A stretch of DNA of 64,000 nucleotides from Streptomyces zhihengii (GTDB lineage: Bacteria; Actinomycetota; Actinomycetes; Streptomycetales; Streptomycetaceae), in the NCBI RefSeq assembly GCF_016919245.1, contig NZ_JAFEJA010000001.1:4479501-4543500 (forward strand). The letters run 5' to 3'. Within the stretch, counting starts at the first letter, position 1; every line of letters begins with the position of its first letter. Below the pieces are notes generated by a model. That model worked only from the letters and a program-made list of their open reading frames with translations. It had not been told where the DNA came from and searched no databases. The position numbers were made by a program, and so were the translations under genes. Below are positions 1 through 64,000 of the stretch, one piece after another.

Positions 1-305
1 AGCTGATCCAGTTCCGCGAGGAGCATGAGCTGAAGGCGTCCTCGTTCGGCGAGGGCCAGCAGTGGTACCTGGACGAGGACAAGTGGGCGGGCAACGACGG
101 CGAGCCGATCCCCGGCAGCGCCGACGGCCGCACCTACGTCTTCGACGAGCCGCTGCGCGAGGCGGGCTACGAGCCGCTGTACCGGGGCCGGGCCGTGGCC
201 TGGCGCGGCGACGTCGTGATGCTCATCGAGTACGCGAACAACGCGGGGCCGATCAACGAGAAGGACCTGAAGTCCCTCGCCAAGCGTCAGTTGGAGCGCC
301 TGTGA
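1..305 (+). CDS. C-terminal fragment of hypothetical protein (paralogue of next two genes)
   Basis: The reading frame is open from the window edge (first full codon at 3) to TGA at 303-305, giving about 100 residues; the N-terminus lies outside the window. I do not recognise the family. The fragment ends with a stretch reading GDVVMLIEYANNAG followed by a helix ending in LAKRQLERL. The next two proteins end in the same pattern (GEVLVNVYAYG..LVREQLDHI; GDTVAFVVLS..VVLQNQLLG), so I infer it is the first of three tandem paralogues. Its stop overlaps the GTG of the next gene by 4 nt (GTGA), indicating translational coupling. Confidence 0.75.
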   Translation, partial: LIQFREEHELKASSFGEGQQWYLDEDKWAGNDGEPIPGSADGRTYVFDEPLREAGYEPLYRGRAVAWRGDVVMLIEYANNAGPINEKDLKSLAKRQLERL

Positions 306-1216
306 CCGAGCAGCCGGAACCCGTGGCGCAGCCCGCCGCCTCGACGGCGCCCACCGACCCGCCGGAGACGCCGGAAGCGTCGGCGTCCGCCGCGTCCGTG
401 TCGTCGGCCCCGGGGACGGACGCGGCGGACGAACCCGCGACCGAACCCGCGACCGAACCCGCGACCGGGCCCGTTCCGGTCGCGGACGGGCCCGCACGGC
501 GGCGCCGGTTCCCCGTCGCGCTCGTCGCGGCCGTCGTCGGCCTCGGGCTGATCGCCGGGGGCGGGGTGTGGGGCTGGTCGGCCGTGCAGGACGCGGACCG
601 CAGCGCCCCGACCACCGTCTGGGCCGAACCGGGCGAGCACACGGAGCCGGAGGAGCCGTCGCTGAAGCCCACCGGCCTGGCGGCCGACCTGCTGCCCATG
701 CCGATCGGCTATCTGCCGGGGCCGGACGTCGACGAGTTCGGCAACGACAGCGTCCTGGACGCCGAGCGCGCGGTAGCCCTGTTCAAGGAGGGGGCGCGAG
801 GACTGCCGGGCAAGCAGCGGCGTCAGCACCAGAAGGCCGTCGACGAGCTGGGGATCAAGGGCGTGGCCGTGCGGAGCTACCGCCCCGAGGACGCGAGCTT
901 CGTGATGGAGATCCGCCTGGCGCAGCTGGAGAACACCAAGGCGGTGCGGAACATCGCCGAGTTCGACAAGCAGGTGGCCGAAGCCTTCGAGATCTTCCGC
1001 AAGGGGCCGAAGATCCCGGGCCACCCGAAGGCGACGTGCTACCTGCTGCCCGAGGACGACGAGGTGGAACTCGACGTCATGCTGTGCAGCGCCCCCGTGG
1101 GGGAGGTCCTCGTCAACGTGTACGCGTACGGCGTGAAGGACCTCCGGACCGGGACGATCAAGGATCTGGTGCGCGAGCAGCTCGACCACATCACGTCGCC
1201 CGGGGAGGCCGTGTGA
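302..1216 (+). CDS. Hypothetical single-pass membrane protein, Pro/Ala-rich N-terminus
   Basis: The protein has 304 residues from a GTG that overlaps the previous stop (GTGA). It has a roughly 65-residue disordered tail rich in Pro/Ala/Thr, including ATEP repeats. An Arg cluster (ARRRRF) and one transmembrane helix at about 69-92 follow, and then a roughly 200-residue domain that is presumably extracellular. That topology is inferred from the positively charged flank. The domain contains two Cys residues (ATCYLL and VMLCSAP) that could pair. Function is unknown. The 4-nt overlaps with both neighbours argue for one co-translated operon of related surface proteins. Confidence 0.8.
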   Translation: MTEQPEPVAQPAASTAPTDPPETPEASASAASVSSAPGTDAADEPATEPATEPATGPVPVADGPARRRRFPVALVAAVVGLGLIAGGGVWGWSAVQDADRSAPTTVWAEPGEHTEPEEPSLKPTGLAADLLPMPIGYLPGPDVDEFGNDSVLDAERAVALFKEGARGLPGKQRRQHQKAVDELGIKGVAVRSYRPEDASFVMEIRLAQLENTKAVRNIAEFDKQVAEAFEIFRKGPKIPGHPKATCYLLPEDDEVELDVMLCSAPVGEVLVNVYAYGVKDLRTGTIKDLVREQLDHITSPGEAV

Positions 1217-2181
1217 CCACCGAAGCCCAGCCCACCCCGCCCGTGACGGCTCCCGCTGCCGGGACGCCCGAGGCCGCTCCCGTGACGGCTCCCGCCACCG
1301 GGACGCCCGAGGCCGGCACCGTTCCCGCCCCGCCCGAGGCCGCTCCCGCCCCGGACGCACCCGCGCCTCCCGCCGGGCCCGCCCCGGCGCCCGCCGCCGC
1401 TCCCCGGGTGCCGTTCCGGGAGCGGCGAGTGCTGCGGGCCGTGCTGCGCTGGACCGCCGCCACGGTCGTCCTCGCGGCCGTCGGCACGGGCACGGCCTAC
1501 GGGATCGTGTCCCAGGAGCGCACCGACGTCCCGGGTCTGTCGACCCTGGACGACGGCCGCTGGGAGTACCCGAAGCTCACGAAGCCGACCCTGCCGGCCG
1601 GGGCCCCGCTGCCCTACGCGCCGGAGAACGTCGGTGAGATCCACTACGCGGATCTGAGCGCGCTGCTGCTCCCCGCTCCGGCCGGCAGCCGGCCGGACCG
1701 GACGCTGCCGACCGAGAAGGGACGCACGACCGTCGACCGCTACCTCCGCGAGTACGAGGAGGACGAGCGGGAGGCGCTGCGCGAGCACCTGACCGAGTCA
1801 CGGGTCCGGCAGGTGGCCGCACGCGGCTGGACCATGTCGGACGGCACCGTGGCACGGGTCTTCCTGCTCCGCTTCCACACGTCCGCGGTCGCCGGCGAAT
1901 TCTTCGTCGAGAACGTGGCCAGCGGCCCCGACCTGACGCTGCGGCCCGTGGGAGTCGAGGAGATGTCCTCGGTCGACGACGGCTACGACCGCCGGGCGGA
2001 GGTCACCGGTACCGAGCGCTACGTCTACGACGAGGCCGCCCCGCGCGGCCCCGTCCACGTGCGGCACGCCTACATCACCGCGGGCGACACCGTCGCCTTC
2101 GTGGTGCTCTCCCGCGAGGGCGAGGTGCCGCGGGTGCCGTTCGACCAGACGGTGGTCCTGCAGAACCAGCTCCTCGGCTGA
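1213..2181 (+). CDS. Hypothetical single-pass membrane protein, third of a paralogous trio
   Basis: The protein has 322 residues from a GTG overlapping the upstream stop by 4 nt. The first 75 residues are low-complexity Pro/Ala/Thr with a repeated VTAPA..GTPEA unit. The repeat is visible in the DNA as near-identical direct repeats at about 1240-1310. One transmembrane helix (about 84-106) follows the basic stretch FRERRVLRAVLR. The C-terminal domain ends GDTVAFVVLSREG, as in the two genes upstream. No catalytic motif is visible and no Cys pair is seen. It is probably a membrane-anchored extracellular domain; function is unknown. Confidence 0.8.
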   Translation: MTTEAQPTPPVTAPAAGTPEAAPVTAPATGTPEAGTVPAPPEAAPAPDAPAPPAGPAPAPAAAPRVPFRERRVLRAVLRWTAATVVLAAVGTGTAYGIVSQERTDVPGLSTLDDGRWEYPKLTKPTLPAGAPLPYAPENVGEIHYADLSALLLPAPAGSRPDRTLPTEKGRTTVDRYLREYEEDEREALREHLTESRVRQVAARGWTMSDGTVARVFLLRFHTSAVAGEFFVENVASGPDLTLRPVGVEEMSSVDDGYDRRAEVTGTERYVYDEAAPRGPVHVRHAYITAGDTVAFVVLSREGEVPRVPFDQTVVLQNQLLG

Positions 2182-2268
2182 CGCCGACCTCGCAGAACGG
2201 GCCGGACCGCAGCCCACTAAGCTGGGGTCCGGCCCGTACTGCCGTCACGCCCCGCGAGGAGCCCTCCC

Positions 2269-2367
2269 GTGATCGTTTTCTTCGAAGTCCTGCTGGCACT
2301 GGTCTGCGTCGCCGTGCTCGCCTTCACCGGCCTCGCCGTGAAGAAGCTGTACCAGGGCCAGCGCTGA
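2269..2367 (+). CDS. Small single-helix membrane peptide, 32 aa
   Basis: This short ORF starts at GTG 2269 behind a good ribosome site (GCGAGGAG, 2253-2260) and ends at TGA 2365-2367. The product is almost entirely one hydrophobic helix (IVFFEVLLALVCVAVLAFTG) followed by a basic tail (VKKLYQGQR), which is the classic shape of a bacterial micro-membrane protein with a cytoplasmic C-terminus. It sits alone between the trio and the nitrobindin-like gene. I recall similarly placed small peptides in Streptomyces but assign no function. Confidence 0.7.
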   Translation: MIVFFEVLLALVCVAVLAFTGLAVKKLYQGQR

Positions 2368-2404
2368 CCGCCCGTACCTCCGCCACCGACCGACAGAGCT
2401 GCTC

Positions 2405-2977
2405 ATGATCGAGATCCCGTCCGACCTCAACCCGGACCTCGTCCCCCTCGCGTTCCTCCTCGGCACGTGGGAAGGCGCGGGCGTATCGGACTTCCCCGGC
2501 GCCGAGAAGTGCAACTTCGGCCAGTCCGTCACCTTCAGCCACGACGGCCGGGACTTCATCGAGTACGTCTCGCACTCGTGGGTCCTCGACGCCGAGGGCA
2601 ACAAGGTGCGGCCGCTGGAGAGCGAGAGCGGCTACTGGCGCATCGACAAGGACCGCAAGGTCGAGGTCGTCATGGTGCGCGACCAGGGCATCGTGGAGAT
2701 CTGGTACGGCGAGCTGGCCGACCAGAAGCCGCAGATCGACCTCGTCACCGACGCCGTCGCGCGCACCGCGGCCTCCGGCCCGTACAGCGGCGGCAAGCGG
2801 CTCTACGGCTATGTGAAGAGCGACCTGATGTGGGTGGGCGAGAAGGCCACCCCGGAGGTCCCGCTGCGGCCGTACATGTCGGCGCACCTGAAGAAGGTCG
2901 TCTCGCCCGAGGAGGTCGCCTCCTGGGCCAAGGACCTGGGCGACCTGCCCGACGACGGGATCGCGTTCTTCAAGTAG
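2405..2977 (+). CDS. Nitrobindin-like (FABP/DUF1794) heme-binding protein
   Basis: The 190-residue protein starts at ATG 2405 in the sequence gctcATGatcgag. Residues 18-26 (LLGTWEGAG) carry the GTWxGxG signature of the nitrobindin/DUF1794 beta-barrel family. A histidine in YMSAHLKKV near residue 160 matches the position of the axial heme ligand in the family. Family members bind ferric heme b and react with NO or peroxynitrite; a role in nitrosative stress here is inference. It is followed after 56 nt by nur, which has its own leaderless-type promoter, so it may be transcribed separately. Confidence 0.85.
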   Translation: MIEIPSDLNPDLVPLAFLLGTWEGAGVSDFPGAEKCNFGQSVTFSHDGRDFIEYVSHSWVLDAEGNKVRPLESESGYWRIDKDRKVEVVMVRDQGIVEIWYGELADQKPQIDLVTDAVARTAASGPYSGGKRLYGYVKSDLMWVGEKATPEVPLRPYMSAHLKKVVSPEEVASWAKDLGDLPDDGIAFFK

Positions 2978-3020
2978 GGGCCGTCGGGCAAGCGCCCCTT
3001 CGCACAGGGGCGCCGCTGCC

Positions 3021-3026
3021 TACACT
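3021..3026 (+). promoter_or_regulatory. -10 box (TACACT) predicting a leaderless nur transcript
   Basis: TACACT fits TANNNT and lies 7 nt before GTG 3034, so transcription would start at or next to the start codon. No ribosome-binding site is visible in between. Confidence 0.55.
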
Positions 3027-3033
3027 GGGGGGC

Positions 3034-3471
3034 GTGGTGAGCACCGACTGGAAGAGTGATCTGCGGCAGCGCGGCTACCGGCTGACCCCGCAGCGCCAGC
3101 TTGTCCTCGAAGCCGTCGACACGCTCGAACACGCCACCCCGGACGACATCCTCGGCGAGGTCCGCAAGACCGCGTCGGGGGTCAACATCTCCACGGTCTA
3201 CCGGACGCTGGAGCTGCTGGAGGAACTGGGGCTGGTCTCGCACGCCCACCTCGGGCACGGCGCCCCCACGTACCACCTGGCCGACCGGCACCACCATCTG
3301 CACCTGGTGTGCCGGGACTGCACCGAGGTGATCGAGGCGGATGTGACGGTGGCGGCCGAGTTCACCGAGAAGCTGCGGCGGCAGTTCGGGTTCGACACCG
3401 ACATGAAGCACTTCGCGATCTTCGGCAGGTGCGGGGACTGCGCCGAGGGGAAGCCGCCTACCGGGTCGTAG
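3034..3471 (+). CDS. nur: Fur-family nickel-responsive regulator Nur
   Basis: This is a 145-residue Fur-family repressor. The N-terminal winged helix includes RLTPQRQLVLEAVD and NISTVYRTLELLEELGLV. The dimerisation domain carries the His-rich segment DRHHHLHLVCRDC, KHFAIFGRCGDC and two CxxC pairs that could hold a structural metal. The sequence closely resembles the nickel sensor Nur of S. coelicolor as I remember it, including the metal-site histidines. Nur represses nickel uptake and the Fe-superoxide dismutase and indirectly favours the Ni enzyme. GTG 3034 is preferred because of the TACACT box 7 nt upstream; GTG 3037 is the alternative. Confidence 0.9.
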   Translation: MVSTDWKSDLRQRGYRLTPQRQLVLEAVDTLEHATPDDILGEVRKTASGVNISTVYRTLELLEELGLVSHAHLGHGAPTYHLADRHHHLHLVCRDCTEVIEADVTVAAEFTEKLRRQFGFDTDMKHFAIFGRCGDCAEGKPPTGS

Positions 3472-3480
3472 GCTTGTCGC

Positions 3481-4446
3481 ATGAAGAGCCCTCTCCTGTC
3501 CCAGCCCGGCGCGGTGCCGGCCGAGGGACGCGACGAAGGGGTCGCCGCCCACTACGGCGACCTGTTCCGTGAGCAGCGCGCACTCGCCGACGGCAAGGGG
3601 CTGGTCGACCTCTCGCACCGCGGTGTGCTCACCGTCACCGGCGACGACCGGCTGAGCTGGCTGCATCTGCTGCTCACCCAGCATGTGAGCGACCTGCCCG
3701 CGGGGCGGGCCACCGAGGCGCTGATCCTCTCCGCGAACGGGCACATCGAGCACGCCCTCTACCTCGTGGACGACGGCACGACGGTCTGGGCGCACGTGGA
3801 GCCGGACACCCAGGAGGCGCTGATCGCCTATCTGGAGTCGATGAAGTTCTTCTACCGGGTCGAGGTCGCCGACCGCACCGACGACTTCGCCGTCGTCCAT
3901 CTGCCCGCCGGCTCCATCGCCACCGTGCCCGACGGCGTGGTCGTCCGGGAGACCGCGCACGGCCGCGACCTCTTCCTGCCGCGCGCCGACCTGGAGTCGT
4001 ACGCGGCCGGACACGGCCCGCTCGCGGGCATCCTGGCGTACGAGGCGCTGCGGATCGAGGGGCACCGGCCGCGGCTGGGCTTCGAGACCGACCACCGCAC
4101 CATCCCCCATGAGCTGGGCTGGATCGGCAGCGCCGTGCACCTCCAGAAGGGCTGCTACCGCGGCCAGGAGACGGTCGCCCGTGTCCACAACCTGGGGAAG
4201 CCGCCGCGCCGCCTGGTCTTCCTCCACCTGGACGGCAGCGAGGTCCATCTGCCCGTGCCGGGCACGCCGGTGAAGCTGGCCGCCGACGGCGACGAGGGCC
4301 GCCAGCTCGGCTTCATCACCACCTCGGGCCGCCACCACGAACTCGGCCCGATCGCGCTCGCCCTGGTGAAGCGGAACGTGCCGGTCGACGCCCCGCTGCT
4401 CGCGGGCGGCACGGCCGCCGCGCAGGAGACGGTCGTCGAGCCCTGA
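3481..4446 (+). CDS. ygfZ: YgfZ/GcvT-family folate-binding protein
   Basis: The 321-residue protein has the diagnostic YgfZ motif KGCYRGQET at about residues 222-230, with the conserved Cys, followed by VARVHNLGKPPRRL. The N-terminal GcvT-like fold (GVLTVTGDDRLSWLHLLLTQHV) and a C-terminal barrel are intact, and length is normal. YgfZ proteins use tetrahydrofolate to support assembly or repair of certain Fe-S enzymes. The start is ATG 3481, 9 nt after the nur stop, so co-transcription with nur is likely. It converges with the kinase gene across a hairpin. Confidence 0.9.
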   Translation: MKSPLLSQPGAVPAEGRDEGVAAHYGDLFREQRALADGKGLVDLSHRGVLTVTGDDRLSWLHLLLTQHVSDLPAGRATEALILSANGHIEHALYLVDDGTTVWAHVEPDTQEALIAYLESMKFFYRVEVADRTDDFAVVHLPAGSIATVPDGVVVRETAHGRDLFLPRADLESYAAGHGPLAGILAYEALRIEGHRPRLGFETDHRTIPHELGWIGSAVHLQKGCYRGQETVARVHNLGKPPRRLVFLHLDGSEVHLPVPGTPVKLAADGDEGRQLGFITTSGRHHELGPIALALVKRNVPVDAPLLAGGTAAAQETVVEP

Positions 4447-4456
4447 GCGGCCCGCC

Positions 4457-4481
4457 GGACCCGCGTCTCAGACGCGGGTCC
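4457..4481. terminator. Bidirectional hairpin between ygfZ and the kinase gene
   Basis: Arms GGACCCGCGTC and GACGCGGGTCC (11 bp, perfect) enclose a 3-nt loop that is itself the TGA (tca on +) stop of the minus-strand kinase gene. It could terminate both converging genes. Confidence 0.6.
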
Positions 4482-6339
4482 AGCGCTGCGAGGCGGAGCC
4501 GTCGCACGTCTCGGTGACGACATTGGTGCCGCTGAGACCGCTGAGGTCCAGGCAGCCGCCGGTGCGCACACTGCGGATCGAGCCGTCGGCCCCCGAGCGC
4601 CACTGGTGGTCGGTACCGCCGCCGCAGCTGAACGACATGACCTGGTGGCCGAGGGTGTTCGCGTCCATGCAGTCGCCCTCCCGGCCGTTGACGATCCGGA
4701 ACACGCCGCCCGACACGGTCCGGAACGACCAGGTGGCGGCGGTGCCGGAGCAGGCGCCGTCGTGGGGGCTGTTGCCGGCGCCGTAGGTCACGCACTTGCC
4801 GTTCTCGGCGTTCTTGAGCATGAAGGCGGACGGCGCCGGCCCACCGCCCCCGGAACCCGCCGACGAGCCGCCGTCCGACGAGCCGCCGGACGAGGATCCA
4901 CCGCCCGAACCGCCGGTGGGCGCGTCCGAGGGCCCGGAGCCTCCCGGGGCGGCGGTCCCGCCCGAGGCCCCGGAGGACACCGCGCCGCCGGAGCCGTCGC
5001 CGGGCCCGTCCCCGCCCCGGCCGTCGTCCGCGCCCGGAGCGCCGGCTTCCGTGCCGTCCTTCTCCCCCTGCCGGCCGTCCGCGCCCGCGGAGGCGGAGGC
5101 CGAGGAACCGGCGCTCGCCGACGCGGTGGGTGACGCGGCCCGGTCGCCGGGGGCCGTGGGGGAGGGCGAGGCCGAGGCCGACGGCGGCAGCGCGTTCGTG
5201 CCCGGCCGGTCGAACGCGTAGGGCAGGAGCTGGAACGAGAGCGTGCTCCCCGCCACGACGACCGGGATCACGATCGCCAGCACCTTCCGTCTGCGGCGCC
5301 GCTCGGCGCGCGGGCTCCGCTCGGCGTCGGCCAAGGGCGCGGACCCGGCGGAGGCGTCCGCTCCCGGCCCGGCGGAGGTGTCCGGTCCGGGCAGGTCCTT
5401 CGCGTCCGGCACGTGCTCCGCGAAGGCGGCGCGCACCGCGAGCGGCCCGCTCACGGCGTCCGGCCACGGCGGGGGCCCCGGCGGGATGCGGCGGCCGGCG
5501 GTCTCCACCAGGTCCGCCGCGGTCGGCCTGACCCCGGGATCCTTGTCCAGGCAGGCGGCGACGACGTCGGCCAGTTCCGCGTCCAGCGCGCGCAGCGCCG
5601 CCAGGTCGGGGGCCTCGTGGACGATCCGGTACAGCACGCCGTGGCCCGACTCGTCCCCGAAGGGGGGCCGGCCGCTGCCCGCGTACGCCAGCACCGAGCC
5701 GAGCGCGAAGACGTCAACGGCGCCGGTGGAGCTCCGCGCCCCCGAAGCCTGCTCGGGGGACATGTAGGCCGGGGTGCCGACCACCATCCCGGTGCGGGTG
5801 ACCTGGCTCTGCTCCGCCGCGCGCGCGACGCCGAAGTCGATCAGCGTGACACCGTCGAGGGTCAGCATCACGTTGGAGGGCTTCACGTCCCGGTGGACCA
5901 TGTCCAGTGCGTGCACGTCCGCCAGGCCCGCCGCGGTCTCCCGCAGCAGCCGCCAGAGCGCTGGTGCGGGCAGCGGTCCGCCGTGCGCCGCCAGCGCCTG
6001 GCTCAGGGTCAGACCCGGTACCCAGGCGGTGGCGAACCAGGGCGGCTGTGCCGTCCGGTCCCCGTCGAGCAGCCGGGCCGACGCCCGCTCGGGCAGCCGC
6101 GCGAGGTTGTCCAGCTCCTGGCCGAACCGCCGCAGGAAGTCCTTGTCCTCCGCCGCGATCGAGGGGAGGAGCTGCTTGACGGCCGCGAACCGCCCCTGGT
6201 GCACGCCGAGGTAGACCCGGCCCATCCCGCCGGCCCCGAGCCGACCGAGCAGCGGAATCGGGCCGATCCGGCGCGGATCGCCCTCACCCAGCGGCTCCGC
6301 GCCGCTGCCCGTCGGATCCAGCTCCGTCCGCCCGTCCAC
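4468..6339 (-). CDS. Receptor-like Ser/Thr protein kinase with ricin-type lectin tail
   Basis: The 623-residue protein starts at GTG 6339 behind GGAGG; a longer frame upstream lacks a good site. The kinase domain (about 28-290) is complete: glycine loop LGAGGMG, Lys55 in AAVKQ, HRDVKPSN (149-156), DFG (168-170) and VGTPAYMSPEQ in the activation segment. A single transmembrane helix (about 352-370) follows RRRRR. A Ser/Gly/Ala/Pro linker of about 120 residues leads to a roughly 120-residue module with Cys pairs and a QRW motif, as in ricin B/CBM13 beta-trefoils. I infer an extracellular carbohydrate-sensing domain coupled to a cytoplasmic Hanks-type kinase. The trefoil appears to have two clear repeats and a degenerate third. 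Confidence 0.9.
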   Translation of the reverse strand: MDGRTELDPTGSGAEPLGEGDPRRIGPIPLLGRLGAGGMGRVYLGVHQGRFAAVKQLLPSIAAEDKDFLRRFGQELDNLARLPERASARLLDGDRTAQPPWFATAWVPGLTLSQALAAHGGPLPAPALWRLLRETAAGLADVHALDMVHRDVKPSNVMLTLDGVTLIDFGVARAAEQSQVTRTGMVVGTPAYMSPEQASGARSSTGAVDVFALGSVLAYAGSGRPPFGDESGHGVLYRIVHEAPDLAALRALDAELADVVAACLDKDPGVRPTAADLVETAGRRIPPGPPPWPDAVSGPLAVRAAFAEHVPDAKDLPGPDTSAGPGADASAGSAPLADAERSPRAERRRRRKVLAIVIPVVVAGSTLSFQLLPYAFDRPGTNALPPSASASPSPTAPGDRAASPTASASAGSSASASAGADGRQGEKDGTEAGAPGADDGRGGDGPGDGSGGAVSSGASGGTAAPGGSGPSDAPTGGSGGGSSSGGSSDGGSSAGSGGGGPAPSAFMLKNAENGKCVTYGAGNSPHDGACSGTAATWSFRTVSGGVFRIVNGREGDCMDANTLGHQVMSFSCGGGTDHQWRSGADGSIRSVRTGGCLDLSGLSGTNVVTETCDGSASQRWTRV

Positions 6340-6517
6340 CTTCTCGCGCCTCCACAGCGATGCGGCCCCGCCCGGGCCGTGAACTCCCCCCGCCCCACAC
6401 GGACGGGCGCACGGCCTCCACGGTTCCCGTGGCGGCGGCAATCACCCTATAGAAAACGGGAGTTGAGCGACCCCGTACGCCCGCCGGCCTCCCGGCGCCC
6501 GCCCCCCGGGGTGGCCG

Positions 6518-6955
6518 TCAGATCTCGACGAGGACGGTGAACGGGCCGTCATTGGTGAGCGACACCCGCATCCGGGCACCGAAGCGGCCGGTCGCCACGG
6601 TCGCCCCCAGCGCCCTGAGCTGGGCGACGACCTCGTCGACGAGGGGTTCGGCCACCGGGCCGGGGGCGGCGGCGTTCCAGGTGGGCCGGCGCCCCTTGCG
6701 GGCGTCCCCGTAGAGGGTGAACTGCGAGACCACCAGCAGCGGCGCGTCCACGTCCGAGCAGGACTTCTCGTCCGTGAGCATACGAACCGACCATAGTTTG
6801 CGGGCCAGTTGGGCCGCCTTCTCCGGTGTGTCGTCGTGGGTGACCCCCACCAGCACACACAGGCCCTCGCCCGTGATCTCGCCCACCGTCTCGGGGCCCG
6901 TCTCACCCGGTACGACGACGCTCGCGCCGTCCACCCTCTGCACCACTGCACGCAT
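6518..6955 (-). CDS. dtd: D-aminoacyl-tRNA deacylase
   Basis: The 145-residue protein has full family length, starts at ATG 6955 ([12 protein letters not shown]) and carries both active-site signatures, SQFTLYG and NDGPFT. DTD hydrolyses D-amino acids (and glycine mischarged on tRNA-Ala) from tRNA, a proofreading task in translation. It lies upstream of the kinase gene on the same strand with a gap of about 180 nt, so it is probably a separate unit. Its promoter would lie in the region divergent from rsiG. Confidence 0.95.
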
Positions 6956-7113
6956 GCGGAGAAAACTACCTGGCCGCCATTCGGGGCCGAACAGGTGCAG
7001 ACCGACTCCGCCGGGGGTACCGGGGTGGCACCATGCACGCAGGCGGTGCAGTCCCGCGGCCCATCGGGCCCCGGGTGGCCCATGCACCGGTCGCGAGGGG
7101 ACGGACGACGCAC

Positions 7114-7719
7114 ATGACCACATCTGGCGCCGGGCCTCGGCTCGGCCCCGTACCGAGCTGCCCGGCGGACGTCGCGGGGGATCTTCCGGCTCCCGCCCGC
7201 CCGCCCCGGCCCCGTGGCGGAGACCTGCTCCCCGAGACCCCGGAGCCCGATCTGGGGGGTCTGCGGCTGCCGGAACTGCGGGCGCTGCGCCGGGACGCGC
7301 AGCGCGACGAGGCGGACCTCAGCTATGTGCGGCGCCTCGTCCAGGGCCGGCTCGACATCCTCCGGGCCGAGGTCGCCCGCCGCGCCGACCCGGAGGCCCC
7401 CGTGGTCGACCGGCTCTCCGAGATCCTGGCCGACGCGCCCTCCCGCCGCGGCTCCTCGGCCCGGCACGTCACGCTCTCCACGCCGCACGGCGAGGAGTAC
7501 CGGCGGCTGGCGTCCGACATGCTCGACGAGGTCGGCCTCTCGGACCTCGGCGCCCGGACGGACGACGAGCTGCACGACGCGATGGGGCGGCTGCTCGCCT
7601 ACGAGCAGCGGGTGTCCCGGCGCCGCCAGCAGCTCCAGCGGACGGCCGACGATTGCAGCGCCGAGATCGCCCGCAGGTACCGTGAAGGCGAAGCACAAGT
7701 AGACGACCTGCTCATCTGA
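7114..7719 (+). CDS. rsiG: RsiG, c-di-GMP-dependent anti-sigma factor for WhiG
   Basis: The 201-residue protein contains the RsiG c-di-GMP-binding signature E(X)3S(X)2R(X)3Q(X)3D twice. One copy is E66-S70-R73-Q77-D81 ([16 protein letters not shown]). The other is E164-S168-R171-Q175-D179 ([16 protein letters not shown]). In Streptomyces, RsiG binds a c-di-GMP dimer through these two helices and sequesters the sporulation sigma factor WhiG. The first 45 residues are Pro-rich and probably disordered. The start is ATG 7114, the first in frame after the promoter region. Older annotations call this type an aerial mycelium formation protein. Confidence 0.85.
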
Positions 7720-7792
7720 CGCGGGGCGGCCGGGGCGATCCCCCGGCGCCGCCGCCGGGGTGCGGGTCGCCCGTCCCGGAAGGCCGTCCACC

Positions 7793-8764
7793 ATGACCTC
7801 CTCCGTCGCCCCCGTCAGCGCGGCCATACCCCCGGTCCTCGCCGAGGTCGTCCGTTCCGGCTTCGTCGAGGGCCACCACCGGGGATCGCTGGTGCTGCTG
7901 GGCGCGGACGGAAGCGTCGAGCTGGCGGTCGGCGACCCGTCGGCCCCCGTCTTCCCCCGCTCGTCGAACAAGCCCATGCAGGCCGCCGCCGTGCTCCGGG
8001 CCGGTCTCGACCTCGCGGGCGAGCGGCTGGCCCTGGCCGCCGCGAGCCACTCGGGAGAGGACTTCCACCTCGACCTGGTGCGCAAGATGCTCGCCGAGTT
8101 CTCGCTCTCCGCCGACGAACTGCGCACCCCGCCGGACCTGCCGCTCGACCCGGTCGCCGCCGAGACCTACCTGGCCACCGGGCACGTCCGGGACCGGGTC
8201 ACCATGAACTGCTCCGGCAAGCACACGGCCATGCTGGCCGCCTGCGAGCTGAACGGCTGGGACCGCGCGACCTATCTGGACCCGGGACACCCCCTCCAGC
8301 GCCTGGTGCACTCCGTCGTCGAGGAGGCCGCCGGCGAGAAGGTCGCCGCCGTCGGCACGGACGGCTGTGGCGCCCCGCTGATGGCGATCTCGCTGACCGG
8401 CCTCGCCCGGGCGTTCCGGCACTTCGTCCTCGCGGCGCCGGGCACCGCCGAACGCCGGGTGGCCGACGCCATGCGGGCCCACCCCGAGTACGTGGCGGGG
8501 ACGCGGCGGCCCGACACCTGGCTGATGCGGGAGGTGCCGGGGACGCTGTCCAAGATGGGCGCCGAGGCGGTCCAGGCGGTCGCGCTGGAGGACGGCAGGG
8601 CGCTCGCCTTCAAGATCGACGACGGGGCGGGCCGCGCGCTCGGGCCCGTCCTGGCCCGTGCGCTGCGGCTGATGGGCGTGGACGCGCCCGTGCTGGACCG
8701 CATCGGCCACATGCCGCTGCTCGGCGGCGGCGACGAGGTGGGCGAGGTCCGCGCGGCGTTCTGA
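7793..8764 (+). CDS. AnsA-type (asparaginase II family) L-asparaginase
   Basis: The 323-residue protein matches the Rhizobium etli AnsA-like asparaginase family, which is unrelated to the E. coli enzymes. Catalytic candidates are all present: S57-x-x-K60 (SSNK), C140 and K143 in NCSGKH, and D190/C192 in GTDGCGAP. The enzyme would hydrolyse L-asparagine to aspartate and ammonia in the cytoplasm. ATG 7793 is chosen because homologues start near here; the ribosome site is weak. It lies 73 nt after rsiG. Its 3' end runs into a degenerate 17-bp repeat array that starts on the stop codon. Confidence 0.85.
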   Translation: MTSSVAPVSAAIPPVLAEVVRSGFVEGHHRGSLVLLGADGSVELAVGDPSAPVFPRSSNKPMQAAAVLRAGLDLAGERLALAAASHSGEDFHLDLVRKMLAEFSLSADELRTPPDLPLDPVAAETYLATGHVRDRVTMNCSGKHTAMLAACELNGWDRATYLDPGHPLQRLVHSVVEEAAGEKVAAVGTDGCGAPLMAISLTGLARAFRHFVLAAPGTAERRVADAMRAHPEYVAGTRRPDTWLMREVPGTLSKMGAEAVQAVALEDGRALAFKIDDGAGRALGPVLARALRLMGVDAPVLDRIGHMPLLGGGDEVGEVRAAF

Positions 8765-8860
8765 CCCGGGGGCGCTCTGACCCGTGGTGGGCTCTGACCT
8801 GCGGGGCGTTCTGACCCGTGGGGCGCTTCGACTCGCGGGGCGTTTCTGATCCGCGGGGCG
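8759..8860 (+). repeat. Six degenerate 17-bp tandem repeats beginning at a stop codon
   Basis: Units resemble TTCTGACCCGTGGGGCG and begin at about 8759, 8775, 8792, 8809, 8826 and 8843. The first contains the TGA of the asparaginase gene; each later unit keeps TCTGA or a decayed form. Confidence 0.8.
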
Positions 8861-8973
8861 GGCGGGCGGCGCCCGGGAGCGCGGCGCGGAGCCGGACGCA
8901 CCGGGCCGGAGCGCTCGCGGGATGCCCCGGGGGCGCGGGGGGGACGCCCTGGGCCCGTACCCGTCGTGCCCGC

Positions 8974-9047
8974 GCCCGTCGTGCCCGTGCCCCGGGACAT
9001 CCGGGCGCGTGCCCGTCGTGCCCGTGTCCGGGGAAATCCGGGTGCGT
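8974..9047 (+). repeat. Two tandem copies of a 37-bp unit
   Basis: Copies 8974-9010 and 9011-9047 begin GCCCGTCGTGCCCGTG and differ at a few positions. A partial earlier copy is visible near 8954. They lie just upstream of the Eis-like gene promoter. Confidence 0.8.
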
Positions 9048-9065
9048 GGCGCTCCGGAGTCCGCC

Positions 9066-9071
9066 TAGCGT
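9066..9071 (+). promoter_or_regulatory. -10 box (TAGCGT), predicted leaderless start for the Eis-like gene
   Basis: TAGCGT is followed by exactly 7 nt and ATG 9079, with no Shine-Dalgarno sequence. Confidence 0.5.
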
Positions 9072-9078
9072 GGCCGGT

Positions 9079-10323
9079 ATGACCGTCGACACCCGTCCGA
9101 TCACCGAGTCCGAGTTCCCCGGCTGGCTGCGCGCGCTGGCCACCGGATTCCTGCGGCCGCCGCTGATCACCGACGAGGAGGCGGAGAGCCGCCGCGCGCA
9201 CATGGACCTCGCGCGGATGAGCGGCGCCTTCGACGACGGCCGCTGCGTGGCCACCTACCGCACCTTCGACCAGCGGATCACCGTGCCGGGCGGGGCGCGG
9301 GTGGCGGCCACCGCCGTCACCCAGGTCACCGTCTCGCCGACTCACCGCAGGCGCGGTCTGCTGAGCCGGCTGATGGCCGAGGGCCTCGCCGGGGCCAAGG
9401 AGCGGGGCGACGCGCTGGCCACCCTGATCGCCGCCGAGTACCCGATCTACGGGCGCTACGGCTTCGGCCCCGCCGCCTCGATCACCGAGTGGACGGTGGA
9501 CGTGCCCCGCACCGGCCTGGACGGCCGCCGCGCGCTGCCGGAGGGCGGCGGCAGGATCGACCTGGTGGAGGGCGGCGACGTCCGCAAGACCGGCCCGGCG
9601 CTGCACGAGCGGCTCGCGGCCCGGCGGCACGGCATGGTCAGCCGGGACGAGCACTGGTGGAACGCGAACACCGGTGCCGAGCCCACGCCCCCGCATCCCT
9701 GGACGGAGCCGTTCCACGCGGTCTACCGCTCGGCCGGCGGCGAGCCCGAGGGCCTGGTGACCTACGCCGCCGACGACCGCTGGGGCGACGCCAAGCAGCC
9801 CCTGAACACCGCCACCGTGCGCGACCTGATCGCGGTGACCCCGGAGGCGGAACGGGCGCTGTGGCACTTCGTGTGCTCCGTCGACTGGGTCACCACCGTC
9901 CGCTCCGGGTACCGCGCCGCGGACGACCTGCTCCCCGACCTGCTGCCCGACCCCCGCGCGGCACGGGTCCGCACCGCGGCCGACTTCCTGTGGGTGCGGG
10001 TGCTGGACACCGTGCGCGCCCTGGAGGCACGCACCTACGAGGCCCCCGCCTCCCTGGTGCTGGAGGTCGTCGACGCGGCCGGGTTCGCGGGCGGCCGCTT
10101 CCGCCTCGCCACCGAGGGCGGGCAGGCGTCCTGCGCCCCGACGACCGCCGCCCCCGACCTGACGCTGGACGTCCGCGAACTGGGCGCGCTGTACCTGGGT
10201 GACGCCTCGGCGGTCCGGCTCTCCGCCCTGGGCCTGCTGACCGAGCACCGCCAGGGCGCGGTCGCCGAGGCGGACACCGCCTTCCGCACGGCCCGCCGGC
10301 CCTGGTGCCCGGACGTCTTCTGA
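9079..10323 (+). CDS. Eis-like GNAT N-acetyltransferase
   Basis: The 414-residue protein has the size and three-part build of the Eis family. An N-terminal GNAT domain carries the acetyl-CoA loop [17 protein letters not shown] (about 84-100). [11 protein letters not shown] matches the region before the second GNAT-like domain, and a C-terminal sterol-carrier-like domain follows. The chain ends WCPDVF, and the Eis family is known for a terminal carboxylate in catalysis. Eis enzymes acetylate amines on aminoglycosides and other substrates at several positions; the natural substrate here is unknown. It is a monocistronic gene with its own leaderless-type promoter. Confidence 0.88.
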
Positions 10324-10384
10324 CACCGGCCCCGCGCCGCGTGACACCCGCCGTCCCGCCCCGTGGGGGGAGCCGGCGGGCGGC

Positions 10385-10549
10385 TCAGCCGGCGGTGACG
10401 GCCGGGGCGACCAGGAGGAGGCCGCCGACCCCGGTGCACGTCGGGTTGTCGGCCTTGATGCCGACCGCGAGGAGTGCGAGACCGAGCCCGGCGGCGAAGC
10501 CGAACCTCCACTGGACGTACTGCTCGGCGAGGAGGGCGATCAGAGGCAT
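10385..10549 (-). CDS. Small hydrophobic protein, 54 aa
   Basis: ATG 10549 lies 9 nt behind GAAGGAG on the minus strand; the stop is TGA (10385-10387). The product has two hydrophobic stretches (FGFAAGLGLALLAVGI and GVGGLLLVAPAV) separated by KADNPTCTG, consistent with a helical hairpin in the membrane. There is one Cys in the short loop. It is transcribed divergently from devA across a 245-nt region. Function is unknown. The strong ribosome site and clean coding structure support a real gene. Confidence 0.65.
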   Translation of the reverse strand: MPLIALLAEQYVQWRFGFAAGLGLALLAVGIKADNPTCTGVGGLLLVAPAVTAG

Positions 10550-10782
10550 GGTGTGTCACTCCTTCGGTGCGAGAGGCCGAGCGCGCACACCGTTGTGCTG
10601 CTGGGATTGATCCGGTCCGAGAGGCAACTCGGAGTCGAATTCCTTCGGTTGACCTGACCTTGTGATGCCCCGTCATGCCATGGCCGTAAACTTGTCCGGT
10701 TGTTTGGTTGATTCAAGGGTGATGACCGCGCGCCGGGTTGACAGGTCCGGCGCGGTATCACCGGCTGACAGGGCGGGAGTTG

Positions 10783-10788
10783 TATGGT
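10783..10788 (+). promoter_or_regulatory. -10 box (TATGGT) before devA
   Basis: TATGGT ends 6 nt before GTG 10795, again suggesting a leaderless message. A TTGACA at 10738-10743 is too far upstream to pair with this box and could serve another start. Confidence 0.4.
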
Positions 10789-10794
10789 TGTGAG

Positions 10795-11727
10795 GTGACC
10801 AGTCATGGACCCGCCTCCAGGGACGGCCAGTTCCGCTATGTGCAGCTGGCCGATGTGCTGCGCAAGGAGATCAACCAGGGCACCAGGCTGCCGGGGCAGC
10901 GCATCCCCACCCAGGAGGTCCTCGCCGCGCAGTACCACGTCTCGCGCAGCACGGTGATCCAGGCGATCACGCTCCTGCGCGAGGAAGGGCTGGTCCGTGT
11001 CCGGCAGGGCAGCGGGACGTTCGTCCGCGAGCTCGGCGACACCGCGCCCGCGACGGCATCGGAGCCCGCCGACGGCGGCGACGAGAGCTGGGCCGTCGTC
11101 TCCGAGGACGTGCCGCTGGTGCGCCTCAAGCCGTATCTGGAGGAGGCCTTCGAGGCGACCGAGGTGACGCTGGACGTCTTCTCGATGACCACGGAGTCGC
11201 TCGCCACCCAGGTCTCCCACCAGAAGGACCGCATCCTGGACGGGGTGATCAGGCCGCCGCGCGGCATCACCGCGCGACTGATCCTGCCGGACACCGCCTC
11301 GGGCCACCTGGCCATCCCCCGGCCGGTCGACGGCTCGGACGACCCGCGGGTGCGCAACCGGATGCACGGCATCCTCACGGCCCACGCCACCATCCTGCGG
11401 GAGTCGCTGTACGAGCTGCGCAACCGCAAGCTCGTCCCCGAGGTCTCGGTGGAGGTGCGGCTCGTGCCGTTCTCCCCGCAGATCAAGCTGTACATCCTGA
11501 ACCGCAGGCTCGCCCTGCAGGGCTTCTATCCGCCGGACCTGGGAAACGTCACCGTCGTTCCCGGCGGCGAGGAAGTGACCATCCTCGACGCATACGGCAC
11601 CGGGGCGACCCTGTTCCCCTTCCGTGCCGCCGCCGACTCCACACCCGATCAGGTGGGCATCGTGCGTCAGATGCAGAAGTTCTTCGAGAACACCTGGACC
11701 CACCAAGCCACAAGGGCGGACATCTGA
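10795..11727 (+). CDS. devA: GntR-family developmental regulator DevA
   Basis: The 310-residue protein has an N-terminal GntR winged helix at about residues 10-80 (YVQLADVLRKEI, QEVLAAQYHVSRSTVIQAI, LVRVRQGSGTFV). The effector domain (about 105-300) does not match the usual FadR or HutC signatures. In S. coelicolor DevA is a GntR-like regulator needed for aerial development, encoded just upstream of the HAD phosphatase gene devB. The same pair, with a 2-nt gap, is seen here, which supports the name. GTG 10795 is preferred over an upstream in-frame start because of the TATGGT box. Confidence 0.82.
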   Translation: MTSHGPASRDGQFRYVQLADVLRKEINQGTRLPGQRIPTQEVLAAQYHVSRSTVIQAITLLREEGLVRVRQGSGTFVRELGDTAPATASEPADGGDESWAVVSEDVPLVRLKPYLEEAFEATEVTLDVFSMTTESLATQVSHQKDRILDGVIRPPRGITARLILPDTASGHLAIPRPVDGSDDPRVRNRMHGILTAHATILRESLYELRNRKLVPEVSVEVRLVPFSPQIKLYILNRRLALQGFYPPDLGNVTVVPGGEEVTILDAYGTGATLFPFRAAADSTPDQVGIVRQMQKFFENTWTHQATRADI

Positions 11728-11729
11728 CC

Positions 11730-12467
11730 GTGCCACACGCCACTGCCACCCCGGCACAGCCGTTCGCGATCCGGGAGGCGGTGACCCGGGCCCGGTGCGT
11801 CGTCCTCGATCTCGACGGTCCCGTCGCCCGCGTCTTCGCGGGCGAGCCGGCCGCCGCCATCGCCCGGGAGATGCTGGGCCTCGCCGCGGACGACGGCCGG
11901 CTCGCCCCCGGGGTCCCCGACACCGACGACCCGATCGCCGTCCTGCACGCCCACACCGCGGAGATGCTCCGCCGGGGCGGCGATCCCGGCTGGCGCAGGA
12001 CCGTCGAGGCCCTGCACGACCTGCTGGACGCCTACGAGCGCAAGGCCGCCGAGTCCGCCGAACCGACCCCGGGCGCCGCCGCCTTCATCCGGGCGTGCCA
12101 CGACTCGGGCCGGACCCTGTCGGTCGCCACCAACAACCACGCGGACGCCGCCGCCCGGATCCTCGAGCGGATGGGCGTACGCGACTGCTTCGAGGGACCC
12201 CTCGTCGGGCGGACCGGGGACGCCACCCTCATGAAGCCCCACCCCCGGGCCGTGCTCGCGGCGAAGAGCCGGGGCGTGCCGGTCGGCCGCCATCTGATGA
12301 TCGGGGACACGGTCAGCGACTTCCACGCGGCCCGGCAGATCGAAATGCCGTTCTGCGGGTATCACCGTCATGAGAGGGGGCGGCAGCGGCTGCTCGATGC
12401 CGGAGTGCCGCTGGTCGCCTCGGAGATGGGGGAGTTCCTGGCGTTCGTCGCGGACGCGGACCGGTGA
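11730..12467 (+). CDS. devB: HAD-family phosphatase DevB
   Basis: The 245-residue HAD hydrolase starts at GTG 11730, 2 nt after the devA stop, so it is translationally coupled. All four motifs are visible: LDLDGP (motif I nucleophile, residues 30-35), ATNN (motif II), KPHP (motif III Lys) and GDTVSD (motif IV). A helical cap lies between motifs I and II. The substrate is unknown; relatives act on phosphosugars or nucleotides. It shares an operon with devA and probably the downstream kinase-like gene. Confidence 0.85.
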   Translation: MPHATATPAQPFAIREAVTRARCVVLDLDGPVARVFAGEPAAAIAREMLGLAADDGRLAPGVPDTDDPIAVLHAHTAEMLRRGGDPGWRRTVEALHDLLDAYERKAAESAEPTPGAAAFIRACHDSGRTLSVATNNHADAAARILERMGVRDCFEGPLVGRTGDATLMKPHPRAVLAAKSRGVPVGRHLMIGDTVSDFHAARQIEMPFCGYHRHERGRQRLLDAGVPLVASEMGEFLAFVADADR

Positions 12468-12498
12468 GCTCCCGCCGGCACGGGCGACGCTCGGTCCC

Positions 12499-13647
12499 GT
12501 GACGGTACCGGTGGCGGGGCGGTGTTCCCGCGGCAAGGGGGGCGGCCGCATTCACCCGGGCGCAGCGAGCACCGCCGGCCCGGGATCGCGGGCCCGGCAG
12601 ACGTCCGTACGGCTCAGCGCCGGTGAGGCGCTGATCGAGGGACCGCTCAAGGGCTACCACCACGAGACCTACGCCTTCCCGCTGCCCGGCGCCGACGGCG
12701 GCGCCGGGTCGGTCCGCTGGAAGTGCCGGGAGCCGCGCGACGGCGTCCTCTGGTTCGACCGGCGCTGGTTCGCCTCGGAGGGCGCGCTGATCCGGGCGCT
12801 CTCCGGGCGGGTGGCCAGCGTGCCGGAGATCATGCTCGTCGACGGGATCGGCCTCCAGCGGTTCATCGAGGGGACGACCCTCGGGGCGTTCGGGGGCCCG
12901 GGCAGCGCCGTCGCCGAGCGTCATCTGCGCCAGCTGGAGCGGTTGTTCGGCGAGCTGGCGGCGATCGGGCCGGGCGCGCTCGGGGTCGAGCCGCTGGGCG
13001 CGGCGGACACGGCCGTCGGTGACGGGGACTGCGCCGGCTTCGCCGCCGAGCTGCTGCGCTTCACCGAGGAGCAGGTGCGCCAGGCGCATCTGCCGCACCA
13101 CGGGGAGCTGTTCCGCGCGCTGGGCGTGCCCGAGGACGGTCTGACGCGCCTGGCGCGCAGGATGGGCTCCCTCACCGGGCGGCCGTTCTGCCTGCTCCAC
13201 GGCGACCTCCACCGGGAGAACTTCGTCGTCGACGGCCACGACCGTCTGTGGACCATCGACTGGGAGCTCGCCGCGTTCGGCGATCCGCTCTACGACCTGG
13301 CGACCCATCTGCATCTGATGCGCTATCCGGCCCGTCAGGAGGCGGTGGTCGCCCGGCGCTGGCGGGAGGCGGTGGAGCGGGTGCTGCCGGGGGGATCGGC
13401 CGGGTGGCGCGAGGATCTGCCGCGGCTGCTCGCCTACAAGCGGGTGCAGTCGGTGTACACGGACATCGTCCGGGCGGGCATCGGCACCGGGCGCGATCCG
13501 CTCGACCTGCGGACGCTCTGCGACACCGCGTACAAGCTGGAGTCCGTGCTCGGACGGGCGGCGGCCGTGCTGGGGATGCGCCGGCCGCCGGGCGTGCGGG
13601 AGATCGCCGCGGCCCTGCTGCGCCGCCGCCGCACCGCCGGCACCTGA
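12499..13647 (+). CDS. Aminoglycoside-phosphotransferase-fold kinase, third gene of the devAB operon
   Basis: The 382-residue protein has an APH/choline-kinase-type catalytic core: LLHGDLHRENFVVD (catalytic Asp and Asn) and TIDWELAAFGDPLYDLATHL (metal-binding Asp). GTG 12499 is chosen as the first start after devB; its ribosome site is poor and ATG or GTG codons further in are possible. The basic first 35 residues may be non-coding. A resistance function is not implied, since this fold also phosphorylates sugars, choline and other small molecules. The 31-nt gap to devB suggests one operon. Confidence 0.75.
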   Translation: MTVPVAGRCSRGKGGGRIHPGAASTAGPGSRARQTSVRLSAGEALIEGPLKGYHHETYAFPLPGADGGAGSVRWKCREPRDGVLWFDRRWFASEGALIRALSGRVASVPEIMLVDGIGLQRFIEGTTLGAFGGPGSAVAERHLRQLERLFGELAAIGPGALGVEPLGAADTAVGDGDCAGFAAELLRFTEEQVRQAHLPHHGELFRALGVPEDGLTRLARRMGSLTGRPFCLLHGDLHRENFVVDGHDRLWTIDWELAAFGDPLYDLATHLHLMRYPARQEAVVARRWREAVERVLPGGSAGWREDLPRLLAYKRVQSVYTDIVRAGIGTGRDPLDLRTLCDTAYKLESVLGRAAAVLGMRRPPGVREIAAALLRRRRTAGT

Positions 13648-13676
13648 CCGCCGGGAGCCGGCGCACGGGGGCCTCC

Positions 13677-14468
13677 TCAGCGTGTGCGCACCCGGAAGAG
13701 GAGGGCCGAGAGGACGACGGCCACCGCCAGGATTCCCCCGCACCAGGCCAGGGCCAGCCAGGGCGCGGAGCCGACGGGCTGGTCGTGGAGGAGGCCGCGC
13801 AGGGACTCGATCAGCGGGGTCACCGGCTGGTGGTCGGCGAAGCCGTGGAGCCAGGTGGGCATGGTGTCGATCCGCACGAACGCGCTGCTCGGGTACGGCA
13901 GGAACATCATGAGGAAGGTGAATCCGCTCGCCGCCTCGGGTGTCCTGGCCAGCAGGCCGACGGCGGCCGAGAACCAGGACAGCGCCACCAGGAACGCCAG
14001 CAGGAGGCCCGCCGCCGCGAGCCAGCCCGCCGCGGACGCGGACGGCCGGAAGCCGATGAGCAGTCCGACGCCGAGCACGAGCACGGTCGCGAGCAGGTTG
14101 CGCAGGGTGCTGGCGGTGACGTGCCCCGCGATGACGGCGGTGCCGCCGATGTCCAGGGAGCGGAAGCGGTCGATGATGCCGCTCTTCATGTCCTCGCTGA
14201 CCCGCACCGCGGTGCCCGCGGCGCCGAAGGCGGCGCACAGCACGAGGATGCCGGGGACCACGTAGTTCACGTACCGCGTGCCGGTGTCGATGGCGCCGCC
14301 GAAGAAGTAGATGAAGACCAGCATCAGCATCAGCGGCAGCATCAGCGACGTCATGAGGGCGTCCCCGTCGCGCCGGCTGAGCCGGACGCAGCGTCCGGCC
14401 ATGGTCAGGGCCGGGGTGAGCGGGCCGGGTGTCAGGGCCGGCGGGAAGGGGCCGGGTGCGTCAGGCAT
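13677..14468 (-). CDS. ABC-2 type exporter permease (DrrB-like)
   Basis: The 263-residue protein has six predicted hydrophobic helices. The sequence starts with an amphipathic segment, then MLPLMLMLVFIYFFGGAID and YVNYVVPGILVLCAAFG, typical of DrrB/ABC-2 membrane subunits. ATG 14468 overlaps the end of the ATPase gene by 8 nt, which fixes the start and implies coupled translation. It forms a two-gene exporter with the upstream ATPase gene. The substrate is unknown; family members move anthracyclines, other drugs and lipids. Confidence 0.9.
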   Translation of the reverse strand: MPDAPGPFPPALTPGPLTPALTMAGRCVRLSRRDGDALMTSLMLPLMLMLVFIYFFGGAIDTGTRYVNYVVPGILVLCAAFGAAGTAVRVSEDMKSGIIDRFRSLDIGGTAVIAGHVTASTLRNLLATVLVLGVGLLIGFRPSASAAGWLAAAGLLLAFLVALSWFSAAVGLLARTPEAASGFTFLMMFLPYPSSAFVRIDTMPTWLHGFADHQPVTPLIESLRGLLHDQPVGSAPWLALAWCGGILAVAVVLSALLFRVRTR

Positions 14469-15510
14469 GGGCGGTCTCCGTCGGGTGGGCGGGGCGGGCG
14501 TCGGTGCCGGGCGGGGGAGCGGTCGTGGGACCGTCACCCGTGCGGGAGCCGCCCCCGGTGAGGGACAGGAAGACGTCGTCGAGCGTGGTGGTTTGGAGGG
14601 CGAAGCGGGCCACGTCCGTCCGCCGGGGGTCGATCTCGTCGAGCAGGGCGCGGACCTGGGCGGCCGATCCGTCCGTGGGCAGCCCGACCGTGAGCGTCCC
14701 GGGGGAGCGGAGCACGGCCGTCCGGGAGGCGTGGCGCAGGTAGGCGGCGGTGTCGGCGAAGACCACGTCGAGCCGGTGGCCGCCGACTTCGGCCTTGAGC
14801 TCGGCCGCGGTGCCCTCGGCCACGATGCGGCCCGCGTCCAGCAGTGCGACCCGGTCCGCGAGGCGGTCCGCCTCCTCCAGGTACTGGGTGGTGAGCAGCA
14901 CGGTCGTCCCGCCGGCGGTCAGTTCGCGCACCACCTGCCAGAGTTCCCGGCGGCTGCGCGGGTCGAGTCCGGTGGTCGGCTCGTCGAGGAAGACGACCCG
15001 CGGTCCGCCGACCAGCGAGGCGGCGAGGTCGAGCCGTCGGCGCATACCGCCGGAGTAGGTGTGGACGAGACGGCCGCCGGCATGGTCGAGGCCGAAGCGT
15101 TCGAGGAGTTCGGCGGCGCGTCGCCGGGCGCCGGGGCGGGACAGGCCGCAGAGCCTGCCCATCATGCGCAGGTTCTCCTCGCCGGTCTGCTTCTCGTCGA
15201 CCGCGGCGTACTGGCCGGTGAGGCTGATCGCCCGGCGCACCAGGGAGCGTTCGGCGACGACGTCGTGTCCCGCGACGCGGGCGGTGCCGGCGTCCGCGGT
15301 GGTGAGCGTGGCGAGGACGCGCACGGTGGTCGTCTTGCCCGCGCCGTTCGGGCCGAGCAGCGCGAAGACGGTGCCGCGCTCGACCCGCAGGCCGATGCCG
15401 TCGAGCACGCGGACCGTGCCGTAGGACTTGCGCAGCCCCTCGGCCTCGACGGCGGCGGGCTCGGTGCTTTCCGTACGGGCTGCGGGCGGCGGTTGCCGGC
15501 TGGAGGTCAT
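14461..15510 (-). CDS. ABC exporter ATP-binding protein (DrrA-like)
   Basis: The 349-residue protein has an intact nucleotide-binding domain: Walker A GPNGAGKTTT, Q-loop TGQYAAVDE, signature YSGGMRRRLDLA, Walker [13 protein letters not shown] and H-loop replaced by Gln (LTTQYLEEAD), as is usual in DrrA. The C-terminal extension (about 230-320) is the DrrA-type regulatory region, ending in a Pro-rich tail. It is divergent from the TetR-family gene, with two palindromes between them, so drug-responsive repression is a reasonable inference. Confidence 0.92.
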   Translation of the reverse strand: MTSSRQPPPAARTESTEPAAVEAEGLRKSYGTVRVLDGIGLRVERGTVFALLGPNGAGKTTTVRVLATLTTADAGTARVAGHDVVAERSLVRRAISLTGQYAAVDEKQTGEENLRMMGRLCGLSRPGARRRAAELLERFGLDHAGGRLVHTYSGGMRRRLDLAASLVGGPRVVFLDEPTTGLDPRSRRELWQVVRELTAGGTTVLLTTQYLEEADRLADRVALLDAGRIVAEGTAAELKAEVGGHRLDVVFADTAAYLRHASRTAVLRSPGTLTVGLPTDGSAAQVRALLDEIDPRRTDVARFALQTTTLDDVFLSLTGGGSRTGDGPTTAPPPGTDARPAHPTETAHA

Positions 15511-15583
15511 GGCCTGGTCCCTTCACGTCCGGTGCGCGGGCGATGCCCCGCCCACGGCGGACGATGCCCTCGCCCCTGCTTCT

Positions 15584-15598
15584 GCGTATGTCATACGC
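15584..15598. promoter_or_regulatory. Operator-like palindrome 1 (GCGTATG-T-CATACGC)
   Basis: Perfect 7-bp arms around one base lie 73 nt before the ATPase start in the divergent ABC/TetR region. This is a candidate TetR binding site. Confidence 0.7.
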
Positions 15599-15603
15599 TC
15601 TAC

Positions 15604-15620
15604 TGCGTAAGGGTTACGCA
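15604..15620. promoter_or_regulatory. Operator-like palindrome 2 (TGCGTAA-GGG-TTACGCA)
   Basis: Perfect 7-bp arms surround a GGG centre, 20 bp centre-to-centre from palindrome 1 and sharing its GCGTA core. It sits directly upstream of a TAGGAT -10-like box (15625-15630), where binding would block the regulator's own promoter. Confidence 0.7.
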
Positions 15621-15662
15621 TAACTAGGATGGGCGTCAAGCGACGAAGGAGGATCGACGGCC

Positions 15663-16469
15663 ATGGCGGACGGCGGACCGGCGCACACGCGGGCGGACGA
15701 GGACTCCGCCCTGCCCGCGAGCCTGGAGGCGGCCTGGGGACTGCGGCAGCGGCCGGGCAAGGGCCCCAAGCCGGGCATCGGCATCGACCGGATCGTCGAG
15801 GCGGCCCTCGCGGTCGGCGCCGCCGAGGGGCTCGCGGCCGTCTCCATGGGCCGGGTCGCCAAGGAGCTCGGTGTCTCGACCATGTCGCTCTACCGGTACG
15901 TGGCGGCCAAGGACGAGCTCTACATCCTGATCCAGGAGGCGGCCATGGGCCTGCCCCCCGCGCCGCCGGAGCCGGGGACGGGGTGGCGGGAGGCCTTGGA
16001 CGCCTGGGCCCGCGCCCAGCGCGAGGTCTTCCACCGGAACCTGTGGATGCTGCGCATCCCCATCTCCGGCCCGCCGGCCACACCGAACTCCGTCGCCTGG
16101 TGGGACCGGGGCCTCGAAGCGCTGGCGGACACCGCCCTCGGGGAGGGCGAGAAGATCTCGGTGATCCTGCTCGTCGGCGGCTTCGTGCGCAACGAGGCGC
16201 TCCTCATGGCCGATCTGAACGCCGCCGTCGCGGCCGGCGGCAAGTCCCCCGAGGAGACCATGCGCGGGTACGCCCGCACCCTGGAGCGCCTCGCCGACCC
16301 CGTGCGCTATCCGGCGCTCGGCCGGCTCCTGGAGAGCGGCGTCATGAGCGGACCGGACGACCAGGACTGGGAGTTCGAGTTCGGCCTGGAGACGCTGCTG
16401 GACGGCGTCGAGGTGCTCATCGCCCGGCGGGCCCGGGACGCCGCCGGCTCCGCGGACCGGCCGTCCTGA
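15663..16469 (+). CDS. TetR-family repressor controlling the adjacent ABC exporter
   Basis: The 268-residue protein starts at ATG 15663. The DNA-binding domain is at about 35-90 (IDRIVEAALAVGAAEGLAAVSMGRVAKELGVSTMSLYRYV, given here only as landmarks IDRIVEAAL and MSLYRYVAAKDEL). The long helical C-terminal domain resembles the TetR_C class found with DrrAB exporters. It is transcribed divergently from the ATPase/permease pair, with two palindromic operators between, so autoregulation and drug-induced exporter derepression are inferred. Confidence 0.88.
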   Translation: MADGGPAHTRADEDSALPASLEAAWGLRQRPGKGPKPGIGIDRIVEAALAVGAAEGLAAVSMGRVAKELGVSTMSLYRYVAAKDELYILIQEAAMGLPPAPPEPGTGWREALDAWARAQREVFHRNLWMLRIPISGPPATPNSVAWWDRGLEALADTALGEGEKISVILLVGGFVRNEALLMADLNAAVAAGGKSPEETMRGYARTLERLADPVRYPALGRLLESGVMSGPDDQDWEFEFGLETLLDGVEVLIARRARDAAGSADRPS

Positions 16470-16482
16470 GGCTCCGCGCCGG

Positions 16483-16513
16483 TACCCTGTGGGGGCGGAT
16501 GGACGTCATCCGC
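16483..16513 (+). promoter_or_regulatory. -10-like box followed by a 5' hairpin
   Basis: TACCCT at 16483-16488 is followed by an inverted repeat GCGGATG-N5-CATCCGC at 16495-16513. A transcript started by this box would begin about where the stem starts, placing a hairpin at its 5' end. Confidence 0.4.
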
Positions 16514-16539
16514 CGTGTGGGAGAGGGAGGTTGATGACT

Positions 16540-16599
16540 ATGGCCCGCCGTCAGGCACGTCATCGGCATGCCCGGATCCGGGTCGCGCACGGCGAGTGA
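16540..16599 (+). CDS. Possible leader peptide, 19 aa, Arg/His-rich
   Basis: A tiny ORF (MARRQARHRHARIRVAHGE) lies behind the strong site GAGAGGGAGG (16521-16530). An alternative start, ATG 16534, adds two residues. It ends 40 nt before the GNAT gene start and a short stem (GGTCG/CGACC) lies between, next to the GNAT ribosome site. Six Arg and three His in 19 residues resemble the codon runs of attenuation leaders. Whether it is translated is unproven. Confidence 0.35.
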   Translation: MARRQARHRHARIRVAHGE

Positions 16600-16639
16600 T
16601 CGCGGCCCGGTCGTCTCGAAACCGACCAGGAGCGTCACC

Positions 16640-17167
16640 GTGTCCTCTTCTTCTTCCGCCTCTCCCTCCGCCCGCGCCACCACCGACCTGACCACCGACC
16701 GTCTGGTGCTGCGGGTGTGGACCCCCGCCGCCGTCGCCGCCGTCCACGGCGAGGAGCGGCTGCCGGGCTGGGCCGACGACTTCCCCGCCGAGGGCGACCG
16801 CGTCGTCGCGGGCTTCCTCACCGGACACCCCGAGGCCCTCGCCGGCGGCGGCCACCGGCTGATCGCCGAGCGCGCCGGCGGCGCCGTCGTGGGGTCCATC
16901 GGCTTCTTCGACGGCCCCGAGCCCGGCACGCTGGAGGTCGGCTACGGCGTCGTCGCCTCGCGCAGGGGGCTCGGCTACGCCACGGAGGCGGCGCGCGCCG
17001 CGGTGGCGGACGCCCTCTGCGCCCCGGGCGTCCACGGGGTGTACGCCCACGCCGACCTGGTGAACCCCGCCTCGCTGCGCGTCCTGGAGAAGGCCGGGCT
17101 GACCCGCCTGTCCGACGACGGCACGACGGCCCGCTTCGGCGTCACCGCCGGGGGCTCCGCCGGCTGA
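16640..17167 (+). CDS. GNAT N-acetyltransferase (RimJ/RimL type)
   Basis: The 175-residue protein starts at GTG 16640, 8 nt behind AGGAG. It has the RimJ-type layout: LTTDRLVLRVWTPA near the N-terminus, VVGSIGFFDG, EVGYGVVASRRGLGYATEAARA (the acetyl-CoA loop) and the Asn of NPASLRVLEKAGL. The first 14 residues are Ser/Ala-rich and likely disordered. Substrates of this class include N-terminal amines and small molecules; none can be assigned. A small Arg/His-rich ORF precedes it. Confidence 0.85.
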   Translation: MSSSSSASPSARATTDLTTDRLVLRVWTPAAVAAVHGEERLPGWADDFPAEGDRVVAGFLTGHPEALAGGGHRLIAERAGGAVVGSIGFFDGPEPGTLEVGYGVVASRRGLGYATEAARAAVADALCAPGVHGVYAHADLVNPASLRVLEKAGLTRLSDDGTTARFGVTAGGSAG

Positions 17168-17183
17168 CCGCCCGGGGGCGGGC

Positions 17184-17813
17184 TCAGATGCGGTGGTCGT
17201 GACGGTCGGGCGAGAAGCCCGTCCAGCGCAGCTCGGCGGGGAGATGGCGCATGTCGTTGAGGAGCACCACCGACGGGGGCCTGCCCGGCGTGTACGCCAG
17301 CACCGTCAGCGCGGCGTTCGCGACCCGCAGGCCCATCCAGCGCCAGGCGGGGGCGTCGAAGGCGGCCCGGACCAGCCAGGCGACGAGGAAGGCATGGGTG
17401 ACGACCAGCTCGTGCCGTTCCCCGCCGGCGGCGGGTCCGGTGAACGACTCCAGCGCCCGGCGGGCGAGTTCCGGCCCCCTGCTGATCTCCTCCTCGGTGG
17501 CGCCGGTGAGGAAGGACAGCAGGGTGTCGGCCGACTCCGGCGGCAGCTCCGCCCGTTCGGGCAGGTACGGGATGTAGTCGCCGGCCGCCTCGGAGCGGTG
17601 GAGCGGGACCTCGGGACACCGCTCGCCGATCAGCCGCGCCGTCTGCTCGGCGCGGGGCAGCGGCCCGTGGTGGATCGCGGCCAGCGGCACGGCGCGCAGC
17701 CGCTCGCCGAGCAGTCCGGCCTGGCGCCGGCCGCCTGGCGTGAGCCCGCTCTCCTCCGAGGCGGCCTCGCCGTGCCGGGCGAGGTACAGGTAACGGGTGG
17801 CGGCCTCGGTCAT
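17184..17813 (-). CDS. Histidine phosphatase family protein
   Basis: The 209-residue protein has the RHG motif YLARHGEA (His14), SLTPGGRRQA-type spacing, HHGPLPRAEQTA (second Arg) and the later catalytic VTHAFLVAWLV. It belongs to the phosphoglycerate-mutase-like branch; the substrate is unknown. ATG 17813 lies 8 nt behind GGAG. It converges with the GNAT gene at a 16-nt gap. Its upstream region contains two hairpins. Confidence 0.85.
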   Translation of the reverse strand: MTEAATRYLYLARHGEAASEESGLTPGGRRQAGLLGERLRAVPLAAIHHGPLPRAEQTARLIGERCPEVPLHRSEAAGDYIPYLPERAELPPESADTLLSFLTGATEEEISRGPELARRALESFTGPAAGGERHELVVTHAFLVAWLVRAAFDAPAWRWMGLRVANAALTVLAYTPGRPPSVVLLNDMRHLPAELRWTGFSPDRHDHRI

Positions 17814-17851
17814 GCCGGTCGCTCCAGGTGCGTCGTGGGGGCGTACGGGAC

Positions 17852-17960
17852 AGCGGGTGGGACGCCACCCGCTCGCCGCCCGGTTCCCGCCTCCCCCCGC
17901 CCCGCCTCCCCGCGTCTCCCGCCCAGCGTCCCCGTGCCGGCGGAATACCCGCCGGCACGG
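17852..17960. repeat. Two hairpins upstream of the histidine phosphatase gene
   Basis: AGCGGGTGG-N4-CCACCCGCT (17852-17873) and CCGTGCCGGCGG-N5-CCGCCGGCACGG (17932-17960) lie between this gene and the 3' end of the UvrA-like gene. The second could terminate the UvrA operon; the first could be an operator. Confidence 0.5.
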
Positions 17961-18020
17961 TGGACCGCGGCGCGCCCCGCCCGGGAGGGGGAGCGCGCCG
18001 GGCCACGGCGCGCGCGCCGG

Positions 18021-20411
<2,391 letters not shown>

Positions 20412-20443
20412 CGTGTCTCCATCTGTGGGGCGCGCGGGCCGGC

Positions 20444-20857
20444 TCAGCGCTGCTGCTGCTGGATGCGGACCATGTTGCCCGCGGGGTCGCGGAAGGCGCA
20501 GTCGCGCACACCGTACGGCTGGTCGGTCGGCTCCTGCACGACTTCCGCGTCACCGGCCTGGAGGCGCTCGAAGGTGCCGTCGATGTCGGCGGTGGACAGC
20601 AGGATGCTGCCGTAGGTGCCCTTGGCCATCATCTCGTTGATGACACGGCGCTCGTCGTCGGTGACGCCCGGGTCGACGCCCGGGGGGTGCAGCACGATGG
20701 AGACCCCGGGCTGGCCCGCGGGACCGACCGTGATCCAGCGCATGCCCTCGTAGCCGACGTCATTGCGGACCTCGAAGCCGAGGGTGTCGCGGTAGAACGC
20801 GAGGGCGGCCTCGGGGTCGTCCTGCGGGAGGAAACTGGCGTGAATGCTGATGTCCAT
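20444..20857 (-). CDS. VOC-family (glyoxalase/bleomycin-resistance fold) protein
   Basis: The protein has 137 residues from ATG 20857; an in-frame GTG at 20866 would add three. ATG is preferred because a TAACGT box (20865-20870, minus strand) ends 7 nt upstream. Paired beta-alpha-beta modules are visible: DDPEAALAFYRDTLGFEVRND near the start, then TADIDGTFERLQ, and a C-terminal FRDPAGNMVRIQQ. The fold serves metal-dependent lyases, dioxygenases and drug-sequestering proteins. Its place between an AraC gene and a UvrA2 gene suggests a damage- or drug-response role by inference. Confidence 0.83.
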   Translation of the reverse strand: MDISIHASFLPQDDPEAALAFYRDTLGFEVRNDVGYEGMRWITVGPAGQPGVSIVLHPPGVDPGVTDDERRVINEMMAKGTYGSILLSTADIDGTFERLQAGDAEVVQEPTDQPYGVRDCAFRDPAGNMVRIQQQQR

Positions 20858-20864
20858 GGCAGTC

Positions 20865-20870
20865 ACGTTA
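20865..20870 (-). promoter_or_regulatory. -10 box (TAACGT) for a leaderless VOC/UvrA2 message
   Basis: On the minus strand TAACGT is followed by 7 nt and ATG 20857. It lies in the short gap after the AraC gene, so VOC-UvrA2 may be expressed without it. Confidence 0.45.
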
Positions 20871-20876
20871 GAGCCG

Positions 20877-21311
20877 TCACGAGGGTGGCGCTTCTCGATT
20901 CCTGATCGGTCGGGTGACCTGCTTCGCGACGCACGGCGGCATCCCCGCGGTGGCCCGTTCCGCCTCCCGCCGGTAGACGCTGGGAGGCACCCCGACGAGC
21001 TCGGTGAAGCGGCTGCTGAAGGTGCCGAGCGAGGAGCAGCCCACGGTGAAGCAGACCTCGGTGACGCTCATGTCGCCCTTGCGCAGCAGGGCCATCGCGC
21101 GCTCGATGCGCCGGGTCATCAGGTACGAGTACGGCGATTCGCCGTACGCCAGCCGGAACTGGCGGCTGAGGTGGCCGGCGGACATGTTCACGGCGCGGGC
21201 GAGCGCCTCGACGTTCAGCGGCTGCGCGTACTCCCGGTCGATCCGGTCGCGGACGCGGCGCAGCAGCCGCAGGTCGCGCAGCTGCTGCTCCGGGGTGGGT
21301 CTGCTGGTCAC
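20877..21311 (-). CDS. AraC-family regulator (minimal DNA-binding domain)
   Basis: The 144-residue protein is little more than the double helix-turn-helix of AraC/XylS: LNVEALARAVNMSAGHLSRQFR and MSVTEVCFTVGCSSLGTFSSRF (landmarks at about 32-53 and 80-101), then the family tail VGVPPSVYRRE. It lacks a ligand domain, as in the SoxS/MarA type. GTG 21311 is the start. It directly precedes the VOC and UvrA2 genes on the same strand and is the obvious candidate to control them. Confidence 0.88.
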   Translation of the reverse strand: MTSRPTPEQQLRDLRLLRRVRDRIDREYAQPLNVEALARAVNMSAGHLSRQFRLAYGESPYSYLMTRRIERAMALLRKGDMSVTEVCFTVGCSSLGTFSSRFTELVGVPPSVYRREAERATAGMPPCVAKQVTRPIRNREAPPS

Positions 21312-21380
21312 CCGCGGAATCGTGCCACACCACCCCGGCGCGGCGACCGGGGTTTCCGGCGCCCGCGCGGCAGGGGGCGG

Positions 21381-21460
21381 CGGGTGGCGCGGTGGGGCTA
21401 GCGGCTCCGGTCCTGTGCGGCGGGTGGCGCGGTGGGGCTAGCGGTTCCGGTCCTGTGCGG
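21381..21460. repeat. 40-bp tandem duplication across a stop codon
   Basis: Copies 21381-21420 and 21421-21460 differ at one base. The second holds the last codons and stop (cta, 21438-21440) of the HEAT-repeat gene; the first carries an exact second copy of that stop context downstream. Confidence 0.92.
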
Positions 21461-23426
21461 TGCGGGATCCCTCCGCGGCCGCCTTCGCGGCCTTCGCCGC
21501 CTCCGCCGCCTCCGCCGCCTCGACCGCATCGGCGGTCGCGGCCAGGATGCGGTGCAGGACGGGGACGGGGATCGCGGGATTGGTCACCGCGTCGGACGCC
21601 GTGGCGCGGTCGTGCAGCAGCCCGGCCAGGACGCGGGCCGGCAGCCGGGCCGTGCGCGTCGCGGTCCTGCGGACCGAGTCGGCCGGGTCGTTCAGCAGCC
21701 GCACCGCGTCGGCCGGTGACAGCCGGGGGTCCTCGGCCGCGCGGCAGCGCACCTCGGCTTCGGGATCGCGGGCCAGGCGCGCGACATCGGCGGGGGTGGA
21801 CTCAGGGTCGTCCAGGACCAGGCGGCGCATCCGCCCGCGGGGGTCGCCGGCGTGGCGCAGCAGGCCGGTGCGGGGGAAGCGGGGATGGCTGCGCGGGCGG
21901 TCGGGGTGGCTGAAGCTGCCGTCCCACCAGCTCCAGACCTCCAGCAGCATCGCGGGCGGCGCGTCGTCGCACGCCTCGGCGAGGAACAGCCGGACCACCC
22001 GGTCCTCGTCCCGCGCGAGTGCCTCCACCACGTCCGGCGGCAGCCGCCGGGCGCGGGCCACGCTGCGGCGGACGAGCGGATGGGACGAGGCGGCCAGGCG
22101 GCGCATCGCCCCGGGGTCGCCGTGCAGGCTCTCGACCCAGGGCAGGGGGTGGCAGAGCGTCGTCGGATCGAAGTCGTGGCGCACCGCGGCACGCTGCTCC
22201 TCGCCGAGGTCGGCGCGCAGCGCCACCGCCGAGCGGACGGCACCGGACGGGTCCTGGGCCAGCACGGCCACTGCCCGGGCGCCGAGCCGCGGATTGCCGG
22301 CCAGCGTCCGGCGCACCTCCTCGTCCCCGTCCCGGACCAGCTCCGCCTCCAGTGCGGGCGCGAAGCGGCACTCCTCCAGCGCCCGCCACCGGTCGGGCAG
22401 CGCGGCGAGGACCTCCCGGGGCATGGGCGCGCTCCGGTGGTGGGCGAGCAGCGCCGCCGTGCGCACGGTGTCGTCGGCGTCGGTCAGCAGCGGCTCCCGC
22501 AGCGGCGCGGGGAGGTCGTCCCACCGGCCGCAGACGGCCCTCCGCACCCGGGGATCGGCGTCGGTCGCGAGACCCGGGAGGAGCGGGGCGGGGATGCCGT
22601 TCAGTTCGGCGGCGTCGGCCCGGGCCGGGCCGGTCAGGAGGTCCTCGTACAGGGACGCGGGAAGCGCGACGTCCCACGCGCGGGCACGCTCGGCCAGCAG
22701 CAGGCGCCGTACCGGTGACCGTTCGGCGCTCACGAGGCGCACCCACTGACCGGGGGTGAGCGCGGGCCGGAAGGCCTCCGCGGGCCTGGCGCGCACCCGG
22801 GGATCGGGGTGTGCCACGGCGGCGTCGAGCACGGCGGGCCGGTCGCAGGAGTACAGGAAGCCCGTCTCCACGTCCAGCAGCCGGATCAGCAGCTCGTCGG
22901 GAGCGGCCGGGTTGAAGCCGATCCACTCCGCCCAGTGCAGGGGCCACCCGGAGGGGCTGGGCACCGTCGCCCACACCGCGGCGCGCTCGGCCTCCGTCTC
23001 GCGCCCGGCGGCCTCGGCGGCCTCCTCCAAGCGCTCCGGCAGCCGGTCCAGGGCCGTCACCCGGGGCCCGTCCGCGCCGGGCAGCTCCGCCAGCAGCACC
23101 TGCCCGTCGGGGGAGAGCGCCACGAACCCCGGGCCCCCGGCCAGCGCGGGCACCCCGTCCCCGAGGTGGCGGACCCGGGTCCACCAGGAGTCGTTGCCGC
23201 CGATCCGGTGCCCGGCGACGGCCACCAGGAACGACCCGTCGGCATCGCGCAGGCGGTGCCACCACCCGGGGTCGAGCGTGCCGCGGCCGGCGGTGTCGGG
23301 CGCCGCTGTGCGGCCCGCGACGCGCCACGCGGCCTCCGGCGGGAAGAGGCCGCCCGGGCGGACGTCCTCGACGACCGTGAGCCCGGCCTGTACGAGCCGT
23401 TCGTGGAGTCTCTCGTGGTGCTGCAC
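21438..23426 (-). CDS. Large HEAT/leucine-rich-variant repeat protein
   Basis: The 662-residue protein starts at GTG 23426; the reading frame is open further upstream, but that part is low-complexity and repeat-derived. From about residue 200 to the end it is made of roughly 24-residue alpha-helical units with the recurring pattern D-P-(D/E)-x-x-V-R-x-x-(A/L)-A, as in DPEAEVRCRAAEDPRLS and DPADSVRRTATR, typical of HEAT/LRV solenoids. The first 150 residues are a separate globular region with many Trp. No catalytic motif is visible. It is probably a protein-binding scaffold. The last codons are duplicated downstream. Confidence 0.75.
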   Translation of the reverse strand: MQHHERLHERLVQAGLTVVEDVRPGGLFPPEAAWRVAGRTAAPDTAGRGTLDPGWWHRLRDADGSFLVAVAGHRIGGNDSWWTRVRHLGDGVPALAGGPGFVALSPDGQVLLAELPGADGPRVTALDRLPERLEEAAEAAGRETEAERAAVWATVPSPSGWPLHWAEWIGFNPAAPDELLIRLLDVETGFLYSCDRPAVLDAAVAHPDPRVRARPAEAFRPALTPGQWVRLVSAERSPVRRLLLAERARAWDVALPASLYEDLLTGPARADAAELNGIPAPLLPGLATDADPRVRRAVCGRWDDLPAPLREPLLTDADDTVRTAALLAHHRSAPMPREVLAALPDRWRALEECRFAPALEAELVRDGDEEVRRTLAGNPRLGARAVAVLAQDPSGAVRSAVALRADLGEEQRAAVRHDFDPTTLCHPLPWVESLHGDPGAMRRLAASSHPLVRRSVARARRLPPDVVEALARDEDRVVRLFLAEACDDAPPAMLLEVWSWWDGSFSHPDRPRSHPRFPRTGLLRHAGDPRGRMRRLVLDDPESTPADVARLARDPEAEVRCRAAEDPRLSPADAVRLLNDPADSVRRTATRTARLPARVLAGLLHDRATASDAVTNPAIPVPVLHRILAATADAVEAAEAAEAAKAAKAAAEGSRTAQDRNR

Positions 23427-23454
23427 CCCGGCATGATCACCGCCGGGTGGTGGC

Positions 23455-23510
23455 GGGGACAAGGGGACAAGGGGACAAGGGGACAAGGGGACAAGGGGAG
23501 AAGGGGAGAA
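23455..23510 (+). repeat. Seven tandem 8-bp repeats (GGGGACAA/GGGGAGAA)
   Basis: Five copies of GGGGACAA are followed by two of GGGGAGAA, without gaps. The array lies between the divergent HEAT-protein and XRE-regulator genes and is a plausible site of slippage variation. Confidence 0.95.
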
Positions 23511-23625
23511 GAGGGATGGGGGCAGGGGGACATGGCGCAGGGGGTGACAGCCCGCGGGGGGAGGGGCGGGGGGATGCGGACAGGGGCGGCGAGGTCCGGG
23601 ATCGCTCGTCCGGGTGGCGTGGAAC

Positions 23626-23653
23626 ACTATTGCAAGCAGTTGCTTGCAATAGT
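23626..23653. promoter_or_regulatory. 28-bp perfect palindrome, operator-like
   Basis: Perfect 13-bp arms (ACTATTGCAAGCA and its complement) surround a GT centre, 26 nt before the XRE regulator start. It is strikingly A+T-rich against its surroundings, which is typical of an operator rather than a terminator. Confidence 0.8.
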
Positions 23654-23679
23654 TAGCAGGGTTGCGGCACCATCGGGGC

Positions 23680-24132
23680 ATGGCATCGCTCAACGTCGGC
23701 AATCTCGGTGACTACCTCCGCGAACAGCGGCGCAGCGCGCAGCTTTCGCTGCGGCAGCTCGCCGACGCCGCCGGGGTGTCCAATCCGTATCTGAGCCAGA
23801 TCGAGCGCGGGCTGCGCAAGCCCAGCGCCGAAGTGCTGCAGCAGGTCGCCAAGGCTCTGCGGATCTCGGCCGAGACCCTCTACGTCCGGGCCGGGATCCT
23901 CGACGAGCAGGCGCGCGACCCGCTGGAGACGCGGGCGGTGATACTCGCCGACCCGTCGATCAACGAGCGCCAGAAGCAGGTGCTGCTGCAGATCTACGAG
24001 TCCTTCCGCAAGGAGAACGGGCTCGATTCCGAGACCGGTGCCGAAGGCCCGGCCGCGGACGCACCGAAGGACACACCCGATGACGGCCCCCGCACGGCCG
24101 GCGAGGGCGAAGCCGAACCGAAGTCGACCTGA
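23680..24132 (+). CDS. XRE-family transcriptional regulator
   Basis: The 150-residue protein has an N-terminal Cro/CI helix-turn-helix at about residues 7-65 (LGDYLREQRRSAQLSLRQLADAAGVSNPYLSQIERG, landmarks LRQLADAAGV and PYLSQIERGLRKPS). A short helical segment (about 75-115) and an acidic disordered tail follow. ATG 23680 is chosen because upstream in-frame codons run into the palindrome. The 28-bp palindrome at the promoter suggests autoregulation. The downstream HbhA-like gene follows after 34 nt and is probably co-transcribed. Confidence 0.85.
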   Translation: MASLNVGNLGDYLREQRRSAQLSLRQLADAAGVSNPYLSQIERGLRKPSAEVLQQVAKALRISAETLYVRAGILDEQARDPLETRAVILADPSINERQKQVLLQIYESFRKENGLDSETGAEGPAADAPKDTPDDGPRTAGEGEAEPKST

Positions 24133-24166
24133 GAAGACCCCCACTGCGTTCGGGAGGACGACAGTC

Positions 24167-24760
24167 ATGGCCATCACCGACGACCTGCGCAAGACCTTCA
24201 GCGACCCGACCCCCCTCTACTTCGCCGCCGGCACCGCCGACCTCGCCGTGCAGCAGGCCCGCAAGGTGCCCGCGCTGCTGGAGCAGCTCGCCGCCGAGGC
24301 GCCCGGCCGTTTCGAGACGGTGCGCAACACCGACCCCAAGGCCGTGCAGGAGAAGGTGTCCGTCCAGGCCGGCAAGGCCCAGGCCACCCTTCAGGCCAAG
24401 GTGACCGAGGTGATCGGCGGCCTGGACACCGACCTGAAGAAGCTCGGCGAGACCGCCCAGGACCTCGCGCTGCGCGGCGTGGGCGTGGCCGCCGAGTACG
24501 CGGTCAAGGCCCGTGAGACCTACGAGCGGGTCGCCGAGCACGGCGAGCAGGCGGTCAGGACCTGGCGCGGCGAGACGGCCGAGGAGATCGTGGAGATCGC
24601 CGTCGCCGTCGAGCCCGACGCCGAGACGAAGACGGGTGCGCAGGCCGAGGCGAAGACGGCCACGCCGAAGACCGCGGCCGCCGGGACGAAGAAGCCCGCC
24701 GCCGCCCGCAAGGCGCCGGTGCGCAAGCCCGCCGCCAAGAAGGCCCCCGCGGCGGAGTGA
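24167..24760 (+). CDS. HbhA-like helical protein with Lys/Ala-rich tail
   Basis: The 197-residue protein starts at ATG 24167 behind GGGAGG. Residues 1-140 are predicted long amphipathic helices (LYFAAGTADLAVQQARKV, AEYAVKARETYERVAEHGE). The last 55 residues are KKPAAARKAP-type repeats rich in Lys, Ala and Pro. This architecture is that of the mycobacterial heparin-binding haemagglutinin family. In streptomycetes such a basic tail could bind polyanions, cell-wall polymers or DNA; which is unknown. It has no signal peptide. Confidence 0.75.
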   Translation: MAITDDLRKTFSDPTPLYFAAGTADLAVQQARKVPALLEQLAAEAPGRFETVRNTDPKAVQEKVSVQAGKAQATLQAKVTEVIGGLDTDLKKLGETAQDLALRGVGVAAEYAVKARETYERVAEHGEQAVRTWRGETAEEIVEIAVAVEPDAETKTGAQAEAKTATPKTAAAGTKKPAAARKAPVRKPAAKKAPAAE

Positions 24761-24875
24761 CCTCGTGGGGGGAGCCGTGTGACACGGTGCCCGTCCGGCT
24801 CATCGCGCGGGCGGCTCCCCCGGAGGTACCTTGGCCGCGAGGCGGCACACACGACTGAGTAGGCGGTGTTCCAGG

Positions 24876-25220
24876 ATGTTGGCTGACAATTTCGACTTCG
24901 GGCTGTGGATGATCACCAAGCTGGTGTTCGTCGCGACCTCGCTGATCGCCCTGGTCATGGCCGCGGTGGCCCGTGAGGACGCCTACCGCGCCGCCGGCAA
25001 GAAGACGAAGTCCTTCTGGCTGATCATCCTCGGCCTCGCCGCCGTGGTGAACCTGATCCCGTGGCTGTCGATGCTGTTCCTGTCGATCGCCGGACTGATC
25101 GCCGCCATCGTCTTCTTCGTGGACGTGCGCCCCGCCCTCCAGCAGGTCTCGGGCGGCGGCCGTCGCCGCGGCGGTTCGAGCAGCGACGGGCCGTACGGCC
25201 CGTACAACGGCGGCCGGTAA
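24876..25220 (+). CDS. DUF2516 family membrane protein
   Basis: The 114-residue protein starts at ATG 24876. It has two to three hydrophobic helices (about 8-30, 47-62, 65-84) and a Gly/Arg/Ser/Tyr-rich tail (GGGRRRGGSS..YGPYNGGR). The arrangement and opening NFDFGLWMITKLVFV match DUF2516 proteins of actinobacteria, whose role is unknown. It has its own upstream gap of 115 nt and is followed by a 12-bp hairpin at 25271-25299. Confidence 0.8.
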   Translation: MLADNFDFGLWMITKLVFVATSLIALVMAAVAREDAYRAAGKKTKSFWLIILGLAAVVNLIPWLSMLFLSIAGLIAAIVFFVDVRPALQQVSGGGRRRGGSSSDGPYGPYNGGR

Positions 25221-25270
25221 CCGCCCCCGGGCGGCGGCCTCCCGGACCGTCACCCGCCTGTGCCCCACCA

Positions 25271-25299
25271 CGACGGCGCCCGTACCGCGGGCGCCGTCG
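25271..25299. terminator. Hairpin after the DUF2516 gene
   Basis: Arms CGACGGCGCCCG and CGGGCGCCGTCG (12 bp) enclose a 5-nt loop. There is no T-tract. Confidence 0.6.
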
Positions 25300-25444
25300 G
25301 CATGTCCGGACACGCCCGGGCGGAGGGGCGATGGTCTCGGGGCGGTGGCGGTGACGCGCTCGGGCGGTGACGCGCCCGGCCCCGGGGAGCACGAGGCGGC
25401 CCAGTGAAGCGCCGGTTCCGGCGGGGCACGAGGCGGCGCGGTGG

Positions 25445-25474
25445 CCGGACCGGGCCTGCCGGGGCCCGGTCCGG
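25445..25474. terminator. Hairpin after the REC-PP2C gene
   Basis: Arms CCGGACCGGGCC and GGCCCGGTCCGG (12 bp) with a 6-nt loop lie 24 nt past the stop of the minus-strand phosphatase gene. Confidence 0.55.
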
Positions 25475-25497
25475 GTGGTGCGGCGCCGGTGATGCGG

Positions 25498-26739
25498 TCA
25501 GGCGCGCTTCGCGTGACGGGAGAGGAGCAGGACGGCCACGTCGTCCGTCAGGTCGCCGCCGTTCATCTCGCGCACCTCGCCGACGGCGGCCTCCAGCAGG
25601 GACTCGCCCTCCAGGCCGGCCGCGAGCTGGCGGTTGACCATGGCGAGCATGCCCTCCTGGCCGAGCCGCTGCCGGGTGCCGGGCCCCTGACGGCCCTCGA
25701 TCAGCCCGTCGGTGTACATCATCAGGCTCCACACGCCGCCCAACTCCACCTGCCGGCGCGGCCAGCGGGCGCGGGGGAGCAGGCCGAGCGCGGGGCCGCC
25801 GTCCTCGTACGGCAGCAGCTGGGCCGCCCTGCCGTGGCGGGCTATCAGCGGGGCCGGGTGACCGGCCAGGCACAGGCCCGCGCGCCGTCCGTCGGGGGCG
25901 ATGTCCACGGTGCAGAGCGTCGCGAAGATCTCGTCGCTCTCCCGCTCGTGCTCCAGCACCCGCTGGAGGGTGGAGAGCAGTTCGTCGCCGCACAGGCCGG
26001 CGAAGGTCAGCGCACGCCAGGCGATGCGCAGTTCGACCCCGAGCGCCGCCTCGTCCGGGCCGTGGCCGCAGACGTCGCCGATCATCGCGTGGACCGTGCC
26101 GTCGGGGGTGCGGACGGTGTCGTAGAAGTCGCCGCCGAGCAGCGCCCTGGAGCGGCCGGGGCGGTAGCGCGCGGCGAAGCGCAGATCGGAGCCCTCCAGC
26201 AGCGGCGTGGGGAGCAGGCCGCGCTCCAGCCGGGCGTTCTCCTGGGCGCGCAGCCGGGACTCGGCCAGCTTCACCTGGGCGGCGTCGGCGCGCTTGCGCT
26301 CGACCGCGTAGCGGACCGCGCGGCTGAGCAGCCGGGCGTCGAGCTCCTCGCGGACGAGGTGGTCCTGGGCGCCGACGCGGACCGCCTCGGCGGCCAGCTC
26401 GGTGTCGCCGGACGCGGTCAGGGCCAGCACCGCGTGCCGGGGCGCGAGGCGCAGGACGTGCTTCAGCGCGCCCAGCTCCTCGCCCTGGGTGCGTCCGGGC
26501 AGGGCGAGGTCGACGAGGACGCAGTGCACGTCGTCGGTGAGCAGCCGCTCCGCCTCGGTGAGGTTGCGTGCGGTGCGGATGCGGACCCGGGTACCCGAGG
26601 CGTCGAGGAGTTCCGGGACGCTGAGGGTGCCCGCCGGGTCGTCCTCGATGACCAGAAGCGTCAGGTCGCTTCCGGTCGCCCCGCCAGGGGTGGTCTCCGC
26701 GACGGGGGCGTTCCTCTGTCGCGGTACGGGTACGGGCAT
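25498..26739 (-). CDS. Response-regulator-fused PP2C (SpoIIE-type) phosphatase
   Basis: The 413-residue protein starts at ATG 26739 behind GGGAGGGAAGGA. The N-terminal receiver domain (about 27-145) has the acidic pair EDD, phospho-acceptor Asp in LVDLALPG and the Thr/Ser switch (ALTASG), but Arg replaces the usual Lys near HLVREEL. A short coiled linker leads to a PP2C domain (about 185-410) with GGDFYDTV, GDVCGHGPDEA, MYTDGLIEGR and LTDDVAVLLL. These proteins dephosphorylate anti-anti-sigma factors in partner-switching circuits. No partner kinase is adjacent. Confidence 0.9.
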   Translation of the reverse strand: MPVPVPRQRNAPVAETTPGGATGSDLTLLVIEDDPAGTLSVPELLDASGTRVRIRTARNLTEAERLLTDDVHCVLVDLALPGRTQGEELGALKHVLRLAPRHAVLALTASGDTELAAEAVRVGAQDHLVREELDARLLSRAVRYAVERKRADAAQVKLAESRLRAQENARLERGLLPTPLLEGSDLRFAARYRPGRSRALLGGDFYDTVRTPDGTVHAMIGDVCGHGPDEAALGVELRIAWRALTFAGLCGDELLSTLQRVLEHERESDEIFATLCTVDIAPDGRRAGLCLAGHPAPLIARHGRAAQLLPYEDGGPALGLLPRARWPRRQVELGGVWSLMMYTDGLIEGRQGPGTRQRLGQEGMLAMVNRQLAAGLEGESLLEAAVGEVREMNGGDLTDDVAVLLLSRHAKRA

Positions 26740-27096
26740 CGGTGTTGTTTCCTTCCCTCCCCCCGAGGGCGCGGCAGGGCGACGAACGACGTCCCGCCAG
26801 ACGGGGACCATAGCGGTATGCGGCGGCCGAACGGAATGCTGATCGGCGAAGAGCCAGCGGCATATGCCGCACATGGGGGCGCAGTTGGCCGCCGATCCAT
26901 GACGAACGTCACGCGCTCGTCGGCACCTCGTCCCTTTCGCCCGTTGTGACGGGTGGCGCAGCTCACGTACCGGGCCGGCGCCGGCCCGGTGTCCCCCGCT
27001 TCGTGGCGTGCCGACGGCCGTCGCGGGGTGCCCGGTGGGACGCAGATCACGTGATCGCGGCACCGGGGCGCAGGGGCCGCCCCGGGCCGGGGGCGG

Positions 27097-28197
27097 TCAC
27101 CTGTCGGGGCGTACGACTCCCAGGATCCGCATCGAACCGGCGCCCGCCAGCGTCACATGGCGGCCCGGACGGGGGGCGTGGACGATCGAGCCGTTGCCCA
27201 CGTACATCCCGACATGGCTCGCGTCGGAGTGATAGATGATCAGGTCGCCGGGGCGCATGTCCCTGATGTCGATGCGGGGGAGCAGCCGCCACTGCTCCTG
27301 CGAGGTGCGCGGTATGCCCCGGCCGGCCGCCGCCCAGGCGGTCTGGGTGAGCCCCGAGCAGTCGTACGAGGCCGGACCCTCGGCGCCCCACACGTACGGC
27401 TTGCCGATCTGCGCGGTGGCGAAGGCGATCGCCTTCTTGCCCTGCTCGCTCGCGCGACCGTCGATCTCCTGGAGTATGCCGGAGCCGAGCCACTGCGCCT
27501 GCGCCTGCTGCTGCGCCTGCCGTTCGAGCTGGAGGAGCCGCTCCAGCTCCTCCTTCTGCAGCTTGTCCTCGAGCTTCCTGGCCTCGGCGATCTTCTCGGT
27601 GATCTCCTTGCGGGCCTTCTCCCGCTTGACCCGGTTGTCCTCCAGCTTCTCCCACTGGAGGCCGGCGTCCTTGCTGTAGGCCGCCAGATCGGCCTGGGCC
27701 TGCGTCAGTTCCCCGATGAGGTCGGTGGTGGCCTTCTGGCCCTGGCGTATCCGGCCGAGACCGTCCAGGAAGAGCTGCGGGTCGTCGGTGAGGGCGAGCT
27801 GGGCCTCGGGGGGCAGGCCGCCGCCCCGGTACTGGGCGCGGGCGGCGGCGCCCGCGCGGTTCTTCAGCTCCTCGATACGGGCCTCGCCCGCGGCCATCCG
27901 CTCGGCCAGCGTCACGAGTTCGGCCGACTGCTTGCGAGTGCGCTCCTCGGCGAGGTTGTACGCGTCGGTCGCGGAGGCCGCCTGGCCGTACAGCTCCTCG
28001 ATCCGCAGCCGGACGGCTTCGAGCGAGGCGCTCGGCGCGGGCGGCGCCATCGCACCGGGCACGGTGACCGACGCGGGCGGCTCGGGCTGCGGGTCGGGGG
28101 CGGCGTGGGCCGTGCCCGGCGAGGCGAACAGGGTCAGCGCCGTCAGCGCGCTGACGACGGCGATCGCGGCGGCTGTGGCGATGCGGCGACGGTGCAC
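27097..28197 (-). CDS. Secreted NlpC/P60 peptidoglycan endopeptidase
   Basis: The 366-residue protein starts at GTG 28197 behind GGAGGGGGA. A signal peptide with cleavage near AHA-AP (about 32) is followed by a long coiled coil (about 60-245; Gln/Glu/Lys-rich). The C-terminal NlpC/P60 domain has the catalytic Cys in SYDCSGL, His in ASHVGMYVG and the third residue in IVHAP. Enzymes of this RipA/P60 type cut peptide stems in cell-wall growth or spore germination, and the coiled coil may act as an autoinhibitory or partner-binding arm. Confidence 0.92.
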   Translation of the reverse strand: MHRRRIATAAAIAVVSALTALTLFASPGTAHAAPDPQPEPPASVTVPGAMAPPAPSASLEAVRLRIEELYGQAASATDAYNLAEERTRKQSAELVTLAERMAAGEARIEELKNRAGAAARAQYRGGGLPPEAQLALTDDPQLFLDGLGRIRQGQKATTDLIGELTQAQADLAAYSKDAGLQWEKLEDNRVKREKARKEITEKIAEARKLEDKLQKEELERLLQLERQAQQQAQAQWLGSGILQEIDGRASEQGKKAIAFATAQIGKPYVWGAEGPASYDCSGLTQTAWAAAGRGIPRTSQEQWRLLPRIDIRDMRPGDLIIYHSDASHVGMYVGNGSIVHAPRPGRHVTLAGAGSMRILGVVRPDR

Positions 28198-28587
28198 GAC
28201 TCCCCCTCCGGGCGGACACCTGGCCCGTGAATTTGATTAACGGTCAGTAACTTATCGGTGACGACCGTGATGGTGTCATGGCTCCGGCGAAAGTGACAGA
28301 GCCGCACGGCAGTTCGGCCCCCCGATGTCTCCCGCCCCGACCGCGCCGCCTGCCGAACCACGACGCGCGTCACTCTTCCCCGCTCCACCGTCACTGACGA
28401 GCGGCGGTGTCCGGCCGTTCCCGTGTTCGGCAGGTTCACTCGTGTGGGTGTCCTGTTCGTGGTGAAGCGTGCGGGAACGTGCGGGTCGAACGGTGCGGGG
28501 CGGGCATCGGATGGTGGCGGAGGCGGGCGCGGGGATCGGATGGTGGCGGAGGCGGGGGCGAGGGCGCGCGGGGGCAGTGGCAGGCGG
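28198..28587. other. Gene-free region between the NlpC/P60 and methyltransferase genes
   Basis: These 390 nt hold the upstream region of the NlpC/P60 gene, relatively A+T-rich near 28230-28255, and a tandem duplication at 28503-28560. I found no convincing riboswitch or ORF. Confidence 0.5.
28503..28560 (+). repeat. 29-bp unit duplicated in tandem
   Basis: Both copies carry ATCGGATGGTGGCGGAGG and differ at a few flanking bases. They lie just past the stop of the minus-strand methyltransferase gene. Confidence 0.85.
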
Positions 28588-29370
28588 TCAGGCCGCCGGG
28601 GCCAGCGCGCTCCAGGCGACGGTGACCTCGCCCTGGCGCCAGCGCCGCCGGTCGTCCGTCACGGGCCAGTCCCCGGCCAGATCGCCGACCGCCCTGATCC
28701 ACCGTTGGCGCGCGCCCAGCGAGGCGTAGGGCGCGGCCGCCGCCCAGGCGCGGTCGAAGTCGCGCAGGAAGGCGTGCACCGGCTCCCCCGGCACATTGCG
28801 GTGGATGAGCGCCTTCGGAAGGCGTTCGGCCAGGTCGGACGGGCGGTCCAGCGAGCCGAGCCGGGTCGCGAAGGTCACCGAGCGCGGGCCCTCGGGCCCG
28901 AGGGCCACCCAGACGTGCCGGCGTCCGATCTCGTCGCAGGTGCCCTCCACGAGGAGCCCGCCGGGCGCCAGCCGCCCCCGCAGACGGCTCCACACCGCGG
29001 CGACCTCGTCCTCGTCGTACTGGCGCAGCACGTTGGCGGCCCGGATGAGCGCCGGCCGCCCGGCGGTCGGCACCTCGAAGCCGCCGTGCCGGAACGCGAG
29101 TCCCTCACGCTCCCAGGGCGCCGCGGCGGCGACCCGGGCGGGGTCGATCTCGATGCCCACGACCGCGCAGCGGGGGTCGGCGGTGCGCAGGCGCTGGAGC
29201 AGCTCCACGGCCGTCCAGGGGGCGGCCCCGTACCCGAGGTCGACGGCGACCGGCGGGGCCTCGCTGCGGCGCAGCGCCGGCCCGTGGACGGCCGCGATCC
29301 AGCGGTCCATCCGGCGCAGGCGGTTGGGGTTGGTCGTCCCGCGGGTGGCGGTGCCGACGGGGCGGTTCAT
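28588..29370 (-). CDS. SAM-dependent methyltransferase-like protein
   Basis: The 260-residue protein starts at ATG 29370. It has a class I Rossmann layout: motif I VDLGYGAAPWTAVEL (about 42-56), acidic end of strand 2 in VVGIEIDPARV, and LAPGGLLVEGTCDE after strand 5. DLGYG replaces the usual DxGxG pattern but keeps the glycine positions. The C-terminal third, including RWIRAVGDLAGDWP, is not familiar. The substrate is unknown. It is divergent from mshA across a repeat-rich gap. Confidence 0.7.
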   Translation of the reverse strand: MNRPVGTATRGTTNPNRLRRMDRWIAAVHGPALRRSEAPPVAVDLGYGAAPWTAVELLQRLRTADPRCAVVGIEIDPARVAAAAPWEREGLAFRHGGFEVPTAGRPALIRAANVLRQYDEDEVAAVWSRLRGRLAPGGLLVEGTCDEIGRRHVWVALGPEGPRSVTFATRLGSLDRPSDLAERLPKALIHRNVPGEPVHAFLRDFDRAWAAAAPYASLGARQRWIRAVGDLAGDWPVTDDRRRWRQGEVTVAWSALAPAA

Positions 29371-29479
29371 GCCACCGAGGGTATGCGAGCCCCGGCGGCG
29401 CCCCACCCGCCGACCGTCCGCCGGCAAAGGCCGTCGCGCGCCCCCGGCCGCGGCGCCGGCGAAGCCTCCCGTCCGGTGA

Positions 29480-29572
29480 CCGTGCCCCGGTAGAGGTTTC
29501 GGCCGGGCGGCCGTGCCCCGGTAGAGGTTTCGGCCCGCTGGCCGTGCTCCGACAGAGGGCCCCGGCCTGGCG
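29480..29572 (+). repeat. Three 31-bp tandem repeats
   Basis: Copies begin CCGTGCCCCGGTAGAGG at 29480 and 29511 (nearly identical) and a decayed third begins at 29542. Confidence 0.88.
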
Positions 29573-29575
29573 AGC

Positions 29576-29669
29576 GCCCGTGGAGGTGGCCCCGGCGGTG
29601 CTCGTGGAAGTGGCCCCGGCGACTGCCCGTGGAAGCGCCCCCGGCGACGGCTCGTGGGAGCGCTCGTGG
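29576..29669 (+). repeat. About 3.8 copies of a 25-bp tandem repeat
   Basis: Units of the form GCYCGTGGAAGTGGCCCC start at 29576, 29600, 29625 and 29650, directly following the 31-bp array. Confidence 0.85.
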
Positions 29670-29733
29670 AACAGGAAGCGGCGGGTCCGCCTGACACGAT
29701 CTCGGCAATCATTTGGCAAAGTGGCCCCGACCT

Positions 29734-29760
29734 GGAAATGGAAGAGTTCGTTCCGCTGTT
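29734..29760 (+). promoter_or_regulatory. Possible SigR-type promoter for mshA
   Basis: GGAAA (29734-29738), a 19-nt spacer and GTT (29758-29760) resemble the thiol-stress SigR pattern GGAAT-N18/19-GTT, with one mismatch. Mycothiol genes are known SigR targets in S. coelicolor. Confidence 0.4.
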
Positions 29761-29825
29761 GAGGGGCGTGCGGGGATCCCCACTCCCCGCCCATCGCCGT
29801 GCCCGCACCCGAGAGGACCGCCGAC

Positions 29826-31166
29826 GTGAGCCAGTACGTCTCCCGATTCGGCAGCAGCCGGATGACCCCGCGTCTCCGGTTCCCCAGCGGGCACCGGAAG
29901 CCGCGCCGGGTCGCGATGCTGAGCGTGCACACCTCCCCGCTGCACCAGCCGGGCACCGGCGACGCGGGCGGTATGAACGTCTACATCGTCGAGCTCGCCA
30001 AGCGGCTCGCCGCCATCAACATCGAGGTGGAGATCTTCACCCGGGCCACCACCGGCGGCCTGCGGCCCGTGGTCGAGCTGGCGCCGGGCGTCCTGGTGCG
30101 GCACGTCGACGCGGGTCCCTACGAGGGCCTCGCCAAGGAGGACCTGCCGCCCCAGCTCTGCGCCTTCACCCACGGGGTGATGCGGGCCTGGGCCAATCAC
30201 CGTCCCGGCCACTACGACCTGGTCCACTCCCACTACTGGCTCTCCGGCCACGTGGGCTGGCTGGCCGCCGAGCGCTGGCGCGTCCCCCTGGTGCACGCCA
30301 TGCACACCATGGCCAAGGTGAAGAACGCCGCCCTGGCCGAGGGCGACACCCCCGAGCCCGCCTCCCGGGTCATCGGCGAGACCCAGATAGTGGCCGCCGC
30401 GGACCGGCTGATCGCCAACACCGCGGAGGAGGCCGACGAGCTCGTCCGCTTCTACGAGGCGGACCCCGCCAAGGTCGCCGTGGTCCACCCGGGCGTGAAC
30501 CTGGACGTGTTCCGCCCGGCCGACGGACGCGCGGCGGCGCGGGCCAGGCTGGGGCTGCCCCAGGACGCCTTCATCCCGCTCTTCGCCGGCCGGATCCAGC
30601 CCCTCAAGGCCCCCGACATCCTGCTGCGCGCCGTCGCCGTCCTGCTGGACCGCGACCCGTCGCTGCGGCACCGCATCTTCGTGCCGGTCGTCGGCGGCCC
30701 GAGCGGCAGCGGCCTCGCCAAGCCGGAGGGCCTCCAGAAGCTCGCCGCCCGGCTCGGCATCGCCGATGTCGTCCACTTCCGGCGCCCGGTCGGACAGGAA
30801 CTGCTCGCCGACTGGTTCCGGGCCGCCTCCACGCTGGTCATGCCCTCGTACAGCGAGTCCTTCGGGCTGGTGGCCATAGAGGCGCAGGCGGCCGGCACAC
30901 CGGTGGTCGCCGCGGCCGTCGGCGGCCTGCCCGTGGCGGTGCGCGACGAGGAGACGGGTTTCCTCGTCCCCGGTCACGACCCCGAGCACTACGCGGACGT
31001 GCTGGCGGCCTTCGTGCGCAACGAGTCGCTCGCCGAGCGGATGGGGCAGGCCGCGGCCCGGCACGCGCAGTCCTTCGGCTGGGGGACGTCCGCCTCGGCG
31101 ACCGCCGACGTCTACGCGGCCGCGATGCACGAGCACCGCCACCGCATGCGCGCCCACCACCACTGA
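29826..31166 (+). CDS. mshA: D-inositol-3-phosphate glycosyltransferase MshA (mycothiol step 1)
   Basis: The 446-residue GT4 glycosyltransferase has MshA landmarks: [21 protein letters not shown] near the N-terminus (acceptor loop), [27 protein letters not shown] and the nucleotide-sugar motif [20 protein letters not shown]. MshA joins UDP-GlcNAc to 1L-myo-inositol-1-phosphate, the first step of mycothiol synthesis. GTG 29826 has GAGAGGA 8 nt upstream and is preferred over GTG 29799. The C-terminus is His-rich ([12 protein letters not shown]), and this stretch is copied downstream of the stop. Confidence 0.95.
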
Positions 31167-31269
31167 GCACCACCACCGCACGCGGCCGCGATGCACGAGC
31201 ACCGCGTCACCGCACGCGCGCCCACTACCAATGGGCACCGCCACTGCACGCGGGCCCACCACCACTGAC
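31114..31269 (+). repeat. About 66-bp tandem duplication of the mshA 3' end
   Basis: ACGCGGCCGCGATGCACGAG starts both 31114 (inside mshA) and 31180 (after its stop). A third partial copy, CGCGGGCCCACCACCACTGA, lies around 31250-31267. The stop codon region is therefore repeated. Confidence 0.85.
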
Positions 31270-31270
31270 G

Positions 31271-31276
31271 TACGCT
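31271..31276 (+). promoter_or_regulatory. -10 box (TACGCT) for a leaderless YbjN-family transcript
   Basis: TACGCT is followed by 6 nt and ATG 31283, immediately after the repeat array. Confidence 0.45.
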
Positions 31277-31282
31277 CCCAGC

Positions 31283-31804
31283 ATGGCTGACGCAGAGCGC
31301 GCGACGCAGCGCACCGAGCAGACCACGCTGGTCGTCGAGCAGACCCTGAGGGACGCCGAACTGGACTGGGAGAGCCCCGAGCCGGGCACCTACGTCGTCC
31401 AACTCCCCGGCACCCGCAAGCTGTCGACGACCTGCTCCCTGCGGGTCGGCAGGCACTCGCTGTCGGTCAACGCCTTCGTCATCCGCCACCCCGACGAGAA
31501 CGACGCCGCCGTCCACCGCTGGCTGCTGGAGCGCAACCTCAAGCTCTACGGCGTGAGTTACGCGGTCGACCGGCTCGGGGACATCTATCTGACGGGCCGC
31601 CTCCCGCTGTCCGTGGTCACGCCGGAGGAGCTCGACCGGCTGCTGGGCACGATCCTGGAGGCCTCGGACGGGGCCTTCAACACCCTGCTGGAGCTCGGCT
31701 TCGAGAGCGCGATCCGGCGCGAGTACGCCTGGCGGGTGTCGCGGGGCGAGTCCACGCGCAACCTGGACGCGTTCGCCTCGCTGATCCGGCGTCCGGCCGA
31801 CTGA
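31283..31804 (+). CDS. YbjN-domain protein
   Basis: The 173-residue cytosolic protein has the YbjN/type III secretion chaperone-like fold: TYVVQLPGTRKLSTTCSL, LSVNAFVIRHPDENDAAVHRWLL and LKLYGVSYAVDRLGDIYLTGRLPL (landmarks at about 36, 60 and 88). The gene sits directly after mshA in many actinobacteria. Function is unknown; YbjN relatives affect stress tolerance when overproduced. ATG 31283 is supported by the TACGCT box. The last 19 nt, including the stop, are duplicated. Confidence 0.85.
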   Translation: MADAERATQRTEQTTLVVEQTLRDAELDWESPEPGTYVVQLPGTRKLSTTCSLRVGRHSLSVNAFVIRHPDENDAAVHRWLLERNLKLYGVSYAVDRLGDIYLTGRLPLSVVTPEELDRLLGTILEASDGAFNTLLELGFESAIRREYAWRVSRGESTRNLDAFASLIRRPAD

Positions 31805-31829
31805 CGCCCCTCCGGCCGACTGACGGCCC
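31792..31829 (+). repeat. 19-bp tandem duplication across a stop codon
   Basis: TCCGGCCGACTGACG... occurs at 31792-31810 (with the TGA of the YbjN-family gene at 31802-31804) and again at 31811-31829. Confidence 0.9.
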
Positions 31830-31853
31830 TCCGGGGCCACATGCCGCCCCGAG

Positions 31854-31911
31854 CCGGCCCCGCCCGGCCGGCCCCGCCCCGGCCCCGCCCCGGCCCCGCC
31901 CCGGCCCCGCG
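31854..31911 (+). repeat. 11-bp tandem repeats (CCGGCCCCGCC)
   Basis: About five copies; one is offset by 3 nt. The tract is all G/C and lies upstream of the MFS gene. Confidence 0.9.
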
Positions 31912-31988
31912 CCGTCCCGGAACCTCCTGCGCACGCGCGGGCCGGCGCGGATGTGCGCACCGGCGCGGACGGGGTCAGACTCGATTGC

Positions 31989-33758
31989 ATGGGCAACGAC
32001 AGGTCCCACGCGGTCTCCTCGACGCGGGCATCAGGCCCCGGTGCGCCACGTCAGACGCTGGCTCTCGCGGCGACGCTCTTCGCGGTGTCGATGACGTTCA
32101 TCGACCAGACCATCGTCTCGATCGCCGCCCCGAGCATCATCGACGAACTCGGCCTCACCTCGTCCGGGATGCAGTGGGTCGTCAACGCCTATCTGCTCAC
32201 GCTGGCCGCGTTCTTCGCGCTCGGCGGGCGGCTCGCCGACATCCTCGGCCACCGGCGCGTGATGGTCGTCGGCACCCTCACCTTCGTCGTCTCCTCGGTG
32301 CTGTGCGGGTGCGTCCCCGACGGCGACTTCGCCCAGCCCTGGCTGATCGTCTTCCGCGCCACCCAGGGCCTCGGCGCCGCGCTGATGTTCCCCGCCGCGC
32401 TCGCCGTCGTCGTCAACGTCTTCCCGGTCGGGAAGCGCGGCCGGGCGCTCGCCCTGTTCTTCGGGCTGTCCGGCGCGCTGACCGCCATCGGCCCGCTGCT
32501 CGGCGGCTGGCTCACCGGCTGGACCTGGCGGGCGATCTTCTGGGTCAACGTCCCGGTCGCCGTGATCGCGCTCGTCCTCACCTTCCTCGCCCGCGTCCCG
32601 AACACCCGGCGCCCCGAGAAGCTCGACGTCCCCGGCGCGGTGCTGGTCGCGGCCGGCATGGGGCTGAGCGTGCTGGGCCTGCAACAGGCGTCGGCATGGG
32701 GCTGGAGCAGCGTCCTGACCTGGGTGTGCATCATCGGCGGCCTCGTCGTCCTGGCGCTCTTCTGCCGCTACGAACTCACCCTGGACCAGCCCCTGGTGAA
32801 GCTGCGGGTCTTCCGCGACAAGGCGTTCGCCGCCGACAACCTGGTGCTCTTCTTCGCGATGCTCGCGTTCGTCCCGGTCTTCTTCTTCGCGTCCGTCTAC
32901 GCACAGGTCTCGCTCAGCGCCTCGCCCAACCAGGCCGCGCTGTTCCTGCTCTACTTCTTCATCGGCTTCGCCATCGCGTCCCAGTGGGGCGGGCGGATCC
33001 TCGACCGGAGGGGCGCCAAGCCCGCGCTGAAACTCGGCACGGCGCTCGGCGCGGTCGGCTTCGCGCTGTGGGCCAACAAGCTCACCGACCTGTCGATGCA
33101 CGACCAGTGGCCCTACGCGGCGCTCGCCGGCGCGGGCATCGGCCTCCTGCTGGCCCCGGCGTCGACCGACGCCGTCAACCGGGCCATCGGCGCCTCCTAC
33201 GGCGAGGTCACCGGCATCACGCAGACCGTGCGCAACTACGCCGCCGCCGTGGGCATGGCCGTCTTCGGGACGGTCCTCACCCATGTGACCACCGACCGGG
33301 TGGTGGAGACCCTCCAGGGCAAGGGCGTCCCGGCGGGGGCGGCGCAGGACGCCGCCCGCTCCGTCAGCGAGGCCGTCACCGGCCACGCGGACGGGGCGAC
33401 CCCCAGCGGCACCGGGCCGCTCGCGACGACCATGCGCGACTCGATGGACGCGATCCGGATGGACTTCGCCCAGGCCAACCAGTGGGTGTTCTACGGGATG
33501 GCCATAGCCCTCGCCGTCGCGTACGTCTGCGCGCACTTCCACCCCGGGACGAAGGTGACCGGCGAGGCGGCAGCCGCCGGCGCGGCGGTCGGTCCCGGCG
33601 ACACGACGGCCGCCGGGACCGACCGCCGCGCACCGGCGGACGGGGATCCCGGCGGCGGATCCGCCCCGGCCGACGGTGGCCCCGGCGGCCGGACGTCAGG
33701 CGGCGGCGTCGACTCCGCCTCGCTCGACCGCGACGCCGCCCGCCGCCGCAGGGACTGA
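31989..33758 (+). CDS. MFS drug:H+ antiporter, DHA2 (14-TM) family
   Basis: The 589-residue protein has DHA2 signatures: IDQTIVSIAAPSIIDELG in helix 1, QWVVNAYLLTLAAFFALGGRLAD with motif A GRLADILGHRR, and the antiporter motif C-like GLSGALTAIGPLLGGWLTG. About fourteen hydrophobic helices fit. The last 60 residues are Gly/Ala/Asp-rich and cytosolic. Substrates are likely cationic drugs or natural products, but this is not determinable. ATG 31989 is the start. Its 3' end overlaps the converging MFS gene by 63 nt. Confidence 0.9.
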   Translation: MGNDRSHAVSSTRASGPGAPRQTLALAATLFAVSMTFIDQTIVSIAAPSIIDELGLTSSGMQWVVNAYLLTLAAFFALGGRLADILGHRRVMVVGTLTFVVSSVLCGCVPDGDFAQPWLIVFRATQGLGAALMFPAALAVVVNVFPVGKRGRALALFFGLSGALTAIGPLLGGWLTGWTWRAIFWVNVPVAVIALVLTFLARVPNTRRPEKLDVPGAVLVAAGMGLSVLGLQQASAWGWSSVLTWVCIIGGLVVLALFCRYELTLDQPLVKLRVFRDKAFAADNLVLFFAMLAFVPVFFFASVYAQVSLSASPNQAALFLLYFFIGFAIASQWGGRILDRRGAKPALKLGTALGAVGFALWANKLTDLSMHDQWPYAALAGAGIGLLLAPASTDAVNRAIGASYGEVTGITQTVRNYAAAVGMAVFGTVLTHVTTDRVVETLQGKGVPAGAAQDAARSVSEAVTGHADGATPSGTGPLATTMRDSMDAIRMDFAQANQWVFYGMAIALAVAYVCAHFHPGTKVTGEAAAAGAAVGPGDTTAAGTDRRAPADGDPGGGSAPADGGPGGRTSGGGVDSASLDRDAARRRRD

Positions 33759-35087
33759 CCGCTGCTCCACCGGCTCCGTCCTCGTCACCGGTTCCGCGCG
33801 CTCCGCGGCGCCCGGCTCCGCCTTGGCGGTCCGGGTGCCCTTGCCGGGCTCCGGGCCGCCGGGCTCCGGCCGCTCGGTGGGCAGGTCGCGCACCACCAGC
33901 CAGTAGCCGACCGCCGCCACGGTGCCGATCACCGCGCACAGGCCCCACAGCCAGGCGGTGCCCCAGGCGTCGATGACGAAGCCCGACATCAGCGGGGCCA
34001 CCAGCGCCGCCGCCGACCACGACAGGCTGTACATGCCCTGGTAGCGGCCCCGGGCGTGCACCGGCGAGAAGCGCACGACCAGTCCGGTCTGGGTGGGCGC
34101 GTTGATGATCTCGGCGATCGTCCAGACGGCGACGGTCAGCGCGTAGACGCCGAGCGAGCCGGCGAACGCGGTGAGCCCGTAGCCGTACCCCGCGAGCAGC
34201 GCGGAGAGGATCAGCAGGCGGCCCGGGTCGCGGTGCTCGATGAGACGGGTGACGGGGATCTGCAGCACCACGATGAGCACACCGTTGACGGCGATCACCA
34301 GACCGAAGTCGGAGCTGCTGAAGCCGTCGGCGCCCATGGCCAGCGGCAGGCCCACATGGCCCTGCATGAAGATCAGCGCGACCAGGAACGACAGTCCGAC
34401 GACCGACATGAACCGTCCGTCGCGCAGCACCCCGAGCAGGCCGGTCTCCGGTTCGCCCGCCCCGTCGTCCGCGGTCTTGTCCGGCCGCGACTCGGGCAGC
34501 TTGACGAAGACGACGACGGCGCAGACCAGCGTCATCGCCGCCTCGCCGAGGAAGCCGACGCGGTAGCTGTACTCGGCGATGAAGCCGGCCGCCACCGAGG
34601 AGATGGCGAAGCCGAGGTTGATCGCCCAGTAGTTCAGCGAGAACGCCCGCACCCGGTCCTCGGGGCGCACGATGTCGGCCATCATCGCCTGCACCGCGGG
34701 GCGGGAGGCGTTGCTCGCCATGCCGACCACGAAGGCGACGACCGGAATGGCCACCGGGTCCTCGACGAACCCGAGCAGCGCCACCGAGAACGCGGTCGAC
34801 GTCTGGGCGATCAGCAGCGTGGGCCGGCGCCCCAGCCGGTCCGCCATCACTCCGCCGGCCAGCGACGACACGACACCGCCGAGCCCGTGCAGCGCGGCGA
34901 CGAGCCCCGCGTACGAGGCCGAGTAGCCGCGCTCCAGGGTCAGGTAGAGCGTCATGAAGGTGGCGACGAACGCACCGAGGCGGTTGACGAGCGTGCTCGT
35001 CCACAGCCACCAGAACTCACGGGGGAGCCCCGAAACGCTCTGGCTCACGGCACGCCGCACAGCGACGACGGACATGGATCCCCCCAT
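33696..35087 (-). CDS. MFS transporter, DHA1-like (12-TM)
   Basis: The 463-residue protein has twelve hydrophobic helices and motif A-like GGVMADRLGRRPT after helix 2, with ALGFV-type helix 4 sequences and SLNYWAINLGFAISS in helix 5. It resembles MdtH/YfcJ-like exporters. ATG 35087 begins the ORF. ATG 35075 has a G-rich site (GGGGGGA) close upstream and is an alternative. The charged C-terminal tail (about 410-463) is encoded by the stretch overlapping the opposite MFS gene. A 29-bp palindrome lies in the upstream region. Confidence 0.87.
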   Translation of the reverse strand: MGGSMSVVAVRRAVSQSVSGLPREFWWLWTSTLVNRLGAFVATFMTLYLTLERGYSASYAGLVAALHGLGGVVSSLAGGVMADRLGRRPTLLIAQTSTAFSVALLGFVEDPVAIPVVAFVVGMASNASRPAVQAMMADIVRPEDRVRAFSLNYWAINLGFAISSVAAGFIAEYSYRVGFLGEAAMTLVCAVVVFVKLPESRPDKTADDGAGEPETGLLGVLRDGRFMSVVGLSFLVALIFMQGHVGLPLAMGADGFSSSDFGLVIAVNGVLIVVLQIPVTRLIEHRDPGRLLILSALLAGYGYGLTAFAGSLGVYALTVAVWTIAEIINAPTQTGLVVRFSPVHARGRYQGMYSLSWSAAALVAPLMSGFVIDAWGTAWLWGLCAVIGTVAAVGYWLVVRDLPTERPEPGGPEPGKGTRTAKAEPGAAERAEPVTRTEPVEQRSVPAAAGGVAVERGGVDAAA

Positions 35088-35146
35088 GAAGATGTAAGTG
35101 GCCAGGTAGGTATCCGCACGTTACGGTCCGGGCGTCGTGGGTGGCC

Positions 35147-35175
35147 ACTCGATTGACGGCTGCCGTCAATCGAGT
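35147..35175. promoter_or_regulatory. 29-bp perfect palindrome between MFS gene and gpmA
   Basis: Perfect 14-bp arms (ACTCGATTGACGGC and its complement) around one T lie 60 nt upstream of the MFS start and 55 nt upstream of gpmA. The location between divergent genes points to an operator. Confidence 0.75.
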
Positions 35176-35216
35176 CCGCTCCTCGGTCACCGGCGCGGGG
35201 GGCGCGCGCCGTCGAT

Positions 35217-35222
35217 TAGGCT
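35217..35222 (+). promoter_or_regulatory. -10 box (TAGGCT), leaderless-type, for gpmA
   Basis: TAGGCT, 7 nt and then ATG 35230, with no Shine-Dalgarno sequence. Confidence 0.45.
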
Positions 35223-35229
35223 CGTGCGC

Positions 35230-35988
35230 ATGGCCGACGCACCGTACAAGCTGATCCTCCTCCGCCACGGCGAGAGCGAGTGGAACGCGAAGAACCTGTT
35301 CACCGGCTGGGTGGACGTCAACCTCACGGAGAAGGGCGAGAAGGAGGCAGTCCGCGGCGGTGAGCTGCTGAAGGACGCCGGTCTGCTCCCCGACGTGCTG
35401 CACACCTCGCTCCAGAAGCGCGCCATCCGCACCGCGCAGCTCGCGCTGGAGTCCGCCGACCGCCACTGGATCCCGGTCCACCGCTCCTGGCGGCTGAACG
35501 AGCGCCACTACGGCGCCCTTCAGGGCAAGGACAAGGCGCAGACGCTGGCCGAGTTCGGCGAGGAGCAGTTCATGCTCTGGCGCCGTTCCTACGACACCCC
35601 GCCGCCGGCCCTCGAGGACGGCACCGAGTTCTCGCAGTCCGGCGACGCCCGCTACGCGACCATCCCGAGCGAGCTGCGCCCGCGCACCGAGTGCCTCAAG
35701 GACGTCGTCGAGCGCATGCTGCCGTACTGGTACGACGGCATCGTCCCCGACCTCCTCGCCGGCCGCACCGTCCTCGTCGCCGCCCACGGCAACAGCCTGC
35801 GCGCCCTCGTGAAGCACCTCGACGGCGTCTCCGACGCCGACATCGCGGGCCTCAACATCCCCACCGGCATCCCCCTCGTCTACGAGCTCGACGCCGACTT
35901 CCACCCGATCAACCCGGGCGGCACCTACCTCGACCCCGACGCGGCGGCCGCCGCGATCGAGGCCGTGAAGAACCAGGGCAAGAAGTAG
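35230..35988 (+). CDS. gpmA: 2,3-bisphosphoglycerate-dependent phosphoglycerate mutase
   Basis: The 252-residue protein is canonical. [12 protein letters not shown] holds the phosphorylated His (residue 14), [15 protein letters not shown] and [14 protein letters not shown] carry substrate-binding residues, and [14 protein letters not shown] contains the second catalytic His. It interconverts 3- and 2-phosphoglycerate in glycolysis. ATG 35230 follows a leaderless-type box. A strong hairpin with a T-tract at 36004-36045 ends the transcript. Confidence 0.97.
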
Positions 35989-36003
35989 CCCGACGGCACG
36001 AGG

Positions 36004-36045
36004 AAGCCCCCTGTCCGCTGTTCTCCCAGCGGGCAGGGGGCTTTT
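36004..36045 (+). terminator. Rho-independent terminator after gpmA
   Basis: A 17-bp stem (AAGCCCCCTGTCCGCTG with one mismatch-free partner) and 6-nt loop are followed by TTTT. It is one of the few T-tract terminators in the window. Confidence 0.85.
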
Positions 36046-36101
36046 CGCTGTCTGCCCGGCCCGGCCGGGCTGTAGCGTGCCGGGACCTGAGGGAGGGGCT
36101 T

Positions 36102-36290
36102 GTGGCGAGGCGGCGGTACGTGGCCAGAGGGGTGCCCGGGGGGTACCGGATCTGGGACAGCAGGGGGCGCAAGTGGTGGGGGGATCACTACGAGCTGTGT
36201 CCGGACGATCTGCTGGCCGAGCTGAACGGCCCCGCCGACCACGCGCGCATCACCGCGCTGCTGAAGCGCTACCGGGCGCTGAAGCGCTGA
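36102..36290 (+). CDS. Small basic hypothetical protein, 62 aa
   Basis: GTG 36102 lies behind GAGGGAGGGG. The product opens with ARRRYVARGVPGGYRIWD, where a Trp/Tyr/Arg-rich region reads like a small beta-sheet, and then has WWGDHYELCPDDLLAELNGP and a C-terminal helix RITALLKRYRALKR. This pattern is that of a short protein conserved in Streptomyces, but I do not know its function. A TAGCGT box at 36073-36078 may be its promoter. Confidence 0.65.
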   Translation: MARRRYVARGVPGGYRIWDSRGRKWWGDHYELCPDDLLAELNGPADHARITALLKRYRALKR

Positions 36291-36435
36291 GCCGGTGATG
36301 GGCCGCGGGCGCGGACCCGGTGGACCCGGCACGGGCCCGAAGTGGACCCGGTACCCGGCGGACCCGGGCGGGTCGGGGTGGGCCCCGGGTGGGTAGGTCC
36401 CGGGGTATCGGTGGTCGGCGGAGGGGGCGTGGGGG

Positions 36436-36669
36436 ATGGCGGGGGAGCGGGACGCGAGGACGGTGGAGATCGGGTACGCGCTGGTGACGGGGGCGTTCCT
36501 CGGGGGCGTGGCCGGGGTGGTGCTGGCGAGTCCGGTGCTGGTGTTCGGGCTGCGGGGGACGGCGGCGGGCGCCGTCGCCTGGGTGGCGGTGGCCGGTGCG
36601 CTGGGGGTGTTCGGGGTGCGGGTGGTCCGGGTGCTGTGGCGGTACGACCGCCGTCGCCGGGCGTCGTGA
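36436..36669 (+). CDS. Small membrane protein (DUF6332-like), 77 aa
   Basis: ATG 36436 follows a GGAGGGGG stretch. Two hydrophobic helices (about 13-36 and 41-62) are separated by LRGTAAG, and the tail is strongly basic (RYDRRRRAS), predicting both ends inside. I think it resembles DUF6332 proteins of Streptomyces but cannot confirm this. The upstream 140 nt contain repeated GGACCCGG units. A very long hairpin separates it from the Cys-rich peptide gene. Confidence 0.65.
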   Translation: MAGERDARTVEIGYALVTGAFLGGVAGVVLASPVLVFGLRGTAAGAVAWVAVAGALGVFGVRVVRVLWRYDRRRRAS

Positions 36670-36681
36670 CGGCGCGCACGG

Positions 36682-36736
36682 CGCGCACAGGGAAGGGCCC
36701 CGTCCGGAATCCGGACGGGGCCCTTCCCTGTGCGCG
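36682..36736. terminator. Bidirectional terminator, 26-bp perfect stem
   Basis: Perfect arms 36682-36707 and 36711-36736 with a 3-nt AAT loop lie between two converging small genes. The right arm ends one base before the stop codon of the Cys-rich peptide gene. Confidence 0.8.
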
Positions 36737-36889
36737 TCAGCCGCTGCAGCCGCCGCACTGGCACGGAGCGCCGGACTGGCAGCCGCAGCCGCAGCCCGAG
36801 CCGCATCCGCAGGCGCCCAGAAGGGGCAGGAAGTCCACGCCGACCGGGCTCGCTTCCTGCGGGGAGTCGGTCATGGGGGTCTCGGCCAT
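36737..36889 (-). CDS. Cysteine-rich small peptide, 50 aa
   Basis: ATG 36889 has a consensus AGGAGG 6 nt upstream. The N-terminal half (MAETPMTDSPQEASPVGVDF) is acidic and Cys-free. The C-terminal 23 residues hold eight Cys as C-x-C pairs spaced by Gly, Ser, Gln and Pro (ACGCGSGCGCGCQSGAP, then CQCGGCSG). The pattern could be a metallothionein-type metal binder, or a leader-core precursor of a modified peptide. No modifying enzyme is adjacent. It is transcribed toward gpmA, just downstream of phoU on the same strand. Confidence 0.75.
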   Translation of the reverse strand: MAETPMTDSPQEASPVGVDFLPLLGACGCGSGCGCGCQSGAPCQCGGCSG

Positions 36890-37097
36890 GAAGTGCCTCC
36901 TGACGGGCGCACACCCGGGGTGTGCGCGTATCGCCGGCGTACGGATTGCCGCCTTCGCCCATTGCATGCCCGCCCGGTGGCCCGCATCAACGGCGCATGG
37001 ACGGCGCACCCGCGCAAGCGCCCCCGAACGCGCCGTCAGTGCCGCAACGCGCCCTCCCGGATCCCGGAAACGTGCGGAACGCGCCGTGCGGAGGCCG

Positions 37098-37775
37098 CTA
37101 CGCGCCCTCGACCTGCGTCGGCTGCTGGAGTTCGTCCGCGTGCTCGCCGGTGACCAGGTAGACGACGCGCTTGGCGACCGAGACCGCGTGGTCCGCGAAG
37201 CGCTCGTAGTAGCGGCCGAGCAGCGTCACGTCGACGGCCGTCTCGATGCCGTGCTTCCAGCGGTCGTCCATCAGGTGCTGGAAGAGCGTGCGGTGCAGCA
37301 GGTCCATCTCGTCGTCGTCCTGCTCCAGCTGGAGCGCCAGGTCGACGTCCTTGGTGATGATGACCTCGGCGGCCTTGGCCATCAGGCGCTGGGCGAGCTG
37401 GCCCATCTGGAGGATCGTGGCGTGCAGGTCGTTGGGCACCGCACGGTCGGGGAAGCGCAGCCGCGCCAGCTTGGCGACGTGCTGCGCCAGGTCGCCCGAG
37501 CGCTCCAGGTCGGCGCTCATCCGCAGCGAGGTCACCACGATCCGCAGATCCGTGGCCACCGGCTGCTGCCGGGCCAGCAGCGCGATCGCCCGGGCCTCCA
37601 GGTCGTGCTGGAGGTCGTCGACCTTCTGGTCGGCGGCGATCACGTTCTCCGCCAGCTTGAGGTCGGCGTCGAGCATGGCCGTGGTGGCGCGCCCGATCGC
37701 CGACCCGACCAGCCGGGCCATCTCGACCAGGCCCTCGCCGATGGAGTCCAGTTCCTCGTGGTACGCGTCCCGCAT
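37098..37775 (-). CDS. phoU: Phosphate signalling regulator PhoU
   Basis: The 225-residue all-helical protein starts at ATG 37775 (MRDAYHEELDSIGEGLVEMA). It has two PhoU repeats with the metal-binding patterns ADLERSGDLAQHVAKLA and YYERFADHAVSVAKRVV. PhoU links the Pst phosphate transporter to the PhoR kinase. It is divergent from phoR-phoP, with a PHO box in the intervening region on its strand, so PhoP activates it when phosphate is scarce (known in S. coelicolor, inferred here). Confidence 0.95.
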   Translation of the reverse strand: MRDAYHEELDSIGEGLVEMARLVGSAIGRATTAMLDADLKLAENVIAADQKVDDLQHDLEARAIALLARQQPVATDLRIVVTSLRMSADLERSGDLAQHVAKLARLRFPDRAVPNDLHATILQMGQLAQRLMAKAAEVIITKDVDLALQLEQDDDEMDLLHRTLFQHLMDDRWKHGIETAVDVTLLGRYYERFADHAVSVAKRVVYLVTGEHADELQQPTQVEGA

Positions 37776-37864
37776 GGGGTGTCCCTCTCTTGTGCGACCG
37801 GGGTCCGGATGGTCTCCGAACCCCCACGCTCCCACGTTCGAGCCCGCAGTGGTCCGGACCCTCC

Positions 37865-37897
37865 CTCTCAAATGAACCGGCACTTTCCCCTCGGTGA
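37865..37897 (-). promoter_or_regulatory. PHO box (three 11-nt direct repeat units) for phoU
   Basis: On the minus strand GTTCACCGAGG, GGAAAGTGCCG and GTTCATTTGAG follow one another without gaps. The outer two fit the PhoP repeat core GTTCA[CT][CT]. Confidence 0.8.
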
Positions 37898-37960
37898 ACT
37901 CTGAGCGACGACTGTTCGAGGTGCCACCCGTTTGGCTGGGAGACCGCCCGGCACCCCGCA

Positions 37961-37966
37961 TAACCT
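37961..37966 (+). promoter_or_regulatory. -10 box (TAACCT), leaderless-type, for phoR
   Basis: TAACCT, 7 nt, then ATG 37974. Confidence 0.5.
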
Positions 37967-37973
37967 GGGAAGC

Positions 37974-39296
37974 ATGGACGTGAACGCGGCGGTCGCCGCA
38001 GCAGCAGCGATTGCCGGTCTGTGCACCGGTGTCATCGCGGTGCTGGCGTTCCGCTGGAGCGAGCGCGAACAGAAACGCCCCACCCGTACCTCCCTGCACA
38101 CGGACGCCGTGCTTCCGCCGGGCGTCGACACGGTCCTGTCCGTGCTCCGCTCCTCCGCGGTCGTCCTCGACGAGTCCGACTCGGTCGTCAAGGCCAGCTC
38201 CGCGGCGTACGCGCTCGGTCTGGTCCGCGGCGGGAAACTGGCCGTCGAGCCCATGCTGCACATGGCCCGTGACACCCGGAGGGACGGCGAGATACGGCAG
38301 GTCGAACTCGACCTGCCCCGTCGCGGCACCGGCCGCGGCGAGGCGCTCGCGGTCTCCGCCCGGGTGGCGCCTCTCGGCTCCCGCCTGGTGCTGCTCCTCG
38401 TCGAGGACCTCACCGAGGCGCGCCGGATAGAGGCGGTCCGCCGGGACTTCGTCGCCAACGTCAGCCATGAGCTCAAGACGCCCGTCGGGGCGCTCTCCCT
38501 GCTGTCGGAGGCCGTCATGGACGCCTCCGACGACCCGGAGGCGGTCACCCGGTTCGCCGGCCGGATGCAGATCGAGGCGACCCGGCTCACCAACCTGGTC
38601 CAGGAGCTCATCGACCTCTCGCGGGTGCAGAACGACGACCCGCTGGAGGACTCCGAGCCGGTCCGGGTGGAGGAACTGGTCGCGGAGGCCATCGACCGCT
38701 CCCGGCACACGGCGTCCACCAAGCAGATCACCATGGCCACGAACGTGTGGACGCCCGAGGGAATCGAACACGACGGTGCCCAGGGACCCGAGGGCGCCGC
38801 CGGCCTGCGGATCTGGGGGAACCGCGGGCAGCTCGCCGCGGCGCTCGGCAACCTCGTCGAGAACGCCGTCAACTACTCACCGGCCCGTACCCGGGTCGGC
38901 ATCTCCGCGCGCCGGGTCGCCGGGCCCGGGACGGCGGGCATCTCCCCGGGGTCGGGCCCCGGGCTGATCGAGATCGCCGTCACCGACCAGGGCATCGGCA
39001 TCTCCGAGAAGGACCGGGAGCGGATCTTCGAGCGGTTCTACCGCGTCGATCCCGCCCGCTCCCGCGCCACCGGTGGCACCGGCCTGGGCCTCGCCATCGT
39101 CAAGCACGTGGCCGCCTCGCACGGCGGGGAGGTCGCGGTGTGGAGCTCCGAGGGACAGGGCTCCACCTTCACCCTGCGGCTGCCCGAGGCGGCCGCCCGA
39201 GACCACTCAGGCCGCGATCGAGTCGTCAAGGACGACGACCGGCTCTACGACACCGACCCGAACAGCGAAATTCCAGCCCCGGAGGTCCTTCCGTGA
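37974..39296 (+). CDS. phoR: Phosphate sensor histidine kinase PhoR
   Basis: The 440-residue SenX3-like kinase has an N-terminal transmembrane helix (about 4-26), a PAS-like domain (about 50-145), the phosphorylation motif FVANVSHELKTPVGALSLL (His near 166) and an ATPase domain with NLVENAVNYS, DQGIGIS, FERFYRV and GTGLGLAIVKH. It senses phosphate status through the Pst/PhoU complex and phosphorylates PhoP. The start follows a leaderless-type box, and the stop overlaps phoP by 4 nt (GTGA). Confidence 0.95.
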   Translation: MDVNAAVAAAAAIAGLCTGVIAVLAFRWSEREQKRPTRTSLHTDAVLPPGVDTVLSVLRSSAVVLDESDSVVKASSAAYALGLVRGGKLAVEPMLHMARDTRRDGEIRQVELDLPRRGTGRGEALAVSARVAPLGSRLVLLLVEDLTEARRIEAVRRDFVANVSHELKTPVGALSLLSEAVMDASDDPEAVTRFAGRMQIEATRLTNLVQELIDLSRVQNDDPLEDSEPVRVEELVAEAIDRSRHTASTKQITMATNVWTPEGIEHDGAQGPEGAAGLRIWGNRGQLAAALGNLVENAVNYSPARTRVGISARRVAGPGTAGISPGSGPGLIEIAVTDQGIGISEKDRERIFERFYRVDPARSRATGGTGLGLAIVKHVAASHGGEVAVWSSEGQGSTFTLRLPEAAARDHSGRDRVVKDDDRLYDTDPNSEIPAPEVLP

Positions 39297-39973
39297 CCCG
39301 AGTGCTCGTCGTCGAGGATGAGGAATCCTTCAGCGACGCTCTGTCCTACATGCTCCGCAAGGAGGGCTTCGAGGTCGCGGTGGCGACCACGGGGCCCGAG
39401 GGGCTCGACGAATTCGAGCGCAACGGCGCCGACCTCGTCCTCCTCGACCTGATGCTCCCCGGCCTGCCCGGCACCGAGGTGTGCCGTCAGCTCCGCGGCC
39501 GCTCGAACGTGCCGGTCATCATGGTGACCGCCAAGGACAGCGAGATCGACAAGGTCGTCGGCCTGGAAATAGGAGCCGACGACTACGTCACCAAGCCCTT
39601 CTCCTCGCGGGAGCTGGTCGCCCGCATCCGCGCGGTGCTGCGCCGCCGCGGGGAGCCGGAGGAGGTCACGCCGGCGGCCCTGGAGGCCGGCCCGGTGCGG
39701 ATGGACGTCGACCGCCACGTGGTCACCGTCTCCGGGGGCAAGGTCGACCTGCCGCTGAAGGAGTTCGACCTGCTGGAGATGCTGCTGCGCAACGCGGGCC
39801 GGGTGCTGACCCGGATGCAGCTCATCGACCGGGTCTGGGGCGCGGACTACGTCGGCGACACCAAGACCCTCGACGTCCACGTCAAGCGCCTGCGCGCCAA
39901 GATCGAGCCGGACCCGGGCGCGCCCCGGTACCTGGTGACGGTGCGGGGCCTGGGCTACAAGTTCGAGCCGTAG
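39293..39973 (+). CDS. phoP: Phosphate response regulator PhoP
   Basis: The 226-residue OmpR-family regulator has a receiver domain with VEDEE, phospho-acceptor Asp in VLLDLMLPG, Thr in MVTAKD and Lys in VTKPFSS. The winged helix (about 128-225) ends in DTKTLDVHVKRLRAKIEPDP and VRGLGYKFEP. It binds PHO boxes such as the one before phoU and controls phosphate scavenging and antibiotic production in Streptomyces. GTG 39293 overlaps the phoR stop. Confidence 0.97.
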   Translation: MTRVLVVEDEESFSDALSYMLRKEGFEVAVATTGPEGLDEFERNGADLVLLDLMLPGLPGTEVCRQLRGRSNVPVIMVTAKDSEIDKVVGLEIGADDYVTKPFSSRELVARIRAVLRRRGEPEEVTPAALEAGPVRMDVDRHVVTVSGGKVDLPLKEFDLLEMLLRNAGRVLTRMQLIDRVWGADYVGDTKTLDVHVKRLRAKIEPDPGAPRYLVTVRGLGYKFEP

Positions 39974-40023
39974 GCCGCACCGGCCGTGCGGGCCGGGTGT
40001 CGCGCGGCCCGCGCACCCGCCCC

Positions 40024-40080
40024 GCACAACGCCCGAGGGGGCGTCCACCGTCACGGTGGACGCCCCCTCGGGCGTTGTGC
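40024..40080. terminator. Bidirectional terminator, 28-bp perfect stem
   Basis: Perfect arms 40024-40051 and 40053-40080 enclose a single C between phoP and the converging lipoprotein gene. Confidence 0.85.
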
Positions 40081-40095
40081 TGTCGCGGAGCCGGA

Positions 40096-40767
40096 TCAGC
40101 CGGCGCTCTGCGAGGCGGAGGCGGCGTCGCCCTCGGGGGCCTCGTCGCCCTCGGCGCCCGCGGCCTCACCGGACGGGGAGCCCGACGGCGACCCGGAGGG
40201 GGAGGCGTCGCCGGAGGCGGACGGGGAGGGCTTCTCGGCCGGCGGGGTGGGCACGCTGCTGGGACCGAACTCGGTGAAGAAGCTGGTCGCCGGGACGACG
40301 AAGGCCAGCAGCCGGACATCGCCGGTCTCGCTGAAGGTGAAGACGACCTCCTGCGTGCGGCCGTCCTCGACGGCCTCGCGGCCGTCGGCGATCACGGCGG
40401 AGGCGTTGCCCTTGCCGCCGATGATCACGCGGCCGCCCGCGGGCACGGTCAGCGGGCCGGAGCCCTCGGCCGGCTTGAGCTCGACCTTCGCGTCCGAGCC
40501 GGGGAGCGTGATCGACTCCAGCGTCTGGTCCTTGGTGCCGTCGTTGAAGAGGGTGACGGAGACGACGGCCGGGCCGTCGGCGTCGCGCTCCGGCTGGGTG
40601 ATGACGGTGCCGTTCTGCAGCTTGAGGCTGTCGACGGCGGTCGCGGCGTTGTCCGGGCGGACGCCCAGGGTCTGCGCGTTGTTGCCCGCACCGCAGGCGG
40701 AGAGCGAGGCGATCGAGAAGACGACGGCAGCGCCGGCGAGGGCACCGCGACGAAGGCTGCTGCTCAC
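40096..40767 (-). CDS. Secreted lipoprotein, DUF461/copper-chaperone-like fold
   Basis: The 223-residue protein starts at GTG 40767 with AAGGAG upstream. The signal peptide ends in the lipobox SIASLSAC, so the mature chain is lipid-anchored at Cys26 or so. A beta-rich domain (about 50-170: TVITQPERDADGPAVVSVTLFND, PAGGRVIIGG, DVRLLAFVVP) looks like the PCu(A)C/DUF461 group, but the copper-ligand His/Met motif is not seen. The C-terminus is a Ser/Gly/Pro-rich stalk. Function is unknown. Confidence 0.78.
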   Translation of the reverse strand: MSSSLRRGALAGAAVVFSIASLSACGAGNNAQTLGVRPDNAATAVDSLKLQNGTVITQPERDADGPAVVSVTLFNDGTKDQTLESITLPGSDAKVELKPAEGSGPLTVPAGGRVIIGGKGNASAVIADGREAVEDGRTQEVVFTFSETGDVRLLAFVVPATSFFTEFGPSSVPTPPAEKPSPSASGDASPSGSPSGSPSGEAAGAEGDEAPEGDAASASQSAG

Positions 40768-41022
40768 GGCGGCGGCATCTCCTTGGACGAGCGGACGTAC
40801 GGACTGTGGAACAGCTGTCACCGGGCTGGGCGTCAGCTCGCGCTTAGGTTACCGAGCGGCCCGTCACGCCCCGCACCCGACCCGCCCTTTGGCGTCACAC
40901 GGACACCTCGCGGTGAGCCGCGCCGGGCGGGCGGTTGTTTTCGGACGCGGGCGCCGGTGAGCGGCGCGGAAGTGCGCGGAGGCCTTACGGGGCGGCCGTA
41001 CACACGCCGTTCACATAACGTG

Positions 41023-41102
41023 AGTGATCAATTCTCATCGGCGATCGGGTTTTCCCGGAAAAGCGCGGAGGGTGTGGCGGCGCGATCATTAGTGATCAAT
41101 TC
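41023..41102 (+). repeat. 12-bp direct repeat AGTGATCAATTC, two copies
   Basis: Identical copies at 41023-41034 and 41091-41102 frame an A+T-richer stretch upstream of carD. Both contain the palindrome TGATCA. Confidence 0.8.
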
Positions 41103-41354
41103 AGGATTCGGCGCGGCGTGACTCCGTACATGTGACCGATCCTCGAACGGACCACGGGAAGCGGCGGCTCTTCACCCGGACAAAATGGGACTTTCGGCCC
41201 GTCGGGGGAGGGTTGCGCAAGGTGTAACGTGGGCGTTTCCGTGCGCCCGCGCAGCCGCTCCGACCTGCGAATACCCCCTTCCGCTCGTCGGCCGCAGCAC
41301 GTTCCTGTCTGTGTTGTCAAGCCCTGAGATATGCCCTGACCTGCGAAAACGCCA

Positions 41355-41383
41355 TTCAGAACACGCTGTGTTCGTGTTACCCT
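41355..41383 (+). promoter_or_regulatory. Possible carD promoter
   Basis: TTCAGA (41355-41360), a 17-nt spacer and TACCCT (41378-41383) precede carD, leaving a short 5' UTR that contains GGAAGGGG. Confidence 0.4.
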
Positions 41384-41411
41384 GGATAGCCACGGAAGGG
41401 GTACCTGTCAC

Positions 41412-41894
41412 ATGACGTTCAAGGTTGGCGACACCGTGGTCTATCCCCATCACGGGGCCGCGCTGATCGAGGCCATCGAAACTCGCCAGATCAAAGGCGT
41501 GGACAAGACCTACTTGGTGCTCAAGGTCGCCCAGGGCGACCTGACGGTTCGCGTCCCGGCTGACAATGCGGAGTTCGTCGGCGTTCGCGATGTGGTCGGC
41601 CAGGATGGGCTGGACCGGGTCTTCGAGGTGCTGCGTGCACCCTATGCCGAGGAGCCGACGAACTGGTCCCGTCGGTACAAGGCAAATCTCGAGAAGCTCG
41701 CCTCCGGCGATGTCATCAAGGTCGCCGAAGTGGTGCGTGACCTGTGGCGTCGTGAGCGCGAGCGAGGGCTGTCCGCCGGAGAGAAGCGGATGCTCGCAAA
41801 GGCGCGCCAGATTCTGGTGAGCGAGCTCGCGCTCGCCGAGAACACCAACGAGGACAAGGCCGAGGCCCTGCTCGACGAGGTCCTCGCGTCCTGA
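41412..41894 (+). CDS. carD: CarD-family RNA polymerase-binding regulator
   Basis: The 160-residue protein opens [21 protein letters not shown], the RNA polymerase interaction Tudor-like domain shared with the transcription-repair factor. It continues with the helical DNA-interacting domain, including the conserved Trp in [20 protein letters not shown]. CarD stabilises open complexes at rRNA and other promoters and is essential in mycobacteria. ATG 41412 has GGAAGGGG 10 nt upstream. Its codon use is less G+C-extreme than its neighbours. ispD follows after 332 nt. Confidence 0.96.
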
Positions 41895-42226
41895 CGCACG
41901 ATTGATGCCGCGGTGCCCGCTGACATGCTGGGAGTTCTCCAGCCTGTCGCCGGGCGCTGCGGCATGTTCGTCCCCTGGCCGGCCGCCGCGTGCGCGGCCG
42001 TGGCCCTGCCCCTCGCTCGTACGATCCGGTGCCGACGTCCGTCACCGGCCGTGGCGTCACCGAGGTGATGCTGTGATGTGCCGGGCCCGGGCGGCTGGCG
42101 CAGACCAGTTTTCACGGAAGGGTCCGGTCAAGGCGACGCGCCCGGCACTCCCCCGACCTGTCGGCCGGGGGCACGACCAGGCCATACCCACGTCGACTCA
42201 GGAAACAAACCTCCGGAGTGCAACCG
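41895..42226. other. Gene-free region between carD and ispD
   Basis: It contains a TACGAT -10-like box (42019-42024) and a short G/C stem near 42150-42172. There is no ORF or recognisable riboswitch. Confidence 0.45.
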
Positions 42227-42964
42227 ATGTCCGACCAACCGCGTCCGCCTCGCACCGCCGCTGTGATCCCGGCCGCCGGCCGGGGCGTGCGCCTCGGACC
42301 GGGCGCCCCCAAGGCGCTCCGCACGCTGAACGGCACGCCGATGCTCGTCCACGCGGTCCGCGCGATGGCCGCCTCGCGCGCCGTCTCCCTCGTCGTCGTC
42401 GTGGCACCGCCCGACGGCGCGCCCGACGTCAGGCGCCTCCTCGACGCCCACTCCCTCCCCGAGCGGACCGACTACCTCGTCGTCCCCGGGGGCGAGACGC
42501 GCCAGGAGTCCGTCCGGCTCGGCCTCGACGCGCTCCCCGAGGGCTTCGACATCGTCCTCGTCCACGACGCGGCCCGCCCGCTGGTGCCCGTGGAGACCGT
42601 GGACGCGGTGATCGAGGCGGTCCGCGACGGGGCCCCGGCCGTGGTGCCGGCGCTGCCGCTCGCGGACACCGTCAAGGAGGTCGAACCGGCCTCCGGCAGT
42701 GCGCCCGAACCCGTCGTCGCCACCCCGGAGCGCGCCCGGCTGCGCGCCGTGCAGACCCCGCAGGGCTTCGCGTACGAGACCCTCGCCGAGGCCCACCGGA
42801 CCGTCACCGGGGAGGTCACCGACGACGCGAGCATGGTCGAGCGGCTCGGCCGGAAGGTGGTCGTGGTGCCCGGCCACGAAGAGGCGTTCAAGGTGACCCG
42901 TCCGCTCGACCTCGTCCTCGCCGAGGCCGTACTCGCCCGCAGGAGGGCCAACGATGGCTTCTGA
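42227..42964 (+). CDS. ispD: 2-C-methyl-D-erythritol 4-phosphate cytidylyltransferase
   Basis: The 245-residue protein has the CTP-binding signature [19 protein letters not shown] near residue 13, the family stretch [13 protein letters not shown] and [15 protein letters not shown]. IspD transfers CMP to MEP in the MEP isoprenoid pathway. ATG 42227 is preferred over GTG 42218 because GGAG lies 8 nt upstream of it. It overlaps ispF by 11 nt. Confidence 0.95.
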
Positions 42965-43451
42965 CCGCCCGCTCCTCCCCCTGGTGGGGATCGGCACCGA
43001 TGTGCACGCCTTCGAACAGGGGCGTGAGCTGTGGTGCGCCGGTCTGCTGTGGGAGGACGCCGACGGCTACGGCCTCGCCGGGCACTCCGACGGCGACGTG
43101 GCCGCCCACGCCGCCTGCGACGCCCTCTTCTCCGCCGCCGGGCTCGGCGACCTCGGCGCCCACTTCGGGACGTCCCGCCCCGAGTGGTCCGGCGCCTCCG
43201 GCGTCACCCTCCTCGCGGAGGCCGCGCGGATCGTGCGGGCGGAGGGCTTCGAGATCGGCAACGTCTCCGTGCAGGTGATCGGCGTGCGGCCCAAGATCGG
43301 CAAGCGTCGGGACGAGGCGCAGAAGGCCCTGTCGGCCGCGGCCGGGGCCCCGGTCTCGGTGTCCGGCACCACCACGGACGGCCTGGGACTGACCGGGCGG
43401 GCCGAGGGTCTGGCGGCCGTCGCGACCGCTCTCGTGGTGCGCGCGGCCTGA
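42954..43451 (+). CDS. ispF: 2-C-methyl-D-erythritol 2,4-cyclodiphosphate synthase
   Basis: The 165-residue protein has zinc ligands in GIGTDVHAF (Asp, His) and [18 protein letters not shown] (His). The family motif near the end reads [16 protein letters not shown]. IspF converts CDP-ME 2-phosphate to MEcPP. It overlaps ispD by 11 nt, so the pair is translationally coupled; together they do two non-adjacent steps of the same pathway. Confidence 0.96.
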
Positions 43452-43523
43452 GGGGGCCGGGACCGGCGCGACGTCGGGCCCCTCAGTGTGCACAGGGGGC
43501 GTGGGGCATGGCCCCGCGCCCAC

Positions 43524-43529
43524 TACCCT
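43524..43529 (+). promoter_or_regulatory. -10 box (TACCCT), leaderless-type, for cysS
   Basis: TACCCT, 6 nt, then GTG 43536. Confidence 0.5.
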
Positions 43530-43535
43530 GGTTCC

Positions 43536-44936
43536 GTGACCATTCGCCTGTACGACACCAGCGCCCGGCAGATCCGTGACTTCACCCCTCTCGTGCCGGG
43601 TTGCGTCTCGATCTACCTGTGTGGCGCCACCGTGCAGGCGGCCCCGCACATCGGGCACATCAGGTCGGGGCTGAACTTCGACATCATGCGCCGCTGGTTC
43701 GAGTACCGCGGCTACGACGTGACCTTCGTGCGGAACGTCACCGATATCGACGACAAGATCATCAAGAAGGCGGACGAGCAGAACCGCCCCTGGTGGTCGA
43801 TCGGCTACGAGAACGAGCGCGCGTTCAACAGCGGCTACGAGGCGCTCGGCTGCCTCCCGCCGACGTACGAGCCGCGCGCCACCGGCCACGTCCCCGAGAT
43901 GATCGAGATGATGCGCGGCCTGATCGAGCGCGGCCACGCCTACGAGTCGGACGGCAGCGTCTACTTCGACGTGCGCTCCTTCCCCGGCTACCTGGAGCTC
44001 TCCAACCAGGACATCGACGATCTGCGCCAGCCCGACGAGGGCGTCTCCGGCAAGCGCGACCCCCGCGACTTCGCCATGTGGAAGGCGACCAAGCCGGGCG
44101 AGCCCGACTGGGAGACGCCCTGGGGGCGCGGCCGGCCCGGCTGGCACCTGGAGTGCTCGGCGATGGCCCACAAGTACCTCGGCTCCGCCTTCGACATCCA
44201 CGGCGGCGGGCTCGACCTGATCTTCCCGCACCACGAGAACGAGATCGCCCAGGCCAAGGCGTTCGGCGACGACTTCGCCGCGTACTGGGTGCACAACGCC
44301 TGGGTCACCATGAGCGGCGAGAAGATGTCGAAGTCGCTCGGCAACTCGGTCCTCGTGAGCGAGATGGTCAAGAACTGGCGCCCCATCGTGCTGCGTTACT
44401 ACCTCGGCACCCCGCACTACCGCTCGATGATCGAGTACAGCGAGGAGGCCCTGCGCGAGGCGGAGTCCGCGTTCGCGCGGATCGAGGGCTTCGTGCAGCG
44501 GGTGATGGAGAAGGCCGGCGGCGTCGTGGCGCCCGCCGACGAGGTGCCGCCGGCGTTCGCCGAGGCGATGGACGACGACCTCGGGGTGCCGCAGGCGCTC
44601 GCGGTCGTCCACACCACCGTCCGGCAGGGCAACTCGGCGCTCGCGGCCGACGACAAGGAAGCCGCCGTGGCCCGCCTCGCCGAGGTCCGCGCCATGCTCG
44701 GCGTGCTGGGCCTCGACCCGCTCGACGAGCGGTGGGGCGGCGGCTCCGGCGAGCGCGGGGACGACCTCCACGGTGTCGTCGACACCCTGGTGCAGATGGT
44801 CCTCCACCAGCGCGAGGCCGCGCGCGGCCGCAAGGACTGGGCGACCGCCGACGCCATCCGGGACCAGCTCAACCAGTCCGGCCTCGTCATCGAGGACGGC
44901 CCCGACGGGCCCCGGTGGACCCTCGGGTCCCGCTGA
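43536..44936 (+). CDS. cysS: Cysteinyl-tRNA synthetase
   Basis: The 466-residue class I synthetase carries the HIGH motif as PHIGHIRSG, the KMSKS loop (GEKMSKSLGN) and zinc ligands YLCGAT, GWHLECSAMA and HHENE. It attaches cysteine to tRNA-Cys. Length and domains, including the C-terminal DALR-like helical domain, are normal. It is not the mycothiol ligase MshC, which lacks that domain. GTG 43536 follows a leaderless-type box; upstream in-frame codons are unlikely to be used. Confidence 0.96.
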   Translation: MTIRLYDTSARQIRDFTPLVPGCVSIYLCGATVQAAPHIGHIRSGLNFDIMRRWFEYRGYDVTFVRNVTDIDDKIIKKADEQNRPWWSIGYENERAFNSGYEALGCLPPTYEPRATGHVPEMIEMMRGLIERGHAYESDGSVYFDVRSFPGYLELSNQDIDDLRQPDEGVSGKRDPRDFAMWKATKPGEPDWETPWGRGRPGWHLECSAMAHKYLGSAFDIHGGGLDLIFPHHENEIAQAKAFGDDFAAYWVHNAWVTMSGEKMSKSLGNSVLVSEMVKNWRPIVLRYYLGTPHYRSMIEYSEEALREAESAFARIEGFVQRVMEKAGGVVAPADEVPPAFAEAMDDDLGVPQALAVVHTTVRQGNSALAADDKEAAVARLAEVRAMLGVLGLDPLDERWGGGSGERGDDLHGVVDTLVQMVLHQREAARGRKDWATADAIRDQLNQSGLVIEDGPDGPRWTLGSR

Positions 44937-44949
44937 GGAACGAGAGCGA

Positions 44950-44977
44950 TGTGCCGCCCGGAGCTCCGGGCGGCACA
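44950..44977. terminator. Palindromic hairpin after cysS
   Basis: This is a 28-bp perfect palindrome with no loop bases (arms TGTGCCGCCCGGAG and its complement) 14 nt past the cysS stop. The tetraloop would come from the centre. There is no T-tract. Confidence 0.7.
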
Positions 44978-44986
44978 CTTCCTTAC

Positions 44987-45031
44987 GTAGACACATACGC
45001 AGACACTGACGCAGACACACAGACGCGGACT
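44987..45031 (+). repeat. Imperfect GACAC/GCAGACAC microsatellite
   Basis: GACAC and GCAGACAC recur five times in about 45 nt between the cysS terminator and rlmB. It is unusually A-rich for this genome. Confidence 0.65.
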
Positions 45032-45070
45032 CGTTCTCGTCTGAGCGAGCTTTACAGGAACGGGTAGGTC

Positions 45071-46018
45071 ATGGCCGGGAACAGCCAGCGCAGGAACCGC
45101 CGCACGTCCAACAAGAAGGGCGCGACGGTCGGCAGCGGTGGCAAGCGACGCCGCGGACTCGAGGGCAAGGGCCCGACGCCGCCCGCCTCCGCCCGCAAGG
45201 GGCACACCAAGAACCGCATCGCCAACGCCAAGGCCAAGCAGGCCCAGCGCCGCCCCGTGGTCCGCCGCGGCGGCAAGGGGACCTCGGAGATGGTCGTCGG
45301 CCGCAACCCGGTCTTCGAGGCGCTGCGCGACGGCGTGCCCGCCTCCACCCTCTACGTCCAGCAGTTCATCGACAACGACGAGCGGGTGCGCGAGGCGCTC
45401 CAGCTCGCCACCGGCCGCGGCAACATCCACATCATGGAGGCGCCGCGCCCCGAGCTGGACCGGATGACGAACGGGCTGAACCACCAGGGCCTGGTCCTCC
45501 AGGTCCCGCCGTACGAGTACGCCCACCCCGAGGACCTCGCGGCCGCCGCCTTCGACGACGGCGAGGACCCGCTGATCGTCGCGCTCGACGGCGTCACCGA
45601 CCCGCGCAACCTCGGCGCGGTCGTCCGCTCGGTGTCGGCGTTCGGCGGCCACGGCGTCGTGGTGCCCGAGCGCCGTGCCGCCGGGATGACGGCGGGCGCC
45701 TGGAAGACCTCCGCGGGCACGGCCGCGCGGACGCCGGTCGCGCGCGCCACCAACCTGACGCGCGCGCTGGAGGCGTACCAGAAGGCCGGGCTGACCGTCG
45801 TCGGCCTCGCCGCCGACGGCGACACCGAGGTCGGCGAGCTGGAGGCGCTGGGCGGGCCGGTCGTCATCGTGGTCGGCAGCGAGGGCAAGGGGCTGTCCCG
45901 CCTCGTCGGCGAGACCTGCGACTTCCTCGTCCGCATCCCGATGCCCGGCGGCGCCGAGTCGCTGAACGCGGGTGTCGCGGCGGGCGTCGTGCTGTACGAG
46001 GCGGCCAAGCGCCGCTGA
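45071..46018 (+). CDS. rlmB: 23S rRNA (guanosine-2'-O)-methyltransferase, RlmB-type (SpoU family)
   Basis: The 315-residue protein has a highly basic, disordered first 70 residues ([21 protein letters not shown]) typical of actinobacterial RlmB. The substrate-binding domain begins [11 protein letters not shown]. The trefoil-knot SPOUT domain has [34 protein letters not shown] and [22 protein letters not shown] (motifs 1-3). It would methylate the 2'-O of a conserved guanosine in 23S rRNA. The symbol is by family, since related paralogues modify other sites. Confidence 0.9.
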
Positions 46019-46142
46019 GCGCGCGGGCCGCTCCGGGGGCGGGCTTCCCGTCCCCGGAGCGGCTTCGCGCGGGGCGGCGCCCCGGGTGTTGTGCGCTCCG
46101 GGACCGGCCCCGGCACCGGGGCCTTGCGCGGGCGCGGTGCCG

Positions 46143-46202
46143 GCGCGGACCGGATCAGGGGCGGGGCCCTCGCGCGGGCGCGGACCGGATCAGGGGCGGG
46201 GC
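46143..46202 (+). repeat. 25-bp direct repeat with 35-bp period
   Basis: GCGCGGACCGGATCAGGGGC begins both 46143 and 46178, in the gap between rlmB and the DoxX gene. A poly-A run (46206-46211) follows. Confidence 0.85.
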
Positions 46203-46291
46203 GGTCAAAAAAGCAGACAAGGTGCTCTTGACGGGTCTCGGACACGTAGAGCCTCCCGGGGCCGTGCCCTAAACCCGCATCACTCGGTTAG

Positions 46292-47980
46292 ATGAGTGTG
46301 GACACCAGAACACCCCGGTCCGGGTTCGACGATCAGCCTGCGCTGAGCATGGTCAAGGTGCACTGCGATCCCGCGCAGGTCATCGTCAACCACGCCAGCT
46401 TCCGGGTGCAGCTCGGGCACAGCCCGCGCCCCGCCCGAGCCCTGGCGGACTCCGCGCGGCTCGCCCCCTTCGGCGCGGCCGGCGGCGCGGGAGTGCCCGC
46501 CGCGGCGGGAGCGGCCGGCCGGGTCGTGCGCCGCCGGGCCCCCGTCGTGTGGAGCGGCAGATCCGCCCCCGGGGACGCGGGTGCCACGGGCCTGCTCCAG
46601 GCGGTGCGCAACTCCACCCTGGAGCAGGACGACCCGTACAGCACCGGCTCCACCCAGGTCATCCCGCGCGTCGACCTCTCCGGCGACACCGTCCAGCACC
46701 CCGCGGTCACCGACGCCGGTCTCTCCGAGCGCCGGGACCGGCCGTTGCTGCCGCCCATGCGCCAGGCCGTCGGCGCCTACGACCACCCCCCGGCCCACGG
46801 GCAGGACGGCGGCGGGCACCACGGGTACGGCGCCCCGTACGACGACGACGGGACGTCGCACGCGTACGACCTGAGCCCCGACGAGGGCGACGGGCGGGCC
46901 GGGACCGGTGCGCCCGCGGGCCACCGCGCGAGCGGCGACCACACCCGGCACGCCTACTACCCCGGCCGCCGGATGAACCTCGGCGTCGTCCTGCTCCCGC
47001 TGCGCATCCTGCTCGGCCTGATCTCGGTCTACGCGGGCATGGGCAAGCTCTGCGACCCCGTCTACTTCGACGGCGGCGAGCGGGGCTCGATGGTGCGGTG
47101 GCTCGGTTCGCTGGAGCCGTGGGCCCTCGCCGAGCCGATGCGCGACTTCGCCCTGGCCCACCCGGTGGGCTCGGGCCTCACCGTCGCGTTCTTCCAGGTC
47201 ATCGTGGGTGTGCTGACGCTGCTCGGTCTGTGGCAGCGGCTGGCGGCGGCGCTCGGCGCCCTGCTGTCGGCCGCGCTGATCCTGACCGTGAGCTGGCGGA
47301 CCGTCCCCGTCTACGACGCGCCGGACATCATCTTCCTCGCCGCCTGGTCGCCGCTGATCATCGCCGGCGCGCCCGTCTACTCCCTCGACGGCCGGCTCGC
47401 GGGCGAAGCCTGGCGCACGCTCGGGCCGCGCTCCGAGATCCGGGACCTCCGGCGCCGGGTCCTGCGGCGCGGCGGGCTGGTCGCCGCGGTGGTCGTCGGT
47501 CTGACGATGCTCATCGGCTCCATGCTCGGCGGGGCGGTCCGTTCCACCGAGATGGTCACCGTGCCCGGTCCCGGCCAGGACCCGGCCAACCACCTGCCGG
47601 GCGCGCCGCTCCCGCAGGAGTCCGGCGCCGAGCGCAGCCCGGCGGCCCGGAAGAACAGCCCGACCCCCTCGGCGACCCGCTCCTCCACCCCGGAGTCCAA
47701 GGCGTCGACGCCGGCCCAGGACGCCCCCCGGGAGACGCAGGGCTCCGGCGGCGCCCCCGGCCGCTCCCAGGGGACCGGCGGGCAGCCTTCGACGGGCTCC
47801 CAGCCGGCCCCGCCGCCGCCCAGCGACTCGGGCCCCGCCTCCAGCAGCGGCACCGGCGGCGGCACCACGGGCGGATCGCCCGGCACCGGCGGCTCGGGCG
47901 GCACCGGCACCGGATCCGGCGGCGGCGACGGGGGCGGCGGCTCCGAGGGCGGCAAGGTCATCGGCGGCCTGCTGGGCTGA
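46292..47980 (+). CDS. DoxX-family membrane protein with long flanking disordered regions
   Basis: The 562-residue protein has a roughly 225-residue N-terminal part with no clear fold, rich in Gly/Ala/His and Asp. A DoxX-type four-helix membrane domain (about 228-400) follows: LGVVLLPLRILLGLISVYAGMGKL, TVAFFQVIVGVLTLLGLWQRL and IIFLAAWSPLIIAG. The last 150 residues are Ser/Pro/Gly-rich and presumably outside. DoxX proteins are linked to thiol or quinone redox in actinobacteria. ATG 46292 is used; ATG 46349 is an alternative. Confidence 0.8.
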   Translation: MSVDTRTPRSGFDDQPALSMVKVHCDPAQVIVNHASFRVQLGHSPRPARALADSARLAPFGAAGGAGVPAAAGAAGRVVRRRAPVVWSGRSAPGDAGATGLLQAVRNSTLEQDDPYSTGSTQVIPRVDLSGDTVQHPAVTDAGLSERRDRPLLPPMRQAVGAYDHPPAHGQDGGGHHGYGAPYDDDGTSHAYDLSPDEGDGRAGTGAPAGHRASGDHTRHAYYPGRRMNLGVVLLPLRILLGLISVYAGMGKLCDPVYFDGGERGSMVRWLGSLEPWALAEPMRDFALAHPVGSGLTVAFFQVIVGVLTLLGLWQRLAAALGALLSAALILTVSWRTVPVYDAPDIIFLAAWSPLIIAGAPVYSLDGRLAGEAWRTLGPRSEIRDLRRRVLRRGGLVAAVVVGLTMLIGSMLGGAVRSTEMVTVPGPGQDPANHLPGAPLPQESGAERSPAARKNSPTPSATRSSTPESKASTPAQDAPRETQGSGGAPGRSQGTGGQPSTGSQPAPPPPSDSGPASSSGTGGGTTGGSPGTGGSGGTGTGSGGGDGGGGSEGGKVIGGLLG

Positions 47981-47995
47981 CCCGCCGCACACGGT

Positions 47996-48037
47996 ACGAG
48001 GGTGGTCACCGGAGCTCTCTCCGGTGACCACCCTCGT
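47996..48037. terminator. Bidirectional terminator, 19-bp stem
   Basis: Perfect 19-bp arms with a CTCT loop lie between the converging DoxX and nucleotidyltransferase genes. Confidence 0.8.
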
Positions 48038-48108
48038 GTGCGTCCTCGGCGCCTGCGCGGGGAGCGGCAGGCCGCGGTACGGCCGGCGGGTCACCGCGCG
48101 GGGGCGGC

Positions 48109-48831
48109 TCAGCGTGCCTGGGCGGCGAGTTCCTTCGCGGCCTCGGTCAGGTCCTTCGCCGTGTCGATCGCGCGCCAGTACGCCCCCTGCGGCAGCGGGA
48201 AGCCGGCCAGCCGCCGGTCGCGGGCCAGGCGGGGGAAGGTCGTGCGCTCGTGGTCGCCGACGTCCGGCAGCAGACCGGTGAACTCCGCGGAGAACACGTA
48301 CACACCGGCGTTGATCAGGAACGGCGACGGCGGCGACTCGATGAAGTCGGTGATGTGGCCGAAGGTGTCGGTCTCCACCGCGCCCCACGGGATCCGGGGG
48401 CGGGCCAGGGCGAGCGTGGCCGCGGCGTCGCGCTCCGCGTGGAACCCGGCCATCTCCCGCAGCGAGAAGCGGGTCCAGATGTCGCCGTTCGTCGCGTACC
48501 AGGGGCGGTCGGGGTGCGGCAGGCTGGCCGCCGCGTACTTGAGGCCGCCGCCGCGGCCCAGCGGTTCCGTCTCCACCACCGTCGTCACCCGCAGTGGCAG
48601 GTCGGCGCCCGCCAGCCAGTCCTGGAGCACCTCGGCGAGGTGGCCGCAGGAGACGACCGCGTCGGTCACGCCCTCGGCGGCGAGCCAGGCGAGCTGATGG
48701 CCGATGATCGGCGTCCCCGTGCCGGGGATCTCCACCATCGGCTTGGGGCGGTCGTCGGTGTACGGGCGCAGCCGCGAGCCCTGGCCGCCCGCCAGGATCA
48801 CGGCCTGCGTCGGATGCGTAGGCGTTTGCAT
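48109..48831 (-). CDS. Sugar-phosphate nucleotidyltransferase
   Basis: The 240-residue protein has the nucleotidyltransferase signature AVILAGGQGSRLRPYTDDRPKPMVEI near the N-terminus, ETEPLGRGGGLKYA and TNGDIWTRF (metal-binding Asp). It transfers an NMP to a sugar 1-phosphate, making an activated sugar such as GDP-mannose or dTDP/UDP-glucose. Base and sugar cannot be fixed from sequence. ATG 48831 follows a TATCGT box 7 nt upstream on the minus strand. Confidence 0.9.
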   Translation of the reverse strand: MQTPTHPTQAVILAGGQGSRLRPYTDDRPKPMVEIPGTGTPIIGHQLAWLAAEGVTDAVVSCGHLAEVLQDWLAGADLPLRVTTVVETEPLGRGGGLKYAAASLPHPDRPWYATNGDIWTRFSLREMAGFHAERDAAATLALARPRIPWGAVETDTFGHITDFIESPPSPFLINAGVYVFSAEFTGLLPDVGDHERTTFPRLARDRRLAGFPLPQGAYWRAIDTAKDLTEAAKELAAQAR

Positions 48832-48838
48832 GCCGTGA

Positions 48839-48844
48839 ACGATA
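48839..48844 (-). promoter_or_regulatory. -10 box (TATCGT), leaderless-type, nucleotidyltransferase gene
   Basis: On the minus strand TATCGT is followed by 7 nt and ATG 48831. Confidence 0.5.
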
Positions 48845-48970
48845 GGCGCAGGCCGGAACGCGAAGGGGACCGGACCCGTGGGTACGGGTCCGGTCCCGGT
48901 GCCGGCGAGGTGCGGCGCGCTCGCGCCGCCGTGGGTTGTCCGGGGCCCGGTCGGCCCCGGGTGCCGTGGG

Positions 48971-49393
48971 TCAGTGGCCCAGGGCCTGCTGGGAGACACC
49001 GGTGGCGAACGAGGTGTCGCAGACCGGCCGGGAGAAGCGCTGGGCGCGCGTGGGGCCGTACCGGTCCACGGCGGCCTTGCCGAGCTCGCGGGCGATCGAC
49101 ATGCAGTGCTGGGCGAGCGAGGGGCGCGCCTCGACCTCCCGCTGGAGGGACGTGAGCGCGACGCCCGGGTCCTTCGCCTGGAGCTCGGTGAGCAGCCGGT
49201 CGCGCAGCACGTCCTGCGGGGCGCGGGACTTGGCGCGGACGGAGACGTTCTCGGACGAGGCGGTGAGCATCTGCGACTCCGTCGACTGCCCGGCCCACGG
49301 CACGGTGGAGACCGCGAGGGTCCCGGAGAGCACCAGGACGACGGGCAGGACGAGGGCGAGGGTGCGGCCGATGCGGCGGGCTGTGTGGGTCAC
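48971..49393 (-). CDS. Secreted hypothetical protein, 140 aa
   Basis: GTG 49393 is preferred over ATG 49423 because a TACGCT box (49401-49406, minus strand) ends 7 nt upstream. A basic N-terminus (HTARRIGR) and a hydrophobic segment (TLALVLPVVLVLSGTLAV, about 11-28) make a signal peptide or anchor. The mature part is helical, with two Cys (QHCMSI and PVCDTS). No family is recognised. It lies between the nucleotidyltransferase gene and msiK, on the same strand. Confidence 0.7.
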   Translation of the reverse strand: MTHTARRIGRTLALVLPVVLVLSGTLAVSTVPWAGQSTESQMLTASSENVSVRAKSRAPQDVLRDRLLTELQAKDPGVALTSLQREVEARPSLAQHCMSIARELGKAAVDRYGPTRAQRFSRPVCDTSFATGVSQQALGH

Positions 49394-49549
49394 ACGGGCG
49401 AGCGTAGCGGGCGGTGACGGCATGGCGACATTCAGTCACTCACGTGGGTGATCGCTCAGGGCTTTCTTTCGATTAGCAGGTTGACGTCCTGGGGTGAAGT
49501 GCCCCGATATGCCGGGTATTTGTCGGACCGGCGCCCTCCTGCACACGAA

Positions 49550-49585
49550 GCCGGGCCCCGCACCTGGAGAGGTGCGGGGCCCGGC
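49550..49585. terminator. Terminator after msiK
   Basis: Perfect 16-bp arms (GCCGGGCCCCGCACCT and its complement) with a GGAG loop lie 51 nt past the msiK stop. Confidence 0.8.
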
Positions 49586-49635
49586 CGTACGGCTCACGGG
49601 GACCGGCGCCGCGGGCGCCGGTCACGCGGGGGACG

Positions 49636-50763
<1,128 letters not shown>

Positions 50764-50941
50764 GCTGATGCTGCTCCTTCACCGGCAGGAACGTGCCGGA
50801 CGATCCGAGTAAGAGGAGTGGTGTAGTCCAACGGAGTGAACCTGCCGTGACGCTACCTGGCGAACCGGGTTCTGTCAGCAGTTGCCGGCCGTCGAAATTT
50901 TCGGCCGGCGCGGGGTGGGGGTTGGTTACACTGCTCTCGCT

Positions 50942-51015
50942 GCCTCCTTAGCTCAGCTGGCCAGAGCACCGCTCTTGTAAAGCGGGGGTCGTCGGTTCGA
51001 ACCCGACAGGGGGCT
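50942..51015 (+). tRNA. tRNA-Thr, anticodon TGT
   Basis: Cloverleaf: acceptor GCCTCCT/AGGGGGC with one G-T pair, D-arm GCTC..GAGC, anticodon arm CCGCT-CTTGTAA-AGCGG (anticodon TGT at 50976-50978) and T-arm GTCGG-TTCGAAC-CCGAC. The 3' CCA is encoded (51016-51018). It reads ACA threonine codons. A terminator follows directly. Confidence 0.95.
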
Positions 51016-51023
51016 CCAGCGCG

Positions 51024-51056
51024 AAAGGCCCCCGGCCGTGAAGGCCGGGGGCCTTT
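51024..51056 (+). terminator. Terminator after tRNA-Thr
   Basis: Perfect 14-bp arms (AAAGGCCCCCGGCC and its complement) around a 5-nt loop, ending in TTT. Confidence 0.85.
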
Positions 51057-51260
51057 GACATGCCGTGTTGCCGGCGTCTCCGGCCGGACAGCGACGGCAG
51101 CGCTCGGGGACGTCCGGGCCCGAGGGGGCGGGCGGCGGTGCCGCTGCCGGTTGGGTCTCCTTGTGTCCGGAGTCGGTGAAAGTGTGACCAACATCCCGTC
51201 CTTCCGGGAGACTTGAGTGCTACGGGGGTGTTTCGGAGGACCTGGGGAGAGGTGCGTCGG

Positions 51261-53396
51261 ATGGGGCGGCGTTCGGGTGGGTTGATTTCGTCGTGGGCTG
51301 AGGCGCAGCGCCAGCAGCAGCGACAGCGCGAGGCCCAGCAACTGGCGGTGTTGCGGCAGCAGCGTGAGCACGACCGGAGGCAGCGGGAGCATGCCCGCGA
51401 CATGGCGCGGATGCACCGGGAGCAGCGGGCCGCGTACCGCAGTCGGCGGGAGCAGGAGGTACTGGTCCGTACACAGGAGATCGACGCGCAGGTCGCCGCG
51501 CTGGAGGGGCTGCTGGCCGAGGGGTGTGCGGCGGCTCCGTTCAGAACGGAGACCCTGCGGCGTGAGGAGACCATCGAGCCGTTCGCGCCGGGTGCGCTGG
51601 CCCAGCCCGTGGTGATGCCGGACCCCTCCCGGTACCAGGCTCACGGGGGCGCCTGGACCGCCGCCGGCAGGGCGCAGGCTCAGCAGGAGGCGCGGGCGCG
51701 CTACGAGCACGACTGGTACGCGGCGCAGGCGGCCGAGTCCCGGCGGCTCGCGGACCTGGAGACTTATCGCCGGCAGTACGACGCATGGGCCTCGGCCCGT
51801 CTCGCGGAGATACGGACGCACAACGCCGGAATCGCGGAGATGGTGCGGGCGCTGCGTGCGGGCGAGCCGGACACCGTCGTCGAGTACTTCTCGGCCGCCC
51901 TCTGCGCGTCGGCTGCCTGGCCGGACGGGTTTCCGCGCCAGGTCTCGGCCGCGTACGACCGTGCGGCCCGCCAGCTCGTCCTCGACTGGGAGCTGCCGGC
52001 CTACCAGGCGGTCCCCGAGGCGAAGGGCGTGCGCTACCTGGTGGGGACGGACCAGGAGAAGGTGGTGCCGCGACCGGTCGCCCAGCGCCGCGCGCTCTAC
52101 CGCGACGTCCTCGCCCAGAGCGTGCTGCTGGCCGTGCGGGAGCTGTTCGCGGCGGACGAGCACGGCGTGCTGGACGGGATCGTGCTCAACGGCTTCGTCG
52201 ACGACGTGGATCCGGCGACCGGACGGGCGGGGCGGGTCGTGGTCGCGTCCCTGTCGGTCGGCCGGGCGGAGTTCCAGGCCGTGAACCTCGCCCTGGTCAG
52301 CGCGGTGGACTGCCTCACCGGCGGACTGGGCGGGCACCTCTCGGCCCGCCCCGATCAGCGCGCCGCCGTCCGTCCCGTCCGCTCCCCGGCGCAGGTCGGG
52401 TCCGGGGTGGTGTCCCACGGGGACGGGGAGGAGCCGGATCTTCTGGCGATGGACCCGATCGCCTTCGAGGGCCTGGTGGCCGAGCTGTTCCGCGCGCGGG
52501 GCTTCCAGGCGATGACGACGCAGCGGTCGAACGACGGCGGAGTCGACGTGGACGCCGTCGATCCCGATCCCATCAGCGGCGGAAAGATCTTCGTGCAGGT
52601 GAAGCGGTACCGCAGGACGGTGCCGGTGGCGGCGGTCCGGGAACTGTTCGGCACGGTGCAGGCGGGTGGCGCCAACAAGGGCGTGCTGGTGACGACGTCG
52701 GGTTTCGGGCCGGGGGCCTACACCTTCGCCAACGGCAAGCCGCTGACCCTGGTCTCGGGTGCGGAGCTGGTGGAGCTGCTGCACACGCACGGCCTGCGCG
52801 GACGGCTCGGGGACGGTACGGGCCCGGCTCCCTCCACCGTTGCGGTGCCGGATCCGGACGTGCCGGATGTCTCCGACGGCTCCGACGACGCGGGTGAGGG
52901 GGACTTCGACGAGGACTTCAACGTCCTCGGGATGTCCTGGCAGGGCGGCGTCGCACTGGACGTGTGTGCGCTGGTCTGCGCGGGCGGACGGGTGCTCGGG
53001 GACGAGCACTTCGTGTTCTTCAACAACCACGCGACGCCCGAGGGTTCGGTGCGCATGATGCGGTCCTTCGCCGGGGACCGGGCGGCTATCCGGGTCGCCT
53101 TCGACCGACTGCCCGCCGCCGCGGACCGGCTGGTGCTGGTCGCGGCGATAGACCCCGAGGTGAATCCGGAGGCCGACCTCGCGAGTTTCACGGATGCCGG
53201 GATCCGGCTGCGGGACGCTTCGGGTGCCGAGCTGGACCGGCTGGTCGTGTCGGACGGGCGGCCCGGTGAGACGGCCCTGGTGCTGGGTTCGTTCCGGCGC
53301 CGCGCGAGCGGGGACTGGGACTTCGTGCTCGGCGGCAAGGGGTACGGCGGAGGGCTGGAGGAACTCGTGGGGGACTTCGGCATCGAGGTGGCGTGA
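51261..53396 (+). CDS. Coiled-coil / Mrr-type nuclease / TerD fusion protein
   Basis: The 711-residue protein starts at ATG 51261 behind GGGGAGAGG; GTG 51252, GTG 51228 and TTG 51213 are in-frame alternatives. Residues 10-85 are a Gln/Arg-rich coiled coil. Residues 190-370 form an unrecognised region with a regular alpha/beta pattern. Residues 398-510 are an Mrr-type PD-(D/E)xK domain: DPIAFEGLVAELF, Asp in NDGGVDVDAVD (D429), QVK (Q446, K448) and a following VRELFGTVQAGGANKGVLVTT. Residues 560-711 are a TerD-like domain (VALDVCALVCAGGRVLGDE, FVFFNN, DFVLGGKGYGGGLEELV). A stress- or phage-defence role is inference. Confidence 0.8.
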   Translation: MGRRSGGLISSWAEAQRQQQRQREAQQLAVLRQQREHDRRQREHARDMARMHREQRAAYRSRREQEVLVRTQEIDAQVAALEGLLAEGCAAAPFRTETLRREETIEPFAPGALAQPVVMPDPSRYQAHGGAWTAAGRAQAQQEARARYEHDWYAAQAAESRRLADLETYRRQYDAWASARLAEIRTHNAGIAEMVRALRAGEPDTVVEYFSAALCASAAWPDGFPRQVSAAYDRAARQLVLDWELPAYQAVPEAKGVRYLVGTDQEKVVPRPVAQRRALYRDVLAQSVLLAVRELFAADEHGVLDGIVLNGFVDDVDPATGRAGRVVVASLSVGRAEFQAVNLALVSAVDCLTGGLGGHLSARPDQRAAVRPVRSPAQVGSGVVSHGDGEEPDLLAMDPIAFEGLVAELFRARGFQAMTTQRSNDGGVDVDAVDPDPISGGKIFVQVKRYRRTVPVAAVRELFGTVQAGGANKGVLVTTSGFGPGAYTFANGKPLTLVSGAELVELLHTHGLRGRLGDGTGPAPSTVAVPDPDVPDVSDGSDDAGEGDFDEDFNVLGMSWQGGVALDVCALVCAGGRVLGDEHFVFFNNHATPEGSVRMMRSFAGDRAAIRVAFDRLPAAADRLVLVAAIDPEVNPEADLASFTDAGIRLRDASGAELDRLVVSDGRPGETALVLGSFRRRASGDWDFVLGGKGYGGGLEELVGDFGIEVA

Positions 53397-53411
53397 CACC
53401 CGCCTGAGCGG

Positions 53412-53450
53412 GCCGGGCGGCTGCGGCAGGGTACTTCCGCGCCGCCCGGC
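53412..53450. terminator. Weak hairpin between the fusion gene and FAD oxidoreductase gene
   Basis: Arms GCCGGGCGGC and GCCGCCCGGC (10 bp) lie 19 nt apart between converging genes. Confidence 0.4.
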
Positions 53451-53460
53451 GGTCCCTCGG

Positions 53461-54852
53461 TCAGTGGCGTCCCGAGATGCGGTCGGCCCAGGTCGCGAGG
53501 CGCGGGGTGGTCGGGGTGTGGGTGGTGGATTCGCGGTGGTCGGCGTGGCGGTAGGCGGTGTAGAGGGTGCGGACGCCGAGCCAGCGCAGGGGTTCGGGTT
53601 CCCAGGTGCGGACCTTGTGGCCGACCCAGGGGAGGGCGGTGAGGTCGGTGGGGCCGGACTGGCCTGAGTCCTGCTGGATGAGGTCGCGCAGGGTGCGGGC
53701 GGCGAGGTTGGCCGTGGCGACGCCGGAGCCGACGTAGCCGCCGGCCCAGCCGAGGCCGGTGGAGCGGTCCAGGGTGACGGTGGCGCACCAGTCGCGGGGG
53801 ACGCCGAGGACGCCCGACCAGGCGTGGTCGACGGCCGTGCCGGCGAGGCGGGGGAAGAAACGGACGAGGATCTCGCGCAGTTCGGCGACGGTCGCCGGGT
53901 GGGTGCGGCCGTCGTTGTCGGTGCGGGAGCCGTAGCGGTAGGGGACGCCCCGGCCGCCGACGGCGATGCGGTCGTCCGCGGTGCGCTGGGCGTACATGTA
54001 GGCGTGGGCCATGTCGCCGAGGGCCTCGCGGCCCTCCCAGCCGATCTCCGCCCACACGGACTCGGGCAGCGGCTCGGTGACGATCATGGAGGAGTTCATG
54101 GGGAGCCAGGTGCGGCGGTGGCCCTTGAGGGAGGCGGTGAACCCCTCGGTGCAGCGCAGGACGTAGGGCGCGCGGACGGTGCCGTACGGGGTGACGGCGT
54201 GCTTCGGGCGGATCTCGGTGACCGGCGTGGACTCGTGGACCGTGACGCCGAGCGCCTCGACGGCCGCCGCGAGGCCCTTGACGAGTTTGGCGGGGTGCAG
54301 CCGGGCGCCGTGCGGGGTCCAGCTCGACGCCACCGCGCCGGTGACGCGGATGCGCTCGGCGGTCTCGCGGGCGCCGAGGAGCCGGCGTTCCTTCTCCCCG
54401 AAGGCGATCTCCACCGCGTGGAAGGCCTTGAGGCGGGCGAGCTGGGCCGGGGTCTGTGCGATCTCCAGGACGCCGCCCCGGTGGATGTCGGCGTCGATGC
54501 CCTCGGCGTCGGCGACGCGGACGACCTCGCCGACGGTGTCGTTCATGGCCTGCTGGAGGCGGACCGCCGCCTCGTGGCCGTGCAGCTTGGCGTAGCGGTC
54601 GCGCCCGGCGATGCCGTTGTAGAGCCAGCCGCCGTTGCGGCCGGAGGCGCCGTACCCGCAGAACCGGGCTTCGAGGACGGTGATGTTGAGGAAGGGGACG
54701 GCCTTCTTCAGGTAGTACGCCGTCCACAGGCCCGTGTATCCGCCGCCGACGATGCAGACGTCCGCCGAGGTGTCGCCGGGGAGGGGTTCGCGGGGAGCGG
54801 GTGTGCCGTCCTGCGCGTACCAGAACGATATGCCGCCGTTGACGGTGTTCAT
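53461..54852 (-). CDS. FAD-dependent amine/glycine-type oxidoreductase
   Basis: The 463-residue protein belongs to the D-amino-acid oxidase-like (DAO) family. It has the FAD-binding CIVGGGYTGLWTAYYL at about 33-48, EARFCGYGASGRNGGW (the loop conserved in gamma-glutamylputrescine oxidase-like proteins) and GLGWAGGYVGSGVATANLA near the C-terminus. ATG 54852 is the first start in the frame after the promoter region. The substrate is unknown. Its genomic company, including a diamine-acetyltransferase-like gene, makes amine or polyamine catabolism a fair guess. Confidence 0.85.
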   Translation of the reverse strand: MNTVNGGISFWYAQDGTPAPREPLPGDTSADVCIVGGGYTGLWTAYYLKKAVPFLNITVLEARFCGYGASGRNGGWLYNGIAGRDRYAKLHGHEAAVRLQQAMNDTVGEVVRVADAEGIDADIHRGGVLEIAQTPAQLARLKAFHAVEIAFGEKERRLLGARETAERIRVTGAVASSWTPHGARLHPAKLVKGLAAAVEALGVTVHESTPVTEIRPKHAVTPYGTVRAPYVLRCTEGFTASLKGHRRTWLPMNSSMIVTEPLPESVWAEIGWEGREALGDMAHAYMYAQRTADDRIAVGGRGVPYRYGSRTDNDGRTHPATVAELREILVRFFPRLAGTAVDHAWSGVLGVPRDWCATVTLDRSTGLGWAGGYVGSGVATANLAARTLRDLIQQDSGQSGPTDLTALPWVGHKVRTWEPEPLRWLGVRTLYTAYRHADHRESTTHTPTTPRLATWADRISGRH

Positions 54853-54958
54853 GTGGATCGCCGCTTCCCCTGCCGGTCCGTTGCCGCCGGGTGGCGGCGC
54901 GCGTGTGCGCGTGGCGGGAATGTACTGCTCCCGCCCGCGGCCCGCGACAGGTGGTCCG

Positions 54959-54964
54959 TACGAT
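54959..54964 (+). promoter_or_regulatory. -10 box (TACGAT), leaderless-type, kinase gene
   Basis: TACGAT, 6 nt, then GTG 54971. Confidence 0.5.
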
Positions 54965-54970
54965 CGGCGG

Positions 54971-55867
54971 GTGATCGAGATCCCCCGTGAGCTGGTCGCC
55001 TCCCTGCTGTCGTACGGCGAGGAGTCCGGGCGCGCGCTGCTGGAGGTGCTGCCCGGCCGGGCGGAGGAGTTCCTGGCGCGGTGGGGCCTGCGGGTGGACG
55101 GGCGGCCGCTGTGCGGGCGGGTGTCGCTGGTGCTGCCGGTGGTCCGCGCCGACGGCACGCGCGCGATGCTCAAGCTCCAGGGGCGGGACGAGGAGACCGA
55201 GGGCGAGTGGCTGGCGCTGCGGACCTGGGCGGGCGACGGGGCGGCGCTGCTGCTGGAGCACGACGCGGACACCGGGACGCTGCTGCTGGAGCGGGTGGTT
55301 CCGGGGCGGCACCTGTCGTCGGTGGCCGACGCCCGCGCGGCGACCCGGACGCTCGCGGGGCTGCTGGCGCGGCTGTCGGCGGTGCCGGCGCCCGAGGGGC
55401 TGCGGCGGCTTTCGGACGTCATGGACCGGATGCTGGCGCAGGTGGCCGACCGGGTGCCGCTGCTCGCGGAGGAGGCGGAGCGGCGACTGCTCCTGGACTG
55501 CGCGGCGGCCGTGCGGGAGGTCGCGGGGGAGCCGGGGGACCGGCTGCTCCACTGGGACCTGCACTTCGACAACGTGCTGGCGGGGGAGCGGGAGCCGTGG
55601 CTGGTCATCGATCCGAAGCCGCTCGCCGGTGACCCGGGGTTCGAGCTGATGCCGGCGCTGTGGAACCGCTTCGCGCCCGGGGAGGTGCTCTGGCGTTTCG
55701 ACCTGCTGACCGAGGCGCTCGGTCTCGACCGGGGGCGTGCGCGGGCGTGGACGCTGGGCCGGGTGCTCCAGAACGGGCTGTGGGCGTGCGAGGGCGCGGA
55801 GGCGGAGGCGCCGGTCCGGCTGGACGCCGCCCAGGTGGGCATCGCCCGGACGCTGCTGGAGAGGTAG
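54971..55867 (+). CDS. APH(6)/streptomycin 6-kinase-like phosphotransferase
   Basis: The 298-residue protein has the APH(6) catalytic loop LLHWDLHFDNVLAG, with Trp in place of the more common Gly, and a DPKPLAGDPGFEL metal-binding segment, as in the streptomycin 6-kinase and hydroxyurea-resistance family. Homologues are often chromosomal with unknown natural substrates, so resistance is not certain. GTG 54971 follows a leaderless-type TACGAT box. It is divergent from the FAD oxidoreductase gene. Confidence 0.85.
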   Translation: MIEIPRELVASLLSYGEESGRALLEVLPGRAEEFLARWGLRVDGRPLCGRVSLVLPVVRADGTRAMLKLQGRDEETEGEWLALRTWAGDGAALLLEHDADTGTLLLERVVPGRHLSSVADARAATRTLAGLLARLSAVPAPEGLRRLSDVMDRMLAQVADRVPLLAEEAERRLLLDCAAAVREVAGEPGDRLLHWDLHFDNVLAGEREPWLVIDPKPLAGDPGFELMPALWNRFAPGEVLWRFDLLTEALGLDRGRARAWTLGRVLQNGLWACEGAEAEAPVRLDAAQVGIARTLLER

Positions 55868-56035
55868 CGGGGGTGCGCCGGGCGGGGCGGCTGTCGACCG
55901 GCCGGGGGCTGCCCGGGCGGGTGGCCGCGGACCGGGTGAGTGGCCGTCGACCGGGAATGCGCCGGTGCGCCGGGCGGGTGTCCACCGGGCGGAACGCGCT
56001 GGCACCGCGGGCGGGGCGCGGGGCAGGCTGTGGCC

Positions 56036-56515
56036 ATGATTCGCACCGCGACCCCCGCCGATGTCCCCGTGATCCACGAGATGGTCCGGGAGCTGGCCGA
56101 TTACGAGAAGGCCCTGGACGAGGTCCGGGCGACCGAGGACGACCTGCGCGAGGCGCTGTTCGGCGAGCGGCCGGCCGCCTTCGCGCACATCGCGGAGACG
56201 GACGAGGGGGAGGTCGCCGGATTCGCCCTGTGGTTCCTCAACTTCTCGACGTGGCGCGGTGTCCACGGCATCTACCTGGAGGACCTGTACGTGCGCCCCG
56301 ATGTGCGGGGCGGCGGTCACGGGAGGGCGCTGCTGACGGAGCTGGCGCGGATCTGCGTGGCGCGCGGCTACGAGCGCCTGGAGTGGTCGGTGCTGGACTG
56401 GAACGCCCCGTCCATCGCGTTCTACGAGTCCCTCGGCGCGCGGCCGCAGGACGAGTGGACGGTGTACCGGCTGACGGACGGGGCGCTCGCGTCGCTGGGG
56501 AGCCCGGAGGCGTAG
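56036..56515 (+). CDS. GNAT acetyltransferase, spermidine/diamine (SSAT) type
   Basis: The 159-residue protein matches the SSAT branch of GNATs: IRTATPADVPVIHEMVRELADYEK near the N-terminus, FSTWRGVHGIYLEDLYVRPDVRGGGHGRALL (acetyl-CoA loop) and the DWN motif in WSVLDWNAPSIAFYESLGA, with DEWTVYRL at the end. Family members acetylate diamines, polyamines or thialysine. It lies 168 nt past the APH(6)-like gene in a repeat-like G+C-rich gap and may be a separate unit. Confidence 0.88.
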   Translation: MIRTATPADVPVIHEMVRELADYEKALDEVRATEDDLREALFGERPAAFAHIAETDEGEVAGFALWFLNFSTWRGVHGIYLEDLYVRPDVRGGGHGRALLTELARICVARGYERLEWSVLDWNAPSIAFYESLGARPQDEWTVYRLTDGALASLGSPEA

Positions 56516-56603
56516 CGGCGCAGGAGGGGCAGGGCGCGCCGGCGGCCGGGAACGGCGGGCGCGGCGGACGCGGGGCGTGCGTCGCGCGCGGCCGTGCGCG
56601 GGT

Positions 56604-57611
56604 TCACGCGGGCGCGTGCTCCGGGACGAGGACGACCTTGCCCACGGTGCCGCGCGTCTGGAGTGCGCGGTGGGCGTCGGCGGCCCGTGCCAGCGGGAAG
56701 CGGGTGACGGCCGGACGCAGTCGGCCTGACGCGGCCTCCTCCAGGGCGCGGGTCTCCAGGGCCCGCAGGCCGCCCGCGCGCTCCAGCATCGCGGGCCCGA
56801 GGACGCTCTCGGAGGTGATGCCGCGGGCGGCGAGCTCCTCGTCGGTGAAGACCGGCGGGGCCTCCTCGAAGCCCTGGCTGGACCAGCCGAAGACGATGAT
56901 CCGACCGCCCTTGCCGAGCAGGTCGCCCGCCGTGCGGGCGACCTCGCCGCCGACGGAGTCGTACAGGACGGTGGCCCCGCGGCCGCCGAGGTGGGCCCGG
57001 ACCTCCGCGGCCCAGTCGTCGCGGGTGTAGTCCACGGCCAGGTCGGCGCCGCCCGCGCGGACCCGGGCGACCTTCTCAGGTCCGCCCGCCAGGCCGATGA
57101 CCTCGGCGCCCGCGTGCTTGGCCCACTGCACGACCAGGGTGCCGATGCCGCCCGCCGCCGCGGGGACGAGCACGGTGTCGGCGGGGCCGAGTTCGGTGAA
57201 CTGGAGGATGCCGAGGGCGGTGCGGCCGGTGCCGATCATGGCGACGGCCTCCGCCGGGTCGAGGGCGCCGGGGATCGCGTGCAGCCGCTCGGCCCCGGTG
57301 ACGGCGAGTTCCGCGTAGCCGCCGGGGTTCATGCCGATGTGGGCGACGACGCGCCGGCCGAGCCAGGCGGGGTCGGTGCCCTCGCCGAGGGCGTCCACCG
57401 TGCCGGCGACCTCGCGGCCCGGGATCGTGGGCAGGTCGATCCGGGTCGGGTAGGGGCCCGGCAGACCTTCCCGCAGGGCGGCGTCGAGCAGGTGGACACC
57501 GGCCGCGGCGACGGAGATCCGTACCTGGCCGGGGCCCGGTACGGGGTCCTCGACGGTCTCGTGGACGAGGTTCTCGGCCGGGCCGAAGGCGTGCAGACGG
57601 ACGGCGTGCAT
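56604..57611 (-). CDS. NADPH:quinone reductase-like zinc-type alcohol dehydrogenase family protein
   Basis: The 335-residue protein follows the MDR/quinone oxidoreductase pattern: MHAVRLHAFGPAENL start, PGREVAGTVDALGEG, the nucleotide-binding loop VPAAAGGIGTLVVQWAKHAGAEVIGLAGG, and GKGGRIIVFGWSSQGF. No structural- or catalytic-zinc Cys/His set is visible, which fits the zeta-crystallin-like zinc-free type. It likely reduces quinones or enals with NADPH. ATG 57611 has GGGAG 7 nt upstream. Confidence 0.9.
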   Translation of the reverse strand: MHAVRLHAFGPAENLVHETVEDPVPGPGQVRISVAAAGVHLLDAALREGLPGPYPTRIDLPTIPGREVAGTVDALGEGTDPAWLGRRVVAHIGMNPGGYAELAVTGAERLHAIPGALDPAEAVAMIGTGRTALGILQFTELGPADTVLVPAAAGGIGTLVVQWAKHAGAEVIGLAGGPEKVARVRAGGADLAVDYTRDDWAAEVRAHLGGRGATVLYDSVGGEVARTAGDLLGKGGRIIVFGWSSQGFEEAPPVFTDEELAARGITSESVLGPAMLERAGGLRALETRALEEAASGRLRPAVTRFPLARAADAHRALQTRGTVGKVVLVPEHAPA

Positions 57612-57689
57612 GGGCGGGCTCCCTCGGGTGGTGGCGGGCGCCGGTGGTGGCCGGGCCCGTGGTGCCGGGTACGCGCCCACTGTTCTTCC

Positions 57690-58874
57690 TCAAGTGCGCT
57701 TGAGGTCAAGGGGCCGGCCGGCACGGCCGTCCCGGCCGTCGCGCAGGGCGAGGGAGACCGCCTCCAGGCCGCTGTTGAACGCCACCTCGGAGAGCAGTCC
57801 GGGTGCCGCGACCTGGTCGCCCGCGAGGTAGACGCCGCCGCCGCGGTTGATCGCCGGCCGGTCCCGCCAGGTGGTCCCGGGCAGGTCGACCGCCCCCGTC
57901 CGGCCGGTCGCGAGGGACGCGCGCCGCCATTCGGTCCGCTCGCGCCAGCCGGGGAACCCGAGGTCGAGAAGGGTTTCGGCATGGGCCACGCCGTCGGCCT
58001 TCGCGGCGTCGGGGCCGATGGGCAACTGGCACTGGAGCAGCGACCGTCCGGACGGGGCGAGCGAGGGGTCCTGCGCGGTGAAGCGCTCCACCCAGCCCGG
58101 CGCGTCGAGGTCGCTGATCACGAACGGGTCGCCCCGGCGCGGACGGAGTGCGAGGTCGACGAGGGTGGTGCGCCCGCTCGTCCAGCGCAGGCTCTCGTCC
58201 CCGAGGAGCACCCGGGCCGCGTCGAGGGAGGTCGCGACGACGACCGGGCCGTGGTCCTCCGGGAGGGCGTCGACCCGTGACGTGGTCTCGATGCGCACGC
58301 CCAGGTCCCAGGCGCGGGCCGCCATCCGGTCGACCAGCGTTCCCCAGCCGCCGCGGGGGTAGTGCGCCTCGGGAGGCAGGGCGGTCGCGCGCCGGAGCCG
58401 CTCCTGGACGAACCGGGCGGACAGCGCGCCGGGGTCGTGGTGGAAGAGCGCGACGCCCGAGTAGTGCGCCGCGGCGCGCGCCGCGGCGGGACCGGCCACG
58501 CCGGTGGCCCAGCTCAGGAAGTCCGCGTCGACGGGCGCCTCGGCGACGGGGCGGCGGGCGATCCTCAGCATGCCGAGCGGCGGGACCCTGCGCAGCGCGC
58601 CGTCGCGGCGGAAGCGGAACCGGGCGCCGTCGAGCGGCGGTACGGAGGCCATGGGGCCGAGCAGCCCCCGCTGCCGCAGCCAGGTCCAGAGCGGGCCGCC
58701 GCTGTAGAGGGCGTGGGGGCCTTCGTTGGTGTGGTAGGGGCCCTCCGCGGTCCGGGCCCGGCCGCCGAGGGTGTGGTGCGCCTCGTAGAGCGTCACCCGT
58801 GCCCCGGACTCCGCGGCGGTGACGGCCGCGGTGAGTCCGGCGAGGCCGCCGCCGACGACCGTGATCCTCTGCAT
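57690..58874 (-). CDS. NAD(P)/FAD-dependent oxidoreductase, phytoene-desaturase-like
   Basis: The 394-residue protein has the N-terminal FAD motif ITVVGGGLAGLTAAVTAAESGARVTLYEA (landmark GGGLAGL, 8-14), LGGRARTAEG with the conserved GGR, and a C-terminal GVYLAGDQVAAPGLLSEVAFNSGLEA. This is the amino-oxidase/phytoene desaturase fold. There are no carotenoid genes nearby, so the substrate is unknown. ATG 58874 lies 6 nt behind GGAGGAG. Confidence 0.87.
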   Translation of the reverse strand: MQRITVVGGGLAGLTAAVTAAESGARVTLYEAHHTLGGRARTAEGPYHTNEGPHALYSGGPLWTWLRQRGLLGPMASVPPLDGARFRFRRDGALRRVPPLGMLRIARRPVAEAPVDADFLSWATGVAGPAAARAAAHYSGVALFHHDPGALSARFVQERLRRATALPPEAHYPRGGWGTLVDRMAARAWDLGVRIETTSRVDALPEDHGPVVVATSLDAARVLLGDESLRWTSGRTTLVDLALRPRRGDPFVISDLDAPGWVERFTAQDPSLAPSGRSLLQCQLPIGPDAAKADGVAHAETLLDLGFPGWRERTEWRRASLATGRTGAVDLPGTTWRDRPAINRGGGVYLAGDQVAAPGLLSEVAFNSGLEAVSLALRDGRDGRAGRPLDLKRT

Positions 58875-59128
58875 GCTGCTCTCCTCCGTGTCCAGAACGT
58901 GTCCGAAACGTCCGCCCTCGGGCTCCCGGACCTCCCGGGTGCCCCGGCCGGTCCTTCGCTGCCGGGCGGTCCGCGGGCGCCGGCCGGTGCGACCGGTGCC
59001 CGCGGGCTCCTGGTGACGGGGCGGTGTCCCGCCCCGTCCCGTCACAGGGAGGACGGATCGCGGGTGGGCGGATGTGACATCGGCCGGCCCGGAGGGCGTT
59101 GTCAGTGGTGCACGTCACCATGGAGGGC

Positions 59129-59821
59129 ATGGCGAACGCGCGGGGCAGGACGAAGCGGGCGGCGGTGGCGGCCGCCCGGATCGCGGAGGTGCGGCTGCCG
59201 CCGCTCACGGCCTTCGACGGCGGTGAGCTGGAGCCGGACGGGGACTACGACGGGGTGGAGTTCGCCGGGCTGGACCTCGGCGGGCAGCAGGGGGCGGGCG
59301 CCCGGTTCATCGACTGCGCCCTGCGGGAGTGCGCGCTCGACGGCACGGGGCTCGCGGGGGCCCGGTTCGTGGACAGCGTGCTGGAGGGCGTACGGGGCGT
59401 GGGGACGGACCTGGCGGGGGCGTCGCTGCGGGACGTGGAGGTGCGGGAGGCCCGGCTGGGCGGGGCGCAGTTGCACGGAGCGGTGCTCACGGGCGTGGTG
59501 CTGAAGGGAGGGAAGATCGACTATCTGAATCTGCGGGAGGCGCGGCTGAAGGATGTGGTGTTCGACGGGTGCGTGCTGGCGGAGGCGGACTTCGCGGGGG
59601 CGCAGCTGGAGCGGGTGGCGTTCCGGGACTGTGTGCTGCGGCGCGTGGATTTCAGCGCCGTGCGGATGAAGGACGTGGATCTGCGGGCCGTCGCCGAGCT
59701 GGACATCGCGCGGGGGGTGGAGCGGCTGGCGGGGGCGGTGATCAGCCCGGGCCAACTGCTCGACCTGGCTCCGGCGTTCGCGGCGCAGATCGGGGTGCGG
59801 GTGGAGGACGCGGCGCCCTGA
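59129..59821 (+). CDS. Pentapeptide-repeat protein
   Basis: The 230-residue protein from ATG 59129 (ATG 59120 is an alternative) contains a run of pentapeptide repeats A(D/N)LxX from about residue 40 to 195. Recognisable units include FAGLD, LGGQ, LAGAR, LAGAS, LGGAQ, LHGAV, LREAR, LAEAD and FAGAQ. These fold into a right-handed beta-helix, which in MfpA/Qnr proteins mimics DNA and shields gyrase. Whether this one binds gyrase is unknown. It is divergent from the phytoene-desaturase-like gene. Confidence 0.88.
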   Translation: MANARGRTKRAAVAAARIAEVRLPPLTAFDGGELEPDGDYDGVEFAGLDLGGQQGAGARFIDCALRECALDGTGLAGARFVDSVLEGVRGVGTDLAGASLRDVEVREARLGGAQLHGAVLTGVVLKGGKIDYLNLREARLKDVVFDGCVLAEADFAGAQLERVAFRDCVLRRVDFSAVRMKDVDLRAVAELDIARGVERLAGAVISPGQLLDLAPAFAAQIGVRVEDAAP

Positions 59822-59982
59822 GCCCGTGCGGCGCGAGGGCTCCGGCGGCGCCGGGGCTCCGGGGCCGTCGCGACCCCGGGCAGCGCGGGACTGCGCCCGA
59901 CGCGGGACTCCCCCCGGGGCGGGGGAGGGCCGGGCGAGGGGGAGGGGCTGCTTCCGGGGCGGGGAGGGTCAGGCGGGGCGGG

Positions 59983-60483
59983 TCAGGCGATGCGGGGGAA
60001 GCGTGCCTGGAGGTCCCAGACGACGGGGTTGTCGGCGAGGCCCCCGTGCATGTCGGTGAGGTCGGCGATCACGTCGTGGAGGAAGTCCCGTGCCTCGCGG
60101 CGCAGCGCGGTGTGCCCGAAGGTCAGGGGAGGTTCGTCGCCCGGCATCCAGTCGGCCTCGACGTCCACCCAGCCGAAGCGGCGCTCGAAGAGCATGCGGT
60201 CGGTGGACTCGGTGAAGTCGATCTCCGCGTACTGCGGCTTCGACGCACGGCTGCCGAGGGGGTCGCGGTCGAGCTGCTCGACGATGTCGCAGAGCGCCCA
60301 GGCGAAGTCGAGCACGGGCACCCATCCCCAGGCTGTGGACACCTCCCGGTCCTCCTTGGTGTCCGCGAGGTAGACGTCACCGCAGAAGAGGTCGTGCCGC
60401 AGCGCGTGGACGTCCGCGCGCCGGTAGTCGGTCTGCGGGGGGTCGGGGAAGCGGCGCGAGAGGGAGTAGCCGATGTCGAGCAC
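59983..60483 (-). CDS. Hypothetical protein, 166 aa
   Basis: GTG 60483 begins a globular acidic protein (LDIGYSLSRRFPDPPQTDYRRADVHAL; landmarks FCGDVYLADTKEDREVSTAWGW, FTESTDRMLFERRFGWVDVEADW). It is rich in Trp and Asp and lacks membrane segments, signals or Cys pairs. I do not recognise the family; the size and composition resemble small immunity-like or SUKH-type proteins, but no motif proves that. There is no toxin-like gene adjacent. Confidence 0.6.
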   Translation of the reverse strand: MLDIGYSLSRRFPDPPQTDYRRADVHALRHDLFCGDVYLADTKEDREVSTAWGWVPVLDFAWALCDIVEQLDRDPLGSRASKPQYAEIDFTESTDRMLFERRFGWVDVEADWMPGDEPPLTFGHTALRREARDFLHDVIADLTDMHGGLADNPVVWDLQARFPRIA

Positions 60484-60608
60484 GGGACCGATGGTGTCAT
60501 GCCGGGCGGGCGGCCCGTCGGCCCGTACCGGGGCGGCGGCCGTGGGAGGGGCTGAGGGCGGCCGGCAGGGAGGGGGACGGCATCGGGGGCGCCGGGTGGG
60601 GCGGGCGG

Positions 60609-61229
60609 TCAGGGGAGGAGGCGTTGTTCCTTGGCCACGGCCACCGCTCCCGCGCGGGTGTCGACGCCGAGCTTGGCGTAGATGCGCCCCAGGTGCGTCT
60701 TCACCGTCGCCTCGCTGATGAAGAGCGCGCGGGCGATCTCCCGGTTGCCGAGGCCGTGGGCGAGCTGGCTGAGGATGTCGCGCTCCCGCTCGGTGAGGGT
60801 CGGGCCGGCCGCGCCGCGCATCCGGTCCATGACCCGCCCGGCGACGGGTGCGGACAGCGCGGTGCGCCCCTCGGCGGCGGCACGGATCGCGGCGAAGAGC
60901 TCCTCGGGGCGCTCCGCCTTCAGCAGATAGCCGGTCGCCCCCGCCTCGATGGCGCGGGTGATGTCGGCGTCGGTGTCGTAGGTGGTGAGCACCAGGACGT
61001 GCACCCGGGGCGAGGCGATCCGCCGGGTGGCCTCCACGCCGTCGATGCCGGAGCCGAGCTGGAGGTCCATCAGGACAACGTCGGGCTCCAGCTTGGCGGC
61101 CATCGCCACGGCCTCCTCCCCGCTGCCCGCCTCGCCCACGACCTCGATGCCGTCGACGCTGCCCAGCAGCGCGAGCAGCCCGGCGCGCACCACGGCGTGG
61201 TCGTCGCAGAGCAGGATCCGTACGGTCAT
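60609..61229 (-). CDS. senR: NarL/LuxR-type response regulator SenR
   Basis: The 206-residue protein has a receiver domain with DDHAVVRAGL, phospho-acceptor Asp in VVLMDLQLG and Lys in YLLKAERP. The LuxR-type helix-turn-helix is LTERERDILSQLAHGLGNREIARALFISEATVKTHL (landmarks LTERERDIL and EATVKTHLGRIY). ATG 61229 overlaps the kinase stop by one base (TGATG). The name is from the arrangement with a NarL-type kinase and hbpS, as in the S. reticuli heme/redox system. Confidence 0.82.
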   Translation of the reverse strand: MTVRILLCDDHAVVRAGLLALLGSVDGIEVVGEAGSGEEAVAMAAKLEPDVVLMDLQLGSGIDGVEATRRIASPRVHVLVLTTYDTDADITRAIEAGATGYLLKAERPEELFAAIRAAAEGRTALSAPVAGRVMDRMRGAAGPTLTERERDILSQLAHGLGNREIARALFISEATVKTHLGRIYAKLGVDTRAGAVAVAKEQRLLP

Positions 61230-62398
61230 CACGTCTCCAGGGAGAGGGGGATCGCGGCGGACAGGACCGTGCCCTCGCCGGGCGCGGACTCGATGGTGAG
61301 GGTGCCGCCGAGCTGCTGCACCCGGGCCCGGATCGCCGGCAGGCCGTGCCCGCGTACCCCGGCGGGCGCGGTGGCGGCCGGCTCGAAGCCGCGGCCGTCG
61401 TCGGCGACGTCCAGCACGACCTGGTCGTCCAGGTAGGTCAGGGTCACCGCCGCGGCGGTGGCGCCCGCGTGCTCGCGGACGTTGGCCAGCGCGCCCTGCG
61501 CGATGCGCAGCAGCGCCGACTGGACGCGCTCGGGGAGCGGGGCCGCTGTGCCGTCGACCCGGAAACCGGCCGACTCGCGGAGCGCGACCGTGCGCAGCGC
61601 CTCTTCGAGGCTGCCGCCCTCGGCGAGATCGGCGGGGGCGAGGTCGTGCACGAAGCGGCGGGCCTCGGCGAGGTTGTGCTCGGCGATCGACGCCGCCGTG
61701 CGGACGTGGCGGCGGGCGGTGGCCGGGTCGCCCTCCCAGGTGCGGTCGGCCGCCTGGAGCAGCATCCGCTGGCTGGACAGGCCCTGCGCGAGGGTGTCGT
61801 GGATCTCCATGGCGAGCCGCTGGCGCTCCGCGAGGGTGCCCTCGCGGCGCTCGGTGGCGGCCAGTTCGCGTCGGGTCCTGATGAGGTCGTCGATCAGGGC
61901 GCGCTGGCGTGCGGCGAGCCGTTCGGCGTGGACGAAGACGGCGGTGGCGACGGCGGCGACCGCGGGCGGGGCGATGACGAGGTTGGGGTCGAAGCCGCCG
62001 TGCGCCAGCCGTAGCTGGGCGGCGACGACGAACAGGGTGAGCAGCGCGACCAGCACGATCGCGGCGCGGGGCGGCAGGGTGCGCATCCCGGTGTAGAAGA
62101 GCGGCACCGCGCACCAGGCGAAGCTGGGCGCGAGCACGACGAGGACCATCCACACGGCGACCACGCCGGCCAGCCAGAACAGCCGCCGGGGGGTGGCGCG
62201 GCGGGCCCGCTGGGCGAACGCGGGGCCGAGCACGTAGAGCACGGCGAGCGCGGCCGAGAGCCCGATGATCCAGGGCGACCGCGGCTCCCAGGGGTGCCGC
62301 AGCAGATAGCGGCTGAGGGAGGCGCCGAGCAGCAGGAAGAAGGCGATGTGCATGACGCGGGCCAACCAGTGGGCGTCGGGGTCGCGCTCGTGTTCCAC
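61229..62398 (-). CDS. senS: NarX-like sensor histidine kinase SenS
   Basis: The 389-residue protein has five hydrophobic helices at about 15-155 (FFLLLGASLSRYLL, WIIGLSAALAVLYVLGPAFA, FWLAGVVAVWMVLVVLAP). A HisKA_3 domain follows with LAERQRLAMEIHDTLAQGLSS (phospho-His near 212), then an HATPase with LRIAQGALANVREHAGA and DDGRGFE. GTG 62398 is the start, behind GGAAGGAG. Beside hbpS it matches SenS, whose activity is held in check by HbpS and changes with heme and oxidative signals in S. reticuli. Confidence 0.83.
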   Translation of the reverse strand: MEHERDPDAHWLARVMHIAFFLLLGASLSRYLLRHPWEPRSPWIIGLSAALAVLYVLGPAFAQRARRATPRRLFWLAGVVAVWMVLVVLAPSFAWCAVPLFYTGMRTLPPRAAIVLVALLTLFVVAAQLRLAHGGFDPNLVIAPPAVAAVATAVFVHAERLAARQRALIDDLIRTRRELAATERREGTLAERQRLAMEIHDTLAQGLSSQRMLLQAADRTWEGDPATARRHVRTAASIAEHNLAEARRFVHDLAPADLAEGGSLEEALRTVALRESAGFRVDGTAAPLPERVQSALLRIAQGALANVREHAGATAAAVTLTYLDDQVVLDVADDGRGFEPAATAPAGVRGHGLPAIRARVQQLGGTLTIESAPGEGTVLSAAIPLSLET

Positions 62399-62626
62399 CG
62401 TGCACCGTCTCCTTCCCGACGCGGCCGTGACCAGCCATGACGCATCCATCCTGACCCGGCGGGACCACATCGGCATCAACCGATCGGCTGACACGCCCGT
62501 CGGCCGTCCCGCGCGGCGGACGCAGCCGCTCCGGCGACGGTGCGGCCCGGTGCGGGGCCGGAGGATCGATGTCAGAGCGAGACGCCCTCCCGGCCCGCTC
62601 GACCGCGATCCCCGATCCATCCGTCT

Positions 62627-62643
62627 GTTCGACATGCGCGAAC
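62627..62643. promoter_or_regulatory. Inverted repeat GTTCG-N7-CGAAC in the senS-hbpS region
   Basis: Perfect 5-bp arms lie about 47 nt before the hbpS start in the 291-nt divergent region, a candidate SenR or redox-regulator site. Confidence 0.4.
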
Positions 62644-62689
62644 GGTCCGGATCCCCCGACGACCTCCCCGGTCCCAAGGAGTGCACACC

Positions 62690-63229
62690 ATGAAGAAGGT
62701 CCTGATCGGCAGTGCCGCAGCCGTCGCCGTCGCCGTCGGCGCGTTCGGAGCCGTCTCCGCCAACGCCGCGGCTCCGGCCGCGGAGACCCGTGCGGCGGTC
62801 ACCGCGGACGTCTCGAACCGCAACCTCCAGCAGACCACCCACCTCACGGTCGAGGCCGCCACCAAGGCCGCGCAGGCGACGCTGAAGGCCGCCGAGAAGG
62901 AGAACCAGCGGATCACCGTCTCCGTGGTCGACCGCAACGGCAACACCATCGTGACGCTGCGCGGCGACGGCGCCGGGCCGCAGTCCTTCGAGTCGGCCGA
63001 GCGCAAGGCGTACACCGCCGTGTCGTGGAACGCCCCGACCTCCGAGCTGGTGAAGCGTCTGGAGAACGCCCCCAACCTGAAGGACATCCCCGGCACCCTC
63101 TTCCTCGGCGGCGGTGCTCCGGTGCAGGTCAAGGGTGCGCCGATCGCCGGTATCGGTGTCGCGGGCGCGCCCAGCGGCGACCTGGACGAGAAGTTCGCGA
63201 AGGCGGGCGTCGCGGCGCTCAACCGCTGA
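62690..63229 (+). CDS. hbpS: Extracellular heme-binding protein HbpS
   Basis: The 179-residue protein has a Sec signal peptide (MKKVLIGSAAAVAVAVGAFGAVSANA, cleaved near residue 26-30). A GlcG/HbpS domain follows: LTVEAATKAAQATLKAAEK, ITVSVVDRNGNTIVTLRGDGAGP, and AYTAVSWNAPTSEL near the heme-site region. The last part is GGAPVQVKGAPIAGIGVAGAPSGDLDEKFAKAGVAAL. HbpS forms an octamer outside the cell, binds heme and interacts with SenS (known from S. reticuli). The divergent senS/senR pair supports the same role. Confidence 0.9.
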   Translation: MKKVLIGSAAAVAVAVGAFGAVSANAAAPAAETRAAVTADVSNRNLQQTTHLTVEAATKAAQATLKAAEKENQRITVSVVDRNGNTIVTLRGDGAGPQSFESAERKAYTAVSWNAPTSELVKRLENAPNLKDIPGTLFLGGGAPVQVKGAPIAGIGVAGAPSGDLDEKFAKAGVAALNR

Positions 63230-63249
63230 GGCTCTCGTCCCGATCGTGA

Positions 63250-63279
63250 CGGGCCCGGAGGCATCCGCCTCCGGGCCCG
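63250..63279. terminator. Terminator after hbpS
   Basis: Perfect 13-bp arms (CGGGCCCGGAGGC and its complement) with an ATCC loop lie 21 nt past the stop. Confidence 0.75.
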
Positions 63280-63481
63280 CTCCCGTACAGGCCCGCGCCG
63301 GGGCCCGCAGACGGCGCCGAGCGCCCGGGCCCGCAGACCACGCCGGGCCGCCCTGTGCCCGGGCACGCCCCGCCCCGCCCCGCCCCGCACCCCGTGCCGG
63401 GCTGCCCGCCCCGCCCTCGGCGGAAGCCCGCCCCCGCCGCGCCCCGGGGCGACGTGCCCGGCGGGGGGTGGGCGGGGAATC

Positions 63482-63487
63482 TAGGAT
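63482..63487 (+). promoter_or_regulatory. -10 box (TAGGAT), leaderless-type, peptidase gene
   Basis: TAGGAT, 6 nt, then GTG 63494. Confidence 0.5.
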
Positions 63488-63493
63488 CGGCGT

Positions 63494-64000
63494 GTGGACC
63501 TGCGCTTTTCCTCCCGTGCCGCCGCCGTCGTCGTCTGCGCCGTCGTGGTGGCCGCGGCGGGGTGTACGCCGGCGGGCGGGGGCGTGCGGGGGCAGCCCGG
63601 GGCCGCGGGGCTGCGGGATCCGTACTTCCCGAAGCTCGGGAACGGCGGGTACGACGTCGGCCACTACGCGCTGACCCTGGACTGGGACCCGGCGAGCGGC
63701 CGTCTCACCGGCAGCGCCGAGGTCACCGCGCGGGCGACGCAGGATCTCAGCGCCTTCCATCTGGACCTGCACGGCATGACGGTCGGTTCCGTGACCGTCG
63801 ACGGCCGGGCCGCCGCAGCGAACCGGGCCGGTGACGAACTGGTCGTCCGCCCGCGCCGCGACATCGCCGAGGGCACCGTCTTCCGGACCGTGGTGCGGTA
63901 CGCGGGCGTCCCGCGGGCGGTCACGGACGCCGACAGCTCGCGCGAGGGATGGCTGAGGACACCGGGCGGGGCGATCGCCGTCGGGGAGCCCGCCGGCTCC
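63494..64000 (+). CDS. M1-family metallopeptidase lipoprotein (5' part)
   Basis: The first 169 residues are present; the frame stays open to the window edge. A signal peptide with lipobox VAAAGC (Cys23) would anchor it to the membrane. From about residue 50, HYALTLDWDPASGRLTGSAEV and LDLHGMTVGSVTVDG match the N-terminal beta domain of M1 aminopeptidases; the GAMEN and HEXXH motifs would lie beyond the window. GTG 63494 is supported by the TAGGAT box. It is likely a secreted peptidase, incomplete here. Confidence 0.8.
   Translation, partial: MDLRFSSRAAAVVVCAVVVAAAGCTPAGGGVRGQPGAAGLRDPYFPKLGNGGYDVGHYALTLDWDPASGRLTGSAEVTARATQDLSAFHLDLHGMTVGSVTVDGRAAAANRAGDELVVRPRRDIAEGTVFRTVVRYAGVPRAVTDADSSREGWLRTPGGAIAVGEPAGS

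Follow-up and report, generated by a model that had tools for sequence, protein, structure and literature searches.

Gene and domain organization

The window analyzed here, a 64,000-nucleotide stretch of Streptomyces zhihengii DNA, contains a single intact 711-codon open reading frame whose product consists of a helical hairpin, an alpha/beta domain, an Mrr nuclease domain, a linker, and a TerD domain, in that order (Table 1). The original prediction had described a coiled coil, an unrecognized domain, an Mrr nuclease, and a TerD domain joined in one polypeptide, and this four-part architecture was confirmed by translation, Pfam, and the predicted structure. The hairpin is modeled as two long helices (residues 7-82 and 134-199), with pLDDT values mostly above 90. 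Neither the helical part (residues 1-200) nor the middle part (residues 196-396) gave a credible Pfam match, and the structure list for residues 196-396 contained no clear PDB match and no SRA entry.

Table 1. Features of the Mrr-TerD gene and its immediate surroundings
Feature	Position in window	Strand	Basis
Complete gene, 711 codons plus stop	51261..53396	+	Translation; Pfam; homologues of similar length with the same start
Residues 7-199, presumed coiled-coil hairpin	51279..51857	+	Predicted structure; no credible Pfam match
Residues 200-386, alpha/beta middle domain; presumed DNA- or modification-recognition part	51858..52418	+	
Residues 395-510, Mrr_cat PD-(D/E)xK nuclease domain	52443..52790	+	Pfam PF04471, E = 4.2e-32
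D429, presumed catalytic acid	52545..52547	+	Invariance across homologues
Q446-V447-K448, presumed QxK motif	52596..52604	+	Invariance of Q and K across homologues
Residues 511-553, disordered linker of variable length	52791..52919	+	pLDDT, alignment
Residues 554-711, TerD domain without the usual N terminus or acidic GDNLTGEGEGDDE-type loop	52920..53393	+	
tRNA-Thr(TGT), 243 bp upstream of the gene; neighbor, outside the system	50942..51018	+	ARAGORN
GC-rich hairpin ending in TTT, terminator-like, between tRNA-Thr and the gene	51024..51056	+	By-eye reading
FAD-dependent oxidoreductase (DAO family), downstream neighbor	53461..54852	-	Pfam PF01266, E = 6.7e-57
MalK-type ABC transporter ATPase, upstream neighbor	49636..50763	-	Pfam PF00005, PF17912

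Loci were compared using the window and the best 80 of 365 loci encoding a relative, grouped by common flanking DNA (81 loci in total). In 80 of these 81 rows, the linker columns (512-552) hold between 20 and 74 residues, with a mean identity of 42%, and the linker is predicted with pLDDT below 50 at residues 519-549. We take the domain order, the TerD fold, the constraint on TerD, and the invariance of the presumed catalytic residues to be established by the sequence together with the structural model.

The terminator-like hairpin upstream of the gene is absent from the terminator-scan list. The upstream ABC ATPase is, by name, presumably MsiK. The oxidoreductase gene is adjoined by an open reading frame (54734-55867, +) that matches PF04655, a family of aminoglycoside/hydroxyurea resistance kinases (E = 3.7e-39).

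Nuclease core and similarity to type IV restriction enzymes

The nuclease domain scored 111.1 bits against PF04471, for which the curated cut-off is 21, and its predicted structure aligns with 1y88, AspBHI, and MspJI. Residues E403, D425, D429, Q446, and K448 are identical across all 81 loci (80 named loci and the window), and the same five residues are kept in 48 of 48 rows of an alignment that includes 23 TerD-less and 4 short proteins. Among 121 fusion proteins (the window protein and 120 listed homologues), D429, Q446, and K448 are invariant, while V447 is replaced by alanine in eight. The presumed catalytic residues are thus intact, as had been proposed, and show no free variation among homologues.

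Residues 14-510 match the PADLOC mREase_IV family PDLC03663 (putative type IV) over profile positions 22-526 of 544, with an E-value of 6.8e-64, on which the match was judged without PADLOC's own score rule. The members of this family and the TerD-less proteins of Nonomuraea and Nocardia named restriction endonuclease have the same helical-middle-Mrr order and the same catalytic residues as the window protein, to which the TerD-less rows are 31 to 34% identical. They differ in the tail, as no TerD was present among the Pfam domains of the 120 TerD-less relatives listed or the three scanned. The protein had been put forward as the mark of an undescribed system. This was dropped because residues 14-510 fit an existing type IV family and the protein is common in Streptomyces. 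The component domains are likewise already known, and the protein is entered in databases as a restriction endonuclease. No description of an Mrr-TerD fusion was found in the literature searched, the scope of which did not extend to the main Ter review (Anantharaman 2012), where one may be mentioned.

EcoKMrr of Escherichia coli shares the Mrr_cat domain with its PD-QxK site, but its N terminus is a winged helix according to PMC12707154, whereas the window protein has the hairpin and alpha/beta domain and, in addition, TerD. MspJI and AspBHI use an SRA-like recognition domain (PMC12707154, PMC3874153), and none was recognized in the window protein. No DNA methylase was found among the eight window neighbors scanned, in agreement with the expectation that type IV enzymes have no methylase partner. 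E. coli Mrr is described as acting on DNA containing 6mA and 5mC in vivo (PMC12707154), and the Mrr-related Sco4213 (ScoA3Mrr) of Streptomyces coelicolor is tabulated as acting on m6A and not on m5C in in vivo tests (PMC3874153). Similarity of the nuclease does not in itself fix a modification preference, LlaGI being the example (PMC3874153). The nuclease of the window protein is probably modification dependent.

Distribution and origin of the fusion

A search of about 5.8 billion protein sequences returned 1871 proteins at an E-value of 1e-3 among 8000 scored. All 120 listed homologues carry both Mrr_cat and TerD at 66 to 96% identity, and those with names are nearly all "restriction endonuclease" from Streptomyces. 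In 150 Streptomyces genomes, counted as rows among the matches listed, full-length copies occur in 52 (one with an in-frame TAG), partial copies occur in 4 (one cut by a contig end), and a TerD-less relative with 34 to 36% identity occurs in at least 7, one of which also has the fusion. The fusion is common in Streptomyces relatives and is not unique to the window.

Several damaged or partial copies were seen. The copy at locus L171 has one in-frame stop, and only TerD-end pieces were listed for two genomes (G013 and G125). A further genome (G508, a single contig of 10.1 Mb) has equal-scoring partial copies near both ends, C1:237082-237891 (-) and 9909665-9910474 (+), in opposite orientation as in terminal inverted repeats.

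Among 296 genomes drawn at the class level, 37 matched at an E-value of 1e-35, 14 from the window's genus and 23 from other families. In none of the 23 other-family genomes does a match extend across TerD; one match, which contains two stops, runs as far as profile position 571. When 101 genomes were drawn at the family level, 67 matched, from 10 of 17 genera, and the matches listed include one or more full-length fusions from every one of these 10 genera. Only 3 of 72,556 plasmid records contain 80% or more of the query at a single location. One plasmid copy of the fusion (L243; NZ_CP109170.1, 728787-736692) is accompanied by an AIPR family protein, separated from it by two genes, with a PIN-domain protein next to it. 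Plasmid relatives from Methylobacterium and Agrobacterium match up to residue 504. Among the genomes searched, the TerD fusion is confined to the window's own family, and TerD-less relatives are found in other actinobacteria, on alphaproteobacterial plasmids, and on viral contigs. Since TerD-less relatives are common, the nuclease core does not need TerD.

Short proteins of about 357 amino acids, mostly named Kitasatospora, have Mrr followed by TerD as in the window protein, but they are without the helical hairpin or middle domain. Some sources call these proteins (L217-L220; P0242-P0281) "stress response protein SCP2."

The TerD-bearing and TerD-less proteins are split on one branch in the Mrr tree (48 rows; 98/90), and the same split is obtained with the middle domain plus Mrr (44 rows; 100/100). 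A single fusion event therefore explains the split most simply. The TerD tree (40 rows) places five fusions, all from one other genus group, among stand-alone TerDs, and a starred branch (98/93) sets them apart from the rest. Their TerD may have been replaced or may have strongly diverged, a choice that is blurred by long branches.

TerD domain

The TerD call survived the profile search, with both a PF02342 match and the TerD fold present. The match starts at profile position 37, so that the N-terminal segment is missing, and alignment with stand-alone TerDs of the same genome showed that the fusion TerDs are without both this segment and the acidic GDNLTGEGEGDDE loop. The same two features, together with the lack of adjoining ter genes, distinguish the fusion TerD from the TerD proteins 3ibz and 2kxt. 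The acidic loop of TerD is a calcium-binding site. A pattern for it matched none of the 81 rows, none of the 121 fusion proteins, and none of the 15 fusions or short forms from other genera, compared with 7 of 15 stand-alone TerDs of this genome, which has 16 TerD matches. Sensing by the TerD part, as originally suggested, is therefore not upheld for calcium; canonical calcium sensing by the fusion TerD is doubtful, and the label of calcium sensor should not be transferred to it. About 1.1 kb past the window end lies a stand-alone TerD gene (G000:C1:4544610-4545170, locus L004) whose product has the acidic loop.

Mean pairwise identity is 64% for the helical part, 67% for the middle domain, 84% for Mrr, 42% for the linker, and 74% for TerD (800 sampled pairs from 80 of the 81 rows, omitting the copy with a stop at L171). 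TerD is thus conserved better than the N-terminal half. In the 10 other-genus proteins scanned, of which eight are diverged fusions and two are short forms, TerD also scored above the Pfam cut-off in every case. The TerD module is evolutionarily maintained.

This conservation bears on a rather unlikely reading in which the protein is a plain type IV restriction enzyme and TerD is a stabilizing or oligomerizing tail that carries no signal. Such a tail would be consistent with the nearly end-to-end fit of residues 14-510 to the PADLOC family, with the long and variable linker, with the missing acidic loop, and with the position of one other genus group's TerDs elsewhere in the TerD tree, as if the tail drifts or is replaceable. 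However, TerD is more conserved than the N-terminal parts and is kept in the 10 other-genus proteins, and the shorter Mrr-TerD form retains these two domains. A regulatory TerD, which we favor, agrees with this maintenance; what may count against it is that the best-known property of TerD is possibly absent, as judged from the missing acidic loop.

Genomic context and inheritance

The context of the window is common to 34 of the 81 loci, with the oxidoreductase in 32 and the ABC ATPase in 25; within the stretch examined, 23 loci have both, 9 have the oxidoreductase only, and 2 have the ATPase only. The remaining 47 loci fall into 13 groups (of 12, 11, 8, 4, 3, and 2 loci and seven singles), giving 14 contexts in all, some of which could be merged by a looser grouping cut-off. 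In the 25 loci of the window's context with tRNA-Thr in the stretch, the tRNA lies 87 bp to 7.5 kb from the gene. Five loci, four from the group of 11 and one singleton, have a tRNA-Arg(CCT) upstream of the gene, at distances of 138 bp to 5.7 kb.

The distances between gene copies follow those between the neighboring oxidoreductases (Mantel r = 0.905; maximum of 2000 shuffles, 0.363; 30 of 34 loci comparable), indicating that the gene is an old resident at the window's locus. The gene has a mean distance of 0.261 versus 0.149 for the neighbor and is thus more diverged. In 64 of the 81 loci, the nearest relative belongs to the locus's own group, against a shuffled mean of 18. The gene seems to move rarely and alone and then to stay.

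The tRNA-Thr had been regarded as an insertion position. The best copy of the last 30 nucleotides of the tRNA within the window, up to 900 bp past the gene, has 19 of 30 positions identical. A repeat of the tRNA 3' end was found in just 2 of the 25 loci, L152 (30/30) and L201 (27/30), and in both it lies between the tRNA and the gene. A fresh insertion at tRNA-Thr was rejected on the Mantel correlation and this placement of the repeats, and the tRNA is no evidence of recent insertion. At L152 (2470-9640), about 7.1 kb on the tRNA side of the gene is bounded by the tRNA-Thr 3' end and the perfect 30-nucleotide copy. This tRNA looks to have been used by an integrative element, and the gene is outside that element.

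The oxidoreductase was found in 20 of 30 gene-less genomes searched with it. One of these loci (L083) is an empty site, with about 56 bp separating tRNA-Thr from the stop codon of the oxidoreductase gene. In another genome without the gene (L089:1378-1428), a remnant resembling the 3' half of tRNA-Thr (39/45) near the oxidoreductase suggests past integration. The remaining gene-less loci have no tRNA within the 1.5 kb examined.

Inheritance together with the neighbor at this locus fits a resident gene better than a fast-moving defense gene, which speaks against a defense reading. Long vertical residence would also suit a role in Streptomyces development or DNA processing, such as degradation of the chromosome in dying hyphae, and the S. 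coelicolor TerD-domain gene tdd8 is involved in differentiation, according to the title of the paper describing it. We nonetheless consider such a role highly improbable, as full-length copies are listed in just 52 of 150 Streptomyces genomes, and plasmid copies and several loci would be unusual for a developmental gene. The same patchy presence and relocation (14 flank groups and 3 of 72,556 plasmids), together with the greater divergence of the gene than of its neighbor, are reasons for the type IV reading that we prefer.

Neighboring genes

The neighbors of the 81 loci comprise 1263 proteins in 601 clusters, as called by a simple gene caller. Only two generic clusters occur in at least 3 of the 14 contexts; from reading their sequences, we take them to be a response regulator and an MFS protein. 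The gene thus stands alone, as originally described, with no specific recurring partner in the flanks examined, and it is plausibly self-contained. By Pfam, the eight window neighbors scanned are an ABC ATPase, a DAO oxidoreductase, a kinase, an acetyltransferase, a dehydrogenase, an amine oxidase-like protein, DoxX, and a nucleotidyltransferase, with no ter genes among them.

We also asked whether homologues cluster with defense genes, as had been suggested. PADLOC models matched few of 111 neighbors: mad8 (two members) and mad3, SspH, an oxidoreductase model, and two Csa3 models (one each). The scan used an E-value of 1e-10 and covered 12 of the 81 loci, drawn from 164 proteins of 18 loci; it had no control set, so that neither enrichment nor absence is established, and no clear clustering was seen. 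A defense island is not supported for these loci. In the sample scanned, weak defense-gene company counts against a defense role.

A solitary gene with no recurring partner would also be compatible with a nuclease triggered by stress or damage and acting on the cell's own DNA, in which TerD would couple envelope or oxidative stress to Mrr, the chromosome would be nicked, and a damage response would follow. TerD proteins are described as belonging to stress systems (PMC7824862), and E. coli Mrr is reported to induce SOS after pressure via an oligomeric switch, thought to be a tetramer-dimer change (PMC12707154). We rate this as a rather unlikely explanation: no stress-gene cluster recurs as a neighbor, the TerD is not of the acidic-loop kind, and the TerD-less relatives represent a nuclease core without such control.

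Proposed function and significance

The explanation that we consider somewhat better than even is that the gene encodes a solitary, single-protein, type IV-like restriction endonuclease in which TerD most likely regulates the nuclease. This reading is supported by the Mrr and TerD profiles, the fold matches, which include the modification-dependent AspBHI and MspJI, the PADLOC family, and the invariance of the presumed catalytic residues with and without TerD. The helical hairpin and the alpha/beta domain would determine the oligomeric state and recognize the target, most likely foreign DNA that carries modifications, which the Mrr domain would cut; we infer such cleavage, the preference for modified DNA, and a role against phages or plasmids from these similarities. 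One actinobacterial family would have gained the C-terminal TerD on a flexible linker. TerD, which we likewise infer to affect the nuclease, would most likely regulate it through binding of a ligand or metabolite, docking to other stress proteins, or a shift in oligomeric state, for which E. coli Mrr provides a precedent (PMC12707154), and it may modulate or localize the nuclease.

A more specific version, in which a soluble signal (the nucleoside-like metabolite proposed for Ter systems or another stress ligand) is received by the TerD tail and the protein acts as a one-protein ligand-gated DNase, appears to us distinctly improbable. TerB and TerD are described in PMC7824862 as domains that bind ligands and might be sensors of a nucleoside-like signal, and TerD has been counted among the nucleotide-binding domains of conflict systems (PMC7159879). 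If this version is true, a ligand-gated Mrr would be an analogue of signal-activated nucleases such as Can2 and would join the Ter stress network to DNA destruction.

For the restriction endonuclease that we favor, the wider meaning lies in both halves of the protein. The molecular role of TerD, an abundant domain, is to our knowledge poorly understood. Because TerD is here fused to a nuclease with a measurable activity, a single protein and a small set of mutants would suffice to test a TerD function. Should the enzyme restrict foreign DNA, about one-third of the Streptomyces genomes surveyed, by the count of listed full-length copies, would possess such a barrier, which would matter for genetic work in antibiotic-producing Streptomyces.
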